The notes under the pieces are model-generated. The model did not search any database. It was not told where the DNA came from and saw nothing but the letters and a program-made list of their open reading frames with translations. From assembly GCA_030425705.1 (NCBI GenBank), contig JAUHZU010000001.1, positions 310,001 to 374,000 of the forward strand: a DNA stretch of 64,000 nucleotides, read 5' to 3'. Origin of the DNA: Phycisphaerae bacterium. GTDB taxonomy: Bacteria > Planctomycetota > Phycisphaerae > Phycisphaerales > Phycisphaeraceae. Positions within the stretch are counted from its first letter, which is position 1. The number at the start of each line of letters is the position of its first letter. Below, piece after piece: positions 1 to 64,000 of the stretch. Position numbers and translations under genes: made by a program.

Positions 1-106
1 TCGCGTCGCCGAAGTAAGGCAGGTAGAGCGAGACCAAACGGCCGCTCTGGACCAAGACATAGGCATCCGCTGCCTCGCCATCCACCGTGATGCTGTCGAA
101 TGTTCC
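1..106 (-). pseudogene. In-frame continuation of the surface protein gene after an amber codon
   Basis: Reading on in the same frame after the TAG at 107-109 gives 35 open codons to the window edge, with composition like the preceding gene (for example GTFDSITVDGE). This looks like the ordinary C-terminal region of the same beta-repeat protein. The simplest reading is one C-to-T change turning CAG (Gln) into TAG, giving either a pseudogene, a sequencing error or a readthrough site. The window edge prevents seeing whether dockerin or PEP-CTERM segments follow. Confidence 0.6.
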
Positions 107-3100
107 CTACAGCAGGCCGGTGTCGAAGAGCAGTAGACTGTCGCCGCGCGTCGGGTTGAAGCCGTCGGCCGTAATGAGCGCCAGTGTGCCACCCAGATCG
201 AGCACTTCCGACACGCCGAGCACCACATCGTCGCCCGGCGCGGTTGCCGCGTTCCAGGCGACCTCGAAGACGCCATCGCTCATCAGGCGGAGGGTGTTGA
301 GGGCGAGCGATCGTTGATCGGCGGCGCCCAGAAGGATCGTGCCGTGGTTGTGCCAGGTACCTGAGAATGCGACTGTCGCACCGGGGAGCGTCTCGATGAG
401 GCCGAGGTTCGTGCCGTGGGCCTGGCCCCCGCTCTGTGTCCCGAGCCAGATACTGTGGCCGGGGGATTCGTTACGGACCGTGCCTTCGATAACCGTCTGG
501 TGGTTGGACCGTCCCAACTGAACATTCCCATCGGTCGCGCGGACCGTCACACCCGTGCCCAGCGTGAAGTCGCCGTCGCCATCCAGGTATACCCGGCCGG
601 TGTTGCCTGGCCCGTCGAACAGAAGGGTGGCGTTTGCGTCCGCCAACAGCTCACGGTTCAGGATCAGGAGCAGGGTGTCTAGCGTATCACCCGAGATGCG
701 GATCGTCTGTCCATTCAACGGGTCGGGGCTATCCAGACGTACGATCGCGCCGTTGCGCATCACGGCCTCGCCCAGGAAGGTCGCATCAAACATAGACGTG
801 CCGCGGTTGAAGAACAGCGGTGTCGCGCCGGTCGCGTCGATGGTGCCGTTGGAGACAGTACCGCCATCGCCGGCAAAGCCGACGACCAGCCCGCCGCGCG
901 GGCCGTCGGTGCCCCAGGTCTGCCCGAGCAGGTCCAGCGACCCGATGACTTCAATCCACGCACCATTGGCCTGGGTGTAATCGGGCAGAGCGTTGAGGTC
1001 GAATGTCCCGCCAACGCGTAGCGCCCCGGCGTCGAGGTACACGGTGCCTGTGTTGTTTAGCTCGGTGGGGTCCAGCTCAATGGCGCCGCCATTGATGGCC
1101 GTAATCAGACCGGTGTTATTGACTGCGTCGGCAAGGTGGATCGACCGGCCCACACCCTCGGCGCGGATCGTCCCATTATTGTTGAGTAAGCCCCCGTAGA
1201 CCCGGCCCGACCCCGAACCGGTCCGCAGCGTCACGCCGGGGTCCAGGGTCAGCTCACCCGAACCGAACATCGTGATCTGGGCCTCGACGTTGACCGTATC
1301 GAAGACCAACGCTCCGTCGCCAACAACGCTCTGCACCTCGGCAAAGCGTATCGAGGTCGCGAAGCCCTGCTGGAAGTGGATCTCGGCCCCGTTGACCAGC
1401 GTCGTTTCGCCGACGAAGCGGATGCGGGTCGCGTCGATCGCGTCGATCCGGCCATCGAGCGTAAGCTGCTGGAACAGCGTGTTGTCGGTGGTGAAGAGCC
1501 GCGCACCATTGAGTGTGTTGACCGTGCCGATGATCGCGGCTTCATCGTTTACGCCAGCCAGTCCGCCGACCAGCCACGTGCCCGGGCCGTCGATGACCAG
1601 CGGCGCCGTAGTCGCATCGAGAACGCCGTTGATGCGGACGATCCCGGCGTTGATGGTGAGTGTAGCGAGCTGTGCTGTGTCGAACTGCCCCCCAAGCCGC
1701 AGCGTGCCGTTGTCGACCAGGATCGTGCCGGTGTTACTCCATTCGCCGCTGAGGTATACCGCACCGAATGAATTGGCTTCGATGTGCCCTGTGTTTGTGA
1801 CGTTGTACAGGTCCAGGGCACCGGCATTCGAGGCGCGTAGTGTCCCCGTGTTGTTGAAATCGGCGAATGCACTGTTCACGAGTGTGTTGGTGTTGAGCGC
1901 TTCGACTGTACCGTGGTTGGTGATGGTCAGGCCGCCGAGGATACCGTCGGCGCTGACGGCTTGGACGGTGAAATCGGCACCGATGGTCAGCGCGTCGTTG
2001 AAACCCATCAGGACAGAATCGGAGCCAGAGACCGGACCGTCGGCCTCAAATCGCAGCTCGCCAGCGCCGCTGAGCGCAGAGGTCGTGAAACGCGACAGGC
2101 TGGATGAACCGGCGGCGGCCGAGCGATAAAGCGTGATCGAGTTGCCGGCGGTAACCTCGATGCCCGACTCGGAGGTGCCGCTGCTGTTGGCGAGGAACAT
2201 GTCTGCGTCGAGCAAGATGCCTTCGTAGTTCCCGCCCAAGAGCATACCGCCGCTCGCCGCAGTGATCGTCCCATTGCTCGCCTCGCTGAACTGGTCGCCG
2301 AACCTCCAGCCCGCGCCGCCGAGGTCGAACACGCCCCCAGCCAGATCGAAGCCGCCTCTGACCCAGACGCTTGCGCCCGCACCGGTGAAGGACCCCAGGT
2401 CCGAGGCGTCGCCGTTGAGCATGCTTAGCTCGAGGGTTGCCCCCGCGTCCGCGGTGATCGTCCCGGTGTTCAGCAGGAGGTCGGCAAACAGCGTTGAACC
2501 CGCGCCAACGTGGACTGAGCCCCGGTTATCAAACTGGTCCAGATCGGTGGCGTAGATCGTCGCGCCGTTGATCGCTTCGACCCGGCCAGTGCCGTTGACC
2601 CGCACCAAATCAGTATCGAGATCGAGCAGGTGGCCGGGCCCATCGGCGGCGATCGTGCCCCTGATCACGATCATGTCGCTGGCGTCCAATCGGTTTGCGG
2701 TCCCGCCGACGGTGCGGATGATCGAGAAACGTGAGATCACGAGCTGGTCATCGTTGCTCTGGATCAGGCCGTTGTTCAACAGGTACGTGCCGGACCCTTC
2801 GAGGTCATTTGTGCCCGTGACATACAAGTCGGCACGTCCAGCGCCCGTCCCGAGATAGACCGTCCCACCATTGATTTCCAATTGATTTGTCGCGGTCAGG
2901 CGTTGGCCGCCCGCGATGTGCAGGTCAACTTGGTCGAATGCGATGCCGTTGAGGGTCTGGTCTCCTGCACCTAGGCCGAATGTCCCGCCACTCGAGGAGA
3001 CCACCATGTTGCCCAGCGTCCCGCCGTCGAGCAAGTAGTGCCCGGCCTGCAGGTCGAGTGTGCCGCCGTTGAGGTTGAGCTGGTTTGCGGTGTGGTGGAT

Positions 3101-3385
3101 CGTAGCGTCCACGCTGTTCAGCGAGAGGGCGTCTACCTCGATCGCGAAGTCGATCGTAACGGTGTAGGGCGCCCCGACAGCATCGATCCAGGCGTGGTAA
3201 CGGTCCAGCGGATTGGGGAAGCCGTTGAATGGGATGCTCGGATCGACCGTCCAATTGGTGCTGGTCGTCCAGTTTCCGTCGGTTGGGCTGATCCAGTGTG
3301 CGGCGATCTGTGCTGCGGCTGGCGGTGCGGACAGGACGCAGGCAGCAAGGGATACACGCGTCGTGATGAAACGATTCAAGAGCAT
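107..3385 (-). CDS. Large secreted beta-repeat (autotransporter-like) surface protein, interrupted at its 3' end
   Basis: This 1092-residue reading frame starts with a clear signal peptide (hydrophobic core, then PPAAAQ as a likely cleavage site) and an upstream GGGGGA ribosome-binding site 9 bases before the ATG. The rest is a long run of imperfect beta-helix repeats rich in Gly, Asn, Thr and Asp, in which phrases such as NTGTI, NTGTL and GALRVGG recur every 40-60 residues. Planctomycetes use such proteins as large cell-surface or extracellular adhesins, often ending with dockerin and PEP-CTERM segments. Here the frame ends at a TAG (107-109), but the same frame stays open beyond it to the window edge, so the natural C-terminus is outside the window. 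It is divergent from the gene at 3563. Specific function unknown. Confidence 0.8.
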   Translation of the reverse strand: MLLNRFITTRVSLAACVLSAPPAAAQIAAHWISPTDGNWTTSTNWTVDPSIPFNGFPNPLDRYHAWIDAVGAPYTVTIDFAIEVDALSLNSVDATIHHTANQLNLNGGTLDLQAGHYLLDGGTLGNMVVSSSGGTFGLGAGDQTLNGIAFDQVDLHIAGGQRLTATNQLEINGGTVYLGTGAGRADLYVTGTNDLEGSGTYLLNNGLIQSNDDQLVISRFSIIRTVGGTANRLDASDMIVIRGTIAADGPGHLLDLDTDLVRVNGTGRVEAINGATIYATDLDQFDNRGSVHVGAGSTLFADLLLNTGTITADAGATLELSMLNGDASDLGSFTGAGASVWVRGGFDLAGGVFDLGGAGWRFGDQFSEASNGTITAASGGMLLGGNYEGILLDADMFLANSSGTSESGIEVTAGNSITLYRSAAAGSSSLSRFTTSALSGAGELRFEADGPVSGSDSVLMGFNDALTIGADFTVQAVSADGILGGLTITNHGTVEALNTNTLVNSAFADFNNTGTLRASNAGALDLYNVTNTGHIEANSFGAVYLSGEWSNTGTILVDNGTLRLGGQFDTAQLATLTINAGIVRINGVLDATTAPLVIDGPGTWLVGGLAGVNDEAAIIGTVNTLNGARLFTTDNTLFQQLTLDGRIDAIDATRIRFVGETTLVNGAEIHFQQGFATSIRFAEVQSVVGDGALVFDTVNVEAQITMFGSGELTLDPGVTLRTGSGSGRVYGGLLNNNGTIRAEGVGRSIHLADAVNNTGLITAINGGAIELDPTELNNTGTVYLDAGALRVGGTFDLNALPDYTQANGAWIEVIGSLDLLGQTWGTDGPRGGLVVGFAGDGGTVSNGTIDATGATPLFFNRGTSMFDATFLGEAVMRNGAIVRLDSPDPLNGQTIRISGDTLDTLLLILNRELLADANATLLFDGPGNTGRVYLDGDGDFTLGTGVTVRATDGNVQLGRSNHQTVIEGTVRNESPGHSIWLGTQSGGQAHGTNLGLIETLPGATVAFSGTWHNHGTILLGAADQRSLALNTLRLMSDGVFEVAWNAATAPGDDVVLGVSEVLDLGGTLALITADGFNPTRGDSLLLFDTGLL

Positions 3386-3562
3386 CTATGATTTCCCCCG
3401 CCGGGGTCGGATGGAATGGAAAGCGGTTGGTGGTTGACAGGCCCTTGATTCTAGTTCAATAGGTGCCTTGCAGGTAGGTGATTGTGGGCTGATAGCAATA
3501 ATAGTTTTGGGCGGAAGGCCGGAACTGGTACACTCCTATGCCTCATGATTCGGAGAGTAATG

Positions 3563-5410
3563 ATGTACGCTGGGGGGACCAGGATGGGATGGAAAGGTTT
3601 GATCAGGCTGTGTTTATTGGTGGTTATTTGCCTACCTGTTGGGCACTCGATGGCGGGGATGCCCTCGCAGTTCGACTTCGACGTGATCTTGGCCGGCGGC
3701 CCTGTGCCCGAACTGGGTGCCGGGGTGATTGTGAACCCCGGGAGCGCAACCATCAATGAGTCCGGCGACTTGCTTATTGGCGCGTCACTTTCGGGGGCGG
3801 GGATCACCACAGAGAACGACGATACGCTGTGGCGTCACACCGATGCAGACGGCGCGGTGATGTTTGCCCGCTCGGGTCGGCCGGCTGCCGGATTCGACTT
3901 TCTCACGACCTATGCCGGTTTTTACAATGCGCTGTTGGACGACGACGGGGGTGTTCTCCTGACCGCCGAAATCGCCGGGCCGTCGATCGATACCCTCAAT
4001 AACTCGGCGCTCTGGTCCGGTGACCCGCTGGCATTCAGCCTCCATGCACAGCAGGGTGATCAGGTCCCAGGCTTACCGGCATCCGTGACGTATCCGCGGT
4101 TCGATACAAGTACGGCCTATAGCGCGGGCGGGCACATGGCGACCCTGTTCACCTACTGGTCGCCCGGCATGCCCGGTTCGTTCGAACGCGTCTTGCTTTT
4201 TGGCACTCCCTACAACCTCGCGCCGTATGCCACGACCGATGGTCAAGTCGCCCCAGGTGGTGTTGTGCTTGACCAGCTTCAGCGTTTCCAGGTCAACCGA
4301 CACGGGCAACTGGCAATACAGGGCAACCTGGCTGGCGGTGCCAATGCGATATTCACCGATGCGTCGGGCGTGTTTCGCGCGGTGGTTATCGCGGGGCAGC
4401 AGGCGCCGGGGATGGTCGCTGGTGTGACGATCGAGCAACTCAATGGGATGACACTACACGACGGCGGGCGGATCGGCTTCCTTGCCGAGTTCGACGGGCC
4501 TGGCATCAATTCGGGCAATAACCGCGCCTATTGGTTGGCCGACCCGGACGGGCAGTTGACGCTGTTGGCTCGAGAGGGCGATCTTCTGCCGTACCGCAAC
4601 GGGACCGCGTCGATGAGCGTGCTGCAGGAGTTCTATACCAACAAAGATGGGACGGTGGCGCTCGCTGCACGCATCGATCTGCCCCCGATCGACCAAGACC
4701 GCAACAGCGGCGTCTGGTACGGCACGCCAGGTGAGATGGAGCTGGTCATCCAGAGGCGGGACCCCATCCCCGGCGTTACGGGATTTGAGTTCGGCGAAAT
4801 GTTCAACCCGGTGGTCAACGACCGCGACCTGCTCGTTTTTTCTGCTCACCTGATCCGGGAAGGCAACTCGACGGGCAATGTTGATGCCGTCTTCGCATTC
4901 CGTGACGGCGTCCTCATCCCGCTGGTCATCGCCGGCGATGTGGTGGATGTGTCGGCACCGGGCGAGGCATCAGACCTGCGTACTGTCAGCACCGTACTCA
5001 GTTCGTCGTCCGGACCCGACACCGGTTTCGGCCACGGCCTGAATGACCAGGACCAACTCGCCCTCACACTGCGTTTCAGCAACGGCACCAATGCGCTGTT
5101 GCGCTACGACCTCACCGGCGTGTTTGCACCGGGGATCGCCGGTGACCTGACCGGGGATGGGTTTGTCGGCGTTGAGGACCTGGACATACTGCTCGCTAAC
5201 TGGGGCCGGACGACCTATGCCGGCTCGTGGCGTGACGGCGATGCGGACGGCGACGGCATCGTTGGTTCGGGCGACCTGCAGACCCTGATCGACCACTGGA
5301 GCGAGGGCGCCCCGCCCGGCGTCGTCGTCCCAGAGCCCGCTACCGGCGCGGTGCTGGCAGCGCTTTTTGTCCTGACAGGCCGTCGTCGCAGCAGGCGGCG
5401 CAGCATCTGA
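3563..5410 (+). CDS. Secreted NxxGxx-type tandem-repeat protein with dockerin and PEP-CTERM tail
   Basis: About 615 residues. The start is placed at the ATG at 3563 because GGAG lies 7 bases upstream; ATGs at 3560 and 3584 are alternatives. An N-terminal signal peptide (RLCLLVVICLPVGHSMA) is followed by tandem repeats of about 75-110 residues that each carry a motif like N-N-x-x-x-W followed by a (R/Q)-x-G-D-x-x-P-G ending (INSGNNRAYWL, LLAREGD, HAQQGDQVPG). This resembles the choice-of-anchor NxxGxx repeat families. Near the C-terminus are two dockerin-like calcium loops (DLTGDGFVGVEDL and DADGDGIVGSGDL), then VPEPATG, a hydrophobic stretch and RRRSRRR, a classic PEP-CTERM sorting signal. 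The protein is therefore expected to be exported and processed by an exosortase. It is followed after 29 bases by another PEP-CTERM gene. Ligand unknown. Confidence 0.82.
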   Translation: MYAGGTRMGWKGLIRLCLLVVICLPVGHSMAGMPSQFDFDVILAGGPVPELGAGVIVNPGSATINESGDLLIGASLSGAGITTENDDTLWRHTDADGAVMFARSGRPAAGFDFLTTYAGFYNALLDDDGGVLLTAEIAGPSIDTLNNSALWSGDPLAFSLHAQQGDQVPGLPASVTYPRFDTSTAYSAGGHMATLFTYWSPGMPGSFERVLLFGTPYNLAPYATTDGQVAPGGVVLDQLQRFQVNRHGQLAIQGNLAGGANAIFTDASGVFRAVVIAGQQAPGMVAGVTIEQLNGMTLHDGGRIGFLAEFDGPGINSGNNRAYWLADPDGQLTLLAREGDLLPYRNGTASMSVLQEFYTNKDGTVALAARIDLPPIDQDRNSGVWYGTPGEMELVIQRRDPIPGVTGFEFGEMFNPVVNDRDLLVFSAHLIREGNSTGNVDAVFAFRDGVLIPLVIAGDVVDVSAPGEASDLRTVSTVLSSSSGPDTGFGHGLNDQDQLALTLRFSNGTNALLRYDLTGVFAPGIAGDLTGDGFVGVEDLDILLANWGRTTYAGSWRDGDADGDGIVGSGDLQTLIDHWSEGAPPGVVVPEPATGAVLAALFVLTGRRRSRRRSI

Positions 5411-5439
5411 CGCGATTCACTCCTAAGAGGTTTTGCCCG

Positions 5440-8400
5440 ATGACCGATGCGCCAATGCCCGCACGCTACCCCAGACGCCAACGCCTCGTCGCGGCCGCCG
5501 CGCTTCCCCTGTTGGTCGCTGCCAACGCCCAGGCCGAAGTACAGTCCACTGGCTACGTCAGCCCCAATCCGCTGTTCGTCACCGCGCAGGACGACTTGCT
5601 CGTCGGCTCATCCTTCAGCATCCCCGGCACGCTGGACATCACCAATGGCAGCGTGCTCGCGAGCCGAGAGGGCCGGCTCCGCGGCAACGGCACCTATGTC
5701 CGCGTCCATGGCGTCGGCTCGGCGTGGCTGATGTTTGGCGACCTCAACCTCTCGGGGACCGGCGTCCCCCACCTGCTCATCGAGGCCGGCGGCTGGGTCC
5801 GAAACATCGACGGCGAGGTGTACGGGGCGACCGGTTCGCCCGGTTACGTCGCGGTCGATGGAGCAGGGTCGGTCTGGGACATCACCGGCGACCTTTACGT
5901 CGGCGGCGCGCCAAACGTCACTTCCGATGGGTATGTCACGATCACCGGCGGCGGCGTGGTCAACGTCGCCGGCGGGGCGTTCATCGGGTCCTCGCCCAAC
6001 CGGACCGGTTACATCGCGTTCGACGACGGCACGCTCAATACCACCTGGGGCCTCGCCAGGATCGACGACCTGCGCGGCGCAGGTACGATCAACGCCGACC
6101 ACTGGCTGCTCACCGGGGATTACACACTCGCTTCCGCCGCCGACCTGCCGAGCGTCGTGGTCCTCGACGAACGCCCCGGCCAGAACATGACCCTCAACCT
6201 TGGCTGGTCCACCCCGTTGGACCAGCTCGAAGTCTTCGGCATCGACGACGGCACGTTGGACCTCACAAACGGTCTCGCGGTCACCAGTGGACTTGCGCAT
6301 ATCGGGTACTCGGGCGGCACGACGCAAGGTATCGTCAATGTCATCGGGACCGGGACGGTCTGGTCGATCAACAATCGGCTTGACCTGGGGGGGCTGGGTG
6401 ACGGAACGCTGAACATCATCGGTGGAGGGCATGTAGCCCATGCGGGGCTAGACCCCATCGTGGGCAGAGCCATCACGATCGGTGTGGCCGACGGATCAAC
6501 CGGCACCTTACTGATCGAGGGCCCCGGGTCACGGCTGGATGCTGAAACGAGCCTTGAGCTGGGTGGCTTTGGCTTGGGTCTCAATCCCGGTCCTGGCCGG
6601 GGCGACATGTCGGTACGCGCTGGCGGGGCGGCCGTAGCGGAGGGGATCAACCTGAACCATGGGTTGCTGCATATCTCGGGGGCAGGATCAACACTCGAAT
6701 TGTCCGGCCGCCTGCTGGTCCGTGAGGCAGTTGCTGGCACGCCCGCGTTTGAATCCTTCGCTCTCTTTGAGAACGGAGCCAGCGTCTCGATCGACCTCCT
6801 AACGCTGGAAGGCGCAGGCAGTCTCTCCGAGCTCGTGCTGGCGACCGGGACAGGTACCAGCGTGACCCTCACGGACCGACTCGTCGTTGGCAACAACGGC
6901 GATTCAGCCGCACTACGCGTGGCGGATGGCGCGGTGCTCACGACCGTTTCCGCTTCGATCGGCCTGAACACCAACTCGGCCCCGTCCAGCGCGATCACCG
7001 TCACCGGTACGGGCTCTCGCCTTACCGTCGAAGAGGACCTCTACATCGGCCACGGCGGGACCGGGTCCCTGCTCATCTCCGACGGCGGGCGGGTCGAGGT
7101 CGGCGGCCTGCTGATCCTCAACCAGTCCGTCAACACGGCCTTCGGCATCACACCGATCACGCTGGACCAGGGGACACTCGTCCTCGGCACGAGTAACGCC
7201 CTCTACGCCGAGGACGTGATGGGCGTCGGCACGGTCCACGCGAACACCTGGCTGCTGGAAGGCGACCACACGATCACCGGCTTCGATGACCTGCCGGCGC
7301 AGATCCTGGTCTCACAGTTCGAGGGCCAGGCACTCACCGTCAACCTCTCCTGGATACGCAACGCCGGGATCGATTTTCAGCAGTTCGGGGTCAACGACGG
7401 GTCCGTCACGATCACCGACGGTATGGCTCTGCGGAGCAGCTCGGGGGTCGTCGGCTACTACGCCGGCTCGGACGCTTCCGTTACGCTGACCGAACCTGGC
7501 ACGGTCTGGCGTGTCGGCGGGTTCACCGTCGGGGCATCCGGTACCGGCGTGTTGCGTATCGAAGACGGCACGCTGCTGACGGCAGAGTCGTCGTTCATGA
7601 TCGGCCAATCGGCCGGGTCGAGCGGGACGGTCGTCGTCTCGGGGCCCGACGCCGCGCTCTCTCCCACCACCGATCACCGCCCGGTGACCACCGTGGGCAG
7701 CTTCGGCACGGGCCTGCTCAGGATCGAGAACGGCGCGGTGTTCGGACCTGGCTCGACGTTCCTCGGCCGCAACGACGGCGCAGTCGGTGAGCTCGTCGTG
7801 ACGGGGAGTGGAACCACCCTCACCAGCACCAGCACGCTGTTCCTCGGCCAGGACGGCACCGATGGGATTGGGCTCCTGCGGGTGTTGGATGGGGCTCAGG
7901 TGCTCTACCAATCGATCAACGTGAACGGAGCCGGCGACCTCGGCAGCCGGGTTGAGATCGACGGCGCGGGCTCATCGGTGCAGCTACAGTTCGGCCTCCA
8001 CTCGGAAGCGATCAGCTCGGACTGGCTGTCCATCACCAACGGCGGGACGCTGGTATCTCATGGGCTCAACCGCCTCTACGGCGGTCTGCTTATCGACGGG
8101 AGTGGCTCGGCGTGGTCGGTTGAAGGCGACCTGTACCTCGGCGATCGATACGCGAGCTCGCTGGACCTGACGGGCGGGGCGGTGTTGACAACCCACAACG
8201 CTTTCATCGGACAGAACCGCTACAGCACATCGGACGCTCGGGCCGACGTGCTTGTCGATGGCCCCGATACGCTCTGGTCGATCGAGGGGAACCTCACGAT
8301 CGGCGGCACAACGGGCGACAACTTCGCCCAGCCGGACATCTATCGCGGGACGCTGACGATCGCCAACGGCGGCACCGTTACCGCGACCGGCGCGGTCCTC

Positions 8401-10674
8401 GTCGACCCTGGCCCATCGGGCAGCTCGATCGCGTTCGACAACGGCACGCTCAACGTCGACTCCGCGCTGGTCTACAGCACACAGCTCACCGGTGCCGGCA
8501 CGGTCAACGCCGACTACTGGCTGATCTCCGGCGACCATGTCATCAGCGACTTCAGCACGCTGCCCACGCAGATCGTTTACGACCAGCTCCCCGGCCAGGC
8601 CGTCACTGTAAACCTCGCGTGGTCCGACCCAACCCGTGTCTTCGAATTCTTCGGCGTCGATGACGGCACGGTACTCGCCCACAACGGGTTCAGTGTCCAC
8701 AGCACGACCGGCTACCTCGCGTTCAACCCGGGCTCGGTAGCGGACTTCTCGATCAGCGGTGAGGCAACGGGCTGGATCGTTGATGAAGAACTCCGAGTTG
8801 GCTTTGGTGGCGACGGGGCGCTGAGCGTCCTGGACGGGGCGCAGTTGACGGCCAACCATCTGCATGTCGCCGACCAGCCAGGCTCGGTCGGGCACCTTAG
8901 GGTTGCCGGTGCGGGCTCGTCGGCCGTGGTCGAGCGGCTGCATGTTGGGCAGGCCGGCGTAGGCAATCTGAGCATCACCCACGGCGGGGAGGTTGCCGTG
9001 GCCTCGATGAACGGTTCGAGCAACGGGCAGCTGGTCTTTGCCGAGGTTACATCGGCCACCGCGACGGCGACGATCTCCGGGGCCGGGTCACGCCTTGACG
9101 CGGCGCTGGTACGCAGTGAGATCGGCGTCCACGGGGCGGCGCATGTCACGGTCGAGGACGGGGCGATCTTCGCCTCGGGGTACAACACCTACCTGGGCCT
9201 GGCGTACGACGGGCTGGGGCAGCTCGTTGTCGATGACGCGGTCTGGCTCGCGGATTTCGTGCTGATCGGTTTCGACGGCACGGGCACGGTCGAGCTGCGC
9301 AACGGCGCTTTCGCCACCGCCGGCACGGTCCGCTTAGGCTCGGAAAACGATACCGTGGTCGATGGCGTGCGTTACGCCAGCTCGGGGCACGCCGTTGTCC
9401 AGGGTGCAGGCACGACCTGGGACTTGATGTTCGACATGAATGTCGGCCGGCTGGGCAACGGCACGCTCAGCATCATCGAGGGCGGCGTGGTCAACAGCCG
9501 AAGAGGCTACATCACTTCCAACAGTACGACGCCGTCACACGTCACGGTCTCCGGGCCCGGCTCGGCCTGGCACATGACCGAGGACCTCTCGGTCGGGCCC
9601 GGCTCCACATCGTCGCTCGTGGTCGAGGCGGGCGGGCGGGTTGTGAACCGCGACACGCTGCTTTACGGCACGGCGGTTGTGGATGGGGCCGACTCCCTCC
9701 TACGCAGCGAAGACCTGGCGATGCAGTCCGGCGGGGTGTTGCAACTCGCAAACGGGGGGCAGGTCGAGCTGGCGGGCAACCTGATCCATCGCTCATCGGC
9801 CGGCATCCGCTTTACGTTCGGGGACGCGGGGCCCGGCCACATCACCGTGGCGGGAGACCTGAACCTCAACAGTGCAGGCTCGGTCTCTTTCGCCGGCGTG
9901 GACGGCGCGGGGCTGTCCCTGAGCGATCAGCTAACCCTGATCCAAGTCGGCGGGCAGCGTCTGGGCGCGTTCAACAACGCCTTCGAGCATCAGACTGTCG
10001 CGACACACAACGGCCTGGACCTGCTGCTGACCTACACGGCCGGCGGCGGGAATGATGTCGGGCTCATCACCGCGGTCACCGGCGACTTGGATGGCGATCA
10101 CCTGGCCGATGCCGCAGACCTGCGGGTCATCCTGGAGCACTGGGAACAATCGGTCACACCCGCCGATCGCGCCGCCGGTGACCTGAACGCTGACGGCCTC
10201 GTCAACGGTGAGGACCTTCTCCGCACCCCACAGGCGATCCTGGCGTTGGGCGCGCAATTGTCGATAGCCGAGGTGCCCGAGCAAGCGCCCGGGCCTTACG
10301 CGGGCATCGTTGAGGGCCAGACGCTGGTGCGGTACGACGGGGTCGACCTGCTGCTGACCTACCTCGCGGGAGACGGCGACGACATCGCGCTGACGACCGC
10401 CGTCACGGGCGACGCAGACGGCGACGGCGTGGCCGGCGTCACCGACCTGGACCTGCTACTCGCCAACTGGGGCGACACGGTGACGCCCAGCGAACGCGCG
10501 GCGGGCGACCTCGACGGCGACGGGCTCGTAGGGCAAGGGGACCTGGACCTGGTCATGGCGTACTGGGGCAACAACGGCCTCGCCGGGCCACAAGTCCCAG
10601 AGCCGTCAGGTGTTTTTGGGTTGCTCCCGCTCATGTACCTGACGCGCCGAATCAGAGCGACCACAACGTCTTAG
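5440..10674 (+). CDS. Giant autotransporter-like beta-helix surface protein with two dockerin modules and PEP-CTERM tail
   Basis: 1744 residues with a signal peptide (LVAAAALPLLVAANAQA). An AAGAGG ribosome-binding site lies about 10 bases before the start. The body is beta-helical repeats of the form G-G-x-V-x-V-x-G-x-G-S-x-W. A longer module of about 100 residues (AGTxNADxWLLxGDxTI, then LPxQI, Q-x-V-x-L-x-W and FGxDDGT) occurs three times, at about residues 190-290, 565-665 and 1000-1095. The C-terminal part carries two copies of a tail unit (DLLLTYxAGxGxD, TAVTGD) each followed by a dockerin with DxDGDG loops. It ends with VPEPSG, a hydrophobic run and RRIRATT, a PEP-CTERM signal. No type V translocator barrel is present, so autotransporter-like refers only to the passenger-style repeats. 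Probably co-transcribed with the preceding gene. Role most likely surface structure or adhesion. Confidence 0.82.
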   Translation: MTDAPMPARYPRRQRLVAAAALPLLVAANAQAEVQSTGYVSPNPLFVTAQDDLLVGSSFSIPGTLDITNGSVLASREGRLRGNGTYVRVHGVGSAWLMFGDLNLSGTGVPHLLIEAGGWVRNIDGEVYGATGSPGYVAVDGAGSVWDITGDLYVGGAPNVTSDGYVTITGGGVVNVAGGAFIGSSPNRTGYIAFDDGTLNTTWGLARIDDLRGAGTINADHWLLTGDYTLASAADLPSVVVLDERPGQNMTLNLGWSTPLDQLEVFGIDDGTLDLTNGLAVTSGLAHIGYSGGTTQGIVNVIGTGTVWSINNRLDLGGLGDGTLNIIGGGHVAHAGLDPIVGRAITIGVADGSTGTLLIEGPGSRLDAETSLELGGFGLGLNPGPGRGDMSVRAGGAAVAEGINLNHGLLHISGAGSTLELSGRLLVREAVAGTPAFESFALFENGASVSIDLLTLEGAGSLSELVLATGTGTSVTLTDRLVVGNNGDSAALRVADGAVLTTVSASIGLNTNSAPSSAITVTGTGSRLTVEEDLYIGHGGTGSLLISDGGRVEVGGLLILNQSVNTAFGITPITLDQGTLVLGTSNALYAEDVMGVGTVHANTWLLEGDHTITGFDDLPAQILVSQFEGQALTVNLSWIRNAGIDFQQFGVNDGSVTITDGMALRSSSGVVGYYAGSDASVTLTEPGTVWRVGGFTVGASGTGVLRIEDGTLLTAESSFMIGQSAGSSGTVVVSGPDAALSPTTDHRPVTTVGSFGTGLLRIENGAVFGPGSTFLGRNDGAVGELVVTGSGTTLTSTSTLFLGQDGTDGIGLLRVLDGAQVLYQSINVNGAGDLGSRVEIDGAGSSVQLQFGLHSEAISSDWLSITNGGTLVSHGLNRLYGGLLIDGSGSAWSVEGDLYLGDRYASSLDLTGGAVLTTHNAFIGQNRYSTSDARADVLVDGPDTLWSIEGNLTIGGTTGDNFAQPDIYRGTLTIANGGTVTATGAVLVDPGPSGSSIAFDNGTLNVDSALVYSTQLTGAGTVNADYWLISGDHVISDFSTLPTQIVYDQLPGQAVTVNLAWSDPTRVFEFFGVDDGTVLAHNGFSVHSTTGYLAFNPGSVADFSISGEATGWIVDEELRVGFGGDGALSVLDGAQLTANHLHVADQPGSVGHLRVAGAGSSAVVERLHVGQAGVGNLSITHGGEVAVASMNGSSNGQLVFAEVTSATATATISGAGSRLDAALVRSEIGVHGAAHVTVEDGAIFASGYNTYLGLAYDGLGQLVVDDAVWLADFVLIGFDGTGTVELRNGAFATAGTVRLGSENDTVVDGVRYASSGHAVVQGAGTTWDLMFDMNVGRLGNGTLSIIEGGVVNSRRGYITSNSTTPSHVTVSGPGSAWHMTEDLSVGPGSTSSLVVEAGGRVVNRDTLLYGTAVVDGADSLLRSEDLAMQSGGVLQLANGGQVELAGNLIHRSSAGIRFTFGDAGPGHITVAGDLNLNSAGSVSFAGVDGAGLSLSDQLTLIQVGGQRLGAFNNAFEHQTVATHNGLDLLLTYTAGGGNDVGLITAVTGDLDGDHLADAADLRVILEHWEQSVTPADRAAGDLNADGLVNGEDLLRTPQAILALGAQLSIAEVPEQAPGPYAGIVEGQTLVRYDGVDLLLTYLAGDGDDIALTTAVTGDADGDGVAGVTDLDLLLANWGDTVTPSERAAGDLDGDGLVGQGDLDLVMAYWGNNGLAGPQVPEPSGVFGLLPLMYLTRRIRATTTS

Positions 10675-10963
10675 CGCATGCTGCGCGGTTGACAGTGGCT
10701 CGTACATCGGTATCGGTCGTAGATCCATAGTGTCCCTTTTGACGCAAATCGATTGCCCATTCAGGGGTCAGGGGCGCGTTGCCGGGTAGCTGTTGGGTTG
10801 GTCTCAATCTCAGGTGCCGGCCCCAAAGCACAATCTTAGCCCCGCTTCGGTCCGCCAACTCAACTGGAGAGGGGGAAAGAGCGGTCCTTGAATTTGCGTA
10901 TTCGCAAGCCTTGGCTGAACATGCACCAAGTATCGTGTTCCTCTCTTATCGACGGACCCCATC

Positions 10964-12778
10964 ATGCAGATCCCCTCCACGCTGGGCGACCTTACTTCGC
11001 TGATCAACACCGCGAACGACCTGATGTTCCATGACGTGGTGATCTATATCCTCCTGGCGACCGGGGTGCTGTTCACGGTGTGGTCGGGCTTCGGCCAGTA
11101 CCGGGCGTTGACGCACGGGGTAGGCGTCATCCGCGGCAAGTACGACAGGAAGAACGACCCGGGCGCGATCAACCACTTCCAGGCGCTGTCCGCGGCGTTG
11201 TCGGCAACGGTTGGGCTGGGCAACATCGGGGGCGTCGCGTTGGCTGTCGCGCTGGGCGGGCCGGGCGCGGTGTTCTGGATGTGGGTCATCGGCGTGCTGG
11301 GGATGGCGCTGAAGATGACCGAGGTCACGCAGACCATGCTCTACCGCAACACAGACGACCCGGACAACCCGCACGGCGGGCCGATGTTTGTGCTCCGGGA
11401 CAGCCTGAAGAAGGTCGGGCTCGGGCCGCTGGGCTGGGTCCTCGGCTCGGTCTTCTGCATCACGTTGCTGACCTCGGCGATCACGGGCGGGAACATGTTC
11501 CAGGCCTGGAACGTCGCGGACACGACGCATACCTACTTCCCGACGGTCCCGAAGATCGCGGTGGGGATTGTGCTGGCCGTGGCGGTGGGCGCGGTGATCA
11601 TCGGGGGCATCCGCCGGATCGGGTCGGTCGCGGGCCGACTGGTGCCGGTGATGTGTGCGCTGTACCTGCTCGCGGCGGGGTATGTGCTGGCCCTGCACCT
11701 GGGCGACCTGCCGGGCTTGCTCATGCTGATCGTGCGCCACGGCCTGGGGCTGGAGCCGACGGCCTCGGCGTCGGGTGCGTTCGTCGGCGGGACGTTTGGG
11801 TACGCGGTGATGTTCGGCGTCAAGCGGGCGCTCTTCAGTTCGGAGGCGGGGCAGGGCTCGGCACCGATCGCGCATGCCGCGGCGAAGTGCGACGAGCCGG
11901 TCCGCGAGGGGGTCGTCGCCGGCCTCGAGCCGTTTATCGACACTGTCGTGGTGTGCACGCTCACGGCCCTGGTGATCCTCGCCAGCGGGGCCTGGAACCG
12001 CGGGCCGGAGGCGGCGTTCGCCGAGGACGTCCCGCTCGTGTTCACGCCGCCCGCCGACGCGGATGAGGGGGACCCACCGGCCTGGACGATCGCGGACACC
12101 CCGGTCCCCGAGCGCACGGCCGAGGCCAAGCGCATCACCGGGACCACCGGCTGGAACGCGGGGGAGGGCGTCTTCCTGCTGATCGAGGCCGACGACTCGG
12201 TGGATACTGGCGGCCGCCTGCACCGGCTGACCGGCGTGGTGAACGTGCCCGACGAGGGCGCGCCGTTCATCGCGTTCAGCCCCTATGTCGGCGACACGAA
12301 GCCGACGCTCGCGGGCCGCGGGCTCTACGCGGACTACGCCGGCTCGACGCTGACGGCCCACGCCTTCGACCGCGTCACGCCCGGGCTGGGCAAGTGGCTG
12401 GTTACGATCTCGATCTGGCTGTTCGCGATCTCGACCATGATCTCCTGGAGCTACTACGGCGAGCAGGGGGTCTACTTCATGCTTGGCGGCGTCCGCAAGC
12501 AGGTCGCCGAGCCGGTCATCATTGCCTACAAGCTCATCTACTGCCTGCTGATCATCGTCTCGACCATGCCATTCATCACGACCGACGCCGAGCTGGATAT
12601 GTGGACGACGCTGGGGCTGGGCGTCATGCTGGTCGCGAACATCCCGATCATGTGGGTGTTCGGGCACCAGGCGATGAAGGCCTATCACGCGTACATCGGC
12701 CGGCTGAAGCGCGGCGAATTCCCCACGCACGATGCGCCATCGATCGAGGACGTTGTGTCCGGTAAGGACGTGGAGTAG
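10964..12778 (+). CDS. Sodium:alanine/glycine symporter (AGCS family) with a large loop insertion
   Basis: 604-residue integral membrane protein of the AGCS family (TC 2.A.25), which imports alanine or glycine with Na+. The family signatures GLGNIGGVALAVALGGPGA (about residue 84), a conserved NPHGGPMFVL (about 135), a GSAPIAHAAAK segment and SWSYYGEQG (about 494) are all visible, and hydrophobic segments fill most of the rest. It is longer than the usual 440-540 residues because about 110-120 polar residues (about 345-470) are inserted before the last transmembrane block. The start ATG lacks a strong ribosome-binding site. It stands alone, with convergent amidohydrolase genes 18 bases downstream. 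Substrate is inferred from the family only. Confidence 0.88.
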   Translation: MQIPSTLGDLTSLINTANDLMFHDVVIYILLATGVLFTVWSGFGQYRALTHGVGVIRGKYDRKNDPGAINHFQALSAALSATVGLGNIGGVALAVALGGPGAVFWMWVIGVLGMALKMTEVTQTMLYRNTDDPDNPHGGPMFVLRDSLKKVGLGPLGWVLGSVFCITLLTSAITGGNMFQAWNVADTTHTYFPTVPKIAVGIVLAVAVGAVIIGGIRRIGSVAGRLVPVMCALYLLAAGYVLALHLGDLPGLLMLIVRHGLGLEPTASASGAFVGGTFGYAVMFGVKRALFSSEAGQGSAPIAHAAAKCDEPVREGVVAGLEPFIDTVVVCTLTALVILASGAWNRGPEAAFAEDVPLVFTPPADADEGDPPAWTIADTPVPERTAEAKRITGTTGWNAGEGVFLLIEADDSVDTGGRLHRLTGVVNVPDEGAPFIAFSPYVGDTKPTLAGRGLYADYAGSTLTAHAFDRVTPGLGKWLVTISIWLFAISTMISWSYYGEQGVYFMLGGVRKQVAEPVIIAYKLIYCLLIIVSTMPFITTDAELDMWTTLGLGVMLVANIPIMWVFGHQAMKAYHAYIGRLKRGEFPTHDAPSIEDVVSGKDVE

Positions 12779-12796
12779 GGGCCGCGTCCGTCCGCG

Positions 12797-14158
12797 TTAC
12801 TCCTCGGGCCGCTCCTGCGGGATCAGGCCGAGCTGGATGTAGCGTTCCCGGTAGAGCTCGTAGAGCTTGGTCTGTTTGTTGGTGAGGTCGATGTTCCGCC
12901 CGTCGACGAAGGCGGTCAGGATCGCCGAGCGAATCTCCATCGGGTTGCCGGTCGTGATCAGGAGGGTCGCGCGTTTGCCGGCTTCAAGCGAGCCGAGCTG
13001 GTCCCCGACGCCGATCGCACGGGCCATGTCGATGGTGATGGATTCGAGGGCACGCTCGGCGTCGAGGCCGTGCGCGACGGCGAGGGCGGCGGTAAACGGC
13101 AGGTTGCGCTGCTCGCTGGGGTCGTTGCCGTAGGCCAGGCACCAGTCCAGCCCCGCGGCCTCACACCGGGCGGGGAGCGTGAACGCGTCGTCGTACGGCG
13201 AGTCCTCGCGTTTCGGGAAACGGAAGGTCCCCGCGAGGATTACCGGGACCTGGTGCTCGTTCAGCAGCGACGCGGCGAGCGGCGCATCCCGCCCGCCGTG
13301 CACGATCGGCCGCAGCCCGCGCTCGACCGCCCAGCGGACCGAGGCGGTGATCTGGTCCACCTCGTGGGCCTGGATGACGACCGGCCGCTGGTCCCCACCC
13401 GCCGAAGGCAGCACGCCGAGCATCGCCTCCATCCGGATGTCCACCGGCTCGGTCGGGTCCGCGGCGCGGGCGTCCCGGTACGCCTCGGCCTGATCGAAGA
13501 GCGCGTCGATCTCGGCGATCGCCTCGTCACGCTCCCGGAGCTGCTCTGCATCGCTCTGGTCCATCCACCACGCCTGGATCGGGCGCATGTTCGGCCAGGT
13601 CATCATCAGCCCCGCGTCCCGGACCAGCGTCATGTCCTCCCACGTCCACCCCTCGCAGCTCATCACCGACGACCGGCCGGGCACACGACCGCCGCGCGGC
13701 GACGCGATAAACGTCAGCACCCCGCCGCTGCGCGCCACCGGGATCAGCGTCGAATCGGGGTTGACCGCGACCGCGGCGTAGACCTCCGGCGTCATGCTCC
13801 CCGCCTCGTTGTAGTCATCGGTGGCGCGGACCGCCTCGATCTCCTGCAGGCCAAGCGTCGACGGCCCGGCGATGAAGCCGGGGTAGAGGTGCAGCCCGCT
13901 CGCGTCGATCAGCTCGGTCCCTTCGCGGATGGCCAGGTCCGGTGCCCCCTCCCCGACCGCGACGATCAGGCCCTCGTCGAACAGCACATAGCCGGGCGCA
14001 TAGGTATTACCCGCCATCGTGTGGACGGTCGCGCCGAGGATCAGGACCGGGTGTGCCTGCGGCGGGGCGGTGGGCGTGAGGTCCTGCGCGTAGCTGGTCA
14101 GGCCGGCCAACAGCATGACCAGCAGGGCAAGGCAGAACGTGGTGATGGAGTTACTCAT
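12797..14158 (-). CDS. Secreted amidohydrolase-like protein lacking the HxH metal motif
   Basis: 453 residues, with a signal peptide (LALLVMLLAGLTSYAQ) and the overall plan of imidazolonepropionase-type amidohydrolases: an N-terminal beta part with HPVLILGATVHTMAG, a barrel, and the C-terminal GDQLGSLEAGKRATLLI block that marks the family. At the place where active enzymes have PGFIDxHxH this protein has PGFIAGPSTLG, so the first two metal ligands are missing. Histidines remain at IQAHEV and PIVHGG. It may be a non-catalytic partner of the larger protein encoded 35 bases upstream, with which it almost certainly forms an operon, or may bind metal differently. Substrate unknown. Confidence 0.8.
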   Translation of the reverse strand: MSNSITTFCLALLVMLLAGLTSYAQDLTPTAPPQAHPVLILGATVHTMAGNTYAPGYVLFDEGLIVAVGEGAPDLAIREGTELIDASGLHLYPGFIAGPSTLGLQEIEAVRATDDYNEAGSMTPEVYAAVAVNPDSTLIPVARSGGVLTFIASPRGGRVPGRSSVMSCEGWTWEDMTLVRDAGLMMTWPNMRPIQAWWMDQSDAEQLRERDEAIAEIDALFDQAEAYRDARAADPTEPVDIRMEAMLGVLPSAGGDQRPVVIQAHEVDQITASVRWAVERGLRPIVHGGRDAPLAASLLNEHQVPVILAGTFRFPKREDSPYDDAFTLPARCEAAGLDWCLAYGNDPSEQRNLPFTAALAVAHGLDAERALESITIDMARAIGVGDQLGSLEAGKRATLLITTGNPMEIRSAILTAFVDGRNIDLTNKQTKLYELYRERYIQLGLIPQERPEE

Positions 14159-14193
14159 GGCATCTGTCTCTGGGGGTCCGCGGTCTGCCGTGC

Positions 14194-17100
14194 CTAGTGG
14201 TTGTGGCCATGGTGGCCGCTGTGGTTGAGGTCGCGATAGGTCTCGCCGCAGTCGCCGCAGTGCCAGTGGGTGGCGTCCTCGCCGGACTCGAGCATGCGGA
14301 GGTAGTGGTTGCGGATGTTGGCCGCGCGGATCGCCTCGACCGAGCCCGGCTCGGGGTGCGTGCCTTCGGCATCGTGTCCGTCATGGTCCTCCTCGGCGGC
14401 GGGACGGTCAGGCCGGGGGTGCGCCTCGTCGAGGATGCGGTGGATCAGGCGCGAGCGTTCCTGTGCGATCCGTTCGCGGTGCGCGGCGTCCTGCTCGAGT
14501 GAGAAGTACTCGGCCGACTGGATGTACGTCGCCTCGCAGCGTGAAAAGGATGAGAGCGGGTCGCCGGACCAGATCACAAAGTCCGCGTCCTTCCCGGCTT
14601 CGAGCGAGCCCACACGGTCGGCGATGCCCAGCTGGATCGCGGGGTTGAGCGTGACGAACTTGAGGGCCTCGTGCGGGTCGACCCCGCCATAGCGCACGGC
14701 CTTGGCGGCCTCGGTGTTCATCCGCCGGGCCAACTCGTCCGAGTCGGAGTTGAAGCTGACGACCACACCGACCTCGTGCATCAGCGCCCCGTTGAACGGG
14801 ATTGCGTCCTGCACCTCGACCTTGTACGCCCACCAGTCGCTGAACGCGCTGGCCCCGAGTGAATGCCGGGCGATCTCGTCGGCGACCTTGTACCCCTCCA
14901 GCACGTGCTGGAAGGTCCCGATCGTAAAACCGAACTCTTCCGCCACGCGGCAGAGCATCAGGATCTCGTCCTGCCGGTAGCTGTGGCAGTGCACCAGCCG
15001 CTCGCCGGCCAGGACCTGTGCCAGGGCTTCCAGTTCGAGGTCCCGGCGTGGCGCATGGCCATCCCCGGCCCCGCCCTCAAAGGCCTCCCAGGCCGCGGCG
15101 TACTCGCGTGCCGCGATGAAACGGTCGCGGATCAGTGTCTCCACACCCATCCGTGTCTGCGGGTAGCGCGAGGTGTTCCGGCCCCAGTTGGACTGCTTCA
15201 CGTTCTCGCCCAACGCGAACTTGATGCCCGTGGGCGCGCCCTCGAAGCGCGTGTCCTCGGGGTGAAGCACGCCCCAGCGCAGCCGCTGCACGAGGTTCTG
15301 CCCGCCGATCGGGTTCGCCGAGCCGTGGAGACTGTTCACCGTGGTGACTCCGCCCGCGAGCTGGCGGTAGAAATCGACCGACCCGGGGTCCAGCGAGTCG
15401 CTGATGCGGACCTCGGCGGTGACGGCCTGGCCCGACTCGTTGATCCCGAAGCTCTCCAGCCCGGTGTGGCTGTGGCAGTCGATGAGGCCCGGCGTGATGT
15501 GTTTGCCCGACGCATCGATCTCGACCAGGCCGGCCGGCAGCGGGATGCCGCTGTCACGCACGCCGTCCGCCGGCCCGACATACAGGACCGTCCCGTCGGC
15601 CGAGGTCAGCAGCGCGCCGTCCTCGATGATGCCCTGCTCACCGCTGGTCCAGATGGTCGCGCCGGTGATGAGCATCGCGCGCTGAGCGGGCGGCTGATCG
15701 ACCGCGTAGGGGCCGAACGGGTAACGGATCTCTTCGGGGACGGCGATCGGGCCGTCGTCGGGGTCCTCCGCCTGGCCTTCTCCCCCCGCGGCCTGTGCCG
15801 CGGATACCTCATCGGCGTCTGCCTCGCCGGCTTCATCCCCTACGGCCTGTGCCCCCGCGGCGCCCGGGTGGTCCTGATCCGCTGCGTGGTCGTCGGGATC
15901 GGCTGGCTCCGGCTCCTCACGGACCGCGGTCCACTGGAACGCGGCACCGGCCGGGCTCATCCCTACGCCGGTCATGCGGTCCCCCTCGATCACGCCGGAC
16001 ATCAGGTAGCTGCTGCTGCCGTCGTCCTCGTCGTCGAGGATGAAGTGCAGCCGATAATGGTCGATCGATACGCCGCGGGCTCGGCCCTCCGCGTCGCCTT
16101 CGCTTGCCGTGATCTTCCTTCCATCGATCTCCAGCCGGATCACCAGATCGCCGACCCGCAGCGTCCAGTGCCCGTCGAAGTCGCCGTCGGTGTCGCGTTC
16201 GTTCTCATACCGCCGGCCGTCGACCCACACATCCAGGATCGTGGTGTCCTCCCCAAACAACGGGCCATCGGCGACGATGAGGCCTGCGATCTTGCCCGGT
16301 TCGATAGTGCCCAGCCGGTCGTCGACGCCTAGCAGCTCCGCGGGCCGGGTGGTCAGCATCGCGAGTGCGGTGTCGGCTTCGAGGCCGTGCCGCATCGCGT
16401 AGCGGACACGCTTGTAGAGCTGCGCGGGGTTGTCCAGGCCGTGCGTGGTGAGCGAGACGTGCAGGCCTGCGTCGTTGAACCGGCGTGGGTTGGTCGGCGC
16501 TTGCTCCCAGTTCATCAGGGTTTCCAACTCGGCCGCGTCTGCGGCCCCGACGGTGGACACGTCCGGTGCGTCGGGGAAGTCCAGCGGCAGGACCAGCCGC
16601 ACGCCGTCGCGCACCACCGCGTCGAATCGGCGGAACTCCATCCCCGAACCGACCACGACGACCGGTCGACTCAGCTCCCGCCCGAGCCCGCCGGCGCGGA
16701 GTGTGTCCAGCTCGTCGTCCGCCAGGATCAGCAGCGGCACCTCGGGGTCGGCCAGCGCGTCCAGGCAGTTGCTCGGTTCACTGAACGTGCCCCGCGCGCG
16801 TTCCGAGGCCTGCCAATCGGCATCCAGTACCGTCTGCCGGATCAGTGCCAGCGAACCCATGCCCGAGTTGGGGTAGCCCGAGCCCCGGACCGTGTCGAAG
16901 GCGACCGCATGGAACACCGATGCGCGGTAGACCGGCGGGGGGTCCTGGCTGGGGTCCTCGGCGGGCGCACCGAGACTGATCACCGCCGTCCCCCCGCGAA
17001 AGATGCCGCTGTCGGGCACGAGTCCCGCCGCGACAAAACCTTGCCGCCGCAGCGCAGCGCGTCCCTGCTCGGACAGCCCCGGCCCCGCGAGCACCGACCG

Positions 17101-17517
17101 CTGAGGGAGCACGAGACTGTTCCAGTGCCTGCCCGGCTCGTCTTCGGGCAGCGATCCGGCCTCGACCGCGCGGCAGGGGTCGATCAGCCCGGCGTACACG
17201 TGTCTGCCCGACAGGTCCCACACGCGGGCCCCCGGGACCTCCAGGTCTTTACCCACACGGACGATCCGGCCGCCGCGCACCTCGATATCGGTCTCTTCCA
17301 ACACCTCTCCGGGCCGGACATGGACCGTCGCGTTGGTGAGGACGTGCCAGCCCGGGTCGGTTTGGCGGGGGCCGTTCGGCGGAGACGCCAGCGGCCCGTC
17401 GGAGGTGGGCTGGGCGATCGTCGGCGAGACCGTGGAAGACCAGACGGCCAGGACCGCGGCGCAGACCGCGACGAGACGGACCGGATGAGCAAGAATCCAG
17501 AGGGGGCGTATGTGCAT
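14194..17517 (-). CDS. Secreted double amidohydrolase with His-rich metal-binding tail
   Basis: About 1107 residues from the ATG at 17517, chosen because the signal peptide begins there (PLWILAHP, then VAVCAAVLAVWSSTVSPTIAQ region). Two amidohydrolase modules lie in tandem. The first (about residues 35-480) has YAGLIDPCRAVEAG in place of the HxH motif and looks degenerate. An acidic Asp/Ala/Glu linker follows. The second (about 590-1020) is intact: PGLIDCHSHTG, a conserved Lys in TGIKFALGENVK, VHCHSYRQDE, FQHVLEG and the Asp in FNSDSDE, as expected for a metal-dependent hydrolase. The C-terminus is unusual: HDGHDAEGTH, a CGDCG pair and HSGHHGHNH, a probable zinc-binding tail. Probably acts on peptides or cyclic amides in the periplasm; the true substrate is not evident. 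Confidence 0.85.
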   Translation of the reverse strand: MHIRPLWILAHPVRLVAVCAAVLAVWSSTVSPTIAQPTSDGPLASPPNGPRQTDPGWHVLTNATVHVRPGEVLEETDIEVRGGRIVRVGKDLEVPGARVWDLSGRHVYAGLIDPCRAVEAGSLPEDEPGRHWNSLVLPQRSVLAGPGLSEQGRAALRRQGFVAAGLVPDSGIFRGGTAVISLGAPAEDPSQDPPPVYRASVFHAVAFDTVRGSGYPNSGMGSLALIRQTVLDADWQASERARGTFSEPSNCLDALADPEVPLLILADDELDTLRAGGLGRELSRPVVVVGSGMEFRRFDAVVRDGVRLVLPLDFPDAPDVSTVGAADAAELETLMNWEQAPTNPRRFNDAGLHVSLTTHGLDNPAQLYKRVRYAMRHGLEADTALAMLTTRPAELLGVDDRLGTIEPGKIAGLIVADGPLFGEDTTILDVWVDGRRYENERDTDGDFDGHWTLRVGDLVIRLEIDGRKITASEGDAEGRARGVSIDHYRLHFILDDEDDGSSSYLMSGVIEGDRMTGVGMSPAGAAFQWTAVREEPEPADPDDHAADQDHPGAAGAQAVGDEAGEADADEVSAAQAAGGEGQAEDPDDGPIAVPEEIRYPFGPYAVDQPPAQRAMLITGATIWTSGEQGIIEDGALLTSADGTVLYVGPADGVRDSGIPLPAGLVEIDASGKHITPGLIDCHSHTGLESFGINESGQAVTAEVRISDSLDPGSVDFYRQLAGGVTTVNSLHGSANPIGGQNLVQRLRWGVLHPEDTRFEGAPTGIKFALGENVKQSNWGRNTSRYPQTRMGVETLIRDRFIAAREYAAAWEAFEGGAGDGHAPRRDLELEALAQVLAGERLVHCHSYRQDEILMLCRVAEEFGFTIGTFQHVLEGYKVADEIARHSLGASAFSDWWAYKVEVQDAIPFNGALMHEVGVVVSFNSDSDELARRMNTEAAKAVRYGGVDPHEALKFVTLNPAIQLGIADRVGSLEAGKDADFVIWSGDPLSSFSRCEATYIQSAEYFSLEQDAAHRERIAQERSRLIHRILDEAHPRPDRPAAEEDHDGHDAEGTHPEPGSVEAIRAANIRNHYLRMLESGEDATHWHCGDCGETYRDLNHSGHHGHNH

Positions 17518-18093
17518 GGGCGTAGCCAGGAAGGGAAGAGAAGGGTGACTGATTCTACCAGTGTGCCATACGACAGCCCGGTACATGTGGATCGTGTTCG
17601 CGGATACAAACCGAACCCGCAGCAATCACCCATAGCTGGTTACGGCAAGATTGGCGAGAAAATGGGGGTGTGCGTGCTTCTGTGTGGTTGGGTCTAGTCT
17701 GCAAGGCCAGTCCAGAGAGATGCCTTTCTAGCGGGACCACTCACATGTTGATTCGATACCCATTCTCACCCTTGATCCAGGAGCATCAGACCTGTCTTCA
17801 GAAGTGGCCTACGGAGACCCATAGACCACAACTGGACGTGTATCGTGTGTTTTTCTTCCATGCCAACTTCCGTCCTGCGGGATCTTGATTGCAACCGATG
17901 AGACCTGGTGTGAGAAAGACCCCCTGTCGGCTATGGCCGGCTGGTCGTGTGACGCTCACGGGTTTGGTGCCTGCCAATCCCCATGCGCGTGTCCCCCCGG
18001 TGCTGAGTGTGCTCGGTTTCATCGTGAGAGGCAGTTGGCGGCATCCCCACAATTGTGTAATGTTGTGTGCGATATCACGTCAGGAGCGTGCTG
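17518..18093. other. Intergenic region between divergent genes, no gene recognised
   Basis: About 576 bases separate the divergent amidohydrolase and S9 peptidase genes. Short open frames occur but have no recognisable protein family, no good ribosome-binding sites and no consistent codon bias. Promoters for both directions must lie here. I see no tRNA, strong hairpin or repeat. Confidence 0.5.
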
Positions 18094-20394
18094 ATGATTT
18101 CTTGTTCGAGGCGAGGTGTCAGGATGATGGAACACGGTCGATCCCGTTGGTTGGGCGTCTACAGCTGTATCGGGCTGTTGTGTGTCGTGTTAGCGGCCCC
18201 GGTGCATGGGCAGGGGTCCGCGGAAGACTATGCCCGCGCGGCGCGGGTGCAGGAGTTGTCGCACGGCCGGGTGTTTGGTGGCGAGCTGACGCCGCACTGG
18301 ATCGGCGGGGGGGCGTGGTTCTGGTACACGAAGATGGACGCGCCGCGGCGCTGGCGGGTGATGCGGGTGCGCAGCGAGACCGGCGAGCAGCGGCCGGCGT
18401 TTGATCACGACGCCTTGGCGGCCCGGCTTGGAGAAGCGGTCGGGCGCGAGTTGCGGGCCGACCGGCTTTCGTTGGCGGAGCTGACGTTTGCCCCATCCCT
18501 GGAATGGATGACCTTTGAGAGTGACGGCCGCCGGTGGGTGTACCGCATCGAAGGAGATGTGCTGACGGAGCAGGCCGTGGAGCCGGCCGCTGAGGCGCAG
18601 GACAAGCAGCGGGCCTCGGCGGAGGACTACCCGCTGGGCCGGCGTGGGGCGCTCTCGCCGGACGGGCGGTGGCGGGCGAGCGTGCGGGAGCACGATGTGT
18701 ATCTCCAACACGTGGGCGAGGAGGGCTGGCGTCGGCTGACCGCGGACGGCAGCGCGGCGGACGGCTACGTCGCGCAGTTCCTGTGGTCGCCCAACAGCAG
18801 CAAGCTCGTCGTGACCCGCCGACAGCCCGGCGATGACCGGCGGGTCACGATCATCGATACCGCGCCCGATGACCGGCTCCAGCCCCGCACCGACACCTAC
18901 CCCTACCTCAAGCCGGGCGACCGGGTCACGGTCGACCGGCCACGCCTGTTCGATGTCGAGCGCGGCGAACCGATCACGACGGACGACGAGCTCGCGCCCA
19001 ACCCGTACGAGATCCGGGCGGTCCGCTGGCGGGGCGATAGCAGCGCGTTCAGCTACGAGTACAACCAGCGGGGCCACCAGGCCTACCGCGTGATCGAGGT
19101 CGACGCCACGACCGGCGCATCGCGCGCGGTGATCGATGAGACGTGCGAGACGTTCTTCTGCTACTCGAGCAAGCACTTCGCACACTACGACGACGCCCGG
19201 GGCGAGATCGTCTGGATGTCCGAGCGCAGCGGGTGGAACCACCTCTACCTTTACGACTGGACGACCGGCGATGTGAAGTATCCGGTTACATCGGGCGACT
19301 GGGTCGTGCGTCGTGTCGACCGGGTCGACACCGAGGCGCGGGCGGTCTGGTTCTGGGCCGGCGGGGTCCACGACGGGCAGGACCCGTACTTCCTGCACTA
19401 CTGCCGTGCCGATCTGGATGGAGGGGGCGTGACGCCGCTGACCTTTTCCAATGGTACACACACCGCGGTCAGTGTCTCGCCGAACGGACGGTACCTGGTG
19501 ACGACGTGGTCGCGGGTCGATCACCCGCCGGTGCATGAGCTGCGCGACGCGCGCGACGGCACACTGATATGTGAGATCGCCCGGGCCGACACGAGTGGGC
19601 TCGAAGGCACGGGCTGGCGGGCGATGGAGCCGTTCGTCGCGAAGGGGCGGGACGGCGAGACGGACATCTACGGCGTGATCGTACGGCCGACAAATTTTGA
19701 TCCGACCCGTCGGTACCCGGTGATCGAGTACATCTACGCGGGCCCGCACAGCGCGTTCGTGCCCAAGGCGTTCCGGGCGTTCGACTGGATGATGCACCCG
19801 ATGGCGGAGTTGGGGTTCATCGTCGTGATGATCGACGGGATGGGGACGAGCCAGCGGTCCAAGGCGTTCCACGACGTGGCGTGGCGGGACCTGGCGGACA
19901 GCGGGTTCCCCGACCGCATCGCGTGGATGCGCGCCGCGGCGGAGCACGAGCCGGCGATGGACCTGTCACGCGTCGGCATCTACGGCGGCTCGGCGGGCGG
20001 GCAGAGCGCGATGCGCGCGGTGCTCGACCACCACGACTTCTACGACGCCGCGGCCGCGGACTGCGGCTGCCACGACAACCGCATGGACAAGATCTGGTGG
20101 AACGAGCAGTGGCTGGGATGGCCCGTCGCCGAGCAGTACGAGCACAGCTCCAACGTGGCCGACGCGCACCAACTGGGCGGCGCCCTGTTCCTCACCGTCG
20201 GCGAGCTGGACCGCAACGTCGACCCGGCCTCGACGATGCAGGTCGTCGATGCGCTCATCGCCGCGGACAAGGACTTCGAGCTGCTGGTCGTCCCCGGCGG
20301 CGGCCACGGGTCGGGCGAGAGCCGCTACGCCCGACGCCGACGCGCCGACTTCTTCGTGCGCGAGCTGCTCGGCGTCGAGCCGCGGTGGGAGTAA
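18094..20394 (+). CDS. S9 family prolyl-oligopeptidase/dipeptidyl-peptidase IV-like serine peptidase
   Basis: About 766 residues, secreted (signal core YSCIGLLCVVLAAPVHG). The start at 18094 is preferred because AGGAG lies 7 bases upstream; the ATG at 18124 with GAGG upstream is a good alternative. An N-terminal DPP IV-type beta-propeller (about residues 50-480, with GALSPDGRWRAS and FLWSPNSSKL type repeats) is followed by an alpha/beta hydrolase domain. The catalytic triad can be read as Ser633 in YGGSAGGQS, Asp706 in VGELDRNVDP and His738 in PGGGHGSGES, a spacing very like human DPP IV. It should cleave short peptides, perhaps after proline or alanine, outside the cytoplasm. Monocistronic; it converges with the prepilin gene, stop codons 4 bases apart. 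Confidence 0.9.
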   Translation: MISCSRRGVRMMEHGRSRWLGVYSCIGLLCVVLAAPVHGQGSAEDYARAARVQELSHGRVFGGELTPHWIGGGAWFWYTKMDAPRRWRVMRVRSETGEQRPAFDHDALAARLGEAVGRELRADRLSLAELTFAPSLEWMTFESDGRRWVYRIEGDVLTEQAVEPAAEAQDKQRASAEDYPLGRRGALSPDGRWRASVREHDVYLQHVGEEGWRRLTADGSAADGYVAQFLWSPNSSKLVVTRRQPGDDRRVTIIDTAPDDRLQPRTDTYPYLKPGDRVTVDRPRLFDVERGEPITTDDELAPNPYEIRAVRWRGDSSAFSYEYNQRGHQAYRVIEVDATTGASRAVIDETCETFFCYSSKHFAHYDDARGEIVWMSERSGWNHLYLYDWTTGDVKYPVTSGDWVVRRVDRVDTEARAVWFWAGGVHDGQDPYFLHYCRADLDGGGVTPLTFSNGTHTAVSVSPNGRYLVTTWSRVDHPPVHELRDARDGTLICEIARADTSGLEGTGWRAMEPFVAKGRDGETDIYGVIVRPTNFDPTRRYPVIEYIYAGPHSAFVPKAFRAFDWMMHPMAELGFIVVMIDGMGTSQRSKAFHDVAWRDLADSGFPDRIAWMRAAAEHEPAMDLSRVGIYGGSAGGQSAMRAVLDHHDFYDAAAADCGCHDNRMDKIWWNEQWLGWPVAEQYEHSSNVADAHQLGGALFLTVGELDRNVDPASTMQVVDALIAADKDFELLVVPGGGHGSGESRYARRRRADFFVRELLGVEPRWE

Positions 20395-20402
20395 GCGCTT
20401 AC
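20391..20402. other. Perfect 12-base palindrome containing both convergent stop codons
   Basis: The sequence gtaagcgcttac is its own reverse complement, and it holds the TAA stop of the plus-strand peptidase and the TAA stop of the minus-strand prepilin gene. With no loop and no T-run it is unlikely to be a terminator by itself. Confidence 0.5.
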
Positions 20403-21178
20403 GGGTTGGCGAGCTGCTGGTCCCATTCGGCGTGGAATCGTTGTTCCTTCAGCTCGCTGAGCGGGGTGTTGCGTGTCGAGCCATCGAAGTAGACGAGGTT
20501 GAGGCCCTGGCCGTGCCGCGTGAGCGAGAACCGGGCGAGCCAGTTGCCGCCGCCGACAAAATCGTTGGGTTGGATCGTATCGGGCGGGATGAAGTCCAGC
20601 TCATCAGGCCAGCCCTGGTCGGCCCATACGCCATCGCCGAAGATGGGCGCGTCGGAGTCCGCCCGCGGGTCATCGGCGCCCTTGAAAAACCGCATCGGGT
20701 TCTGCCCGCTGGTGAAGTCCGGGTCGTACTCGAACCAGTTGTTCAGCCCGAAGCTGCCCACGTTGTGGAACTCCGAGCCGGCGTGGATCGGGGTGTCGAT
20801 GTACCAGGCGTTGAAGGCCCGGCCCGCGGTGTCGGTCGAGGTGTCGACGGGGGTGTCGGCCAGGGGACAGACAAAGCTCTGCTTGTTCTGGTCCATGTAA
20901 TCGCGGATGGCCCAGTGCCACTGCGCGCCGATCCCGATGCTCGTGCCGAACGCTTCGGTAAAGATGGTGGTCTGGAAACTGGGGACGCCTTCCCCGTTGT
21001 TGTCCGCGGCGTAGGCGTGCCAGGACGTGCCGATCTGCTTCAGCAGGACGCTGCACTGGGTGTCGCGGGCGGTCCGGCGGGCGGAGGCGAGCGCCGGCAG
21101 GAGGACCGCGATCAGCAGCGCAATGATCGAGATGACCACGAGCAGCTCGATCAGGGTAAAGGCGTGGTTCCGTCGCAT
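20399..21178 (-). CDS. Prepilin-type N-terminal cleavage/methylation domain protein (first of two)
   Basis: 259 residues from the ATG at 21178. Just after the start comes the type IV prepilin-like signal [18 protein letters not shown], with the invariant Glu five residues into the mature part and a long hydrophobic helix, then [17 protein letters not shown]. This N-terminus is typical of the very large planctomycete pseudopilin families. The rest is a mostly beta globular domain with [12 protein letters not shown] near the helix, an [10 protein letters not shown] phrase and a C-terminal [15 protein letters not shown]. Expected in the cell envelope as a pseudopilin or pilus-like subunit. It lies 11 bases downstream of the related gene at 21190, so the two are probably co-transcribed. 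Confidence 0.85.
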
Positions 21179-21189
21179 CGTGTTCCCCG

Positions 21190-22008
21190 TCAGGGGTTGA
21201 TGGAGATCGAGTCGTCCCGCTCGAAGGTCGCGTGCCACTGCATGTCCCAGAGCCCGCCCAGCGCGGAGGCTTCGCCGTGGCCATCCAGGAATACGAGCTG
21301 GGTGGTCTCGTTGTGACGGCTGACGGTGTGCCGGCCCATCTCGCCGGCCTGCCCGAGGTAGACCAGGTACGGGTCGGGGTTGGTGTAGTTGCCGCTGGGG
21401 TAGTTGGTGTCGTGCGGAAGCGAATCGATCCAGAACCCGTCGCTGAGGAACGGCACGTCCGAGGCCGAGATGCGCCCGTCGTCCATGCCCTTGACAAAGG
21501 AACGCTCGGCGTCGTTGGCGCCGACGTAGGACGCGGCGGCGCCGATGATGGTCGTCGGGAAGCCCACGCTCTTGTCACGCACCTCAAAGAGCCAGGCGTT
21601 GAAGGTGTACGAGGACTTGTAGCGCTCGCCGGTCTGGCTGCTGATGGCCTCGGACTCCCAGTAGTTGTCGGCCTCGCCGTAGTAGTTCGCACCGAAGAAG
21701 GGGGTGTCGGCCCGAGTGGTGGCTTTGGGGCAGACGTTGGCGGATAGGCCCGAGGTGTCGGTCATGTATTCCTCGGTCTCCGCGATCCAGCTGCCGGCAC
21801 CCACGCTCCCGTAGGGCAGCTCGTGGCCGTTATCGATGGTGTATGTGGTCTTGGCCCGGCCCCACTGCTGGATGTTCGCGAGGCACTGGGCGGCCCGGCC
21901 GGACTCGCGCGCCGCACCCAGGGCCGGCAGGAGGATCGCGATCAGCAGCGCGATGATGGAGATCACGACCAGCAGTTCGATGAGGGTAAAGGCGCTTCGG
22001 GTACGCAC
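21190..22008 (-). CDS. Prepilin-type N-terminal cleavage/methylation domain protein (second of two)
   Basis: 272 residues. The start is taken as GTG at 22008 because AGGAG ends 5 bases upstream and the prepilin signal then begins four residues in ([14 protein letters not shown]). Hydrophobic helix [21 protein letters not shown] follows, then the family pattern [21 protein letters not shown]. The C-terminal half has the same architecture as the downstream neighbour, including a [10 protein letters not shown] phrase matching [10 protein letters not shown], so the two genes arose by duplication. Both share a terminal short motif around QWHATFERD versus RFHAEWDQ. Envelope pseudopilin function inferred from the N-terminus only. 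Confidence 0.84.
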
Positions 22009-22133
22009 GGCGGCTCCTTTTCGAAGGCAGATGAATCGATACACGAGAGAGCCGGGCGAGACGGCGGGGGCCCGGCGGTCTGAATCGGCCGCCCGCTCCG
22101 TTTGTGCGGACGACCGTTAGGTGGAAGCGCCCC

Positions 22134-22151
22134 GGCCGGGCTGCCCCGGCC
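22134..22151 (-). other. GC-rich hairpin between PEP-CTERM and prepilin genes
   Basis: Arms ggccggg (22134-22140) and cccggcc (22145-22151) pair perfectly over 7 bases around a 4-base loop. It sits just after the PEP-CTERM gene on the minus strand. There is no T-run, so it could be a weak or Rho-assisted terminator, an mRNA-stabilising hairpin or chance in GC-rich DNA. Confidence 0.3.
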
Positions 22152-22173
22152 GAGGGTGAAGGAGGAAGCGGGT

Positions 22174-22887
22174 TCAGCCGCGGCGACGACGGGCGATCAT
22201 CAGCCCGCCCAGGCCGAGCAACGCCAGCGAGCCGGGCTCGGGGACGTTGTTGGTGAAGACGATCTCGGCCAGGCCGACACGATCGCCCCCGCCCGAGCCG
22301 CCCGCCCCAGTCGTTTCGGCGCTGCCGAAGTGGTTATCGTTGACCGTGAGGGTGATGTAGTTCGCCAGGGTCGGGGCGAGTGCAACCGTGACCGACGCCT
22401 CAGGGGTCGCGCCGAAGGGCACGCCGATCGTCTGGCTGCTGTCGATGCTGCTGCCGCCATCGGTCGAGAAATCGAGCGTGATGTTGGAGATGTTGTTACC
22501 ACCAAAGGAGCCGAAGTGGTAACCCCATGCGGAGAAGGAATCGACGGTGTGTGTGCCTCCAAGGTCGATCTCAAAGATAACAGTGCCGGGAGCGGGGGCG
22601 AAAAAGTCCCCGGCGCTACCGTTGGGGTCGGTGGTGGCCCAGGCATTGCCGGGCGCTGAGAAGGAGACCGCGGCGTGGGTCACGCTGGCGATGTTTGATT
22701 CATCGCTGGCCAGCGCGGCGCTCAGGCCGTTGCCGTTAATGAGATTGGTCGCATTGTCGAGGTTGAGACCAGTCAGCACCGGAGCGGTGCCCACATAGTT
22801 GATGCTGGCCGGGTTGATCACGTCGGCCGAGGCACCGGCCGCGAGGGTGCCGGCCACAAGGGCCGCGAGAAGGGTACGCGTCTGCAT
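22174..22887 (-). CDS. PEP-CTERM sorting domain protein
   Basis: 237 residues from the ATG at 22887, with GGAGG about 7 bases upstream and a signal peptide (LLAALVAGTLAAGASA) starting there. The single domain is beta-rich, with motifs such as VIFEIDLGGTHTVDSF, LDFSTDGG and VNDNHFGS, resembling discoidin/F5-F8-like or DUF-type carbohydrate-binding folds, though I cannot name the family. The tail NNVPEPGSLALLGLGGLMIARRRRG is a textbook PEP-CTERM signal (VPEPG, hydrophobic helix, RRRR). It lies directly downstream of the sigma factor and FecR-type genes (gap about 118 bases) and upstream of two prepilin genes, a layout suggesting it is an output of that regulatory pair. Confidence 0.87.
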   Translation of the reverse strand: MQTRTLLAALVAGTLAAGASADVINPASINYVGTAPVLTGLNLDNATNLINGNGLSAALASDESNIASVTHAAVSFSAPGNAWATTDPNGSAGDFFAPAPGTVIFEIDLGGTHTVDSFSAWGYHFGSFGGNNISNITLDFSTDGGSSIDSSQTIGVPFGATPEASVTVALAPTLANYITLTVNDNHFGSAETTGAGGSGGGDRVGLAEIVFTNNVPEPGSLALLGLGGLMIARRRRG

Positions 22888-23005
22888 GATTGGGTCCTCC
22901 ATAAAGAAGTAAAAAAGACGCTTGTCCCAGCGGAACACCCGCCAGGCACTGCCGGCTGCGTTTCTCCGAGTCGCGTCGCCGGCGGACGCGATCGAAAACA
23001 AACCC

Positions 23006-24700
23006 CTACTCCCGATCGCTCGGCCGCAGGTCGATGCGGGGCTGGCAGAGCAGCACCCAGTCAAATGTGGTTCCGTTGAGCCCGTCGGTCACTACGAGGG
23101 TCAGGTACCGGTCGTTGCTGCCCAACGGCAGGTCGATGTCGATCATCCCGTCGGCGGTCGTGATATCCCGCTCGGTCACACGCAGCCGGCCGTCCACGAA
23201 GACCCAGAGGTCGACCGAGGCGTAGAGGTCGGCCAGCGGTTCGCCGGGCGATCGGCGGGTCGCCTCGCGGTTAGACACGCCGGTGCGGAAACGCGTGGTT
23301 GTCATGCCCGGGTGTCGGCGGCGCATCTCGGCCAGGTCCAGGCACAGGCCCGAGTTGGCGTGCATGCGCACCAGCCCGCGGCTTGGGGCGGCGTAGTTCA
23401 CACCATCGATCAGGGTGTCCAGCTCCGGCTGGGCACCGGGCACCGGCACGTAGCCGCCGCCCCAGATCGGGCCGTAGGAACTGCAGTTCGAGACGGTCAG
23501 CCCGTCGAACCGGTGGCCGATCGGGTCGAGCTCGGTCGGCGTGCCCTGGACCGCGGGGATCACGACGCCCGCGACCAGTGGGCACCGGCTGACGGAGTGG
23601 AGCCGGCCGTCGCCCAGCACGGTCCAGTCCGCGCTGCGGGGGGGCATGTCGCTCCAGAGCCCGGTCTGCGGGTCGATCCCCGCGTTGCGGCGGTCGCCCG
23701 TGCCGTCCCCCCCGGCAACGATGTCGACCAGATCGATCACGCGCACATAGTCCATGCTGAACCGGTCACCGCCGGACTGGATGGTGTCGACTTGGCCGGT
23801 CTGCAGGTCCAGCCGCGCGGCCTGGGCCTGGCTGACCTCGGTGAAGGCCCCGAGCCCGCGGTCCGACGAGAGCGCCGCGACCTGGATCGCTCCATTGATC
23901 GCCTCGGTTTCCGTCGTCAACGCATCGACCACCTCGAGCCCGAAGCGGGCGTCCGGGCTGCGGACCGCGCCCGACGGCGTGTTCACGCGGAAACCCGCGA
24001 CCGAGTTGGAGGCGTCCACCACCAGCTCGCCGGCATGCAGATCCATCTCGCCGGTGAGCCCCAGGGAGAACTCCGCCGGCCCGAGCACCTTGATGCGGGT
24101 GCCGTCGGCCAGTTGCAGCCGCGCTTCGCCCTGGACCAGGCGGTAGCGCCCGGCGGTCATGCCCGCCGGATCGGGCTGGCCCCCGTCCTCCCAGACGGCT
24201 TGGAACGTATCGATCGGGCGGGCAAACACACCGTCTGTGGAGGGCTTGTCCAGCCGGGCGATGCCCGTGCCGGCGGGGATGGACGGTTGCTCCGGCCAGC
24301 CGAGGTACACCATGAGCGCGATGGCCGCGGCGAGCCCGAGCCAGATCAGCGCTTTAGGGCCGATGGACAGGCTTTGGTCGATGTGCTTTTCGGCTTGCGC
24401 CAGTTGCCGTCGTGCCAAGCGTCGTTGCCGGCTTGTCTCGCTGCGCACGCGTGCTGTGATATCGACGAGCTGCTCGACCTCCGCACCGTCCTCCAGTGCC
24501 GCCAGTTCCGCAAACAGGTCACTCGATTCCTGCGCCAGCAACTGGCGGTTCAGGCCCCGCTCGAGCAGCCCGAGCTCCGCGACGTAGCGGGCGTGGTCGG
24601 GCGACGCGGTCAGCCAGGCGGAGAGCTGCTCGGCCTGTGGCTCGGTCAACTCGCCCTCGAGGTACGCGGAGATCAGCGTGTCGATGTCGTGTTCAGGCAT
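23006..24700 (-). CDS. FecR-type transmembrane regulator with NPCBM-like C-terminal domain
   Basis: 564 residues. Cytoplasmic N-terminal helical part (residues 1-110, with YLEGELTEPQAEQLSAWL like other anti-sigma or FecR N-termini), one membrane helix (117-134, ALIWLGLAAAIALMVYLGW), then a FecR-type beta domain (about 185-265: GEARLQLADGTRIKVLGPAEF, GFRVNTPSGAV). The last 150 residues (VNYAAPSRGLVRMHA, DLWVFVDGRLR, NDRYLTLVVTDG) read as an NPCBM-like carbohydrate-binding module, which planctomycetes often fuse to such proteins. The gene overlaps the end of the ECF sigma gene by 8 bases, implying translational coupling and a sigma/anti-sigma relationship. It probably senses an envelope or external ligand and controls the sigma factor. 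Confidence 0.83.
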   Translation of the reverse strand: MPEHDIDTLISAYLEGELTEPQAEQLSAWLTASPDHARYVAELGLLERGLNRQLLAQESSDLFAELAALEDGAEVEQLVDITARVRSETSRQRRLARRQLAQAEKHIDQSLSIGPKALIWLGLAAAIALMVYLGWPEQPSIPAGTGIARLDKPSTDGVFARPIDTFQAVWEDGGQPDPAGMTAGRYRLVQGEARLQLADGTRIKVLGPAEFSLGLTGEMDLHAGELVVDASNSVAGFRVNTPSGAVRSPDARFGLEVVDALTTETEAINGAIQVAALSSDRGLGAFTEVSQAQAARLDLQTGQVDTIQSGGDRFSMDYVRVIDLVDIVAGGDGTGDRRNAGIDPQTGLWSDMPPRSADWTVLGDGRLHSVSRCPLVAGVVIPAVQGTPTELDPIGHRFDGLTVSNCSSYGPIWGGGYVPVPGAQPELDTLIDGVNYAAPSRGLVRMHANSGLCLDLAEMRRRHPGMTTTRFRTGVSNREATRRSPGEPLADLYASVDLWVFVDGRLRVTERDITTADGMIDIDLPLGSNDRYLTLVVTDGLNGTTFDWVLLCQPRIDLRPSDRE

Positions 24701-25226
24701 CCTGCCGCCTCATCTGCTGGTTGACGCACCGGGCCAGGGCCTTGCGGGCACGGAAGACCAGGGCGTTGACGGCGTTGGGCTTGAGCCCGAGCCGGTCGGC
24801 GATCTTGTCGGGGCTGTAGCTCTTGCCGTAGCGCAGCTCGACGACCTCGCGGTGCCGGCCGGTGAGCTTGGCCATGCACTGGCGCAGGGCGTGGAGGCGT
24901 TCGTCGGCCTCTTGGGCGACCTCGGCACACGCCGCGCCGAGGGCATCGACCGCCTCGCTGGAGATCGCCGGCTGGCGGCGGCCTTGTTTGCGGAAGTGGT
25001 CGGCGATCCGTTGTTTGGCGATCGCGATCGCCCACGCCGCGAACGGTCGGGCCGGGTCGTAGCCGGCGAACGAGTCGACCGCCGAGCGGGCGGTGTCCTG
25101 GATCACGTCTTCGGCGTGATGGAAGTCGCGTACAGACAAATAGATATAGCCCGATACCACGTGCTGGTTCTCCAGCCAAAGGCGGGTAAAGTCCCGCATC
25201 TGCGTGTTCGGGTCGTGCTCAGCCAT
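24693..25226 (-). CDS. ECF-type RNA polymerase sigma-70 factor
   Basis: 177 residues from the ATG at 25226. Region 2 is seen in the first half (DVIQDTARSAVDSFAGYDPARPFAAWAIAIAKQRIADH) and region 4 in the second (LTGRHREVVELRYGKSY, then the helix-turn-helix PDKIADRLGLKPNAVNALVFRARKAL), with the linker between them. This matches the planctomycete group of extracytoplasmic-function sigma factors. It should direct RNA polymerase to a small regulon. The downstream FecR-type gene starts before this one stops, so the two are made together, the usual arrangement for a sigma factor and its membrane-bound controller. No anti-sigma zinc finger is seen. Confidence 0.9.
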   Translation of the reverse strand: MAEHDPNTQMRDFTRLWLENQHVVSGYIYLSVRDFHHAEDVIQDTARSAVDSFAGYDPARPFAAWAIAIAKQRIADHFRKQGRRQPAISSEAVDALGAACAEVAQEADERLHALRQCMAKLTGRHREVVELRYGKSYSPDKIADRLGLKPNAVNALVFRARKALARCVNQQMRRQDA

Positions 25227-25320
25227 CCAGTAATCCGCGATTGAAGGGGCGAGATGAAGCGGTCTACCGTGTTTTACGCGGCCCAAGCCCGCCGCTTATG
25301 CGCCGTTCTCACAAAAACTG

Positions 25321-25351
25321 AAAAGAAAAGCCGGCCCGAGGTGGGCCGGCG
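25321..25351 (-). terminator. Intrinsic terminator of the vWA gene
   Basis: On the minus strand, GCCGGCCC pairs with GGGCCGGC (8 bases, 5-base loop; 25331-25351) and is followed by TTTTCTTTT (25321-25330). It lies 37 bases past the stop of the gene that ends at 25389 and separates it from the sigma factor operon. Confidence 0.82.
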
Positions 25352-25388
25352 GTGCGCTGCGGGCGGATGTAGGGTCTGTCGGAGGCGG

Positions 25389-26705
25389 TTACTCGGTGGG
25401 CTCGTCGTCGCCCGCGGGGGCGGCCTCTTCGGAATCTTCGGTCTCGAAGCCGTACGCCCGGAGTTGGTCGTCGACCGACTGCAGGAACGCGGTGCCCAGA
25501 TCATTGCCCTGTTCCTCGGCCAGCCGCTCGCGTTCACCGGCGACGTGCTCGGCCCGCTGCCGGGACAGCTCCTGGATCTGCTCCTGGACCTGGGCGCGGT
25601 CGGCGGCCATCGCGTCGATGTACGCCTGCTTCTCTTCGAGGGTCATCCCACGCATCGCCTCGGGCAGTTCTTCATCCGGGATCGACGCGAGGTCGAAATC
25701 GTCCTGCGTGCTCGCGTCCACCAGGTCCCAGCTCCCATTGAAGTAGAGCTCGCTGGCCTTCGCGCCGGCGCGGCTCGCGCCGGCGTCGGCGGAGAGCGCC
25801 TCGTTCTGCACGTCCAGTTCCTGTTGCCGTTGTTGGTTCTCTTCGCCCGCTTCGCCGTAGGGGATGTAGGTCGTGTTGAGCCGGCGGTTGAGCAGGAGGA
25901 TCTCTTCGTCCTGCGGGGCCTGGATGTGCGCGACGGCGCGGTCCTGGTTGATGGTGAGGTAGCTGCCGCCGGCGATCTGAGCGCCGTGCAGCCACTTGCC
26001 CTGGATGCCTTCCTGCTCGGGCCCGCAGTGGATCGTGTTGACGAGCACGCCGCGCGCGGCCGCTTCTTCGCAGGGGGTCTTGTAGTCGAGCCGGCCCTGC
26101 GTGAACGGCTCGTTGCCGGCGATGTAGATGGCCTTGAAGTCGTTGCCGTTCACCGACCACGGCAGGCGGTGCAGCGCCTCGGCGATGACCTGCCCGCAGT
26201 ACTCGTCCCCGCCGTTGGTGGTGAGCCCGAACAGCGCGGCCGAGACCGCGTCGAGGTCGTCGGTGAAGCCGACGACCTGCCGGAGGTAGCCCTCCTCGGC
26301 GGGCAGCGAGGTGTTGCCGTACTCGAACAGCGCGATCTGGAAGCGCGGGGCTTCGCCGTCGCGGCGGGCCTTGGCGAAGCGGTTGACGATGGTCCAGAGC
26401 TGCGCCTTGGCCTGCGTGATCAGCCCATCCATGGAGTTGGAGGTATCCAGCAGCAGCGCGATCTGGATCAGCGGCGGCTCGCCCGCGTCCGGCTGGGGCG
26501 CGGGGTCTTGCGGGGGCACGGGGTCGTCGTGGGGGTGCAGCACCTCGACGACCTCTTCCGGCGGGGCGGGGCAGACCGCGAGCATCGGCGCGGGCGGCTG
26601 GGCCTCCACGATCGGCCCGTCGCAGGCCGGGCAGCCGTAAGACGAGGACGCCCCGGCGGCGATCAACAGTGCGGACAGCAGCGAACAGGTCGTGAACTTC
26701 AGCAT
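25389..26705 (-). CDS. Secreted von Willebrand factor A (vWA) domain protein
   Basis: 438 residues with a signal peptide (LLSALLIAAGASSSYG) followed by a Cys-Pro-rich start of the mature chain (CPACDGP) and a proline-rich spacer. A vWA domain starts near residue 80 with the MIDAS motif DTSNSM (87-92); the later metal-site Thr and Asp lie in FGLTTNGGDE and VVGFTDDLD. After the domain, NEPFTQG and an ICG-like core, and a long charged C-terminal helix with coiled-coil character (EEKQAYIDAMAADRAQVQEQ, then ELSRQRAEHVAGER). It could bind a protein partner or act as a periplasmic scaffold; vWA proteins of this kind are common in planctomycetes but the role is unassigned. A single-gene unit with its own terminator downstream. 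Confidence 0.83.
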   Translation of the reverse strand: MLKFTTCSLLSALLIAAGASSSYGCPACDGPIVEAQPPAPMLAVCPAPPEEVVEVLHPHDDPVPPQDPAPQPDAGEPPLIQIALLLDTSNSMDGLITQAKAQLWTIVNRFAKARRDGEAPRFQIALFEYGNTSLPAEEGYLRQVVGFTDDLDAVSAALFGLTTNGGDEYCGQVIAEALHRLPWSVNGNDFKAIYIAGNEPFTQGRLDYKTPCEEAAARGVLVNTIHCGPEQEGIQGKWLHGAQIAGGSYLTINQDRAVAHIQAPQDEEILLLNRRLNTTYIPYGEAGEENQQRQQELDVQNEALSADAGASRAGAKASELYFNGSWDLVDASTQDDFDLASIPDEELPEAMRGMTLEEKQAYIDAMAADRAQVQEQIQELSRQRAEHVAGERERLAEEQGNDLGTAFLQSVDDQLRAYGFETEDSEEAAPAGDDEPTE

Positions 26706-26825
26706 GGCGGTTTCCTTTGCCCAGGGGTTGGGGGTTGAACCTCTTCTGGTGCGTTGGACGCCCGCGGTATCGGGGGGTTCCGACGTCTGCTGATGTTTTT
26801 TCGTGGCGGTGTATGGAAAGCCGCG

Positions 26826-27371
26826 TCAGGACCCCGCCGGCGCCACCTCCCCGACGATGACATCGCGGCGCTCCTGCTCGCAGGCGATGGCCCCGCCGGC
26901 GATCTCCGCGTGGGTCAGCCACCGGCGGGTGCCGGCTTCGCGGACACTGCCGAGCGTCACCGTGTGGTAAACCAACCGGGAGCAGGTGCCGGCTTGTTGC
27001 CGGGTGCGTTCGGCCGCGACGCGCGGATCACCGGCCGATGAACCGAGCACATGGATCACCCGGCACGGGTGGCTGCCGAGCAAGGCGAACAACGGGTCGA
27101 GCATCGCGGAAGCGCTGCGGTGCAGCCAGAGCAGACAGAGGTCGGCGGGCCCGCGTGTTGCTACGGCATCTGCGACGGCTGCAAGGTAGGCCCCGGGTTT
27201 GTGCCAGTCGGCATCGACCGCGGTGGTGTGACCGAGTGGTGTGTGCGTGATGAAGAGCGAAGCACGGCGGGCGACCAGTGTCTGTGCCGAGGAGCACGCA
27301 TCCAGGTGCCGCGCTGCCCCCGCCAGCATGCCCGTCGCGCCGATCGATAGCGAGTGCTTGTAGCGTGGCAA
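26826..27371 (-). CDS. Short Rossmann-fold SDR-like protein
   Basis: 181 residues if translation starts at the TTG at 27371, chosen because the beta-1/glycine loop SLSIGATGMLAG then sits just after the start and AAGGGA lies upstream; an ATG at 27422 would add 17 residues that look non-conserved. The chain follows the plan of the short (about 175-residue) SDR-like proteins: dinucleotide loop, CLLWLHRSASA, VIHVLGSSAGDP, YHTVTLGSV and a C-terminal RWLTHAEIAGGAI. The classical SDR Tyr-x-x-x-Lys is absent, as in that small family, so oxidoreductase activity is uncertain. Divergent from the M20 hydrolase gene (98 bases apart). Confidence 0.72.
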   Translation of the reverse strand: MPRYKHSLSIGATGMLAGAARHLDACSSAQTLVARRASLFITHTPLGHTTAVDADWHKPGAYLAAVADAVATRGPADLCLLWLHRSASAMLDPLFALLGSHPCRVIHVLGSSAGDPRVAAERTRQQAGTCSRLVYHTVTLGSVREAGTRRWLTHAEIAGGAIACEQERRDVIVGEVAPAGS

Positions 27372-27469
27372 GGCATCCCTTTCACTGCGGTTTCGCACAA
27401 CGCGTGATGCACATTTCACCACGGTACCACGCGGCCGCGCTGGTCGGCGCGGTCGGCTACCATGGGGCC

Positions 27470-28720
27470 ATGGGTGACCCGATGGAGACCGGCGAGGCGG
27501 AGGTGTTGGACTGGCTGGACGGCCGGCAGGGCGCGATGCTCGACCGGCTGACCGCTTGGGCGTCGGTCAACTCCGGGTCGGCCAACCTGTCGGGCGTAGC
27601 GGCGATGGTGGACCGCGTGGAAGAAGCGGCCGGGGCGCTGGGCGCAACCGTTCGCCGAGTCGACCTGCCGGAGTATCACACCGTCGATGACGCCGGCCGG
27701 CCTGTCCACACGCGCTTCGGTCAGGCGCTGCACCTGCAGAAGCACCCCGAAGCGCCGGTCCGCGCGTTCCTGTGCATCCACCTCGATACCGTGTTCGGCG
27801 AAGACCACCCGTTCCAGTCGGTGCGGCGCGACGGCGACACGCTGCACGGCCCGGGCGTCGCCGACGCTAAAGGCGGGCTGGTCGTCATGCTCGAAGCGCT
27901 CGCCGCGCTGGAGCGCAGCGCGTGGGCGGGGCGCGTCGGCTGGGAGGTGCTGGTGAACCCGGACGAGGAGGTTGGCTCGCACGGGTCAGACCCGCTGATC
28001 GCGGAGCTGGCGGGGCGGTGCGACTTGGCGATGCTGTACGAGCCGGCGCTGCCCGACGGGACGCTGGTGGGGGCGCGCAAGGGCTCGGGCAACTTCGCGG
28101 TCGTGGTGCGGGGCAAGGCCGCGCATGCCGGGCGGGACTTTGAGCTGGGCCGTAACGCCGTGGTCGTCGCGGCCCGGCTGGCGGACCGTCTGGACGCGGT
28201 GAACGGGACGAGCGACGGGCTGACGCTGAACGTCGGCAAGATCGCCGGCGGCGGGCCGGTGAATATCGTGCCGGACACGGCGGTGGTGCGGTACAACGTG
28301 CGGTACGTGTCGCCCGAGCAGCGGGCGATCGTGGAGCGGGCCGTCGCCGGGGCGGTCGCCGTGGTGCAGGCGGAGGACGGGTTGTCGGCCGAGCCGTACG
28401 GGTCGTTCACCGCGCCGCCGAAACAGGTCGGCCCGGGCAGCGCCGCGATGCAGGGGCTGGTCGGGCGTTGCGCCGCGTCGCTGGGGCTGCCGGCGGTGGG
28501 GTGGCGCGACACCGGCGGCGTGTGTGACGGCAACCGGACGGCGGCGCTGGGCGTGCCCACGATCGACACGCTCGGCGTGCGTGGCGGCGCGATCCACAGC
28601 GACCGGGAGTTCATGGCCATCGACAGTCTGGCCGAGCGGGCGAAGCTGTCCGCCCTGATGCTGATGCGGCTCGCCTCGGGGGCCGAGCCCGTCCCGCCAC
28701 GCGACGCGCCGGTCGCGTAA
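27470..28720 (+). CDS. M20 family zinc-dependent hydrolase (carboxypeptidase G2/ArgE-DapE type)
   Basis: 416 residues. The start at 27470 fits the family N-terminus; longer frames upstream add unconserved sequence. Dinuclear zinc ligands are readable: His in CIHLDTV (about residue 104), Asp in GVADAKGG (about 134), the Glu pair in NPDEEVGS (about 166-167), a Glu in YEPALPDG and His in GAIHSDREFM (about 377). The lid/dimerisation domain follows GKAAHAGRDFELGRNA. M20 enzymes remove acyl groups or C-terminal residues from amino acids. The gene is 38 bases upstream of astC-astA-astD type genes, so it may carry out a deacylation step of that pathway (succinylglutamate or succinylornithine desuccinylase); that role is inference from context. 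Confidence 0.85.
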   Translation: MGDPMETGEAEVLDWLDGRQGAMLDRLTAWASVNSGSANLSGVAAMVDRVEEAAGALGATVRRVDLPEYHTVDDAGRPVHTRFGQALHLQKHPEAPVRAFLCIHLDTVFGEDHPFQSVRRDGDTLHGPGVADAKGGLVVMLEALAALERSAWAGRVGWEVLVNPDEEVGSHGSDPLIAELAGRCDLAMLYEPALPDGTLVGARKGSGNFAVVVRGKAAHAGRDFELGRNAVVVAARLADRLDAVNGTSDGLTLNVGKIAGGGPVNIVPDTAVVRYNVRYVSPEQRAIVERAVAGAVAVVQAEDGLSAEPYGSFTAPPKQVGPGSAAMQGLVGRCAASLGLPAVGWRDTGGVCDGNRTAALGVPTIDTLGVRGGAIHSDREFMAIDSLAERAKLSALMLMRLASGAEPVPPRDAPVA

Positions 28721-28758
28721 GATCATCGACCCCACGGACCCGACGACAAGGAACCGAT

Positions 28759-30171
28759 ATGCCCCCCCTCAACGCCGAGACCTTCCTCCAGGACCCCCGC
28801 GTCGCGCAGGCCAAGCAGCTCATCGCCGACGCCCTCGCCGACGCACAGGCGTCACTCGACGGCGTGCGCCCGGCCAACCCCGCGTTGGCCGATGGCTTCA
28901 ACGCCATGCTCGAGAAGTTCGGGGCCCTGCGCGGCAAGCTGTGGTACCCCTACATCGGCTCGGGTATCGGTCGCGGCCCGCTGGTCGAGCTGGCCGACGG
29001 GTCGGTGAAGTTCGACATGATCAACGGTATCGGGGTGCACGGGCTGGGCCACTCCGACCCGGGCCTGGTCGCCGCCGGCATCGACGGCGCGATGGGCGAC
29101 ACCGTCATGCAGGGCAATCTCCAGGCCAACGCCGACGCGATGCAGCTCTGCGAGGACATCCTCGCCCTCGCCAACGCGAACGGCGCGGCGATGGACCACT
29201 GCTTCCTGACCACCTCCGGCGCGATGGCCAACGAGAACGCGCTGAAGATGATCTTCCAGAAGCATGCACCGGCGGACCACATCGTCGCGTTCAGCAAGTG
29301 CTTCACCGGCCGGACGCTCGCACTCGCCGCCGTCACCGACAAGGCCGCCTACCGCGAGGGCCTGCCCGACACGCTGCGGGTCCACTACCTGCCGTACGTG
29401 GACACCGACGACGTCGACAAGAGCATCCGCAGCGCGCTCAAGCACCTGCGTCTGCACCTGGGCCGGCACAAGGGCAAGGTCGCCGCGGTGATGTTCGAGC
29501 TGGTGCAGGGCGAGGGCGGGTACAACGCAGGCGACGCGAAGTTCCATCGGGCGCTGATGGAAGAGTGCAAGAAGCAGGGACTCGCGGTCTTCGCCGACGA
29601 GATCCAGACCTTCGGCCGGACCTCTCGCCCGTTCGCCTACCAGCACTACGGGCTCGACGAGTTCATCGACGTGGTCTCGGTCGGCAAGATGAGCCAGGTC
29701 TGCGCAACGCTCTACAAATCGGACTACGCGCCTCGGCCGGGCCTGGTCAGCCAGACCTTCACCGGCTCTACGCCGCAGATCCACGCCGCACGCGAGGTGC
29801 TGTCGCGCATGTCGGCGGGCGACTGGTTCGGCGACACGGGCAAGAACGCGACCATCCGCGCCCGCTTCGAGAAGAACATCCTCGACCTCCACGCCAAGCA
29901 CCCGCGCCTGATCGGCGACAAGCTGTTCGGCGTCGGCACGATGATGGCGTTCCAGGTCCACGACGGCAGCGCGGACAAGACCCGCGCGACACTCAACAAG
30001 CTCTTCGAGAACGGCGTCATCGCGTTCGTTTGCGGCAGCGGGCCGTACCGCGTCCGCTTCCTCCCGCCCGCGGCGGTGATGACCGAGCAGGACGTCGACG
30101 CCGTGTGCGCGATCCTCGGGTCGACGCTGGTGCAGGTCGCCGACGAGCTGGCGCAGAAGCAGGAGGCCTAA
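28759..30171 (+). CDS. astC: Class III aminotransferase, probable succinylornithine transaminase (AstC-like)
   Basis: 470 residues. Pyridoxal-phosphate enzyme of the ornithine/acetylornithine type: SGAMANENALKMIF in the cofactor-phosphate region, ELVQGEGGYNAG, FADEIQTFGRTS with the PLP-contacting Asp, and the Schiff-base Lys310 in VSVGKMSQ. Family members move the delta-amino group of N-acylornithine to 2-oxoglutarate. The next gene (arginine/ornithine succinyltransferase-like, 3 bases downstream) and the following semialdehyde dehydrogenase identify the substrate as succinylornithine rather than acetylornithine. A long N-terminal extension (about 60 residues before the first family block) is somewhat unusual. 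Cytoplasmic. Sequence alone would fit several class III subfamilies, so the name rests on context. Confidence 0.8.
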   Translation: MPPLNAETFLQDPRVAQAKQLIADALADAQASLDGVRPANPALADGFNAMLEKFGALRGKLWYPYIGSGIGRGPLVELADGSVKFDMINGIGVHGLGHSDPGLVAAGIDGAMGDTVMQGNLQANADAMQLCEDILALANANGAAMDHCFLTTSGAMANENALKMIFQKHAPADHIVAFSKCFTGRTLALAAVTDKAAYREGLPDTLRVHYLPYVDTDDVDKSIRSALKHLRLHLGRHKGKVAAVMFELVQGEGGYNAGDAKFHRALMEECKKQGLAVFADEIQTFGRTSRPFAYQHYGLDEFIDVVSVGKMSQVCATLYKSDYAPRPGLVSQTFTGSTPQIHAAREVLSRMSAGDWFGDTGKNATIRARFEKNILDLHAKHPRLIGDKLFGVGTMMAFQVHDGSADKTRATLNKLFENGVIAFVCGSGPYRVRFLPPAAVMTEQDVDAVCAILGSTLVQVADELAQKQEA

Positions 30172-30174
30172 CCG

Positions 30175-31227
30175 ATGATGGTGATCCGGCCGGTGACGGT
30201 CCACGATATCGATGGCCTGCTCGACCTCGCGAACCTCAGCACCTACGGGCTCACGACGCTGCCCAAGGACCGCGAGCTGCTGGAACGCCGGGCCCGCCAC
30301 GCCGCGCGCTGCTTCAAGACGGTCGACGACGACGCCCACCCCAACGCCTCGGGCGCGGAGGGCCAGTCCTACCTCTTCGCTCTCCACGACACCGACGCGA
30401 ACAAGCTCGTCGGGATCAGCGGGCTCGAGTCCAAGCTCGGCGGGTTCCACCCGTTCTACTACTACAAGATCGAGACCAGCGTCCACCAGTCCAAGGCGCT
30501 GGAGATGCGCAAGGAGATCCCGACGCTCCAGCTCGTCGCGGAGCACGACGGGCCGTCGGAATTGTGCAGTCTGTTCCTGCACCCGGCGTACCGCAAGGGC
30601 GGGATGGGCCGGGTCCTGTCCGTCTCGCGGTTCCTGTTCCTGGCGCAGTTCCCGACGCTGTTCGACCCGACGGTGATCGCCGAGATGCGCGGCGTGATCG
30701 ACGAGCAGGGGCGCAGCCCGTTCTGGGACGCGGTCGGCACGCACTTCTTCGGCATGGACTTCCCGATGGCGGACTACCTGTCCATCAAGGTGAAGGAGCT
30801 GACCGGCGAGCTGCTGCCGCGTTACCCGCTGTACCTGCCGCTGCTCCCGAAGACCGCGCAGGCCGTGGTCGGCAAGGTGCACCCGCGGACCGAGCCGGCG
30901 CTGGCGATCCTGAAGAAGGAAGGGTTCGACTACAACGGCTGGGTCAATATCTTCGAGGGCGGGCCCGTGATCACCTGCCACCGCGACGAGATCCGCGGCG
31001 TGCGCGAGAGCCGGGAGACCATCATCGCCGCGATCGAGAGCCGGCCGATCGAGAGCGAGCAGTACGTCGTGAGTGTGAGCAACGCGAAGCAGGTCTTCGC
31101 CGCCTGCGAGGCGAAGCTGAAGGTCGAGGACGGCTGCGTGACGCTGACGCGCGAGGTCGCCTCGGCGCTGGACGTCAGCGTCGGCGACACCGTGCGGTAT
31201 GTGAAGCTCCGGCCGGACAGCAACTGA
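30175..31227 (+). CDS. astA: Arginine/ornithine N-succinyltransferase (AstA family)
   Basis: 350 residues. Start MMVIRPV is the same as in enterobacterial AstA, and long blocks agree: SSELCSLF-like EHDGPSELCSLFLHPAYRK, VIAEMRGVIDE-x-G-x-SPFW, HFFGMDF, and EGFDYNGWVNIFEGGP near the end. The enzyme transfers the succinyl group from succinyl-CoA to the alpha-amino group of arginine (or ornithine), opening the AST degradation route. Gene starts 3 bases after astC and is followed by astD 11 bases later, so the three are one transcript. Which amino acid is preferred cannot be read from the sequence; the absence of an astB gene nearby hints that ornithine may be the real substrate. Confidence 0.9.
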   Translation: MMVIRPVTVHDIDGLLDLANLSTYGLTTLPKDRELLERRARHAARCFKTVDDDAHPNASGAEGQSYLFALHDTDANKLVGISGLESKLGGFHPFYYYKIETSVHQSKALEMRKEIPTLQLVAEHDGPSELCSLFLHPAYRKGGMGRVLSVSRFLFLAQFPTLFDPTVIAEMRGVIDEQGRSPFWDAVGTHFFGMDFPMADYLSIKVKELTGELLPRYPLYLPLLPKTAQAVVGKVHPRTEPALAILKKEGFDYNGWVNIFEGGPVITCHRDEIRGVRESRETIIAAIESRPIESEQYVVSVSNAKQVFAACEAKLKVEDGCVTLTREVASALDVSVGDTVRYVKLRPDSN

Positions 31228-31238
31228 AGGAGGCGACC

Positions 31239-32720
31239 GTGATCGAGCCCCGAGGCAACCTGATCGCCGGGCAATGGAGCCCCGGCGGCGGCCCGGCCTT
31301 TAGCGCGACCAACCCCGCCACCGGCGAGGGCTACTGGCAAGTCAACGCCTCGACGGCCGACGACGTAGACCGGGCCATCGCGGCGGCACGGGCGGCGCTG
31401 CCCGCCTGGTCGGTATTGCCGCAGGAACAACGCGCCGAAGCGATCTGCCGGTTCCGCGACGCCGTCGAGGCCCGCCGGGCGGAGGCGGGGCAGCTCATCA
31501 GCGACGAGACCGGCAAGCCGCGATGGGAGGCCGCGACCGAGGCCGGTGCGATCATCGGCAAAGTCGCGCTGACCTTCGAGGCGTTCGAGCAGCGCCGGGC
31601 CGAGCAGTCCTTCCCGATGGGTGACGCGAACGCCGCGCTCCGCTACAAGCCGCACGGCGTATTAACGGTCTTCGGCCCGTTCAACCTGCCCGGGCACCTG
31701 CCCAACGGGCACATCGTCCCGGCCCTGCTCGCGGGCAACACCATCGTCTTCAAGCCCAGCGAGCAGACGCCCGCCATCGGCCAGCTCATGGCCGAGTGCT
31801 GGCAGGAGGCCGGGCTGCCAGATGGCGTGTTCAACCTGGTGCAGGGCGCCCGCGAGACCGGCGTCGCGCTCGCGCAGCACCCCGGACACGACGGCATCCT
31901 GTTCACGGGCAGCTACCCCGTCGGGGCCGCGCTCCACCGCGCGCTGATCGACGCGCCACACAAGGTGCTGGCCCTCGAGATGGGCGGCAACAACCCGCTT
32001 GTCGTCCACGAGACGCCCGATATCGACGCGGCCTGCTACACGATCATCAACTCGGCCTACATCACGGCCGGCCAACGCTGCACCGACGCCCGCCGGCTGA
32101 TCCTGGTGGACGGACAGGAAGCAGAATCGCTGCTCGCTCGCCTGGTGGAAGCGCTGAAGCGGGTCTGCTATGGGCTCCCTGCGGACGAGCCCGAGCCGTT
32201 CTATGGTCCGCTCATCAACGCGGCCGCGGCGGACAACGTCTTCGCGGCCTACGAGGGCTTGCTGCAGCGTGGCGGCAAGCCTCTGTTCGAGATGCGGCGC
32301 TCCGGTCGCTGCCCGGCCTTGCTCGGGCCCGGGCTGGTGGATGTCACCGACGTCCCCGACCGCGAGGACGAAGAGGTGTTCGGGCCGCTGCTGCAGGTGG
32401 TCCGTGTGCCCGACTTTGATGCCGCGATCGCGGAGGCCAACAACACCCGGTACGGGCTGTCGGCCTCGCTGCTCTCGGGCAGCCGTGAGCACTACGAGCG
32501 GTTCTTCACACTCGTCCGTGCAGGCATCATCAACTGGAACAAGCCGACCTCCGGCGCGAGCGGGAAGCTGCCGTTCGGCGGCATCGGAAAAAGCGGGAAC
32601 CACCGCCCGAGCGGGTTCTTCGCGGCGGACTACTGCGGCTTCCCCGTCGCGTCGGTGGAGCAGGCCGACCTGCCGCTCCCCGCGTTGCCGGCGGCGGGCC
32701 TCGAAGGCCTGTTCGGTTAG
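31239..32720 (+). CDS. astD: Succinylglutamate-semialdehyde dehydrogenase (AstD)
   Basis: 493 residues from the GTG at 31239, preceded by a strong AAGGAGG 5 bases upstream; the first family block NLIAGQWSPGGG follows at once. Aldehyde dehydrogenase architecture with TGKPRWEAATE, GPFNLPGHLPNGHIVPALLA, the general base Glu247 in ALEMGGNNP and the nucleophile Cys281 in TAGQRCTDARR, all diagnostic for AstD rather than for generic ALDHs. It oxidises N-succinylglutamate semialdehyde to N-succinylglutamate with NAD+, the step before release of glutamate and succinate. Last gene of the unit; a hairpin 24 bases downstream separates it from the convergent beta-helix gene. Confidence 0.92.
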   Translation: MIEPRGNLIAGQWSPGGGPAFSATNPATGEGYWQVNASTADDVDRAIAAARAALPAWSVLPQEQRAEAICRFRDAVEARRAEAGQLISDETGKPRWEAATEAGAIIGKVALTFEAFEQRRAEQSFPMGDANAALRYKPHGVLTVFGPFNLPGHLPNGHIVPALLAGNTIVFKPSEQTPAIGQLMAECWQEAGLPDGVFNLVQGARETGVALAQHPGHDGILFTGSYPVGAALHRALIDAPHKVLALEMGGNNPLVVHETPDIDAACYTIINSAYITAGQRCTDARRLILVDGQEAESLLARLVEALKRVCYGLPADEPEPFYGPLINAAAADNVFAAYEGLLQRGGKPLFEMRRSGRCPALLGPGLVDVTDVPDREDEEVFGPLLQVVRVPDFDAAIAEANNTRYGLSASLLSGSREHYERFFTLVRAGIINWNKPTSGASGKLPFGGIGKSGNHRPSGFFAADYCGFPVASVEQADLPLPALPAAGLEGLFG

Positions 32721-32734
32721 CACGATTCTCGGAA

Positions 32735-32771
32735 GGCAAAGAAACAGGGCGGGCTTTTCAGCCCGCCCTGT
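32735..32771 (-). terminator. Strong intrinsic terminator between convergent genes
   Basis: Perfect 12-base arms (32744-32755 and 32760-32771) around a 4-base loop. On the minus strand the hairpin is followed by TTCTTTGCC, so it mainly ends the beta-helix gene at 32805, but it may also stop astD transcription coming the other way. Confidence 0.85.
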
Positions 32772-32804
32772 CGCTTAGGTGGTTCCATCGATGCGTTGGA
32801 CTGG

Positions 32805-34841
32805 TTACCGGCCGAGCAGGCCGCCGGGGAGGTAGACCGAGCGGTAGTAGGCGATGATGCCGGCCGCGGAGAGTGTCGGGTCATCGCCCGCGTGCTCCTC
32901 GGCCATGAGTTGCAGCAGGCCGTCCACTGAGAGCCGGGGGCTGAGCTGGTGCAGGTATTGCCCCAGGTCGCTGAGGGGGTTGGTGTCGCTGTTGTTAGTG
33001 AAGTTGATCGCGCTCGCGTTGGCGGTCGAGGGGAAGATATAGAATCCCGGGAGGTCGGCCAGCGCGGCGGTGTTTTCCGTGACCGCGATGTTCTCCATCG
33101 GGGTATTCAGCTTGATCTCGATCGCCTGCGGGCGCTCGTTACGCGGGTCCGGGTCGCAGTACAGGTTGTTAGTGAAGTTGCCGTCGATCATCCAGCCGAT
33201 GCGCATCGCAGGTCCACCGGGGTTGTCCAGCGGCCAGCCGAGGGTCTGGGCGAAGACATTGCCGGTGACTTCCACGTTGCGGTAGACGGTTGGGGTACGC
33301 CGGCCGTCACCGTTGTTGGTGTCGAAACCGATGGCGTAGGCACAGGCGAGGAAGAGGTTGTCCTGCACAAGGATCCCGGTCGAGGGGTGGTCCCCGTCCT
33401 CGCTGCGGAACTTGACGTCTTCGTAGCTGCCGCGGGCGAAGACATTGCCGACCAGCGCGACGCCGTGGCAGTGGCTGAAGTAGGTGTTGTGGTTCCGGCC
33501 GCGACGCTCCGAGTCGCTGACCTGCTCGTTCCAGCCGTTGTGGTCGAAGATGCACTCGGTGACGACAAAGCCCGAGGCGAAGTTGACAAACATCCCGCTG
33601 GAGTCCGTGTCGCCGTGCGAGTACGAGTTGCGGACCACACAGCGGTGCATGCGGATGTCCCGGAGCGTCGGCTCGTCCGGCTCGGGGTAGTCCTGCATCA
33701 CGATGTTGCCTTTGAAGTACTCGATCATGCAGTTGAGCAGGACGAGACCCTCGGCACTATTGACCCAGACACCGACCTCCGAGTTCTCGTTCCTGTCGTA
33801 GGCACGATTGCTCGGATCGCGTTGGTTGGCGTACATGTGCAGATCGCGGACGACCAGGTTGTCGGCGCGCAGGCCGTAGAACACGCCGTTACCGTTGGTA
33901 TCGATCCTCGGCCGTGCCAATTCCAGGTCGCCATAGGCCCCGAGGATCATCGGCTCGAGCGGGGATCGTCCGGACTTCTCCCAGGCACGGAAGTCGTTGC
34001 TGTTCCGCGAGGTGAGCGCGAAAACGTCGCCGCGCTTCAGCAACATCCAGTCGGGCTTGCCGCCACGCATCAGCGCGTAGCCCCGGTCGAGCGAGCGGAC
34101 CGCGGTCTGGGGGGTCAGCCCGTTGTTCGAGTCGTTGCCATCGGACTCCGAGACATAGATGATCCGTCCGTCCGCGGGGAGTTCCCAGTCGGGGAGCGGG
34201 GTCACCTCGATCGGCCCGGTCGGGCCGTAGCCCTCGCCGACATCACCACCCCAAGTCGGGATCGGCCTCGGGCGGATGGAGGGACGACCACCGGTCTCCG
34301 CGGTCTTTTCGCTGCCACGGATCAGGATCCGCTGTTGCGCGCGGGTCACGGAAACCTGGTCGGGCATACGGATCATCACCTGCAGCATGTACTCGCCGTT
34401 GGCAAGCACCGCGAGACGATCCGGATCGACCCCCCAGTCCGGGCCGGAAGCGACGTGGGTGAAGTTGTCGGCCAGTTTCTGGTCGGCGATGGACCAGGCC
34501 TGGTACATCAGGTCCGCCCGCGCGGGCAGGGCGGCCGAGACGACCATGTCGTACTCGCTGGCGCCGCGGCCGAGATCGATGACCACCTGCTCGGGGGTGG
34601 ACAGCCAGAGGATCTGGCCGGCCCCCTGCACGGTGGTCTGGGTAAAGAGTTCGTGGTAGGTCACCGGGTCCAGGCCGGCGACAGGTTCCTGGATCTCCGC
34701 CGGCCGGGTCAGGACCGAACCGTCCGGGGCGACCTCAAGGATCCAGTAGTGCTCGTCGGCATGGGCCGTCGTCGCGAGCAGTCCGAGCGCCAGGATAAGC
34801 AGGAAAAAAGAGCGGAAGCGGGGGTACAACATACTCGTCAT
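32805..34841 (-). CDS. Secreted right-handed parallel beta-helix protein (paralogue A)
   Basis: 678 residues from the ATG at 34841, with a clear signal peptide (FFLLILALGLLATTAHA). Residues about 30-170 form one Ig-like module (YQAWS and VLANGEYMLQ as landmarks). From about residue 235 begins a beta-helix domain: IIYVSESDGNDSNNGLTPQT, MLLKRGDVFALT, GAYGDLELARPRIDTNGNG, then right-handed helix coils with NIVMQDYPEPDEPT, IRMHRCVVRNSYSHGDTD, VFDHNGW-like and NRGRNHN-like blocks. Such folds are found in polysaccharide lyases, epimerases and surface proteins; no lyase catalytic set can be assigned. It is strongly similar to the C-terminal half of the protein encoded divergently at 35606. Probably envelope-associated or secreted and connected with the polysaccharide cluster that follows. 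Confidence 0.82.
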   Translation of the reverse strand: MTSMLYPRFRSFFLLILALGLLATTAHADEHYWILEVAPDGSVLTRPAEIQEPVAGLDPVTYHELFTQTTVQGAGQILWLSTPEQVVIDLGRGASEYDMVVSAALPARADLMYQAWSIADQKLADNFTHVASGPDWGVDPDRLAVLANGEYMLQVMIRMPDQVSVTRAQQRILIRGSEKTAETGGRPSIRPRPIPTWGGDVGEGYGPTGPIEVTPLPDWELPADGRIIYVSESDGNDSNNGLTPQTAVRSLDRGYALMRGGKPDWMLLKRGDVFALTSRNSNDFRAWEKSGRSPLEPMILGAYGDLELARPRIDTNGNGVFYGLRADNLVVRDLHMYANQRDPSNRAYDRNENSEVGVWVNSAEGLVLLNCMIEYFKGNIVMQDYPEPDEPTLRDIRMHRCVVRNSYSHGDTDSSGMFVNFASGFVVTECIFDHNGWNEQVSDSERRGRNHNTYFSHCHGVALVGNVFARGSYEDVKFRSEDGDHPSTGILVQDNLFLACAYAIGFDTNNGDGRRTPTVYRNVEVTGNVFAQTLGWPLDNPGGPAMRIGWMIDGNFTNNLYCDPDPRNERPQAIEIKLNTPMENIAVTENTAALADLPGFYIFPSTANASAINFTNNSDTNPLSDLGQYLHQLSPRLSVDGLLQLMAEEHAGDDPTLSAAGIIAYYRSVYLPGGLLGR

Positions 34842-35605
34842 GGATGTCCATCCAATCTGCACCAACACACTCGCCCTCCGCAGCTTCCTGGGGGCTGCGG
34901 CGGTGAGGCCGGGGCAGGGGGGTTAGTGGCCGGCGGTCCGGGCAGGGGATGCCGAACATCCGGCCAGTGGCTACTGATGGGGCCGGCCCGTCCTTGGGTC
35001 GGCCCGAACGCGACGGATGCACCACGCACCTTGTCGTCGGACGTGACTCAGCCATTGCAGCTAAGGCATCGCCCTGATCGTTCGGCGGCGAGTATAAGCA
35101 GAACCGATGAAAATGTGCATAAAAATAGTTGATTTTTGTTGCATTTTGTGACACACGCCCGGACCGCCGTTGGCCTGCCACGGATAACTCATTGTCGGGT
35201 AACACCTTCAGAGTTCATGGCCCCATGGTGTTATTTCACGTCCTCACCGTCATCCCAACTCGGGTTGTCCACATCTGACCCCGTGATCCCCTGGCATCAG
35301 GGACGCTTGTGTCGAGGGCAAGGGGTGTCGGTTGGCCGGGCGCATAGCGATCAGGGCGCACATTCGGGCTGTAACGCGCTTTGCCCGCGAATCGTGTGAT
35401 GGACCGGTCAGAGGGGCGGCCGATTGCCGGGCCTGCGCGGGTTGTGCGGCGGCACGGGTCCATCTGTTCGGGTTGTGATGCTGGGTAAACCGGGGAGTTC
35501 GTATCGGTCCGCGGGAGCAGCGAAGCCGGGCAATCGTCACGCCGATGCTGGGCTTGCGGTACGTCCCAGGTTCATTGCAGGGGCAGTGGGGGCAGGAGAT
35601 AAGGC
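34842..35605. other. Intergenic region between divergent paralogues, with an AT-rich block
   Basis: 764 bases without a credible gene. About 35092-35152 is strikingly AT-rich compared with its surroundings and contains aaaaat...attttt, able to form a short hairpin. This is a likely promoter or nucleoid-protein binding region serving both beta-helix genes. No conserved -35/-10 pair could be assigned with confidence. An AGGAG directly upstream of 35606 belongs to the downstream gene. Confidence 0.5.
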
Positions 35606-38600
35606 ATGCAGTTCGCCCGAATCAATCCGGTTTCCCGAGCAGCAGGCGTGCAGGCCCTGGTGCGCCTGTTCGTATGGGCCGTCCTCGCGGTTCTGGCGCA
35701 GCCCGCGGCGGCCAACATCGCCATCCTTAACGGTGTGGAGGGTGTCTCGAGCGGCCAGGCCATCTCCGGCGAGGTGATGGTCCGCGCGAATATCCTGGGT
35801 CAGCCGGACCTGGTGATCTTCGAAGTGGCCGGCCCGGTCAGCTTTACGACGGTCCGGACCGGCAACCAGCCCAGTCTGATCGTGGACCCCCAGACGGGCC
35901 AGGACATGGCCTGGGACACCACCGCCGTGCCCGACGGTGACTACGCGCTAACGATACGGGCGGTCGTGGAGAACGGGAACGACCGCGAGCAGACCATTCA
36001 TTTCGCCGTCCGCAATACCTTGACAGAAACCGAACAAAATGATACGGTCGTGGCCGTGGATACACCCGACACACCGGCCCTTGACCCGCAGCCCCAGCAG
36101 CCGACCGAGCCCGACAACGGGGGCGATGAGGCGGAAGCCCCGCAGGTCGTGGTGATCGGCGGGGAGTCGGATGATCAGGACGACCTGTCGGTGATCGACG
36201 ATCTGCAAGCCGCTCAGGAGCTGCCCGCGGTCCAGTTTGCACAGGCGGTAGAGGTCTACGAGCAGGGTTCGGGAGCGGACCTGGGTGTTCTCGTCGCGGG
36301 TGCGATGCCTGAGGACGGGAGCATTGTGGCGATCGCCTGGTCGGCCGGCGAAACCCGGATCGTGGACGAGTTCGCCCACGAGCTGGACCTGGACGATCCC
36401 GGGGTGCTGGCGGCTCGCCTAGACCTGCTGCCCGCCGGGGAGAACGAGATCCAGCTGCTGGTCCGTAGGTCCTCGCAGGTGCACGCCATCGTGCGGTTGT
36501 CGATCGAGGTCGTCGTGCCCGAGGCCGAGCCGACCGGCCTGCCCGAGGTCGCGATCGAAGCCGTCCCTGCGACGTATGTGCGTGGGAGCGGCCAGCCGCT
36601 GACGGTCACGATGGATGGTGAACTGCCTGAGAACGCGGATGTGCTGGTGCTCGCGTGGTCGCGTACCGAGGCACGGCTGGTGGATGCGTTCACGTTCGTG
36701 CTCAGCAGCGACCGGCAGGTCCCGGCGTCGGCGCTGGATGTGCTCCCCGAAGGCGGGGTGCAGCTCCAACTCCTGACCCGTGTCGCGGGCGAAGTGGTCC
36801 AGCGCGTCAGCTATCGTTTTGCTGTAGAGCTCCCGGCTGCGCCTGAGCCGCCTGTTGAAGAGGAAGAAGTTGCGCTGCCTGCCGTCGGCTTTGCATCTGC
36901 GCCCGCGGTGTATGTCATGGGCTCTGGGATCGATCTGGGCCTGTCCGCGAGCGGCCCGCTGCCCGCGGACGGCGATGTTGTTGTGATCGCCTGGTCCAAC
37001 AGCGAGCAGCGCATGGTCGACCCCTTCGCCTTCACGATCGCATCCGGCGACGCGTGGGTGATCCCCGCGGCACGGATGGAGCTGTTGCCTGCCGGCTCGA
37101 CCCAGCTTCAGTTGCTGGTTCGGCGGAACAGCCACGCCGAGGCACTGGTGACGCACAGCCTGACGATCGAGCCCGCGCAGCCGGACGAGCCGGAAGCGCC
37201 CGTTGAGCCCGCACCCTCGGCGCGTCCCGTGGCGGCCTTCGCCCAGACTCCCGGCAGCTACACCGTGGGTGTCGACAACGGGATCCAACTCGCGACCACC
37301 GGCACGTTCGACGACAACACCGACCTGCTGGTGATCGCCTGGTCGGTCGCGCAGAGCCGGCTGGTGGACGAGTTCGCGTTCACCCTCCGCGAGGGGCCGT
37401 TCGTGATCTCGCCCGACCGCATGGCGATGCTCCCCCCCGGAGAAGTCATCCTCCAACTGCTCCCCCGCGAGGACAACGCGCCTTACGCGCAGGTCCAGCA
37501 CCGGGTGACCGTGGTTAACGCCGACTACGCGGGCGGCGGCACCATCAACCCCTCGCCGGGTGATGATGGCGGTGCAAGCGACAGCGGCGACAACGGTGAC
37601 GGCTCGACCGATGACGAGTCGCAGACCGGGGACGAGCCGTCCGGCGGCGACGAGCCGCAGCAGGACACCTACAGCATCGCTTTCGCCACGGGCGCGCCGG
37701 CGGAGCACGTGCGCGGCTCCGGCGTGCCGCTGAACCTGTCGCTGTCGTCGGGCCTGCCCGGCGGCTCGACGGTGGAGGTCCGTGCGTGGTCCTACGGCAA
37801 CCAGGCCTACGTCACGACGTTTGCCCTGACCCTGGCCGGCTCGCCCTGGCGGGTCGAGTCGTCCCGGCTGGATGCGCTGACCGACGGCGAGTACCGCATC
37901 GACGCCACGCTGTACGTGCCCAACCGGCCGGCGATGATGGCCAGCCACGCGATCACGATCACCTCGGCGGGGCAGTCCGGCGAGGACGCCACCCCCATCA
38001 CCGTGATCGACGGCTTCGCATCGTTCACCCCTTCGTCCGACACCCGGCTGATCTATGTCGCTAACAACGGCAACGACAGCAACAACGGGCTCTCCGAGCA
38101 GTCGCCCGTCCGTACGCTGGACAAGGCCTACGCGCTGCTGCGTGACGGCTACCCCGACTGGATCCTGCTCAAGCGCGGCCACACCTTCGACCTGAACCCC
38201 AACGACGACGGCGCGTTTCGTTGGTGGCGCCGGTCCGGGCGGTCCGCGGACGAGCCGATCGTCATCGGGGCGTACGGCGACTTGTCGCTGCCGCGCCCGC
38301 TGATCCGGTCCAACGGCCGGGGCGTGTTCCGCAGCTTCCGCGGCGACTACGTCGTCCTCAACGACCTGCACCTGAACGCGAACTACCGCGACCCGCACTC
38401 ACCCCAGTACAACGCCTCGCTGGACAACGAGGTGGGCATGTGGGTCAACAGCGGGGTCGGGCTGTTCTTCCAGGGCTGCCTGATCGAGCACTTCCGCACC
38501 AACATCGTGATGCAGGACTACCCCGAGCCCGCGTCGCCGACTATCCGTGACATCCGCATGCACCGGTGCGTGCTTCGCAACGCCTACTCGCATGGTGATG

Positions 38601-39421
38601 CGGACGCCCACGGCATGTTCATCAACTTCGCCTCGGGCTTCACGGTCACCGAGACCGTCTTCGACCACAACGGCTGGCACGAAGACGTCCCCGACTCCGT
38701 TCGCCGGGGCCGCAACCACAACGCCTACTTCGCGCACTGCGACAACGTGGCGCTGGTCGAGAACGTCTTCGCCCGCGGCAGTTACGAGGACCTGAAGTTC
38801 CGCAACGAGAACGGCGGGAACCGCTGCAGCAACCTGCAGGTCAAGGACAACCTGTTCCTCGCCTGTGCCTACGCGATCGGCTTCGACTCGAACAACGGCG
38901 ACGGCTACGCCTCGCCCATCGTCTACGAAGACGTGGTGGTCACCGGCAACGTCTTTGTCCGCACAATTGGCTGGCCGATCGACAACCCCGGCGGGCCGAC
39001 GATGCGCATCGGCTGGATGGACGGCGGGGACTTCACCAACAACCTCTACTGCGACCCGGACCCGCGTAACCAGCGCCCGCAGGCGATCGAGATCAAGATG
39101 AACACCCAGATGCAGGACATCGTCGTCGTGGGCAACACCTCGGCGCTCAGCAGCCTGCCCGGGATCTACATCTTCCCGTCGACCGCGAACACGGCCGGCC
39201 TGACCCTGGCCGATAACCCCAACAACCTGCCCGACGCGTACTACGTGGACCCCGGCCGAACGCTCGAGTCCTACATCAGCTCCGCGACCAACGCCCCGTC
39301 GATCGACAGCTTTATCGTGCGGATGAGCGATCAACGGTTGGGCGATTGGAACGAGGCGTACACCGGGGCCGCCCTAGCGGATTACTACCGCGACGGCTAC
39401 GAGCGGACGCTGTTCGACTAA
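35606..39421 (+). CDS. Secreted beta-helix protein with five Ig-like repeats (paralogue B)
   Basis: 1271 residues, signal peptide (VRLFVWAVLAVLAQPAAA), start supported by AGGAG about 8 bases upstream. An N-terminal Ig-like domain (residues 35-130) and an acidic linker are followed by five tandem modules of about 95-110 residues at roughly 205, 312, 423, 540 and 688. Each has a YxxGSG start, a central VIAWS/VLAWS strand, a D-x-F-x-F strand and LLPxGxxxLQLL. A second acidic Asp/Ser/Glu linker separates module 4 from module 5. From about residue 814 the beta-helix domain matches the 32805-34841 protein closely (LIYVANNGNDSNNGL, WILLKRGHTF, NIVMQDYPEP, HMFINFASGF-like, NNLYCDPDPRNQRPQAIEIK). Likely a surface or matrix protein acting on or binding polysaccharide. 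A terminator follows at 39501. Confidence 0.82.
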   Translation: MQFARINPVSRAAGVQALVRLFVWAVLAVLAQPAAANIAILNGVEGVSSGQAISGEVMVRANILGQPDLVIFEVAGPVSFTTVRTGNQPSLIVDPQTGQDMAWDTTAVPDGDYALTIRAVVENGNDREQTIHFAVRNTLTETEQNDTVVAVDTPDTPALDPQPQQPTEPDNGGDEAEAPQVVVIGGESDDQDDLSVIDDLQAAQELPAVQFAQAVEVYEQGSGADLGVLVAGAMPEDGSIVAIAWSAGETRIVDEFAHELDLDDPGVLAARLDLLPAGENEIQLLVRRSSQVHAIVRLSIEVVVPEAEPTGLPEVAIEAVPATYVRGSGQPLTVTMDGELPENADVLVLAWSRTEARLVDAFTFVLSSDRQVPASALDVLPEGGVQLQLLTRVAGEVVQRVSYRFAVELPAAPEPPVEEEEVALPAVGFASAPAVYVMGSGIDLGLSASGPLPADGDVVVIAWSNSEQRMVDPFAFTIASGDAWVIPAARMELLPAGSTQLQLLVRRNSHAEALVTHSLTIEPAQPDEPEAPVEPAPSARPVAAFAQTPGSYTVGVDNGIQLATTGTFDDNTDLLVIAWSVAQSRLVDEFAFTLREGPFVISPDRMAMLPPGEVILQLLPREDNAPYAQVQHRVTVVNADYAGGGTINPSPGDDGGASDSGDNGDGSTDDESQTGDEPSGGDEPQQDTYSIAFATGAPAEHVRGSGVPLNLSLSSGLPGGSTVEVRAWSYGNQAYVTTFALTLAGSPWRVESSRLDALTDGEYRIDATLYVPNRPAMMASHAITITSAGQSGEDATPITVIDGFASFTPSSDTRLIYVANNGNDSNNGLSEQSPVRTLDKAYALLRDGYPDWILLKRGHTFDLNPNDDGAFRWWRRSGRSADEPIVIGAYGDLSLPRPLIRSNGRGVFRSFRGDYVVLNDLHLNANYRDPHSPQYNASLDNEVGMWVNSGVGLFFQGCLIEHFRTNIVMQDYPEPASPTIRDIRMHRCVLRNAYSHGDADAHGMFINFASGFTVTETVFDHNGWHEDVPDSVRRGRNHNAYFAHCDNVALVENVFARGSYEDLKFRNENGGNRCSNLQVKDNLFLACAYAIGFDSNNGDGYASPIVYEDVVVTGNVFVRTIGWPIDNPGGPTMRIGWMDGGDFTNNLYCDPDPRNQRPQAIEIKMNTQMQDIVVVGNTSALSSLPGIYIFPSTANTAGLTLADNPNNLPDAYYVDPGRTLESYISSATNAPSIDSFIVRMSDQRLGDWNEAYTGAALADYYRDGYERTLFD

Positions 39422-39500
39422 TCGGACCTTGGCCCCGCTACGGCGATGCTGGGAACGCGGTTCGCGGGTCTTCCCAACCCTATTCCAACAGAGAGATCAC

Positions 39501-39534
39501 GACCGGCCCCGGTATAATCCGGGGTCGGTCTTTT
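39501..39534 (+). terminator. Intrinsic terminator after the beta-helix gene
   Basis: GACCGGCCCCGG (39501-39512) pairs with CCGGGGTCGGTC (39519-39530; 11 of 12 positions) around a 6-base AT-rich loop, followed by TTTT. It lies 80 bases after the stop of the gene ending at 39421 and 145 bases before the flippase start, so the polysaccharide cluster should have its own promoter in between. Confidence 0.85.
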
Positions 39535-39678
39535 GTCAGGCCCACCGTCCCTGCGCGCTGCGTGGCGGCGGCGAAGTCGTCGAGTGTTATGGGCGAGCCG
39601 CGGCTTTGCCTCAGCACGGTCCCCCGCTTGCCGATGACTACCTTGGGCCCGCGCGGTGCCCCTACGCGCAGAGCAACC

Positions 39679-41118
39679 ATGAGTGATCCCGAACCCATCC
39701 TGGCGACCTCCGCACCGATCGGCTCGGGCGGCGCGGCACCCGCGCTGGGGCCGGCGACCGCCGAGAGCCGCAAGCTCGCGCGGCGGAACTCGCTGCGCGG
39801 CCGGACCATGACCAGCGGCATCTGGACGGTCTTCGGGCACGGCACCACCCAGGTCCTGCGGCTGGGCAGCAACATCGCGCTCAGCTACCTGCTCGTGCCC
39901 GACGACTTCGGGATGATGGCCCTCGTCGCTATCTTTATGCAGGCGCTGCAGATGTTTTCCGACATCGGCATCGGCCCAAGCATCATCCAGAGCAAGCGCG
40001 GCGACGACCCGGTGTTCCTCAATACGGCCTGGACGATCCAGGTCTTCCGCGGCTTTGCGTTGTGGGGCGTGGCCTGTGTGATCGCCTACCCGGTCTCGCT
40101 GCTGTGGGGCGAGATGCTGTTCACCCTGCTGCCCGTGGTCGGATTCACCGCCGTGCTCCAGGGCTTCAACTCCACACGCCTGCAGACGATGAACCGCCGG
40201 CTAACCGTCGGCTGGATCACGATGATCGAGATGGGCACGCAGATCGTCGCGATCGCCACGATGATCGGCGTCGCGCTGTGGGTCAGCGCCTCGGTCTGGG
40301 CGCTCGTCGCCGGCGGGTTCGCCGGGGCGACCACGAAGATGGTCCTGAGCCACACAGCGATCCCCGGCCACCCCAACCGCTTCGCGTGGGACCGCTCCAG
40401 CGTGACCGAACTGGTCCGCTTCGGGCGGTGGATCTTCATCAGCACGATCGTCACTTTCCTCGCGCTGCACGTGAACAACCTGCTGTACGGGGCGCTGATG
40501 TCCGCCGCGGCGATGGGCGTCTACTGGATCGGCTACCAGCTCGCGCAGGTCCTGCCGGTGCTGGTCAAGCAGGTCGGCGCGCAGGTCGGTTTCGCCGCGC
40601 TGTCCGAGCTGTACCGCCGCAACGAGGACGACTTCCGCCAGAAGCTGGCGAAGGTCCGCTTCGTGCTGGTGGTTCCGATCAACGCGGGGCTGATCCTCGC
40701 GATCCTTGTCGGCCCGCTGTTCATCGACCTGTGCTACCACACGCCCTACTTCGGCGCGGGCTGGGTCATCCAGGTCCTCGCGATTAACTCCCTCGCGGGC
40801 ATGCTCAACTCCAGCTACGGCCACGCCTACATGGCGACCGGCTCGACCTTCCGCAACATGGTCACCGTCGTTGCCCAGCTCATCCTCACCGTCTCCGCGA
40901 CCGTGACCGGCTACTTCCTCGCGGGCGAGACCGGCTTCCTGATGGGCATCGGCATCAGCCAGTGGCTGCGGTACCCGGTCGACGCCGTGCTCGCGGGCAC
41001 CAGCGGCTTCTGGCAGTGGCGCTTCGACTTTGCGGTGCTCGTGGTGTCCGCCGTGCTCGCGCTGGGGGCGCTGTGGGCTTCGCCCTACCTGGTGCTCTGG
41101 TTCGGGGGGCAGATGTAA
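39679..41118 (+). CDS. Wzx-type polysaccharide flippase (MVF/PST family)
   Basis: 479 residues from the ATG at 39679, the first start consistent with the family; earlier in-frame ATGs lie in the terminator region. About 12 hydrophobic segments with few charges, the family N-terminal helix TMTSGIWTVFGHGTTQVLRLGSNI, LVPDDFGMMALVAIF, GIGPSIIQSKRGDDPVF and LARVLPVLVKQVGAQVGFAALSELYRR-like block (residue about 300). The protein should move lipid-linked oligosaccharide repeat units across the inner membrane. It is the first gene of the polysaccharide cluster and overlaps the next by TAATG. Substrate repeat unit unknown. Confidence 0.87.
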   Translation: MSDPEPILATSAPIGSGGAAPALGPATAESRKLARRNSLRGRTMTSGIWTVFGHGTTQVLRLGSNIALSYLLVPDDFGMMALVAIFMQALQMFSDIGIGPSIIQSKRGDDPVFLNTAWTIQVFRGFALWGVACVIAYPVSLLWGEMLFTLLPVVGFTAVLQGFNSTRLQTMNRRLTVGWITMIEMGTQIVAIATMIGVALWVSASVWALVAGGFAGATTKMVLSHTAIPGHPNRFAWDRSSVTELVRFGRWIFISTIVTFLALHVNNLLYGALMSAAAMGVYWIGYQLAQVLPVLVKQVGAQVGFAALSELYRRNEDDFRQKLAKVRFVLVVPINAGLILAILVGPLFIDLCYHTPYFGAGWVIQVLAINSLAGMLNSSYGHAYMATGSTFRNMVTVVAQLILTVSATVTGYFLAGETGFLMGIGISQWLRYPVDAVLAGTSGFWQWRFDFAVLVVSAVLALGALWASPYLVLWFGGQM

Positions 41119-42065
41119 TGTCAGACCCCGCCGTGTCCGTAGTGATGACCGCGTACAACACCGAACGCTACATCGCGTCCGCGGTCGGCAGTGTGCTGGC
41201 GCAGACCTTCGAGGACTTCGAGCTGATCATCGTGAACGACGGCTCGTCGGACGGGACGCGCGGCGTGATCGATCGGCTCGCCGATCAGGACGGCCGGGTG
41301 CGCGTGTTCCACCGCGACAACGCGGGCATCTGCGCGGCGAGCAACTTCGGCATCGCGCAGAGCCGGGCCCCGTTGATCGCCCGGCTGGACAGCGACGACC
41401 TCGCCGAGCCCGAGCGGCTGGCGAAGCAGGTTGCGTTCATGGGCGAGCATGAAGATGTCGTTTGCCTCGGGACGTTTGTCGACTACATCGATGAGAAGGG
41501 CCGTCGCCTGACGACGATCCAGACGCCGCTGACGCACGAGGCGATCGACGCCAAGCACCTCGAGGGCCACTGCAGCGTCTGGCACACCAGCGCGGTGTTC
41601 AGGCGTGCCGCCTTTGAACAGGTCGGCGGCTACAACACGGATTTCGCCTGCTGCGTGGATATGGAGCTCTGGCTGCGGCTGGGCGAGGTTGGGCGGCTGG
41701 CCAACCTGCCCGAGCGTCTGCAGCGGTACCGGATGCACCTGGGCTCGGTCAGCGCGAAGAAGCGCGAGCTGCAGCGCGAGCTCGCGCGGCGGGCGTGCGA
41801 ACAAGCGGCCGAGCGTCGCGGCATCCCTTGCGCGTTCGATGCCGAAGAGGACTGGCGGCCTGGCGAAGACCGCGCCTCGCGGTTCACCTACGCCAAGCGT
41901 TTCGGCTGGTGGGCGTACAACAGCGGCGAGCGGTCGACCGCGGCGGTGTACGGCCTCAAGGCGATCGGCATCCTGCCTTGGAAGGCCGATGGCTGGCGTC
42001 TGCTGGCCAGCGCGCTGCTCAAGCCCATGAAGACGACCGGGGCCGTCCAGGGGGGTGCCGGATGA
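41118..42065 (+). CDS. GT2 glycosyltransferase (first of a tandem pair)
   Basis: 315 residues from the ATG at 41118, which overlaps the flippase stop (TAATG). Standard GT-A fold inverting glycosyltransferase: SVVMTAYNTERYIASAVGS, NDGSSDGT, the DxD motif as LDSDD (about residue 95), a GHCSVWHTSAVFRR acceptor segment and CVDMELWLRLGEVGRLANL. It transfers a sugar from a nucleotide donor to the growing lipid-linked repeat unit, on the cytoplasmic face. The next gene is a clear homologue, sharing WLRLGEVGRLANLP, so the two arose by duplication and may add related sugars. Donor not predictable. Confidence 0.85.
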   Translation: MSDPAVSVVMTAYNTERYIASAVGSVLAQTFEDFELIIVNDGSSDGTRGVIDRLADQDGRVRVFHRDNAGICAASNFGIAQSRAPLIARLDSDDLAEPERLAKQVAFMGEHEDVVCLGTFVDYIDEKGRRLTTIQTPLTHEAIDAKHLEGHCSVWHTSAVFRRAAFEQVGGYNTDFACCVDMELWLRLGEVGRLANLPERLQRYRMHLGSVSAKKRELQRELARRACEQAAERRGIPCAFDAEEDWRPGEDRASRFTYAKRFGWWAYNSGERSTAAVYGLKAIGILPWKADGWRLLASALLKPMKTTGAVQGGAG

Positions 42066-42958
42066 CAACGCCGCGTGTGTCGGTCGTCATGCCGGTCTAC
42101 AACACCGAGCGCTTCGTCGCCGAGGCGATCGAGAGTGTTCTTGCGCAGACGTTTCCCGATTTTGAGTTCATCATCATCGACGACGGCTCGACGGACGGCT
42201 CGCTGGCGATCCTGCGGATGTACGAGGAGCGTGACCCCCGCATCCGTGTCGTGAGCCGGCCCAACACCGGCAACGTCGTCGCCGCGAACGAGGGTGTCGA
42301 CCTGACGCGGGCCGAGCTGATGGCCCGGCTGGACGCGGACGACCGGATCATGCCTGAATTGCTTGAGCGGCAGGTCGCGCGGTTCGATGCCGAGCCGGGC
42401 CTGGTCCTGCTCGGGGCCAATGCGCAGGTGATGGACGAGTCGGGCGTGGTGTTCGGCGACTTCACCGTGCCGGAGTCGCACGAAGACATCGAGGCCTCGC
42501 ACCTGAAGGGCGACATGGCGGTGCACCACCCCGGGGCGATGATGCGCGTCGCGCAGGTCCGGGCGGTGGGCAAGTACCGGCCGCAGTTCAGGATCTGCGA
42601 GGACTACGACCTGTGGCTGCGGCTGGGCGAGGTCGGGCGGCTGGCGAACCTGCCGGGCGTGATGATGCACAAGCGGATGCTGCCGGGCAGCGCGATCGTG
42701 AGTGGCATCGCCGAACGGGACCGGACGGTGGAGCGTGCGCTCGACGAGGCGCTGGCACGGCGGGGGTTGCCCGCGCGGGCCGAGCCGATCCACTCGCTGA
42801 TCCGCAGCCGGGCGGATTATTATCGGCAGTGGGCGTGGATGGCGCTGCGTGCGTCGCAGAAGCGGATGGCTCGCCGATATGCATGGGGTGCGTTGCGGTC
42901 GGACCCGCTGCGTGGGAAGAACTGGAAGCTGCTGGCCTGTGTGCTCCGTGGGCACTGA
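42062..42958 (+). CDS. GT2 glycosyltransferase (second of a tandem pair)
   Basis: 298 residues; ATG at 42062 overlaps the previous stop (ATGA). GT-A motifs as in its neighbour: SVVMPVYNTERFVAEAI, DDGSTDGS, LDADD (DxD), then VHHPGAMMRVAQ and CEDYDLWLRLGEVGRLANLP. The C-terminal third (LARRGLPARAEPIH, DYYRQWAWMALRASQ) differs from the first copy, suggesting divergence in acceptor recognition. Expected to act in assembly of the same polysaccharide repeat unit. A 21-base gap follows before the next gene. Confidence 0.85.
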   Translation: MTTPRVSVVMPVYNTERFVAEAIESVLAQTFPDFEFIIIDDGSTDGSLAILRMYEERDPRIRVVSRPNTGNVVAANEGVDLTRAELMARLDADDRIMPELLERQVARFDAEPGLVLLGANAQVMDESGVVFGDFTVPESHEDIEASHLKGDMAVHHPGAMMRVAQVRAVGKYRPQFRICEDYDLWLRLGEVGRLANLPGVMMHKRMLPGSAIVSGIAERDRTVERALDEALARRGLPARAEPIHSLIRSRADYYRQWAWMALRASQKRMARRYAWGALRSDPLRGKNWKLLACVLRGH

Positions 42959-42979
42959 GGCGGGCGTCTGAGATCAGGG

Positions 42980-44113
42980 ATGCGGATTACGTTTGTGCTG
43001 CCGCCGGTGGGGATGAGTGGGGGGATCCGCGTGATCGCGGAGTACGCCGATCGTCTGCGCCGGCGGGGGCACGAGGTGGCATGCATCGCGCAGCGGGAGA
43101 ACCAGCCGGGCCTGCGGGAGCGGCTGCGGAACATCACGCGCGGGCGGGGGTTTACGCTGCCCGCAAGGGGCCCGTCGCACTTCGACGGCCGGGACGAGGG
43201 GCTTCGGGTGCTGTCGCGGTACGGGTCGGTGACGGCGGACGACGTGCCGGACGCGGACGTGGTGGTCGCGACGTGGTGGGAGACGGCCGAGTGGGTCGCG
43301 GAGATGCCCGCGCGCAAGGGGGCGAAGGCGTACCTGCTGCAGCACGACGAGTCGGGCCTGCCCAACCAGCCAAGCAAGCGTGTGCGTGCGACGTGGTCGC
43401 TGCCGCTGCACCGCGTCGCGGTGTCACGCTGGATCGCGGACCGGGTGCGTGCGGGTTCCGGCGGCGAGGTGGTGGTGGTGCCCAACAGCGTGGATCTGGA
43501 GCTGTTCCAGGCCCCGCCGCGCGGGAAGCAGCCCACGCCGACGGTCGGCTTCATGCTGGCCGGTCAGCGGTGGAAGGGCGTGGACCTCGCGGCGGAGGCG
43601 GCGCTCCTGGCGCGTGATCGCCTGGGCGGATTGAAGATCATCGTGTTCGGGGCGTACGACATCCGTGAGCGTTTCGGGCTTGGGTCGGCGGCGGAATTCG
43701 TGCAGGCCCCGGCGCAGCGCGAGATCCCCGGGCTCTACGCCCGTTGTGATGCCTGGCTGTTTGCGAGCCGATACGAGGGGTATGGATTGCCGATCCTGGA
43801 GGCGATGGCCTGCAGGACGCCGGTGATCGGTGTGCCCGCCGGGGCCGCGCCCGAACTGCTCGGGGGCGGCGGCGGTGTCCTCGTGCCCAGCGAGAACGCC
43901 TCGGCGATGGCGGACGCGATCGTCCGCCTGACGCAGATGCCCGACGCCCGCTGGCGGGAGATGTCCGATAACGCCTACCACACCGCGGCGGGCTACACCT
44001 GGTCGGACGCGACAGACGCGCTGGAGCGCGAGCTGAAGCGTGCGGCCGACGGGGGGACGGCATCGGCCGGGGCGGTCCCGGCTGATTCGGAGAAGGAGCA
44101 CCTGTTCGGATGA
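42980..44113 (+). CDS. GT4 glycosyltransferase
   Basis: 377 residues, GT-B fold retaining glycosyltransferase of family GT4. N-terminal GMSGGIRVIAEYADRLRRRGHEV, a QHDESG motif, VPNSVDLELF between the two Rossmann halves, and in the C-terminal donor half the signature ASRYEGYGLPILEAMACRTPVI followed by GAAPELLGGGGGVLV. These motifs hold the E-x7-E pair that contacts the nucleotide sugar. It overlaps the next gene (Wzy-type polymerase) by ATGA. Donor and acceptor unknown. Confidence 0.88.
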   Translation: MRITFVLPPVGMSGGIRVIAEYADRLRRRGHEVACIAQRENQPGLRERLRNITRGRGFTLPARGPSHFDGRDEGLRVLSRYGSVTADDVPDADVVVATWWETAEWVAEMPARKGAKAYLLQHDESGLPNQPSKRVRATWSLPLHRVAVSRWIADRVRAGSGGEVVVVPNSVDLELFQAPPRGKQPTPTVGFMLAGQRWKGVDLAAEAALLARDRLGGLKIIVFGAYDIRERFGLGSAAEFVQAPAQREIPGLYARCDAWLFASRYEGYGLPILEAMACRTPVIGVPAGAAPELLGGGGGVLVPSENASAMADAIVRLTQMPDARWREMSDNAYHTAAGYTWSDATDALERELKRAADGGTASAGAVPADSEKEHLFG

Positions 44114-45516
44114 GTGCAACGGTCTCCATCGCGCTGTTGGGCTGGCCGCTGGTGGCGCTGCTGCTGTTTGCGGTCCTGCCGCCGCGCCGCGCGGTGCTCG
44201 CGACCTACCTCGGCGGGTGGATGTTCCTGCCGCAGTTCTCCCCGTTCGCGATCGAGGGGCTCCCGGAGTACGACAAGTTCGCCGCGACCGCGCTCAGCGC
44301 GCTGGTGGGCTCGGCCCTCTTCGCGCCGCATATCTTCAAGCGCTACCGCTTCACGGTCTACGACCTGCCGATGCTGGTCTGGCTGGTCTGCCCGGTGTTC
44401 TCCGCGATCACCAACGACGTCGGCGGCAGCGTGTCGCGGTCGGCCTACGGCGGGATGACCATGGTCGTTACGCAGGTCCTGACCTGGGGCGTGCCGTACT
44501 TCCTCGGCCGGTGCTACTTCAACGACTTCGAGGGGCTGTACGAGCTGGCCCGCGGCGTGTTTGTCGCCGGGCTCGTCTACATGCCGCTGTGCCTGCTGGA
44601 GGTGCGCTTCGCGCCGCGGCTGCACCTGCTGGTCTATGGGGCCCACGCGCACAGCTTCGTGCAGACGCTGCGGATGGGCGGGTTCCGGCCGACGGTGTTT
44701 ATGCAGCACGGGCTCATGGTCGGCCTGTTCATGTCCGGCGCCACGTCGGTCGGGTTCTGGCTGTGGCTGACCGGGCGGATGAAGCAGCTCTGGGGTGTGC
44801 CCGCGGTGGTGCTTGTCCTGGCCATGGCGGTGACGACGGTGCTCTGCAAGTCCGCCGGCGCGATGGCGCTGCTCGCGATGTCGATGGCGGTGATGGCGAG
44901 TATCTACTACCTCAACCTGCGTGTCGGCGTACTGGTGCTGCTGCTGGTGTCGCCGCTGTACATCGTGACCCGGAGCATGAACGTCTGGACCGGCGATGAG
45001 GTGGTGTCGGTCGCGGAGGACCTGTTCGGCGAGGAGCGTGCGGGGTCGCTCGCGGGGCGGATGCGCAACGAGGACATCTTCAACAACAAGGCCGCGGAAC
45101 GTCCATGGTTCGGCTGGAGCGGCTGGCAGCGGTTCCACGCGACCAACGACGTCGGCCGGACGATCGGCACGCCCGACGGGATGTGGATCATCGCGCGCGG
45201 GCAGTTCGGCGTCGTCGGGCTGACCAGCATGTGGCTGGTGCTGCTCATCCCGCCGATCGTGCTGCTGATGCGCTACCCCGGGGCGGTCTGGCCCAAACAG
45301 GCGATGGCCCCAACGATCGCGCTGACGATCTTCCTGTTGATCTTTACCCTCGACTGCCTCATGAACGCGATGATCGGGCCGGTCTACGCCATCGCCGCCG
45401 GCGGGCTGATCGCCGTGCTCCCGCGAGGCAAGGTCGCCGCGCGGAAGCAAGCCCGACCCAAGCCCGCCCAACCCACGACACCCTACCGCGCCGCCCGCGC
45501 GTCCTTCGCCGACTGA
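44110..45516 (+). CDS. Wzy-type polysaccharide polymerase (O-antigen ligase/polymerase-like)
   Basis: 468 residues, mostly hydrophobic with about 10-12 predicted membrane segments. A large extracytoplasmic loop near residues 330-375 (NKAAERPWFGWSGWQRFHA, GTPDGMWIIARGQFGVVGL) matches the position and general character of the Wzy_C/WaaL catalytic loop, where His or Arg are needed. The family is highly divergent, so the call rests on topology, loop and location between glycosyltransferases and next to a flippase. It should polymerise repeat units on the periplasmic face. A basic tail ends the protein (KVAARKQARPKPAQP). Confidence 0.78.
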   Translation: MSATVSIALLGWPLVALLLFAVLPPRRAVLATYLGGWMFLPQFSPFAIEGLPEYDKFAATALSALVGSALFAPHIFKRYRFTVYDLPMLVWLVCPVFSAITNDVGGSVSRSAYGGMTMVVTQVLTWGVPYFLGRCYFNDFEGLYELARGVFVAGLVYMPLCLLEVRFAPRLHLLVYGAHAHSFVQTLRMGGFRPTVFMQHGLMVGLFMSGATSVGFWLWLTGRMKQLWGVPAVVLVLAMAVTTVLCKSAGAMALLAMSMAVMASIYYLNLRVGVLVLLLVSPLYIVTRSMNVWTGDEVVSVAEDLFGEERAGSLAGRMRNEDIFNNKAAERPWFGWSGWQRFHATNDVGRTIGTPDGMWIIARGQFGVVGLTSMWLVLLIPPIVLLMRYPGAVWPKQAMAPTIALTIFLLIFTLDCLMNAMIGPVYAIAAGGLIAVLPRGKVAARKQARPKPAQPTTPYRAARASFAD

Positions 45517-45528
45517 TCGGTTGCCGCC

Positions 45529-46572
45529 ATGCCCACACCCGACCACGCCCAACACGAGCCGACGCTGCTGAGCATCGTCATGCCCTGCCACAACGAGCAG
45601 GAGGTCTTGCCGACGACCTACGAGCGCACCACCGCCTTTGGCAAGACCCTCGCCGAGCAGGGCATGGACTACGAGATCATCTTCATCAACGATGGCAGCC
45701 GGGACCAGACGCCCGCGATCCTCGACCGCCTCGCCGCGGACGACCCGCGCGTCCGGGCCGTGCACCTGACCAGGAACTTCGGCCACCAGCCGGCGGTGAC
45801 CGCGGGCCTGTCGGTCGCGCGGGGCGATGTCGTGGCGATCCTCGACGCCGACCTGCAGGACCCGCCGGAGGTCCTCCCCGCGTTCCTCGACAAGTGGCGC
45901 GAGGGCTACCAGGTCGTCTACGCCGTCCGCAAGAAACGCAAGGAGTGGTTCGGCAAGCGGCTGGGCTACTGGGCGTTCTACCGCATGTTCGCCATGATGA
46001 GCGAGCTGGAGATGCCGCTGGACTCCGGCGACTTCTGTGTCATGGACCGGTCCGCGGTCGACCTGCTGAACCAGCTCCCCGAGCGCCAGCGCTTCGTGCG
46101 CGGGCTGCGGACCTGGATCGGGCTCAAGCAGGTCGGCGTCGCCTACGAACGCGACGCCCGTCAGGCCGGCACACCCAGCTACAACTTCCGTGCGCTGTTC
46201 CGCCTCGCGTCGGACGGTATGGTGAGCTTCAGCGTCGCGCCGCTTCGGCTGACCACCCGGCTCGGGGTCTTCGGCGTGCTATGCGCGATCGTGCTGGTGA
46301 TCTGGGTCCTCTTCGTCGCGCTGTCCGGCGGCAAAAGGCCCGAGGGCTGGGCGTCGCTCGCCTGCCTCATCCTGTTCCTCTCGTCCATCCAGCTCATCTC
46401 GCTGGGGATCCTTGGCGAGTACATGGCCCGCATCTTCCTGGAAGTCAAGGGTCGGCCGACCTTCCTTATCGGCCGCATCGAGACGCAGGCCGGGCGCGAG
46501 GTGCCCGCGGTGACGCGGACCGCCGACACCGCAGTGACGACGGAAGTCGCTGAGAAACAGGGGTGCTGCTGA
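45529..46572 (+). CDS. GT2 polyprenyl-phosphate glycosyltransferase (DPM1/GtrB-like)
   Basis: 347 residues. N-terminal GT-A domain with SIVMPCHNEQEVLPTTYE, FINDGSRDQT, RNFGHQPAVTAGLSVARGD and the DAD of LDADLQDPPE, then two C-terminal membrane helices (LGVFGVLCAIVLVIWVLFVA; LACLILFLSSIQLISLGILGEY). This layout is typical for enzymes that load a sugar on to undecaprenyl phosphate (GtrB, ArnC, dolichyl-phosphate mannose synthase relatives). Sugar is then used by a periplasmic GT39/GT-C enzyme such as the one at 47663. The gene overlaps the next by TGATG. Confidence 0.87.
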   Translation: MPTPDHAQHEPTLLSIVMPCHNEQEVLPTTYERTTAFGKTLAEQGMDYEIIFINDGSRDQTPAILDRLAADDPRVRAVHLTRNFGHQPAVTAGLSVARGDVVAILDADLQDPPEVLPAFLDKWREGYQVVYAVRKKRKEWFGKRLGYWAFYRMFAMMSELEMPLDSGDFCVMDRSAVDLLNQLPERQRFVRGLRTWIGLKQVGVAYERDARQAGTPSYNFRALFRLASDGMVSFSVAPLRLTTRLGVFGVLCAIVLVIWVLFVALSGGKRPEGWASLACLILFLSSIQLISLGILGEYMARIFLEVKGRPTFLIGRIETQAGREVPAVTRTADTAVTTEVAEKQGCC

Positions 46573-47666
46573 TGGCGGAACCGCTGACCATCCTGTCGAT
46601 GCGCGACGTGCAGCCGGCTCTGGGGTTCTCGCCGGTGTACGAGTTCGAGGACCACCTGGTGCGGCTGATGTCGGCCGAGCTGGTGGTGCCGACCGCGCGG
46701 CCGGACTGGCAGCAGCGCTTCCTGCGCGGGCCCGCACGCTTCCGCGTCAGCCCGATGCTGCTCGACCGGCAGCCCGAGCCGGGCGGCACGCTATTGGTCT
46801 GCGCGCCGACGCCGATGCACCTGGCCGGCCTCGCGTCGATCAAGGGCTGGCGCGCGGGCTACCGCAAAGTCGTGGCGTTCATCATCGACTCCTACCAGAT
46901 CCGTAACTACAACCTGCCGCCGTGCGTCGCGGAGCTGGACCACCTGTTCACGCCGATCCTCGAAGACGTCGAGCTGCTCGAACAGAAGACCGGCGTCCCC
47001 ACGAGCCTGCTCCCGTTCGGTGCCGATGCGCTCGTGCAAGGCACGGATCGCGACGCCACAGGCCGACAGATCGACGTCATCGGTTTCGGCCGTCAGCCGG
47101 AGGTCTACGACCAGCCGCTGCGCGAGGTCTTCAACCGGCCGGGAAGTGGGCGGTTCTACCTGCACTCCACGCTGGACTCGCCGACACCGATCTCTCGCAC
47201 CGATGAGCGGACGGTCTTCTGGAAGACGCTGCGGCGGGCCAACCTGTCGCTGGCGTTCTGCACGCTGTCGTACTACCAGCGGAAGATCCCTGTGTCGATC
47301 ATCACGCCGCGGTGGTTCGAGTCGCTGAACGCCGGCTGCATCGTGATCGGCAAACGCCCGCAGACGCCGCTCGCTGACCAGTTGCTGGGCTGGGAGGACG
47401 CGACCATCGACCTGCCCGACGAGGGCGGGGACATCGCCGGCTTTGTCGAGGGCCTGCTCGGCCAGACGGACCGGCTGGACGCCGCCCGCCGCCGCAGCCG
47501 GCAGCAGTTCCTCAAGCGGCACGACATCCGCTACCGCATCGCGCAGGTGCTCGACACCGTGGAGCACCCGCACTCGGACACCCTCGCGCAGGAATTGGCG
47601 CAGCTCCGCGCCGCCGCGGAGGCGTACGATCCCCGGCTCGACCTGGAGATGGCAGACCAGACGTGA
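46572..47666 (+). CDS. GT-B fold glycosyltransferase-like protein
   Basis: 364 residues from the ATG at 46572 (TGATG overlap with the previous gene). N-terminal half with VYEFEDHLVRLMSAELV and a TLLVCAPTPMHLAGLASIKG strand-loop, C-terminal half with VIGFGRQPEVYDQPLREVF and ITPRWFESLNAGCIVIG, which matches the donor-site pattern of CgeB-like and other GT1/GT4-type enzymes (Arg, Phe-Glu and Gly). The classical GT4 E-x7-E is not obvious, so the exact family is unclear. It is embedded in the cluster with overlaps on both sides, which strongly suggests a role in polysaccharide synthesis. Confidence 0.7.
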   Translation: MAEPLTILSMRDVQPALGFSPVYEFEDHLVRLMSAELVVPTARPDWQQRFLRGPARFRVSPMLLDRQPEPGGTLLVCAPTPMHLAGLASIKGWRAGYRKVVAFIIDSYQIRNYNLPPCVAELDHLFTPILEDVELLEQKTGVPTSLLPFGADALVQGTDRDATGRQIDVIGFGRQPEVYDQPLREVFNRPGSGRFYLHSTLDSPTPISRTDERTVFWKTLRRANLSLAFCTLSYYQRKIPVSIITPRWFESLNAGCIVIGKRPQTPLADQLLGWEDATIDLPDEGGDIAGFVEGLLGQTDRLDAARRRSRQQFLKRHDIRYRIAQVLDTVEHPHSDTLAQELAQLRAAAEAYDPRLDLEMADQT

Positions 47667-49072
47667 ACCACCCCGACCCCGCCAATACGCAACCGAAGCC
47701 GCGCTGCTGCTCCGCGTGCACAAAATACCTGCTCGTCGGGCTGTTTGTGCTCGCGCTGGGCCTGCGCATCGGCGCGATCGTCGCGCTCCAGAGCTGGGGC
47801 AACCCCAACGCGATGGAGCACAACACGATCGCGGCGAACCTGGTCGAGGGCAAGGGCTTCAGCTTCACCGGCTTCGAGCGGTTCCAGAAGACTAGCGTCC
47901 AGTCGCCGACGATGCCGCTGCTGCTCGCGGGCAGCTACAGCGTCTTCGGCGTGGACTCGGACGCGTCCTACACCGCCATTATGCTCCTCAATGCGCTGCT
48001 CGGCGCGGTGGGTGTGCCGCTGGTCTACCTGCTGGCGCGTCGGATCGGCGGGACCGATCTGGTCGGCCTGCTCGCAGCATCGGCATACACGGTCTGGCCG
48101 ACACAGGTCTACGCCGTCACCGCCGTGCAGGTCATCGTGCTCGTGACGGTGCTGGTGGTCGCGGTGGTGTGGCTGTTCTATGTTTCGCTGGATACCGGCC
48201 GGCTCGGGCCGTGGGTCGCGTTCTCGCTGCTGGGCTGCTTCGCGGCGTTGACCGAGCCGGCGCTCCTGCCGCCCATGGCGCTGACCGGGCTGGCGATCTT
48301 CGTCTGGCCCGGCGGACTGCGGTTCGGTCAGCGGCTGCGGTACGCTGCGGTTTTGCTCGCCGCCGCCTTCCTCGTGCTAGGCCCGTGGACACTCCGCAAC
48401 TACCTCGTCCACGACACCTTCATGCCCGTCAAGAGCAGCTTCTGGGTCAACACCTGGAAGGGCAACAACCCGCACGCGACGGGCACCGACCGGCTCGCGC
48501 TCTCCGCCGAGCAGCGCGAGGCCCTCGCGGCCCAGTCCCTGCTGGATGCGGACGCGCTCGCGCGGGACGACCAGGGATTCGACGTCTACCGGCAGTACAC
48601 GATGCTCACTACAGAGCAGCGTGCCGAGCTGACCGGCAAGACCGAGGCCGAGCGGGAAGAGGTCTTCAAGCACTACGCCAAGACGTGGATCGCCGAGCAC
48701 CCCGCCGGCTTCGTCAAGCTATGCGGCATCCGTCTGGTCAAGACGCTCTGGCTGGAGTGGGACAACCCCCGCTCGCAGAACCTGCTCTACAAGGCCACGC
48801 GGACCGCGTTTGTGTTCCTCTCTGCTGTCGGGCTCGTGCTCGCGCTGCGGCGCGGCTGGCGGCTGGGCTACGCCGCGCTGATCGTCGGCCTGCCCGTGCT
48901 GCTGATCACCCTGACCGTCACCGCCGCACGCTTCATCCTCCCCTACGAGCCGATCGGGCTCTGCCTGATCGGGCTCGTCGGCGCGGCCGTGCTCGGCCCG
49001 CTGCTGAGCAAAGACACCCGGACCCACAGCTCCCGCGGTGAAGCGCAACAACCCGACCCCCGAACCGCCTGA
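47663..49072 (+). CDS. GT39-like membrane glycosyltransferase (GT-C fold)
   Basis: 469 residues, about 11 hydrophobic segments. After the first membrane helix there is ALGLRIGAIVALQSW and MEHNTIAANLVEGKGFSFTG, then QSPTMPLLLAGSYSVFG and YLLARRIGGTDLVGLLAA, the arrangement typical for ArnT/PMT-like GT39 proteins; the acidic residue in the first periplasmic loop that serves as catalytic base is likely the Glu in MEHNTIAANL. A large C-terminal loop is followed by more helices. The protein should use a polyprenyl-phosphate sugar made by a GtrB-like enzyme (45529 or 59236). Starts inside the previous gene's stop (ATGA). Confidence 0.8.
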   Translation: MNHPDPANTQPKPRCCSACTKYLLVGLFVLALGLRIGAIVALQSWGNPNAMEHNTIAANLVEGKGFSFTGFERFQKTSVQSPTMPLLLAGSYSVFGVDSDASYTAIMLLNALLGAVGVPLVYLLARRIGGTDLVGLLAASAYTVWPTQVYAVTAVQVIVLVTVLVVAVVWLFYVSLDTGRLGPWVAFSLLGCFAALTEPALLPPMALTGLAIFVWPGGLRFGQRLRYAAVLLAAAFLVLGPWTLRNYLVHDTFMPVKSSFWVNTWKGNNPHATGTDRLALSAEQREALAAQSLLDADALARDDQGFDVYRQYTMLTTEQRAELTGKTEAEREEVFKHYAKTWIAEHPAGFVKLCGIRLVKTLWLEWDNPRSQNLLYKATRTAFVFLSAVGLVLALRRGWRLGYAALIVGLPVLLITLTVTAARFILPYEPIGLCLIGLVGAAVLGPLLSKDTRTHSSRGEAQQPDPRTA

Positions 49073-49075
49073 CCC

Positions 49076-49966
49076 ATGCCCGAGACGCGACCCAACACGC
49101 TGATCATCGGGGCGATGAAGGCCTCGACGACCCTGCTCTACACGATGCTGGGCCGGCACCCGCGTGTCTGGTTCCCGCACGACAAGGAGCCGCACTACTT
49201 CACCGCAGCCGACTACGACGACCCGAAGGCCTGGCAGCGTTACCTCACCCTCTTCAAGGGGTGCCCCGACGACGCCCGCATCATTGCCGAGGCGTCGACC
49301 AACTACAGCAAGCTCCCGCACTTCGGCGATACACCGGGGCGCATCCGCGCAAAGCTCGGCCAGCCGAAGCTCGTCTACATCCTCCGCGACCCGGTCGCCC
49401 GCGCGGTCAGCAACTTCAGGCACAGCTTCGTCACACGGCAGTACCCGGCCGGCATGACCTCCGAGCGCGCGTTCGCCGAGGACCCGATCCTCATCACCGC
49501 CAGCCGGTACGCCCAGCAGCTCGACGCCTACCACGCCGAGTTCGGCGAGGGCAGCGTGTACGTTATGATCGCCGAGCGGCTGCACGCCGACCCGGCGGGC
49601 GAGATGGCCGGGCTGGGGTCGTACCTCGGGATCGATAAGATCGATGATTGGGCCGAGACCCCCGACGCGGTGAACGCGATCGGCCAACTCGCCGCGGCCG
49701 ACCGCGCCGATCGCCTGCTCGGGCCGTCGCTGCGCCGCAAGGTGTCGGCCCTGCTGCCGCGCGCGGTGAAAGACAAACTCAAAAACGCCGCGTCGAGCGA
49801 CGTCCAGGTGCCCGACGTCGACGCCGCCACCCGCGAGCGGGTCTACAACGCGGTCGCCGACGACCTCGCCCGGCTGCATACGATGCTCGGCAGCGCGATC
49901 GATCTCTGGCCGAGCACACAACGCCTGACCGAAGCCACGACCGAGCGCAACCAGCCCGCCGCCTGA
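49076..49966 (+). CDS. Sulfotransferase (PAPS-dependent)
   Basis: 296 residues. The 5'-phosphosulfate loop is seen near the N-terminus as LIIGAMKASTTLLYTML (Lys and Ser/Thr of the KxxT pattern), and the 3'-phosphate-binding part as YILRDPVARAVSNFRHSF near residue 101-115. Catalytic His is likely in KEPHYF. The size and motifs match the heparan-sulfate type (Sulfotransfer_1/3) used by bacteria to sulfate exopolysaccharides and glycolipids. Located among glycosyltransferases, it implies that the polymer made by this cluster carries sulfate esters. A PAPS synthesis operon is not in the window. Confidence 0.88.
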   Translation: MPETRPNTLIIGAMKASTTLLYTMLGRHPRVWFPHDKEPHYFTAADYDDPKAWQRYLTLFKGCPDDARIIAEASTNYSKLPHFGDTPGRIRAKLGQPKLVYILRDPVARAVSNFRHSFVTRQYPAGMTSERAFAEDPILITASRYAQQLDAYHAEFGEGSVYVMIAERLHADPAGEMAGLGSYLGIDKIDDWAETPDAVNAIGQLAAADRADRLLGPSLRRKVSALLPRAVKDKLKNAASSDVQVPDVDAATRERVYNAVADDLARLHTMLGSAIDLWPSTQRLTEATTERNQPAA

Positions 49967-49969
49967 CCC

Positions 49970-51004
49970 ATGACCACGATGACGCCCCCAGCCCGCAAGA
50001 CAACCCGGCCCGCCGCCGAGCCGACGCGCACCCAGGTGCTCGTCGTCGTGGTGAACTACCGGACCGGCGGGCTCGTCTGCGACTGCCTGGACGCGTTGTC
50101 CGCCGAGTCCAGTCGCGTCCCGGGCATGCGCGTCGTGGTGACCGACAACGCCTCGGGCGATGGGTCTGCCGAGCAGATCGCCGAGCACATCCACGGCAAG
50201 CAGTACGACGGATGGGCGGCCATGATGCCGCTGGATACCAACGGCGGCTTCGCCTACGGCAACAACGCCGCGCTGCAGGATGCACTGGACGCTGACGACC
50301 CACCGGCCTACCTCATGCTGCTCAACCCCGACACGGTGATCCGCGAGGGCGCGGTCGAGTCGCTCTGCCGGTTCATGGACGGGCACCCGGCGGTGGGCAT
50401 CGCGGGCAGCCGGCTCGAGCACCCCGACGGCGCGGTGCAGCCCTCGGCGTTCCGATTCCCGGGCGCGGCCGGTGAGTTCGAGGAGGCCGTGCGCTTCGGG
50501 CCGGTGAGCCGTCTGCTCCGGCGGTGGGTGGTCGCGCCGGAGATGCCGACGACGGCGGGGCCGTGTGACTGGGTGTCGGGCGCGAGCATGATGGTCCGGC
50601 GTGAGGTGTTCGACGCGGTCGGGCTGCTCGACGCCGGCTACTTCATGTACTACGAGGAGCTGGACTTTATCCGCCGCGCGGCGGATGCCGGCTGGGCGTG
50701 CTGGTACGTGCCCGAGAGCCGGGTCGTGCACCTGGTCGGGCAGGCGTCGGGCGTGACGGACCTGAAGAAGCCATTGAAGCGACGCCCCGGATACTGGTTC
50801 GCGTCGCGCAGCCGGTACTTCCGTCGGCACCATGGCGTCGCGGGCAAGCTGTGGATCGATGTCTGCTGGCTCTCGGGCCGGCTATTCTTCCAGGCGATGA
50901 ACATGGTCCGGCGCAAACCGACCAACGACCCGCCGCACCTCGTGCGCGATTACATCCGGCACAACCTCCTGCCGTTCCGCCGCCGGGAAGGCGGTGCCGC
51001 ATGA
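49970..51004 (+). CDS. GT2 glycosyltransferase (rhamnosyltransferase-like)
   Basis: 344 residues. Typical WbbL/RfbN-type GT2: VVVNYRTGGLVCDCLDALS, VVTDNASGDGS, DTNGGFAYGNNAALQ, LLNPDTVI (DxD equivalent), RLEHPDGAVQPS, WVSGASMMVRREVFDAVG and GYFMYYEELDF. These strings are characteristic of rhamnosyltransferase-like enzymes, though the family also uses other sugars. A C-terminal basic stretch (KRRPGYWFASRSRYFRRHHG) may bind the membrane. Overlaps the acyltransferase gene by ATGA. Confidence 0.86.
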   Translation: MTTMTPPARKTTRPAAEPTRTQVLVVVVNYRTGGLVCDCLDALSAESSRVPGMRVVVTDNASGDGSAEQIAEHIHGKQYDGWAAMMPLDTNGGFAYGNNAALQDALDADDPPAYLMLLNPDTVIREGAVESLCRFMDGHPAVGIAGSRLEHPDGAVQPSAFRFPGAAGEFEEAVRFGPVSRLLRRWVVAPEMPTTAGPCDWVSGASMMVRREVFDAVGLLDAGYFMYYEELDFIRRAADAGWACWYVPESRVVHLVGQASGVTDLKKPLKRRPGYWFASRSRYFRRHHGVAGKLWIDVCWLSGRLFFQAMNMVRRKPTNDPPHLVRDYIRHNLLPFRRREGGAA

Positions 51005-51663
51005 GCCAGCCCACGGCGACGACTGCGCACGACTCAACGCTCACGCTTGGCGAAGAAGCTGCGCCCGCCCATCACGCGCTTCCCGTCCACGCGGTCGGCG
51101 GTGTGAACCAGAACCCCGAGGGGATGGGCCTGTTTGCACTCTGGCGCGAAGACCTGCGCACACACGACGGCAAGCTGTTCGAGCAGGGCTTCTGGGCCTT
51201 GGCCGTGCACCGCTACGGCAACTGGCGGATGTCGATCCGGCCGAAGCTGCTCCGCCTGCCGTTCTCGCTCGTCTACAAAATCCTGAACAAACACGTCGAG
51301 TGGCTCTGCGGGATCAGCCTGCCCGACACGGTGAAGGTCGGTCGGCGTGTACGGCTGTGGCACCACGGCGGGATGATCCTGCACGCCGCGTCCATCGGCG
51401 ACGAGGCGCAGGTCCGGCAGAACACGACGTTCGGCGTGGTCCGCACGGACCACCACTTCGAGATGCCCGTCATCGGGGCGCGGGCCGACATCGGCTGCGG
51501 CGCGTGTGTGCTCGGCCCGGTGACGGTCGGCGAAAGCGCGGTGATCGGCGCGAACGCGGTCGTGCTCAAGGACGTGCCGCCGCGCGGCGTCGCCGTAGGT
51601 GTGCCGGCGAAGGTCATCAAGGTGATGGATGCCCCCAGGCCCGATGACACGGGGGGTGGTTGA
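51001..51663 (+). CDS. Left-handed beta-helix acyltransferase (serine acetyltransferase-like)
   Basis: 220 residues. N-terminal helical part (ALWREDLRTHDGKLFEQGFWALAVHRYGNW) and C-terminal hexapeptide repeats (HHGGMILHAASIGDEAQVRQNTTFGV, DIGCGACVLGPVTVGESAVIGANAVVLKDVP, GVPAKVIK). The overall plan, including the PxK ending, is that of the CysE/serine acetyltransferase group, and many such proteins in polysaccharide clusters O-acetylate sugars. Catalytic His is probably in RTDHHFE. Start at 51001 from ATGA overlap with the previous gene. Likely adds an acetyl group to the polymer; serine acetylation cannot be ruled out. Confidence 0.8.
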   Translation: MSQPTATTAHDSTLTLGEEAAPAHHALPVHAVGGVNQNPEGMGLFALWREDLRTHDGKLFEQGFWALAVHRYGNWRMSIRPKLLRLPFSLVYKILNKHVEWLCGISLPDTVKVGRRVRLWHHGGMILHAASIGDEAQVRQNTTFGVVRTDHHFEMPVIGARADIGCGACVLGPVTVGESAVIGANAVVLKDVPPRGVAVGVPAKVIKVMDAPRPDDTGGG

Positions 51664-51666
51664 GCC

Positions 51667-52770
51667 GTGACACCTGTCGGAGCGATCCTGATCGGCCGGA
51701 ACGAGGGCGAACGCCTGGAGCGCGCGCTGCGCGCCGCTTGCGCGCAGACCGACCGGGTGGTTTATGTCGATTCGGGGTCGACCGATAGCAGTGTGGCGTT
51801 TGCGGCGTCGCTGGGTGTGGCGGTGGTTGAGCTCGACCTCAGCCAGCCGTTTACCGCGGCCCGGGCACGCAACGCGGGCGTGGAACGGTTGATGTCCGAG
51901 TTTCCCGATACATCGTTGTTGCAGTTCATCGACGGCGACTGCGAACTCGTCGCCGGCTGGCTTGATGCCGGAACTGCCGCGATGGCGGGGAACGACAGAC
52001 TCGCCGCAGTGTGCGGCCGGCTGCGCGAATTGCACCCCGAGCGATCGGTCTACAACCGGCTGATCGACCTGGAGTGGGACACGCCGATCGGGGAGTGTGC
52101 GTCGTGCGGGGGCATCGCGATGTTCCGCGCCGAGGCGTTCGTAGCGGTGGGGCGGTTCGACCCGACCATCGCGGCCGGGGAAGAGCCGGAGCTGTGCATG
52201 CGCTTGCGCGCGGCGGGCTGGACAGTCGAACGGATCGACCACGAGATGGCTATGCACGACGCGGCGATCACGACCCTCGGGCAGTGGCTGAAGCGCAGCG
52301 TCCGGACCGGGCGCGGGTCGCTGGACCTGGTCACACGGTTCGGGGACCACGGCAGCGGCTTCGGCACGATCGTCAGGCGGGCGCGCGTGTGGGGGCTCCT
52401 CTACCCAACGATGATCGTGCTGCTGGGCCTTGCTCCGCTGTTGCTGTTCGCGATCGCTTTGCCCGTGTTTCGCACCGCGACGTGGCCTGTACTCGGCCTT
52501 TCGGCCGCCGCGATCGTGTTGGCGCTGCTGATGTTCCTCGGCGTGATGAAGGTCGGCTACACGCTTCTCTCGGCCCGTATGCGTGGACTAAGCCACCATG
52601 AGGCCGGGGTCTATGCCATGCTTGATTTCCTAAGTAAGTTTGCCGAGGTCAAAGGGCAGTTTGGCTATATCCGAGACCAGAAGCGTGGGCGGACGACCCG
52701 CCTGATCGAGTACAAGGCCGCGGCACCCCGGGCGGTCGTCGGGAATGGGATGGAGGCAGAGCAGGCATGA
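51667..52770 (+). CDS. GT2 glycosyltransferase with C-terminal membrane helices
   Basis: 367 residues from a GTG start at 51667. GT-A motifs: AILIGRNEGERLERALR, YVDSGSTDSS, ARARNAGVERL, FIDGDCE (DxD) and CASCGGIAMFRAEAFVAVGRFD, then a FSKGEEPELCMRL-like acceptor segment. Two or three hydrophobic helices follow (MIVLLGLAPLLLFAIAL; LGLSAAAIVLALLMFLGV), so it is probably inner-membrane bound. The last 50 residues include a Phe-Gly-Tyr-Ile-rich segment with basic residues. It overlaps the next gene by ATGA. Substrate unknown. Confidence 0.84.
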   Translation: MTPVGAILIGRNEGERLERALRAACAQTDRVVYVDSGSTDSSVAFAASLGVAVVELDLSQPFTAARARNAGVERLMSEFPDTSLLQFIDGDCELVAGWLDAGTAAMAGNDRLAAVCGRLRELHPERSVYNRLIDLEWDTPIGECASCGGIAMFRAEAFVAVGRFDPTIAAGEEPELCMRLRAAGWTVERIDHEMAMHDAAITTLGQWLKRSVRTGRGSLDLVTRFGDHGSGFGTIVRRARVWGLLYPTMIVLLGLAPLLLFAIALPVFRTATWPVLGLSAAAIVLALLMFLGVMKVGYTLLSARMRGLSHHEAGVYAMLDFLSKFAEVKGQFGYIRDQKRGRTTRLIEYKAAAPRAVVGNGMEAEQA

Positions 52771-53828
52771 AGACCGCAGTCATCGGCACCGGCGTGATCT
52801 GTGAGCAGCACCTCATCGGGCTGTCGCGGGTCGGCGCTGCGCGCCTCGTCGGCGTGTGCGATCTGTCGCCGGCGATGGCGGAGTACACGGCCGACCGTTT
52901 CCACGCCGACGCGACGTACACCAACTACCGCGCAATGCTGGAGCAGGCGAAGCCGGACGTCGTCCACGTCCTCACCCCGCCGCCGACCCACCTCCGGCTG
53001 GTCACCGACTGCCTCGACGCGGGGGCGCACGTCTTCGTCGAGAAGCCCGCGGCGCCGACGCACGCAGAGCTGACCCAGCTCCTCGACGCGTCGACCCGGA
53101 CGGGCAAACTCCTGGTCGAAGACCACAACTACCGCTTTAATCAGGCGGTGCAGCAGATCGAGCAGCTCGTCGAAGAAGGTGAGCTCGGGACCGTCGGTGA
53201 GGTCGAGGTGCGGATGGTCCTCGGCATCCGCGGCGAGGGCGGCCGTTTCGCCGATCGGCACCTGCGCCACCCGTCGCACGACATGCCCGCGGGGGTGATC
53301 CACGAGTTCATTACGCACCTGTGCTACCTCGGCCTGATGTTCATCCCGCCGGGCCAGCCACGCACCGCCGAGCGTGTGAGCGCGTTGTGGTCCAACCACG
53401 GCGGGGGCGACCACTTCCGCTACGACGACCTGGACGCGACAGCGATCGTCGGCGATACGCACCTGCGTATCCGCTTCAGCTGTCACACCGGGCCCGACTG
53501 CTTCACGCTCCGCGTGCGGGGTTCCGAGGGCTGGGCCGAGACCGATCTGTTCCTCCCGCACGTCCGGGTGGTCAAGCCGCGCCCCGGCGGCAGGCAGCTC
53601 TCGCCACTGGTCAACCAGTTCGCGGGGGGGTGGACCCTGCTGACCGCCAGTGCGCGCAGCTTCCGCGACAAGATCATGCAGCGCAGCGCCTACGAGGGCC
53701 TGCACGAACTGGTTGTCCGGCTATACGACGCGATCGACCGCGGCGCACCGATGCCGGTGACGACACAGGACATGCAGGACACCAGCCGGCTGGTCGATGC
53801 GCTCGTCGCGGGTCAGGAGGCGGCATGA
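52767..53828 (+). CDS. Gfo/Idh/MocA family sugar dehydrogenase
   Basis: 353 residues. Rossmann start MKTAVIGTGVICEQHLIGL, LVGVCDLSP, VVHVLTPPPTHLRL and the active-site FVEKPAAP motif (Lys of the EKP). A C-terminal alpha/beta domain follows, with DHNYRFNQAVQQI and HDMPAGVIHEFITHL near the catalytic His. These NAD(P)-dependent enzymes oxidise or reduce nucleotide-linked or free sugars, for example UDP-GlcNAc acid routes. Together with the next gene, an SDR epimerase, it may make a special sugar donor for this cluster. Confidence 0.88.
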   Translation: MKTAVIGTGVICEQHLIGLSRVGAARLVGVCDLSPAMAEYTADRFHADATYTNYRAMLEQAKPDVVHVLTPPPTHLRLVTDCLDAGAHVFVEKPAAPTHAELTQLLDASTRTGKLLVEDHNYRFNQAVQQIEQLVEEGELGTVGEVEVRMVLGIRGEGGRFADRHLRHPSHDMPAGVIHEFITHLCYLGLMFIPPGQPRTAERVSALWSNHGGGDHFRYDDLDATAIVGDTHLRIRFSCHTGPDCFTLRVRGSEGWAETDLFLPHVRVVKPRPGGRQLSPLVNQFAGGWTLLTASARSFRDKIMQRSAYEGLHELVVRLYDAIDRGAPMPVTTQDMQDTSRLVDALVAGQEAA

Positions 53829-54913
53829 AGCTACTGGTGACCGGATCGACCGGGTTCCTGGGCCAGGCGGTGGTGCGCGACGCGCTGCGGCTGGGGCACA
53901 CGGTTCGCGCCGCGGTCCGCCCGGCGACGGATGTGGACCGTGTCTGGCCCGACCGAGACCCCCGGCTGGACATCGTGCGCATCGACCTGCGTCGCAAACA
54001 AGGCCTCGCCGAGGCGTGCCGGGGTGTCGACGCGGTGATCCACCTCGCGGCGGTGAAGATGGGCGACTTCTACGACCAGATGCTGGGCACGGTCGTCGCG
54101 ACGGAGAACCTGCTCGCCGCGATGGACGAGGCGGGCTGCAAGCGGATGGTCCTGTGCAGTACGTTCAGTGTGTACGACTACATGCGGCCGCGCAGCGGAC
54201 GGGTGGTGGACGAGTCGTTCCCGCTTGAGCCAGACCCCGATGCACGGGACGAGTACGCGAAGACCAAGCTGTTGCAGGAAAACATGGTGCGCGCACACGC
54301 CGAGAAGCACGGGCTGTCTTTGACGGTCGTCCGCCCGGGCGTGATCTACGGCCCCGACAACCTGCTCAACGGGTGGACCGGCCAACAACTCGGCGCGACC
54401 CGCTGGGCCCGTGTCGGCGCAAACGCACAGATCCCGCTGACCTATGTCGACCACTGCGCCAACGCGCACGTCCTCGCGGCCACGACCGACGCCGCGGTCG
54501 GCCAGACCTACAACGTCGTTGACGGCGATCCGCCGAAGCAGAAACGCTACATCAAGCTGCTGCAACGCCGGCTCACGCCCCGCCCACGCGTGATCCCGAT
54601 CAACTGGACGCTGGCCCGGACCGTGGCCCGGTGCGGCTGGCTGTTCAACCGGATGTGCTTGGGCGGCAAGGCAAAGGTGCCGAGCATCCTGGTGCCCTGC
54701 CGGCTGCACGCCCGAGCCAAGCCGTACCGCTACAGCAACGCCAAGCTGCGCGACGAACTCGGCTGGGAGATGCGTTACCCCCTCGAACAAGCCGTCGACC
54801 GGTCGCTCGCGATCGAGCGCGGCGAAGCCGTTGCCGACGACGCGGAATACACGGCGCGCCCAGGCGAAGCACCGGCAGTCGCGGCTCCCGTCACGGAGGC
54901 CGCCACCGCATGA
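53825..54913 (+). CDS. NAD-dependent epimerase/dehydratase (extended SDR)
   Basis: 362 residues from the ATG at 53825, in an ATGA overlap with the previous gene. KLLVTGSTGFLGQAVVRDAL is the TGxxGxxG cofactor loop, VIHLAAVKMG follows, and the catalytic Ser-Tyr-Lys set is readable as CSTFSVYDY (Ser), then DARDEYAKTK (Tyr-x-x-x-Lys). VVRPGVIYGPDN and PLTYVDHCANAHVLA complete the UDP-sugar epimerase-like pattern. A C-terminal extension of about 60 residues is low-complexity. It probably produces a nucleotide sugar used by the cluster; exact reaction (epimerase, reductase or dehydratase) cannot be read. Confidence 0.86.
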   Translation: MKLLVTGSTGFLGQAVVRDALRLGHTVRAAVRPATDVDRVWPDRDPRLDIVRIDLRRKQGLAEACRGVDAVIHLAAVKMGDFYDQMLGTVVATENLLAAMDEAGCKRMVLCSTFSVYDYMRPRSGRVVDESFPLEPDPDARDEYAKTKLLQENMVRAHAEKHGLSLTVVRPGVIYGPDNLLNGWTGQQLGATRWARVGANAQIPLTYVDHCANAHVLAATTDAAVGQTYNVVDGDPPKQKRYIKLLQRRLTPRPRVIPINWTLARTVARCGWLFNRMCLGGKAKVPSILVPCRLHARAKPYRYSNAKLRDELGWEMRYPLEQAVDRSLAIERGEAVADDAEYTARPGEAPAVAAPVTEAATA

Positions 54914-56199
54914 CGCGCAAGGTCGCCTACCTCAACGGCCAGTACCCCCGCGCGACGGACACGTTCATCCAGCGTGAGGTGGCGGGCCTGCGCCGGCATG
55001 GGATTGATGTCTCGACCTTCTCGGTCCGGCAGACCCCGCTGGGGCCGGGGCTCTCTGAGGCGACACGCCGGGAACACGCCGGCACCACCGCGCTGCTGAG
55101 CCGCGGCGCGTTCGGTCTTTTACTTGATGGTGTCGTCGAGGGGCTGCGTGCTCCGCTGCGGATGTTCCGCGCCAAACGGTTGGCGTGGTCGACGCGGCAG
55201 CCGGGCCTTAAGGGGCTGCTGTACCAGGCCGTCTACCTGTTTGAGGCCGCCGCGCTGGCCCGGCAGCTCCACCGGCTCGGCATCGAGCACCTGCACAACC
55301 AGTTCGCCGACGCGAGCTGCACGGTCGCGATGCTCGCGTCCGAGCTGACCGGCATCCCGTTCAGCTTCACGATCCATGGCCCGGGCATCTTCTTCGAGCC
55401 CAGGCGCTGGCGGCTGGACGCGAAGGTGAAACGCGCCGCGTTTGTGTCGTGTATCAGCCACTTCTGCCGGTCGCAGGTCATGTGCTTCGCGGCCCCGGAA
55501 GACTGGGACAAGCTGCACATCATCCACTGCGGGGTCGAGCCGGAACAGCTCACGCAGCGTACCCACGCCGGCGACGGCTCGCGTTTGCTGTTTGTCGGCC
55601 GGCTCGATGCCGTGAAGGGGCTCCCGGTGCTGCTGGAAGCGCTGTCCACGCTCCGTAAGCAACGCAGGGACGCGACCCTAACCGTCGTCGGGGACGGGCC
55701 GGACCGCGCCCGGCTGGAACGGCGCTCGGGCGAGCCGGACCTCGCGGGGGCGGTACGTTTTGTCGGCTACCAGACGCCGGAGCAGGTCCGGGAGCACCTG
55801 TCGGCCACGGACGTGTTTGTGATGACGAGCTTCGCCGAGGGCGTGCCGGTGGTGCTGATGGAGGCGATGATGGCGGGGGTCCCGGTCGTCGCGCCTAGGA
55901 TCGCGGGTATCGGGGAGCTGGTTGAGCACGGTGTGTCGGGCGAGATGACACCGCCGGGCGATCTGGCTTCGATCGTCCAGGCGATCGAGAAGCTGCTCGC
56001 CGACGGCGCGTTGCGGGAGCGCTACGGGCGGGCGGGCGCGGCGAAGGTCGCGGCCGAGTTCGACATCGACGCCGAGTCCGCGAAGCTCGCCGCGCTGTTC
56101 CACGGTGAAGAAAACGCTATAGAGGTTGCGGCATTGTCAGCCCCGAAGACCCCTGTTAAGGCGGACCTGCCCGCTGTCCCCCAGCCGGAGCACGCCTGA
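54910..56199 (+). CDS. GT4 glycosyltransferase
   Basis: 429 residues from the ATG at 54910 (ATGA overlap). GT-B fold: QYPRATDTFIQREVAGLRRHG near the N-terminus, HIHNQFADASCTVAML-like and FTIHGPGIFFEPRRW segments, HCGVEPEQ in the hinge, LLFVGRLDAVKGLPVLLEAL, and the donor-site SFAEGVPVVLMEAMMAGVPVVAP with the E-x7-E pair. A tail of about 30 residues (rich in Ala, Pro) ends at the start of the next gene (TGATG). Retaining transferase for a hexose or similar; unidentified donor. Confidence 0.88.
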   Translation: MTRKVAYLNGQYPRATDTFIQREVAGLRRHGIDVSTFSVRQTPLGPGLSEATRREHAGTTALLSRGAFGLLLDGVVEGLRAPLRMFRAKRLAWSTRQPGLKGLLYQAVYLFEAAALARQLHRLGIEHLHNQFADASCTVAMLASELTGIPFSFTIHGPGIFFEPRRWRLDAKVKRAAFVSCISHFCRSQVMCFAAPEDWDKLHIIHCGVEPEQLTQRTHAGDGSRLLFVGRLDAVKGLPVLLEALSTLRKQRRDATLTVVGDGPDRARLERRSGEPDLAGAVRFVGYQTPEQVREHLSATDVFVMTSFAEGVPVVLMEAMMAGVPVVAPRIAGIGELVEHGVSGEMTPPGDLASIVQAIEKLLADGALRERYGRAGAAKVAAEFDIDAESAKLAALFHGEENAIEVAALSAPKTPVKADLPAVPQPEHA

Positions 56200-58136
56200 T
56201 GTGTGGGATCGCCGGCGCGGTGGGTTTTGTCGACGACCGGGTGCAGCAGGCGGTGCGCGCGATGAGTGATGCGCAGCACCACCGCGGGCCGGACGGCGGG
56301 GGGTACTGGTCCTGTGTGGAGCCAGGCAATGCGGACGTGCGTGGCGTCGCGCTCGCGCACCGCCGGCTGGCGATCCTCGACCTGAGCGATGCGGGCGCGC
56401 AGCCGATGCACGACCCCGCGAGCGGCCAGGTCATCGTCTACAACGGCGAGGTCTACAACTACCGCGACCTGCGCGAACCGCTCCGTCAGGCCGGCCAGTC
56501 CTTCGCTTCCGATTGTGATACCGAGGTGATGCTCCGCCTGCTTGCGACCCGCGGCACCGAGGCCCTGGACGATACCAACGGTATGTTCGCGTTTGCGCAG
56601 TGGGACCCCGCGACACGGACGCTGTGCCTCGGCCGTGACCGGCTGGGGATCAAGCCGCTGTACCTCGCGGAAATCGACGATGGCGGCCGGCCCACCGTTC
56701 TGTTTGCTTCCGAGGTCCGCGCGCTGCTCGCGAGCGGTCTGGTCCCGGCGCACATTGACCCGCACGGGCTGAGCAGCTACCTCTGGAACGGGTTTGTTGC
56801 GGGTCCGGGCACCTTCATCCAGGGGGTTTCGCTCCTGCCCGCCGGGCACACGCTGACGCTTTCCGCCGGCGACGCGCCGGGGGAGCCGCGGCCGTTCTGG
56901 CGGCTCCCGGATGCGGGGGGCGGGCGTGCCGGACTCGAGGATGCACGCGAGGCGTTGCACCAGGCCGTCAGCCGACGCCTGATCGCAGATGTCCCGCTGG
57001 GCGTGTTTCTGTCCGGCGGGATCGACTCGAGCGCGGTGGCCGCGGTCGCGTCGCGCGTCGCGCCCGGTGCGATCCACACATTCAACATCGGCTTCCCCGA
57101 GGCCGAGTTCGACGAGTCGCCACACGCCGCGCGGGTCGCCGAGCAGCTGCACACCGAGCACCGCTGCATCGAGCTGACCGAGTCGCATTTCAAGTCGCAC
57201 CTCGATGACGCGATGCAGAGCATCGACCAGCCGACGTTCGACGCGATCAACACCTATTTTGTCAGCCGGGCCGTCCGCGAAGCGGGGGTGACCGTCGCGC
57301 TCGCGGGGACGGGTGGGGACGAGTTGTTCGGCGGGTACACCAGCTACCGGGACCTGCCGCCCGCAAGCATCTGGGCCGGCCGGCTGCGCTGCCTGCCCGA
57401 AGTGTGCTTACGCGGCGGGGCGGGGCTCGTCAGCCGGGTGAAGACGGGCCGGCCCGGCGCGGTGCCGCCGCAGACCCGGTGGGGCAAACTCGGCGATGTC
57501 CTCGCGACCCGTGGCGACCTTGTGGACCTATACCAGGTTTCTTACGCGCTCTACACCGAGCGCTTCCTCGACCAGCTCTCTCCGCATGCCCGGTCGCGCG
57601 GCTACGGCCTGTCGACCGCGGTGCGCGACGGCCTGCGCCGACAGATCGGCAACGACCCGGCGTTGCACGCGATCAGCAAGCTCGAGCTGTCCTGTTTTAT
57701 CGGGCAGCGCCTGCTGCGCGACACCGACGCGGCGTCGATGGCGGTCTCGCTCGAAGCCCGCGTCCCGTTATTGGACCACGCGCTGATCGAGACCGTGGCT
57801 CGCCTGGACCCCGTGGAACGGTTCGAACCGCTGGGTAAGAAGCAGATGCTGCGGCGTCTCGCGCTGGACGGGTTAGACCCCGAGACGTTCGACCGCCCAA
57901 AGTCCGGCTTCGTTCTGCCGATTGATACATGGGTGAGGCAGGGGCTGCGCGACCAGGTGCGCGAGGCCCTGCACGATGAATCGCTGTGCCGGCAGGTCGG
58001 GCTCGAGCCCGACGCGGTGCGGCGGCTGTTCCAGGCGTTCCAGGACGGGGCACCCGGCTTGTATTGGTCCCGCGTGTGGGCCTTGTTTGTTGTCCTCTGG
58101 TGGAGCCGTGAGCACAACGCACGGATCGCGGCATAG
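56199..58136 (+). CDS. Asparagine synthetase-type glutamine-dependent amidotransferase (AsnB-like)
   Basis: 645 residues. N-terminal class II glutaminase begins with the catalytic Cys2 (MCGIAGAVGFVD), then HHRGPDGGGYW, LAHRRLAILD, VYNGEVYNYRDLR and SDCDTEV. The synthetase half starts about residue 250 with the PP-loop SGGIDSSAVAAVA and includes GTGGDELFGGYTSY. Makes an amide from Asp-like acids with glutamine and ATP. In polysaccharide and exosortase-associated clusters, such proteins are thought to amidate uronic acid or lipid-linked precursors rather than make free asparagine. It overlaps the preceding gene by TGATG and is followed after 5 bases by a GT2 gene. Confidence 0.87.
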   Translation: MCGIAGAVGFVDDRVQQAVRAMSDAQHHRGPDGGGYWSCVEPGNADVRGVALAHRRLAILDLSDAGAQPMHDPASGQVIVYNGEVYNYRDLREPLRQAGQSFASDCDTEVMLRLLATRGTEALDDTNGMFAFAQWDPATRTLCLGRDRLGIKPLYLAEIDDGGRPTVLFASEVRALLASGLVPAHIDPHGLSSYLWNGFVAGPGTFIQGVSLLPAGHTLTLSAGDAPGEPRPFWRLPDAGGGRAGLEDAREALHQAVSRRLIADVPLGVFLSGGIDSSAVAAVASRVAPGAIHTFNIGFPEAEFDESPHAARVAEQLHTEHRCIELTESHFKSHLDDAMQSIDQPTFDAINTYFVSRAVREAGVTVALAGTGGDELFGGYTSYRDLPPASIWAGRLRCLPEVCLRGGAGLVSRVKTGRPGAVPPQTRWGKLGDVLATRGDLVDLYQVSYALYTERFLDQLSPHARSRGYGLSTAVRDGLRRQIGNDPALHAISKLELSCFIGQRLLRDTDAASMAVSLEARVPLLDHALIETVARLDPVERFEPLGKKQMLRRLALDGLDPETFDRPKSGFVLPIDTWVRQGLRDQVREALHDESLCRQVGLEPDAVRRLFQAFQDGAPGLYWSRVWALFVVLWWSREHNARIAA

Positions 58137-58141
58137 ACTGG

Positions 58142-59200
58142 TTGCTCGAAGTGACGGAAGCAGAAGCAGACAACCCGACAGCCGGCCGCCGGTATGTGCT
58201 GATCACGCCCTGCCGTGACGAGGCGAGGTACGCGCGGCGGACGCTCGACGCGGTGACCCGGCAGACCGTCCCGCCGGCGTGCTGGGTGATCGTGGACGAC
58301 GGCTCGACCGACGACACGCCGGCGATCCTCGCGGAGTACGCCCAACGCTACGACTACATCCGGGTCGTCCGGCGGGAGGACCGCGGCGAACGGAAGGTCG
58401 GGCCCGGCGTGATCGAGGCGTTCTACCACGGCTACGACCAGATCGACCCCGCGGCGTACGACTACGTCTGCAAGTTCGACCTCGACCTCGACCTGCCGCA
58501 CGGCTACTTCGAGCGATTAATGCAGCGGATGGAGCAGGACCCGCGCATCGGCACGTGCAGCGGCAAGCCCTATTTCCCGCCGGCCGGCACGGAAGACGAC
58601 GACCGCCGACGCGACTGCGTGTTCGATACGTCGGACCTGGTGAGCGAGGCCTGCGGCGACGAGATGTCCGTGGGCATGATCAAGTTCTACCGCACCGCCT
58701 GCTTCGAGCAGATCGGCGGGTTTGTCCGCCAGGTGATGTGGGACGGGATCGACTGCCACCGCTGCCGGATGCTCGGCTGGATCGCCTGCTCCTGGGACGA
58801 CCCCGCGCTGCGGTTCATCCACCTGCGGGCGATGGGCTCGAGCCACAAGGGTGTCCTCACCGGGCGGATGCGTCACGGCTTTGGCCAGTGGTTCATGGGC
58901 ACCGGGCTTGGCTACATGACCGCGAGTTCGCTGTTCCGCCTGACCCGGCCGCCGGTGCTGCTCGGTGGGCTGGCGATGTGGTGGGGCTATGTCCGCAGTA
59001 TGCTCCGGCGCGAGCCGCGCTTCGGCGACGCCGCGTTCCGGCGGTTCCTCCGACGGTACCAGCGCGACTGCCTGCTGCACGGCAAAAGCGCCGCGACCGC
59101 ACGCCTCGACCAGCGCCAGGCCGACGCCTGGTCGCCGCCTCCACCGGCTCCCACGGATCAAGCCGACCGGCCGACACCGGCCCGGCTCGCCAGCGCCTGA
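58142..59200 (+). CDS. GT2 glycosyltransferase of the exopolysaccharide type
   Basis: 352 residues from a TTG at 58142; the GTG at 58151 is an equally good start, with no clear ribosome-binding site for either. GT-A motifs: YVLITPCRDEARYARRTLDAV, VIVDDGSTDDTPAILAEYA, FDLDLDLPHGYFERLM (DxD region), TCSGKPYFPPAG and WDGIDCHRCRMLGW. The conserved FxxDLDLP and GTCSGKPYF strings are hallmarks of a GT2 subgroup found in large exopolysaccharide loci. A C-terminal pair of hydrophobic helices (LLGGLAMWWGYV) may be membrane attached. The family transfers a sugar in extracellular polysaccharide assembly. Confidence 0.83.
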   Translation: MLEVTEAEADNPTAGRRYVLITPCRDEARYARRTLDAVTRQTVPPACWVIVDDGSTDDTPAILAEYAQRYDYIRVVRREDRGERKVGPGVIEAFYHGYDQIDPAAYDYVCKFDLDLDLPHGYFERLMQRMEQDPRIGTCSGKPYFPPAGTEDDDRRRDCVFDTSDLVSEACGDEMSVGMIKFYRTACFEQIGGFVRQVMWDGIDCHRCRMLGWIACSWDDPALRFIHLRAMGSSHKGVLTGRMRHGFGQWFMGTGLGYMTASSLFRLTRPPVLLGGLAMWWGYVRSMLRREPRFGDAAFRRFLRRYQRDCLLHGKSAATARLDQRQADAWSPPPPAPTDQADRPTPARLASA

Positions 59201-59235
59201 ACCCAACACGACCTCGGCAAACGGGGGAACCCGCC

Positions 59236-60318
59236 ATGATCAACACACGCACCCAGCACGAGCACATGACCAACACCCGCGAGGGGGTCGATGTCTCGAT
59301 CGTCGTCCCGCTCATGAACGAGGAGGACAGCATCGTCGCGCTCTACAACGAGATCGCCGCGATGATCGATCAGCAGACGCTCGCCTACGAGGTCATCTTT
59401 GTCGACGACGGGTCCAGCGACCAGACGATCCCCCGGCTGTCGGACGCGACGGCCGACGACGGCCGCGTCAGCATCGTGCAGTTCACCAAGAACTTCGGGC
59501 AGACCGCCGCGATGGCCGCCGGCTTCGCCTACGCCAACGGCAGCGTAATCGTCCCCATGGACGGCGATGGGCAGAACGACCCCGCGGACATCCCCCGCCT
59601 CGTCGCGAAACTCGGAGAGGGCGACGGCTGGGACATCGTGTCCGGCTGGCGCAAGGACCGCAAGGACAAAATGATGTCCCGCCGCCTGCCGTCAATCATC
59701 GCCAACCGCCTGGTCAAGCAGATGACCTGGACCACGGAGATCCACGACTTCGGCTGCTCGCTCAAGGCCTACCGCTCCGACGTCCTCGAAGACGTCCGGC
59801 TGTACGGCGAGATGCACCGGTTCCTGCCTGCGATCTGTAAGTGGCGCGGCGCACGGATCACCGAGGAGGTTGTCAACCACCGCGCCCGCACCGCGGGCGT
59901 CTCCAAGTACGGGCTCAAGCGCACGATCAAGGTCCTGCTGGACCTGCTCACCGTCAAGTTCATGGGCGACTACCTCGCCAAGCCCATCTACTTCTTCGGC
60001 AAGCTCGCGATGGGCTTCATGGTCATCGCGTTCCTCGCGCTGGGGCTGGCGGTCATCAACAAGTTCGGGATCCTCACTGAAGACGGCGACCCGGTGAACC
60101 TCAACCGCAGCGTGTTCCTGCTCTTCGCGATGATGACCGGGCTGATCTCGGTGATGATGCTGATGATGGGGGTGCTCTCGGAGCTGATGTCGCGGATCTA
60201 CCACGAGAGCCAGGACCGCCGGCCGTACAAGGTCCGCCGGGTCCTGTCGTCCGAGGACCGGGCCGACCCGCCCTCGCCGGTCGGGCGGGTGTCGCCGCAG
60301 AAAGAAAAGGCGAGCTGA
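59236..60318 (+). CDS. GT2 polyprenyl-phosphate glycosyltransferase (second GtrB-like)
   Basis: 360 residues from the ATG at 59236, with GGGGGAA upstream. N-terminal domain SIVVPLMNEEDSIVALYNE, FVDDGSSDQT, FTKNFGQTAAMAAGFAYANG and MDGDGQNDPADI, then IVSGWRKDRKDKM, GCSLKAYRSDVLE and MHRFLPAICKWRGARI. Two C-terminal helices (FFGKLAMGFMVIAFLALGLAV; FLLFAMMTGLISVMMLMMGVLSEL) match the GtrB/DPM layout. It is a paralogue, in function, of the enzyme at 45529 and should also make a polyprenyl-phosphate sugar. The last gene of the plus-strand cluster; it converges with the HTTM gene (42 bases apart). Confidence 0.86.
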   Translation: MINTRTQHEHMTNTREGVDVSIVVPLMNEEDSIVALYNEIAAMIDQQTLAYEVIFVDDGSSDQTIPRLSDATADDGRVSIVQFTKNFGQTAAMAAGFAYANGSVIVPMDGDGQNDPADIPRLVAKLGEGDGWDIVSGWRKDRKDKMMSRRLPSIIANRLVKQMTWTTEIHDFGCSLKAYRSDVLEDVRLYGEMHRFLPAICKWRGARITEEVVNHRARTAGVSKYGLKRTIKVLLDLLTVKFMGDYLAKPIYFFGKLAMGFMVIAFLALGLAVINKFGILTEDGDPVNLNRSVFLLFAMMTGLISVMMLMMGVLSELMSRIYHESQDRRPYKVRRVLSSEDRADPPSPVGRVSPQKEKAS

Positions 60319-60360
60319 CCCATCCGGCTCGGCTGAACCGCGTCATCGTGACCTGACTGG

Positions 60361-61347
60361 TTATGCCGCACCGGCGGGCACGGGGTCGCCCAGCGCATGC
60401 CCCGAGCGCGGCGCGGCACGCCGCCGGCCGACGAACCGGTCGAACGGGATCCACAAGGCGTAGAGCAGGATGAACTGCTGAAACGTCGCGCCCATCGTGA
60501 CCAGGATTCCGACGTGGAAGCCCAGCCCGGCCAGGAAGTACAGCGGGCGGACCAGCCGGACCAGCTTGAACCGGTCGAACAGGATGAGGATGAACGTCGC
60601 CTCGAAGACGAGCGTGCTCGCCGCGAGGAACATGCATACCTCGCGGGGCTGCTGCGCGAACCAGATGCCCAGCGGCCGGTCGAATCGGATGCCGTCCCGC
60701 AGCAGGTAGGTCTGCAGCGTGTAGCCGTTGATCCAGTGCAGCCCGCCGCCGGTGACCTTGGAGAAGAACGCCTCGAGGTAGGCGATCGCGAGCATCCACT
60801 GCCCGAGGAGGATCGGCCAGGTGGCCGTGTCCATCGTTGTCTCGGGCCCCCAGGCGCCGGGGTCTCTGCGTCGCCCCAGCCAGCTATCGATCGAGTAGCA
60901 CCGGCCCAGCGGGGCGAACGCGAAGACCAGCAGCAGGATCCGGTAGAGCGCTTCGGGGTGGTGGACCTCGCCGTAGGAGTAGCGGAACGAGACCATCAGC
61001 AGGTTGCCCAGCCCGAAGAGGAACATGCTGGTGCGGGTGCGGAACCCGATCAGCGCGAGGAGCCCCGCCGCGTGGGTCAGCCACCACAGCGACTCGACGA
61101 ACGCGGGCGTGCGCAGCAGCTCCTCTGTGAAGACAAGCAGCAGCAGCCGGGTCCACCACATCGGCTCGATGAAGCCGTCGGCGCTGAGCAGGTGGCGCTG
61201 GTCGGCAAGGGACTCGCGGAAGACCGTGAGCTGCGCCGCGACGAAGATGATCCGCAGCACCGCGAGGCGCACGGGCGTGGTCGTCGGGAAGAAGTATGAC
61301 GACCAGAGCCCCGACAAGCCGGGCCGGCGAACGGTTTCGCTATGCAT
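60361..61347 (-). CDS. HTTM domain membrane protein (vitamin K-dependent carboxylase-like)
   Basis: 328 residues from the ATG at 61347; the long frame upstream reads into an unrelated region. Many hydrophobic segments, with PVRLAVLRIIFVAAQLTVF near the start, LLALIGFRTRTSMFLFGLG, GQWMLAIAYLEAFFSKVTGGGLHWINGYTLQTYLL and FHVGILVTMGATFQQFI, which matches the HTTM (horizontally transferred transmembrane) domain derived from vitamin K-dependent gamma-carboxylases. It overlaps the preceding small gene by 8 bases. HTTM and DCC proteins often travel together, and a DCC gene lies divergently at 62001. Activity is unknown. Confidence 0.86.
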   Translation of the reverse strand: MHSETVRRPGLSGLWSSYFFPTTTPVRLAVLRIIFVAAQLTVFRESLADQRHLLSADGFIEPMWWTRLLLLVFTEELLRTPAFVESLWWLTHAAGLLALIGFRTRTSMFLFGLGNLLMVSFRYSYGEVHHPEALYRILLLVFAFAPLGRCYSIDSWLGRRRDPGAWGPETTMDTATWPILLGQWMLAIAYLEAFFSKVTGGGLHWINGYTLQTYLLRDGIRFDRPLGIWFAQQPREVCMFLAASTLVFEATFILILFDRFKLVRLVRPLYFLAGLGFHVGILVTMGATFQQFILLYALWIPFDRFVGRRRAAPRSGHALGDPVPAGAA

Positions 61348-61840
61348 CGTCCGCCCCCTCGCCGGCGGGTGGCTCCGCGGGGTGTTCGTTTTCGGGCGGA
61401 TCGTCGAGGCGGACCGTGCGTTCGTCCGTCTCGCGTTCGATCCCGTCGTCGGCGATGCGGTGCGTCTCGATCGTGAAGTGTAGAGCGACCGGCTCGGCAC
61501 CGTCCCGATCACGGACGGCGGAGGCGACCCGCCGCAGGGCATCGGCCCGGTGCTCCTCGACGAGGGCGCTGCCCGGTTCGGCGAGGATGCGCTTCACGGT
61601 CGCGTCCTCCCAGGCAAAGCGCTTGATGCCCAGGTACTCGGCCGAGACGTCGATCCGCCGGCCGTCGGGCAACTCGGCCACCATCTGGTACATCCGTGCC
61701 TCGACCGGCGGGCCGTAGGCGCGGCGGTACATCGGGTAGTTCACGAAGGGGTAGAACCGCGTGCCGGCAAAGTACGCGACGCTCTGCATCGTCACGCATA
61801 CGACGATGACGGCCGAGATGGCGGTGTGCTGCGGTTTCAT
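61340..61840 (-). CDS. Small membrane-anchored protein of unknown function, partner of HTTM gene
   Basis: 166 residues from the ATG at 61840. An N-terminal hydrophobic helix (ISAVIVVCVTMQSVAYFAG) acts as anchor or signal; the rest, FYPFVNYPMYRRAYGPPVEA, IDVSAEYLGIKRFAWEDATV and a Glu/Asp-rich C-terminus, is predicted to lie outside the membrane. Its end overlaps the start of the HTTM gene by 8 bases (ATGCATAG), so the two must be co-translated. I do not recognise a family name, but the FVNYPMY string is shared by proteins found next to HTTM domains. Confidence 0.7.
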   Translation of the reverse strand: MKPQHTAISAVIVVCVTMQSVAYFAGTRFYPFVNYPMYRRAYGPPVEARMYQMVAELPDGRRIDVSAEYLGIKRFAWEDATVKRILAEPGSALVEEHRADALRRVASAVRDRDGAEPVALHFTIETHRIADDGIERETDERTVRLDDPPENEHPAEPPAGEGADDA

Positions 61841-62000
61841 GATGCGGCCATGGCCCGGCGTCTGCGGGCGTCCCGCGGCTAAGATCGGAAGATCGGCCGG
61901 GGCCCGATGAAAAGGATGCACCCCGGGGCTGAATCGCCCGATCATCCCCCGGGAGGCGCGGCCTATGATGCTGTGCCCGCCGATGGGGACAAGACCAGCC

Positions 62001-62414
62001 ATGACCACCGAACCGGAATACATCTTCTACGACGGCGAGTGCGGGCTGTGCCACCGCTGGGTAAAGCGCGTGCTCGCCGCGGGGCCACGGGCCGAGCACT
62101 TCGTGTTCGCGCCGCTGCAGGGCGACTTTATCGGAACCCGGCTGAGCGACGAGAAGCGGCGAGCCCTCCCCGACTCGATCGTCGTCGAGACCGCGGACGG
62201 CCGGGTGCTGACCCGTTCGACGGCGGTGCTGCACGTGATGCGTCGGCTGGGCGGCGCGGCGGGTGTCCTGGCCAAGGCGGGGGGGCTGTTGCCCCGGCCG
62301 ATCCGAGACCTGGGGTACGCCGGCGTCGCCCGCATCCGCCACCACCTGTTCGCCCGGCCCGACGAGGCCTGCCCGCTGATGCCGCCGGAGATGCGAGCGC
62401 GGTTCCGCATGTAG
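62001..62414 (+). CDS. DCC family thiol-disulfide oxidoreductase-like protein (DUF393)
   Basis: 137 residues from the ATG at 62001 (an in-frame ATG at 61983 would add 6 residues). YDGECGLCHRWVKRVL is the DxxCxxC motif that names the family, followed by FAPLQGDF and VLTRSTAVLHVMRRLGG, all standard. A redox or thiol-transfer role is assumed from the thioredoxin-like fold. It lies 160 bases from the divergent small membrane-protein/HTTM pair, the common neighbour or fusion partner of DCC proteins, so the three are probably a functional unit. Confidence 0.86.
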   Translation: MTTEPEYIFYDGECGLCHRWVKRVLAAGPRAEHFVFAPLQGDFIGTRLSDEKRRALPDSIVVETADGRVLTRSTAVLHVMRRLGGAAGVLAKAGGLLPRPIRDLGYAGVARIRHHLFARPDEACPLMPPEMRARFRM

Positions 62415-62566
62415 CCGTCGGCCGTCCGGGGCGATATTCTCGGTCCCGGGTGACGCGCCTCCCAGCGGATCGTCGGCTTATCGACTCACACTCAGCATTG
62501 GCCCGATTGTGACGATGTAGACCTATAGTGGACCCGCCGGGCGGGCCCGGCCCCTGGGAGATTGGG

Positions 62567-63373
62567 ATGGACACGCTGCAGACACAAGCCCCCCCGGCCG
62601 CCGAGCCGGCACCTGCCTCGGTGCACGCGGGGGACGACCCGATGGCGATCCGCGACGAAGACCTCGCGGCGCTGCACGAGCCCTTCGACTCGTACTGGCA
62701 GGCCCCGGACGACGTCGAGGCCGGCTACACCAGCTTCTTCACCTACTACCAGGCGAACATCCTCCCGCACCTGCCCGCGGACAAAGACGCGCCGATCCTC
62801 TGCGTGAGCTGCGGCCCCGGCTACCTGGTCAACCTGCTCAAGGAACGCGGCTACCAGAACGTCACCGGTATCGACTCGGACCCGGACAAGGTGGCCTACG
62901 GCCAGGCCCGCGGGCTCGACTGCACCGCCGCCCGGTGCTTCGCGTACCTCCAGCAGCAGCAGCCGGAGACCTACGGCACGATCGTGCTCGAGCAGGAGCT
63001 CAACCACCTGACCCACAAAGAGTCGATCGCGTTCCTCAAGCTCTGCCACCGCGCGCTCAGGCCCGGCGGGACGATCTACGGCTACGGGCTCAACGGCGCG
63101 AACCCCATCGTCGGGGCCGAGAACCTTGCCCACAACATCGACCACTTCTCGACCTACGGCGAACACTCGCTCAAACAGGTCTTCATGCTCGGCGGCTTCC
63201 GCGACATCAAGCTGATGCCCCTGAAGCTCTACGTCTTCTGGAAGAACCCGCTGAACTATGTCGGCCTCGCGGTCACCGGCACGCTCGAGCTGTGGTACCG
63301 CGTGATCTTCAAGATGTACGGCAAGAACTGCAAGATCTTCACCAAGAAGATCGCCGCGGTCGCGAAGAAGTAG
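62567..63373 (+). CDS. Class I SAM-dependent methyltransferase
   Basis: 268 residues from the ATG at 62567, preceded by GGGAG at about 62556-62560. The Rossmann core shows motif I ILCVSCGPGYLVNLLKERG, the acidic residue in TGIDSDPDKVAYG, and motif IV-like GTIVLEQELNHLTHKESI, with LRPGGTIYGYGLNGAN following, as in many small-molecule or sugar methyltransferases. The C-terminal basic stretch (KMYGKNCKIFTKKIAAV) may help membrane association. Located between the DCC gene and a GT4 gene, it may methylate a saccharide of the same pathway. Substrate unknown. Confidence 0.85.
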   Translation: MDTLQTQAPPAAEPAPASVHAGDDPMAIRDEDLAALHEPFDSYWQAPDDVEAGYTSFFTYYQANILPHLPADKDAPILCVSCGPGYLVNLLKERGYQNVTGIDSDPDKVAYGQARGLDCTAARCFAYLQQQQPETYGTIVLEQELNHLTHKESIAFLKLCHRALRPGGTIYGYGLNGANPIVGAENLAHNIDHFSTYGEHSLKQVFMLGGFRDIKLMPLKLYVFWKNPLNYVGLAVTGTLELWYRVIFKMYGKNCKIFTKKIAAVAKK

Positions 63374-63426
63374 GCATTCCGAAACGAAACAACCCCGGGC
63401 CACAGGCAGACAAGGAACGGACCCAC

Positions 63427-64000
63427 ATGCGCATCCTCGCGGTCAACTACGAGTACCCGCCCCTGGGCGGCGGCGGCGGCGTGATCCTCAAAGACATCGT
63501 GGAAGAACTCGCGTCCCGCGGGCACGAGATGACCGTGCTGACCTCCGGGTTCGAGACGCTCAAGCCGGTCGAGCAGTTCGGCGACAACATCGAGGTCCAC
63601 CGCGTGCCCGTCTGGATGCGCAAGGAACTGCCGACCGCGACGATGCCGTCGATGCTGTCGTTTTGGCCGCTCGGCGTGAAGTACGGCAGGAAGCTGCTGA
63701 AGCAGAAGCAGTTCGACATCGTCAACTCTCACTTCATGGTCCCCAGCGGACCAGTCGGGCAGAAGCTCGCCGACCTCGCGGGCATCCCGCACGTCCTGAG
63801 CTTCCACGGCGGGGACATCTACGACCCGACCAAGAAGAACTCGCCGCACCGGCGGTGGATCCTCCGCAGGCTCGGGCGGAAGCTCCTGCTGGGCGCGACC
63901 GCCACGATCGGCCCGTCGCACGACATCATGAACAACGCCCGGAAGTACTACGTCCCGGGCCACGAGTTCGAGAACCATATCCCGCTGGGCATCAAGCCCA
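63427..64000 (+). CDS. GT4 glycosyltransferase, cut by the right edge of the window
   Basis: First 191 codons of a gene that runs past the window. ATG at 63427 with AAGGAA about 8 bases upstream. ILAVNYEYPPLGGGGGVILKD and ELASRGHEMTVLTSGFET are the typical N-terminal GT4 (GT-B) motif, with a poly-Gly loop; NSHFMVPSGPVGQKLA and LSFHGGDIYDPTKKN follow, then PSHDIMNNARKYY. The catalytic donor half lies beyond the window. It begins 53 bases after the methyltransferase, suggesting a second polysaccharide operon to the right. Confidence 0.88.
   Translation, partial: MRILAVNYEYPPLGGGGGVILKDIVEELASRGHEMTVLTSGFETLKPVEQFGDNIEVHRVPVWMRKELPTATMPSMLSFWPLGVKYGRKLLKQKQFDIVNSHFMVPSGPVGQKLADLAGIPHVLSFHGGDIYDPTKKNSPHRRWILRRLGRKLLLGATATIGPSHDIMNNARKYYVPGHEFENHIPLGIKP

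Follow-up and report, generated by a model that had tools for sequence, protein, structure and literature searches.

The window analyzed here, a stretch of 64,000 nucleotides (G000:C14:310001-374000) from a 4.1 Mb genome in 21 contigs (G000), carries at its left end, on the minus strand, a large gene whose reading frame (107..3385; 1092 aa) is ended by an in-frame TAG codon at positions 107 to 109. The gene body (110..3385, minus strand; 1092 codons) appears to encode an exported, repeat-rich surface protein, with both the repeats and a Sec signal-peptide-like N-terminus of ~25 residues (3311..3385, minus strand) judged by eye. Profile searches added a weak match of the body to Pertactin (18.5 bits, below the cut-off of 22), and a search against NCBIfam gave no match. 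A preliminary description of this DNA had reported that the TAG is followed by 35 open codons up to the window edge (1..106, minus strand), which reading of the frame confirmed. With flanking sequence added to the window, the frame was found to stay open for 120 codons beyond the TAG, without a second stop or a frameshift, up to a TGA, the rest of this tail occupying G000:C14:309744-310000 to the left of the window. The continuation left of position 1 on which the earlier reading depended is present, and it encodes a tail homologous to those of related genes.

By eye, the tail contains two dockerin-like units followed by a PEP motif, a stretch of 14 hydrophobic residues (mean hydropathy 1.96), and a basic cluster of arginines, so that every element of a PEP-CTERM-like end is visible behind the stop. 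The TAG sits ~30 residues ahead of the dockerin-like part and leaves most of the repeat body whole. The Dockerin_1 profile from Pfam scores 13.9 bits on the tail and 12.8, 19.4, and 14.1 bits on the three full-length homologues described below, against a cut-off of 22.9, whereas the Pfam PEP-CTERM model gives no match to the query tail and 18.3, 19.3, and 15.4 bits for the same homologues, all below its cut-off of 20.7. The dockerin and PEP-CTERM motifs anticipated to the left of the window are therefore evident on inspection, but both fall short of the Pfam cut-offs. Nevertheless, the presence of this tail past the stop supports the suggestion that loss of the C-terminus would remove a likely sorting tail.

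The genome as a whole yields 113 PEP-CTERM matches, 99 of them over the cut-off; among 14 control genomes none has a match over the cut-off, and six have matches below it. Three exosortase homologues score over their cut-off, and 42 dockerin matches were recovered at E <= 0.1. Because no cohesin match was found in this genome at E <= 0.001, a cellulosome role for the dockerin-like units is improbable and was rejected. Our literature search combining PEP-CTERM, dockerin, and Planctomycetes found nothing.

Homologues were sought with the read-through protein in the window's genome and 60 relatives, with up to 11 candidates scored per genome, and at least 71 matches were obtained in 18 of the 61 genomes. 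Three full-length homologues besides the query are among the matches listed, and none has an internal stop. One is a paralogue in the same genome (G000:C14:587291-590818; 53% identity), and the other two reside in the same-genus genome G001 (54 and 49% identity). The codon in the column of the TAG is CAG in the paralogue, CAA in one G001 gene (L036), and CTC in the third homologue, also from G001. Two of these three codons specify glutamine. A relative sharing the stop and followed by unrelated sequence, which would have spoken against the earlier reading, does not occur among the three full-length homologues. The matches listed include no full-length homologue from G002 to G004, the remaining genomes of the genus, two of which are 89 and 70% complete. 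A scan of genome contigs, in which records of or near the window's own genome may be left out, returned a single match, confined to the tail, from a Planctomycetota MAG (L145).

On the plus strand, a divergent neighbor (3482..5410) is followed in the same direction by a large third gene (5440..10674). The C-terminus of the divergent neighbor is 44% like the tail over query residues 1120-1211, and a homologue of this neighbor also adjoins the other three copies of the gene. The large repeat gene and the divergent gene (window 110-5410) thus form a cassette seen at all four loci, two per genome. The third large gene follows the cassette at three loci, including both G001 copies, and the stretch available for the fourth (L004) ends too soon to tell. 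To the left of the tail, the open reading frames of at least 100 aa have no match at E <= 1e-8 in the sequence compared beyond the sister copies, which spans 8 kb at L142 and 6 kb at L143.

The sequence beyond the TAG looks protein-coding. Against the two closest homologues, tail and body show similar identity, with 71/120 and 554/1070, respectively, for the paralogue and 64/117 and 569/1071 for the G001 gene L036; for the third homologue the body gives 525/1069 and the tail a lower 48/118. The best tail match in the window's genome besides the full-length paralogue reaches E = 1.3e-17 in the protein search (query 1125-1209), and this value, together with the body-like identity, indicates that the open tail is more than chance. 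Differences in the tail fall mostly at third codon positions (0.57 and 0.63, compared with 0.25-0.32 at positions 1 and 2), an excess like that seen in constrained coding DNA. The openness of the frame alone is weaker evidence because 754 of 20,000 shuffles of the tail bases are also free of stops. For the same reason, and because only 30 of the 1080 possible single changes in the tail would create a stop, the lack of a second stop is weak evidence that the lesion is recent.

We consider it probable that a single nonsense mutation, fixed or polymorphic, truncates this large exported surface protein gene in one genome. A C-to-T substitution that turned a CAG glutamine codon into TAG would, in this strain or population, stop translation 120 codons short of the original end. 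One such C-to-T step would be the simplest origin of the stop, as the preliminary description had proposed, and is supported by the CAG of the paralogue and the stop-free full-length homologues. CAG is also the usual glutamine codon of this gene because the body uses 23 CAG and 5 CAA codons. The ancestral codon would accordingly have been CAG, and the change probably recent compared with the divergence of the homologues. On the opposing side, the third homologue has CTC, which is not a glutamine codon, and its tail is the less similar one. From PEP onward, moreover, identity to the homologues (6/21 and 10/24) is lower than that between the homologues themselves (12/23), and there is no Pfam PEP-CTERM match. 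Such slight signs of drift could mean that the lesion is older, or just that the tail has diverged. There is no clear acceleration in the tail in a three-sequence comparison, where its excess branch length of 0.044 is equaled or exceeded by 7 of the 108 overlapping stretches of the body that were scored (another 6 were skipped) and has a bootstrap interval, -0.028 to 0.121, that spans zero.

At the C-terminus, homologues of the gene appear to have a dockerin-like segment followed by a sorting tail of PEP-CTERM-like type. In the published account of PEP-CTERM/exosortase (EpsH) proteins, the tail is handled by the exosortase (PMC1569441). The query resembles the proteins described there in its signal-peptide-like start, its tail with PEP, hydrophobic, and basic segments as judged by eye, and the exosortase homologues in its genome; it differs in that the tail lies behind a stop and escapes the Pfam PEP-CTERM model. 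Given this published model and the three exosortase homologues, we infer that the truncated product would be exported across the inner membrane via its signal peptide yet go unrecognized by exosortase, and so might be released or degraded. The importance of the lesion is mainly for annotation, with little beyond: gene prediction that ends at the TAG would give a product of 1092 aa lacking the sorting signal-like end of its homologues.

Belinky et al. 2021 (PMC7918605) describe in-frame stops in bacterial genes as a widespread phenomenon that lasts for short evolutionary times. The present case agrees with that account in having TAG where a homologue has CAG and a coding-like frame downstream, and a worked example there likewise concerns a TAG/CAG site. 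The focus of that study is on stops common to at least two species, whereas the stop described here occurs in one genome only.

Four explanations had been offered for the stop, of which a pseudogene or strain polymorphism is favored here, phase variation and readthrough drew no support, and a sequencing error keeps a small share of the probability. In the last case the TAG would be a consensus error of sequencing or assembly, and the gene would be intact in the organism. We regard this main rival as unlikely, although only one base is at issue, the assembly is a draft in 21 contigs, and the tail otherwise looks coding. The change is a substitution rather than an indel, and each of the two large plus strand neighbors aligns nearly end to end and in one piece (17-638 and 21-1790) with the sister locus (L143), so that the assembly looks sound locally.

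The position of the stop, just ahead of the dockerin-like part with the repeat body mostly whole, would also suit an adaptive truncation or a reversible off state, in which tail loss releases the protein instead of having it sorted. This seems very improbable to us, as the stop is found in only one genome and the paralogue, 65% identical in DNA over 402 matched bases, is probably too different for easy gene conversion. We also know of no mechanism that switches by a single substitution.

Equally improbable is a tolerated, leaky TAG with functional readthrough, which would yield mostly an untailed, released form and a minor tailed, sorted form. The coding-like tail would fit such a gene, and in-frame stops under purifying selection are reported in bacteria (PMC7918605). 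However, none of the three full-length homologues has a stop in the TAG column. No other dockerin or PEP-CTERM match listed has a true internal stop within its matched stretch, which includes the 113 PEP-CTERM and 42 dockerin matches of the window's genome; this count of stops covers the aligned residues, in many cases no more than the tail or the N-terminus. Every candidate in the window's genome was scored in the PEP-CTERM, dockerin, and protein searches, and the relatives are represented by up to 11 scored candidates per genome. The query tail itself is recovered by the protein search but by neither family search, and the family searches could therefore overlook other tails of comparable divergence behind a stop. 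Four other matches flagged for a stop (three in relatives, one here) each proved to contain the gene's own terminal stop. The other protein-search and dockerin matches in the window's genome all lie in open frames of at least 277 codons. The shortest frames in the PEP-CTERM search have 40, 165, and 190 codons, and that of 40 was dismissed as a weak chance match under the cut-off and without coding context. Within these searches, no second case like the broken gene was found.

Neither the tRNA complement nor the termination machinery favors readthrough or a recoded TAG. No tRNA gene with a CTA anticodon is among the 49 found in the genome, and a release-factor-1 homologue is present (391.2 bits, below the strict NCBIfam cut-off of 423.25). 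Among 30 loci looked at, three intact PEP-CTERM genes (L005, L025, and L031) terminate at TAG, a tally confined to cases read by eye since at least one chance frame (L017) entered the automatic stop counts. Behind one of these genes (L025) lies an open frame of 499 codons, which is not a cut-off tail, as an intact PEP-CTERM end precedes the TAG. On these grounds TAG recoding was rejected, and the gene seems to be of an ordinary kind, broken or variable between strains, rather than a product of an unusual genetic code. As an example of a lone nonsense lesion it is clean, with the surrounding checks arguing against TAG recoding in this genome. The release-factor search also returned a third, short release-factor-like match (G000:C16:98925-99143; prfA model 209-281) beside two near full-length ones.
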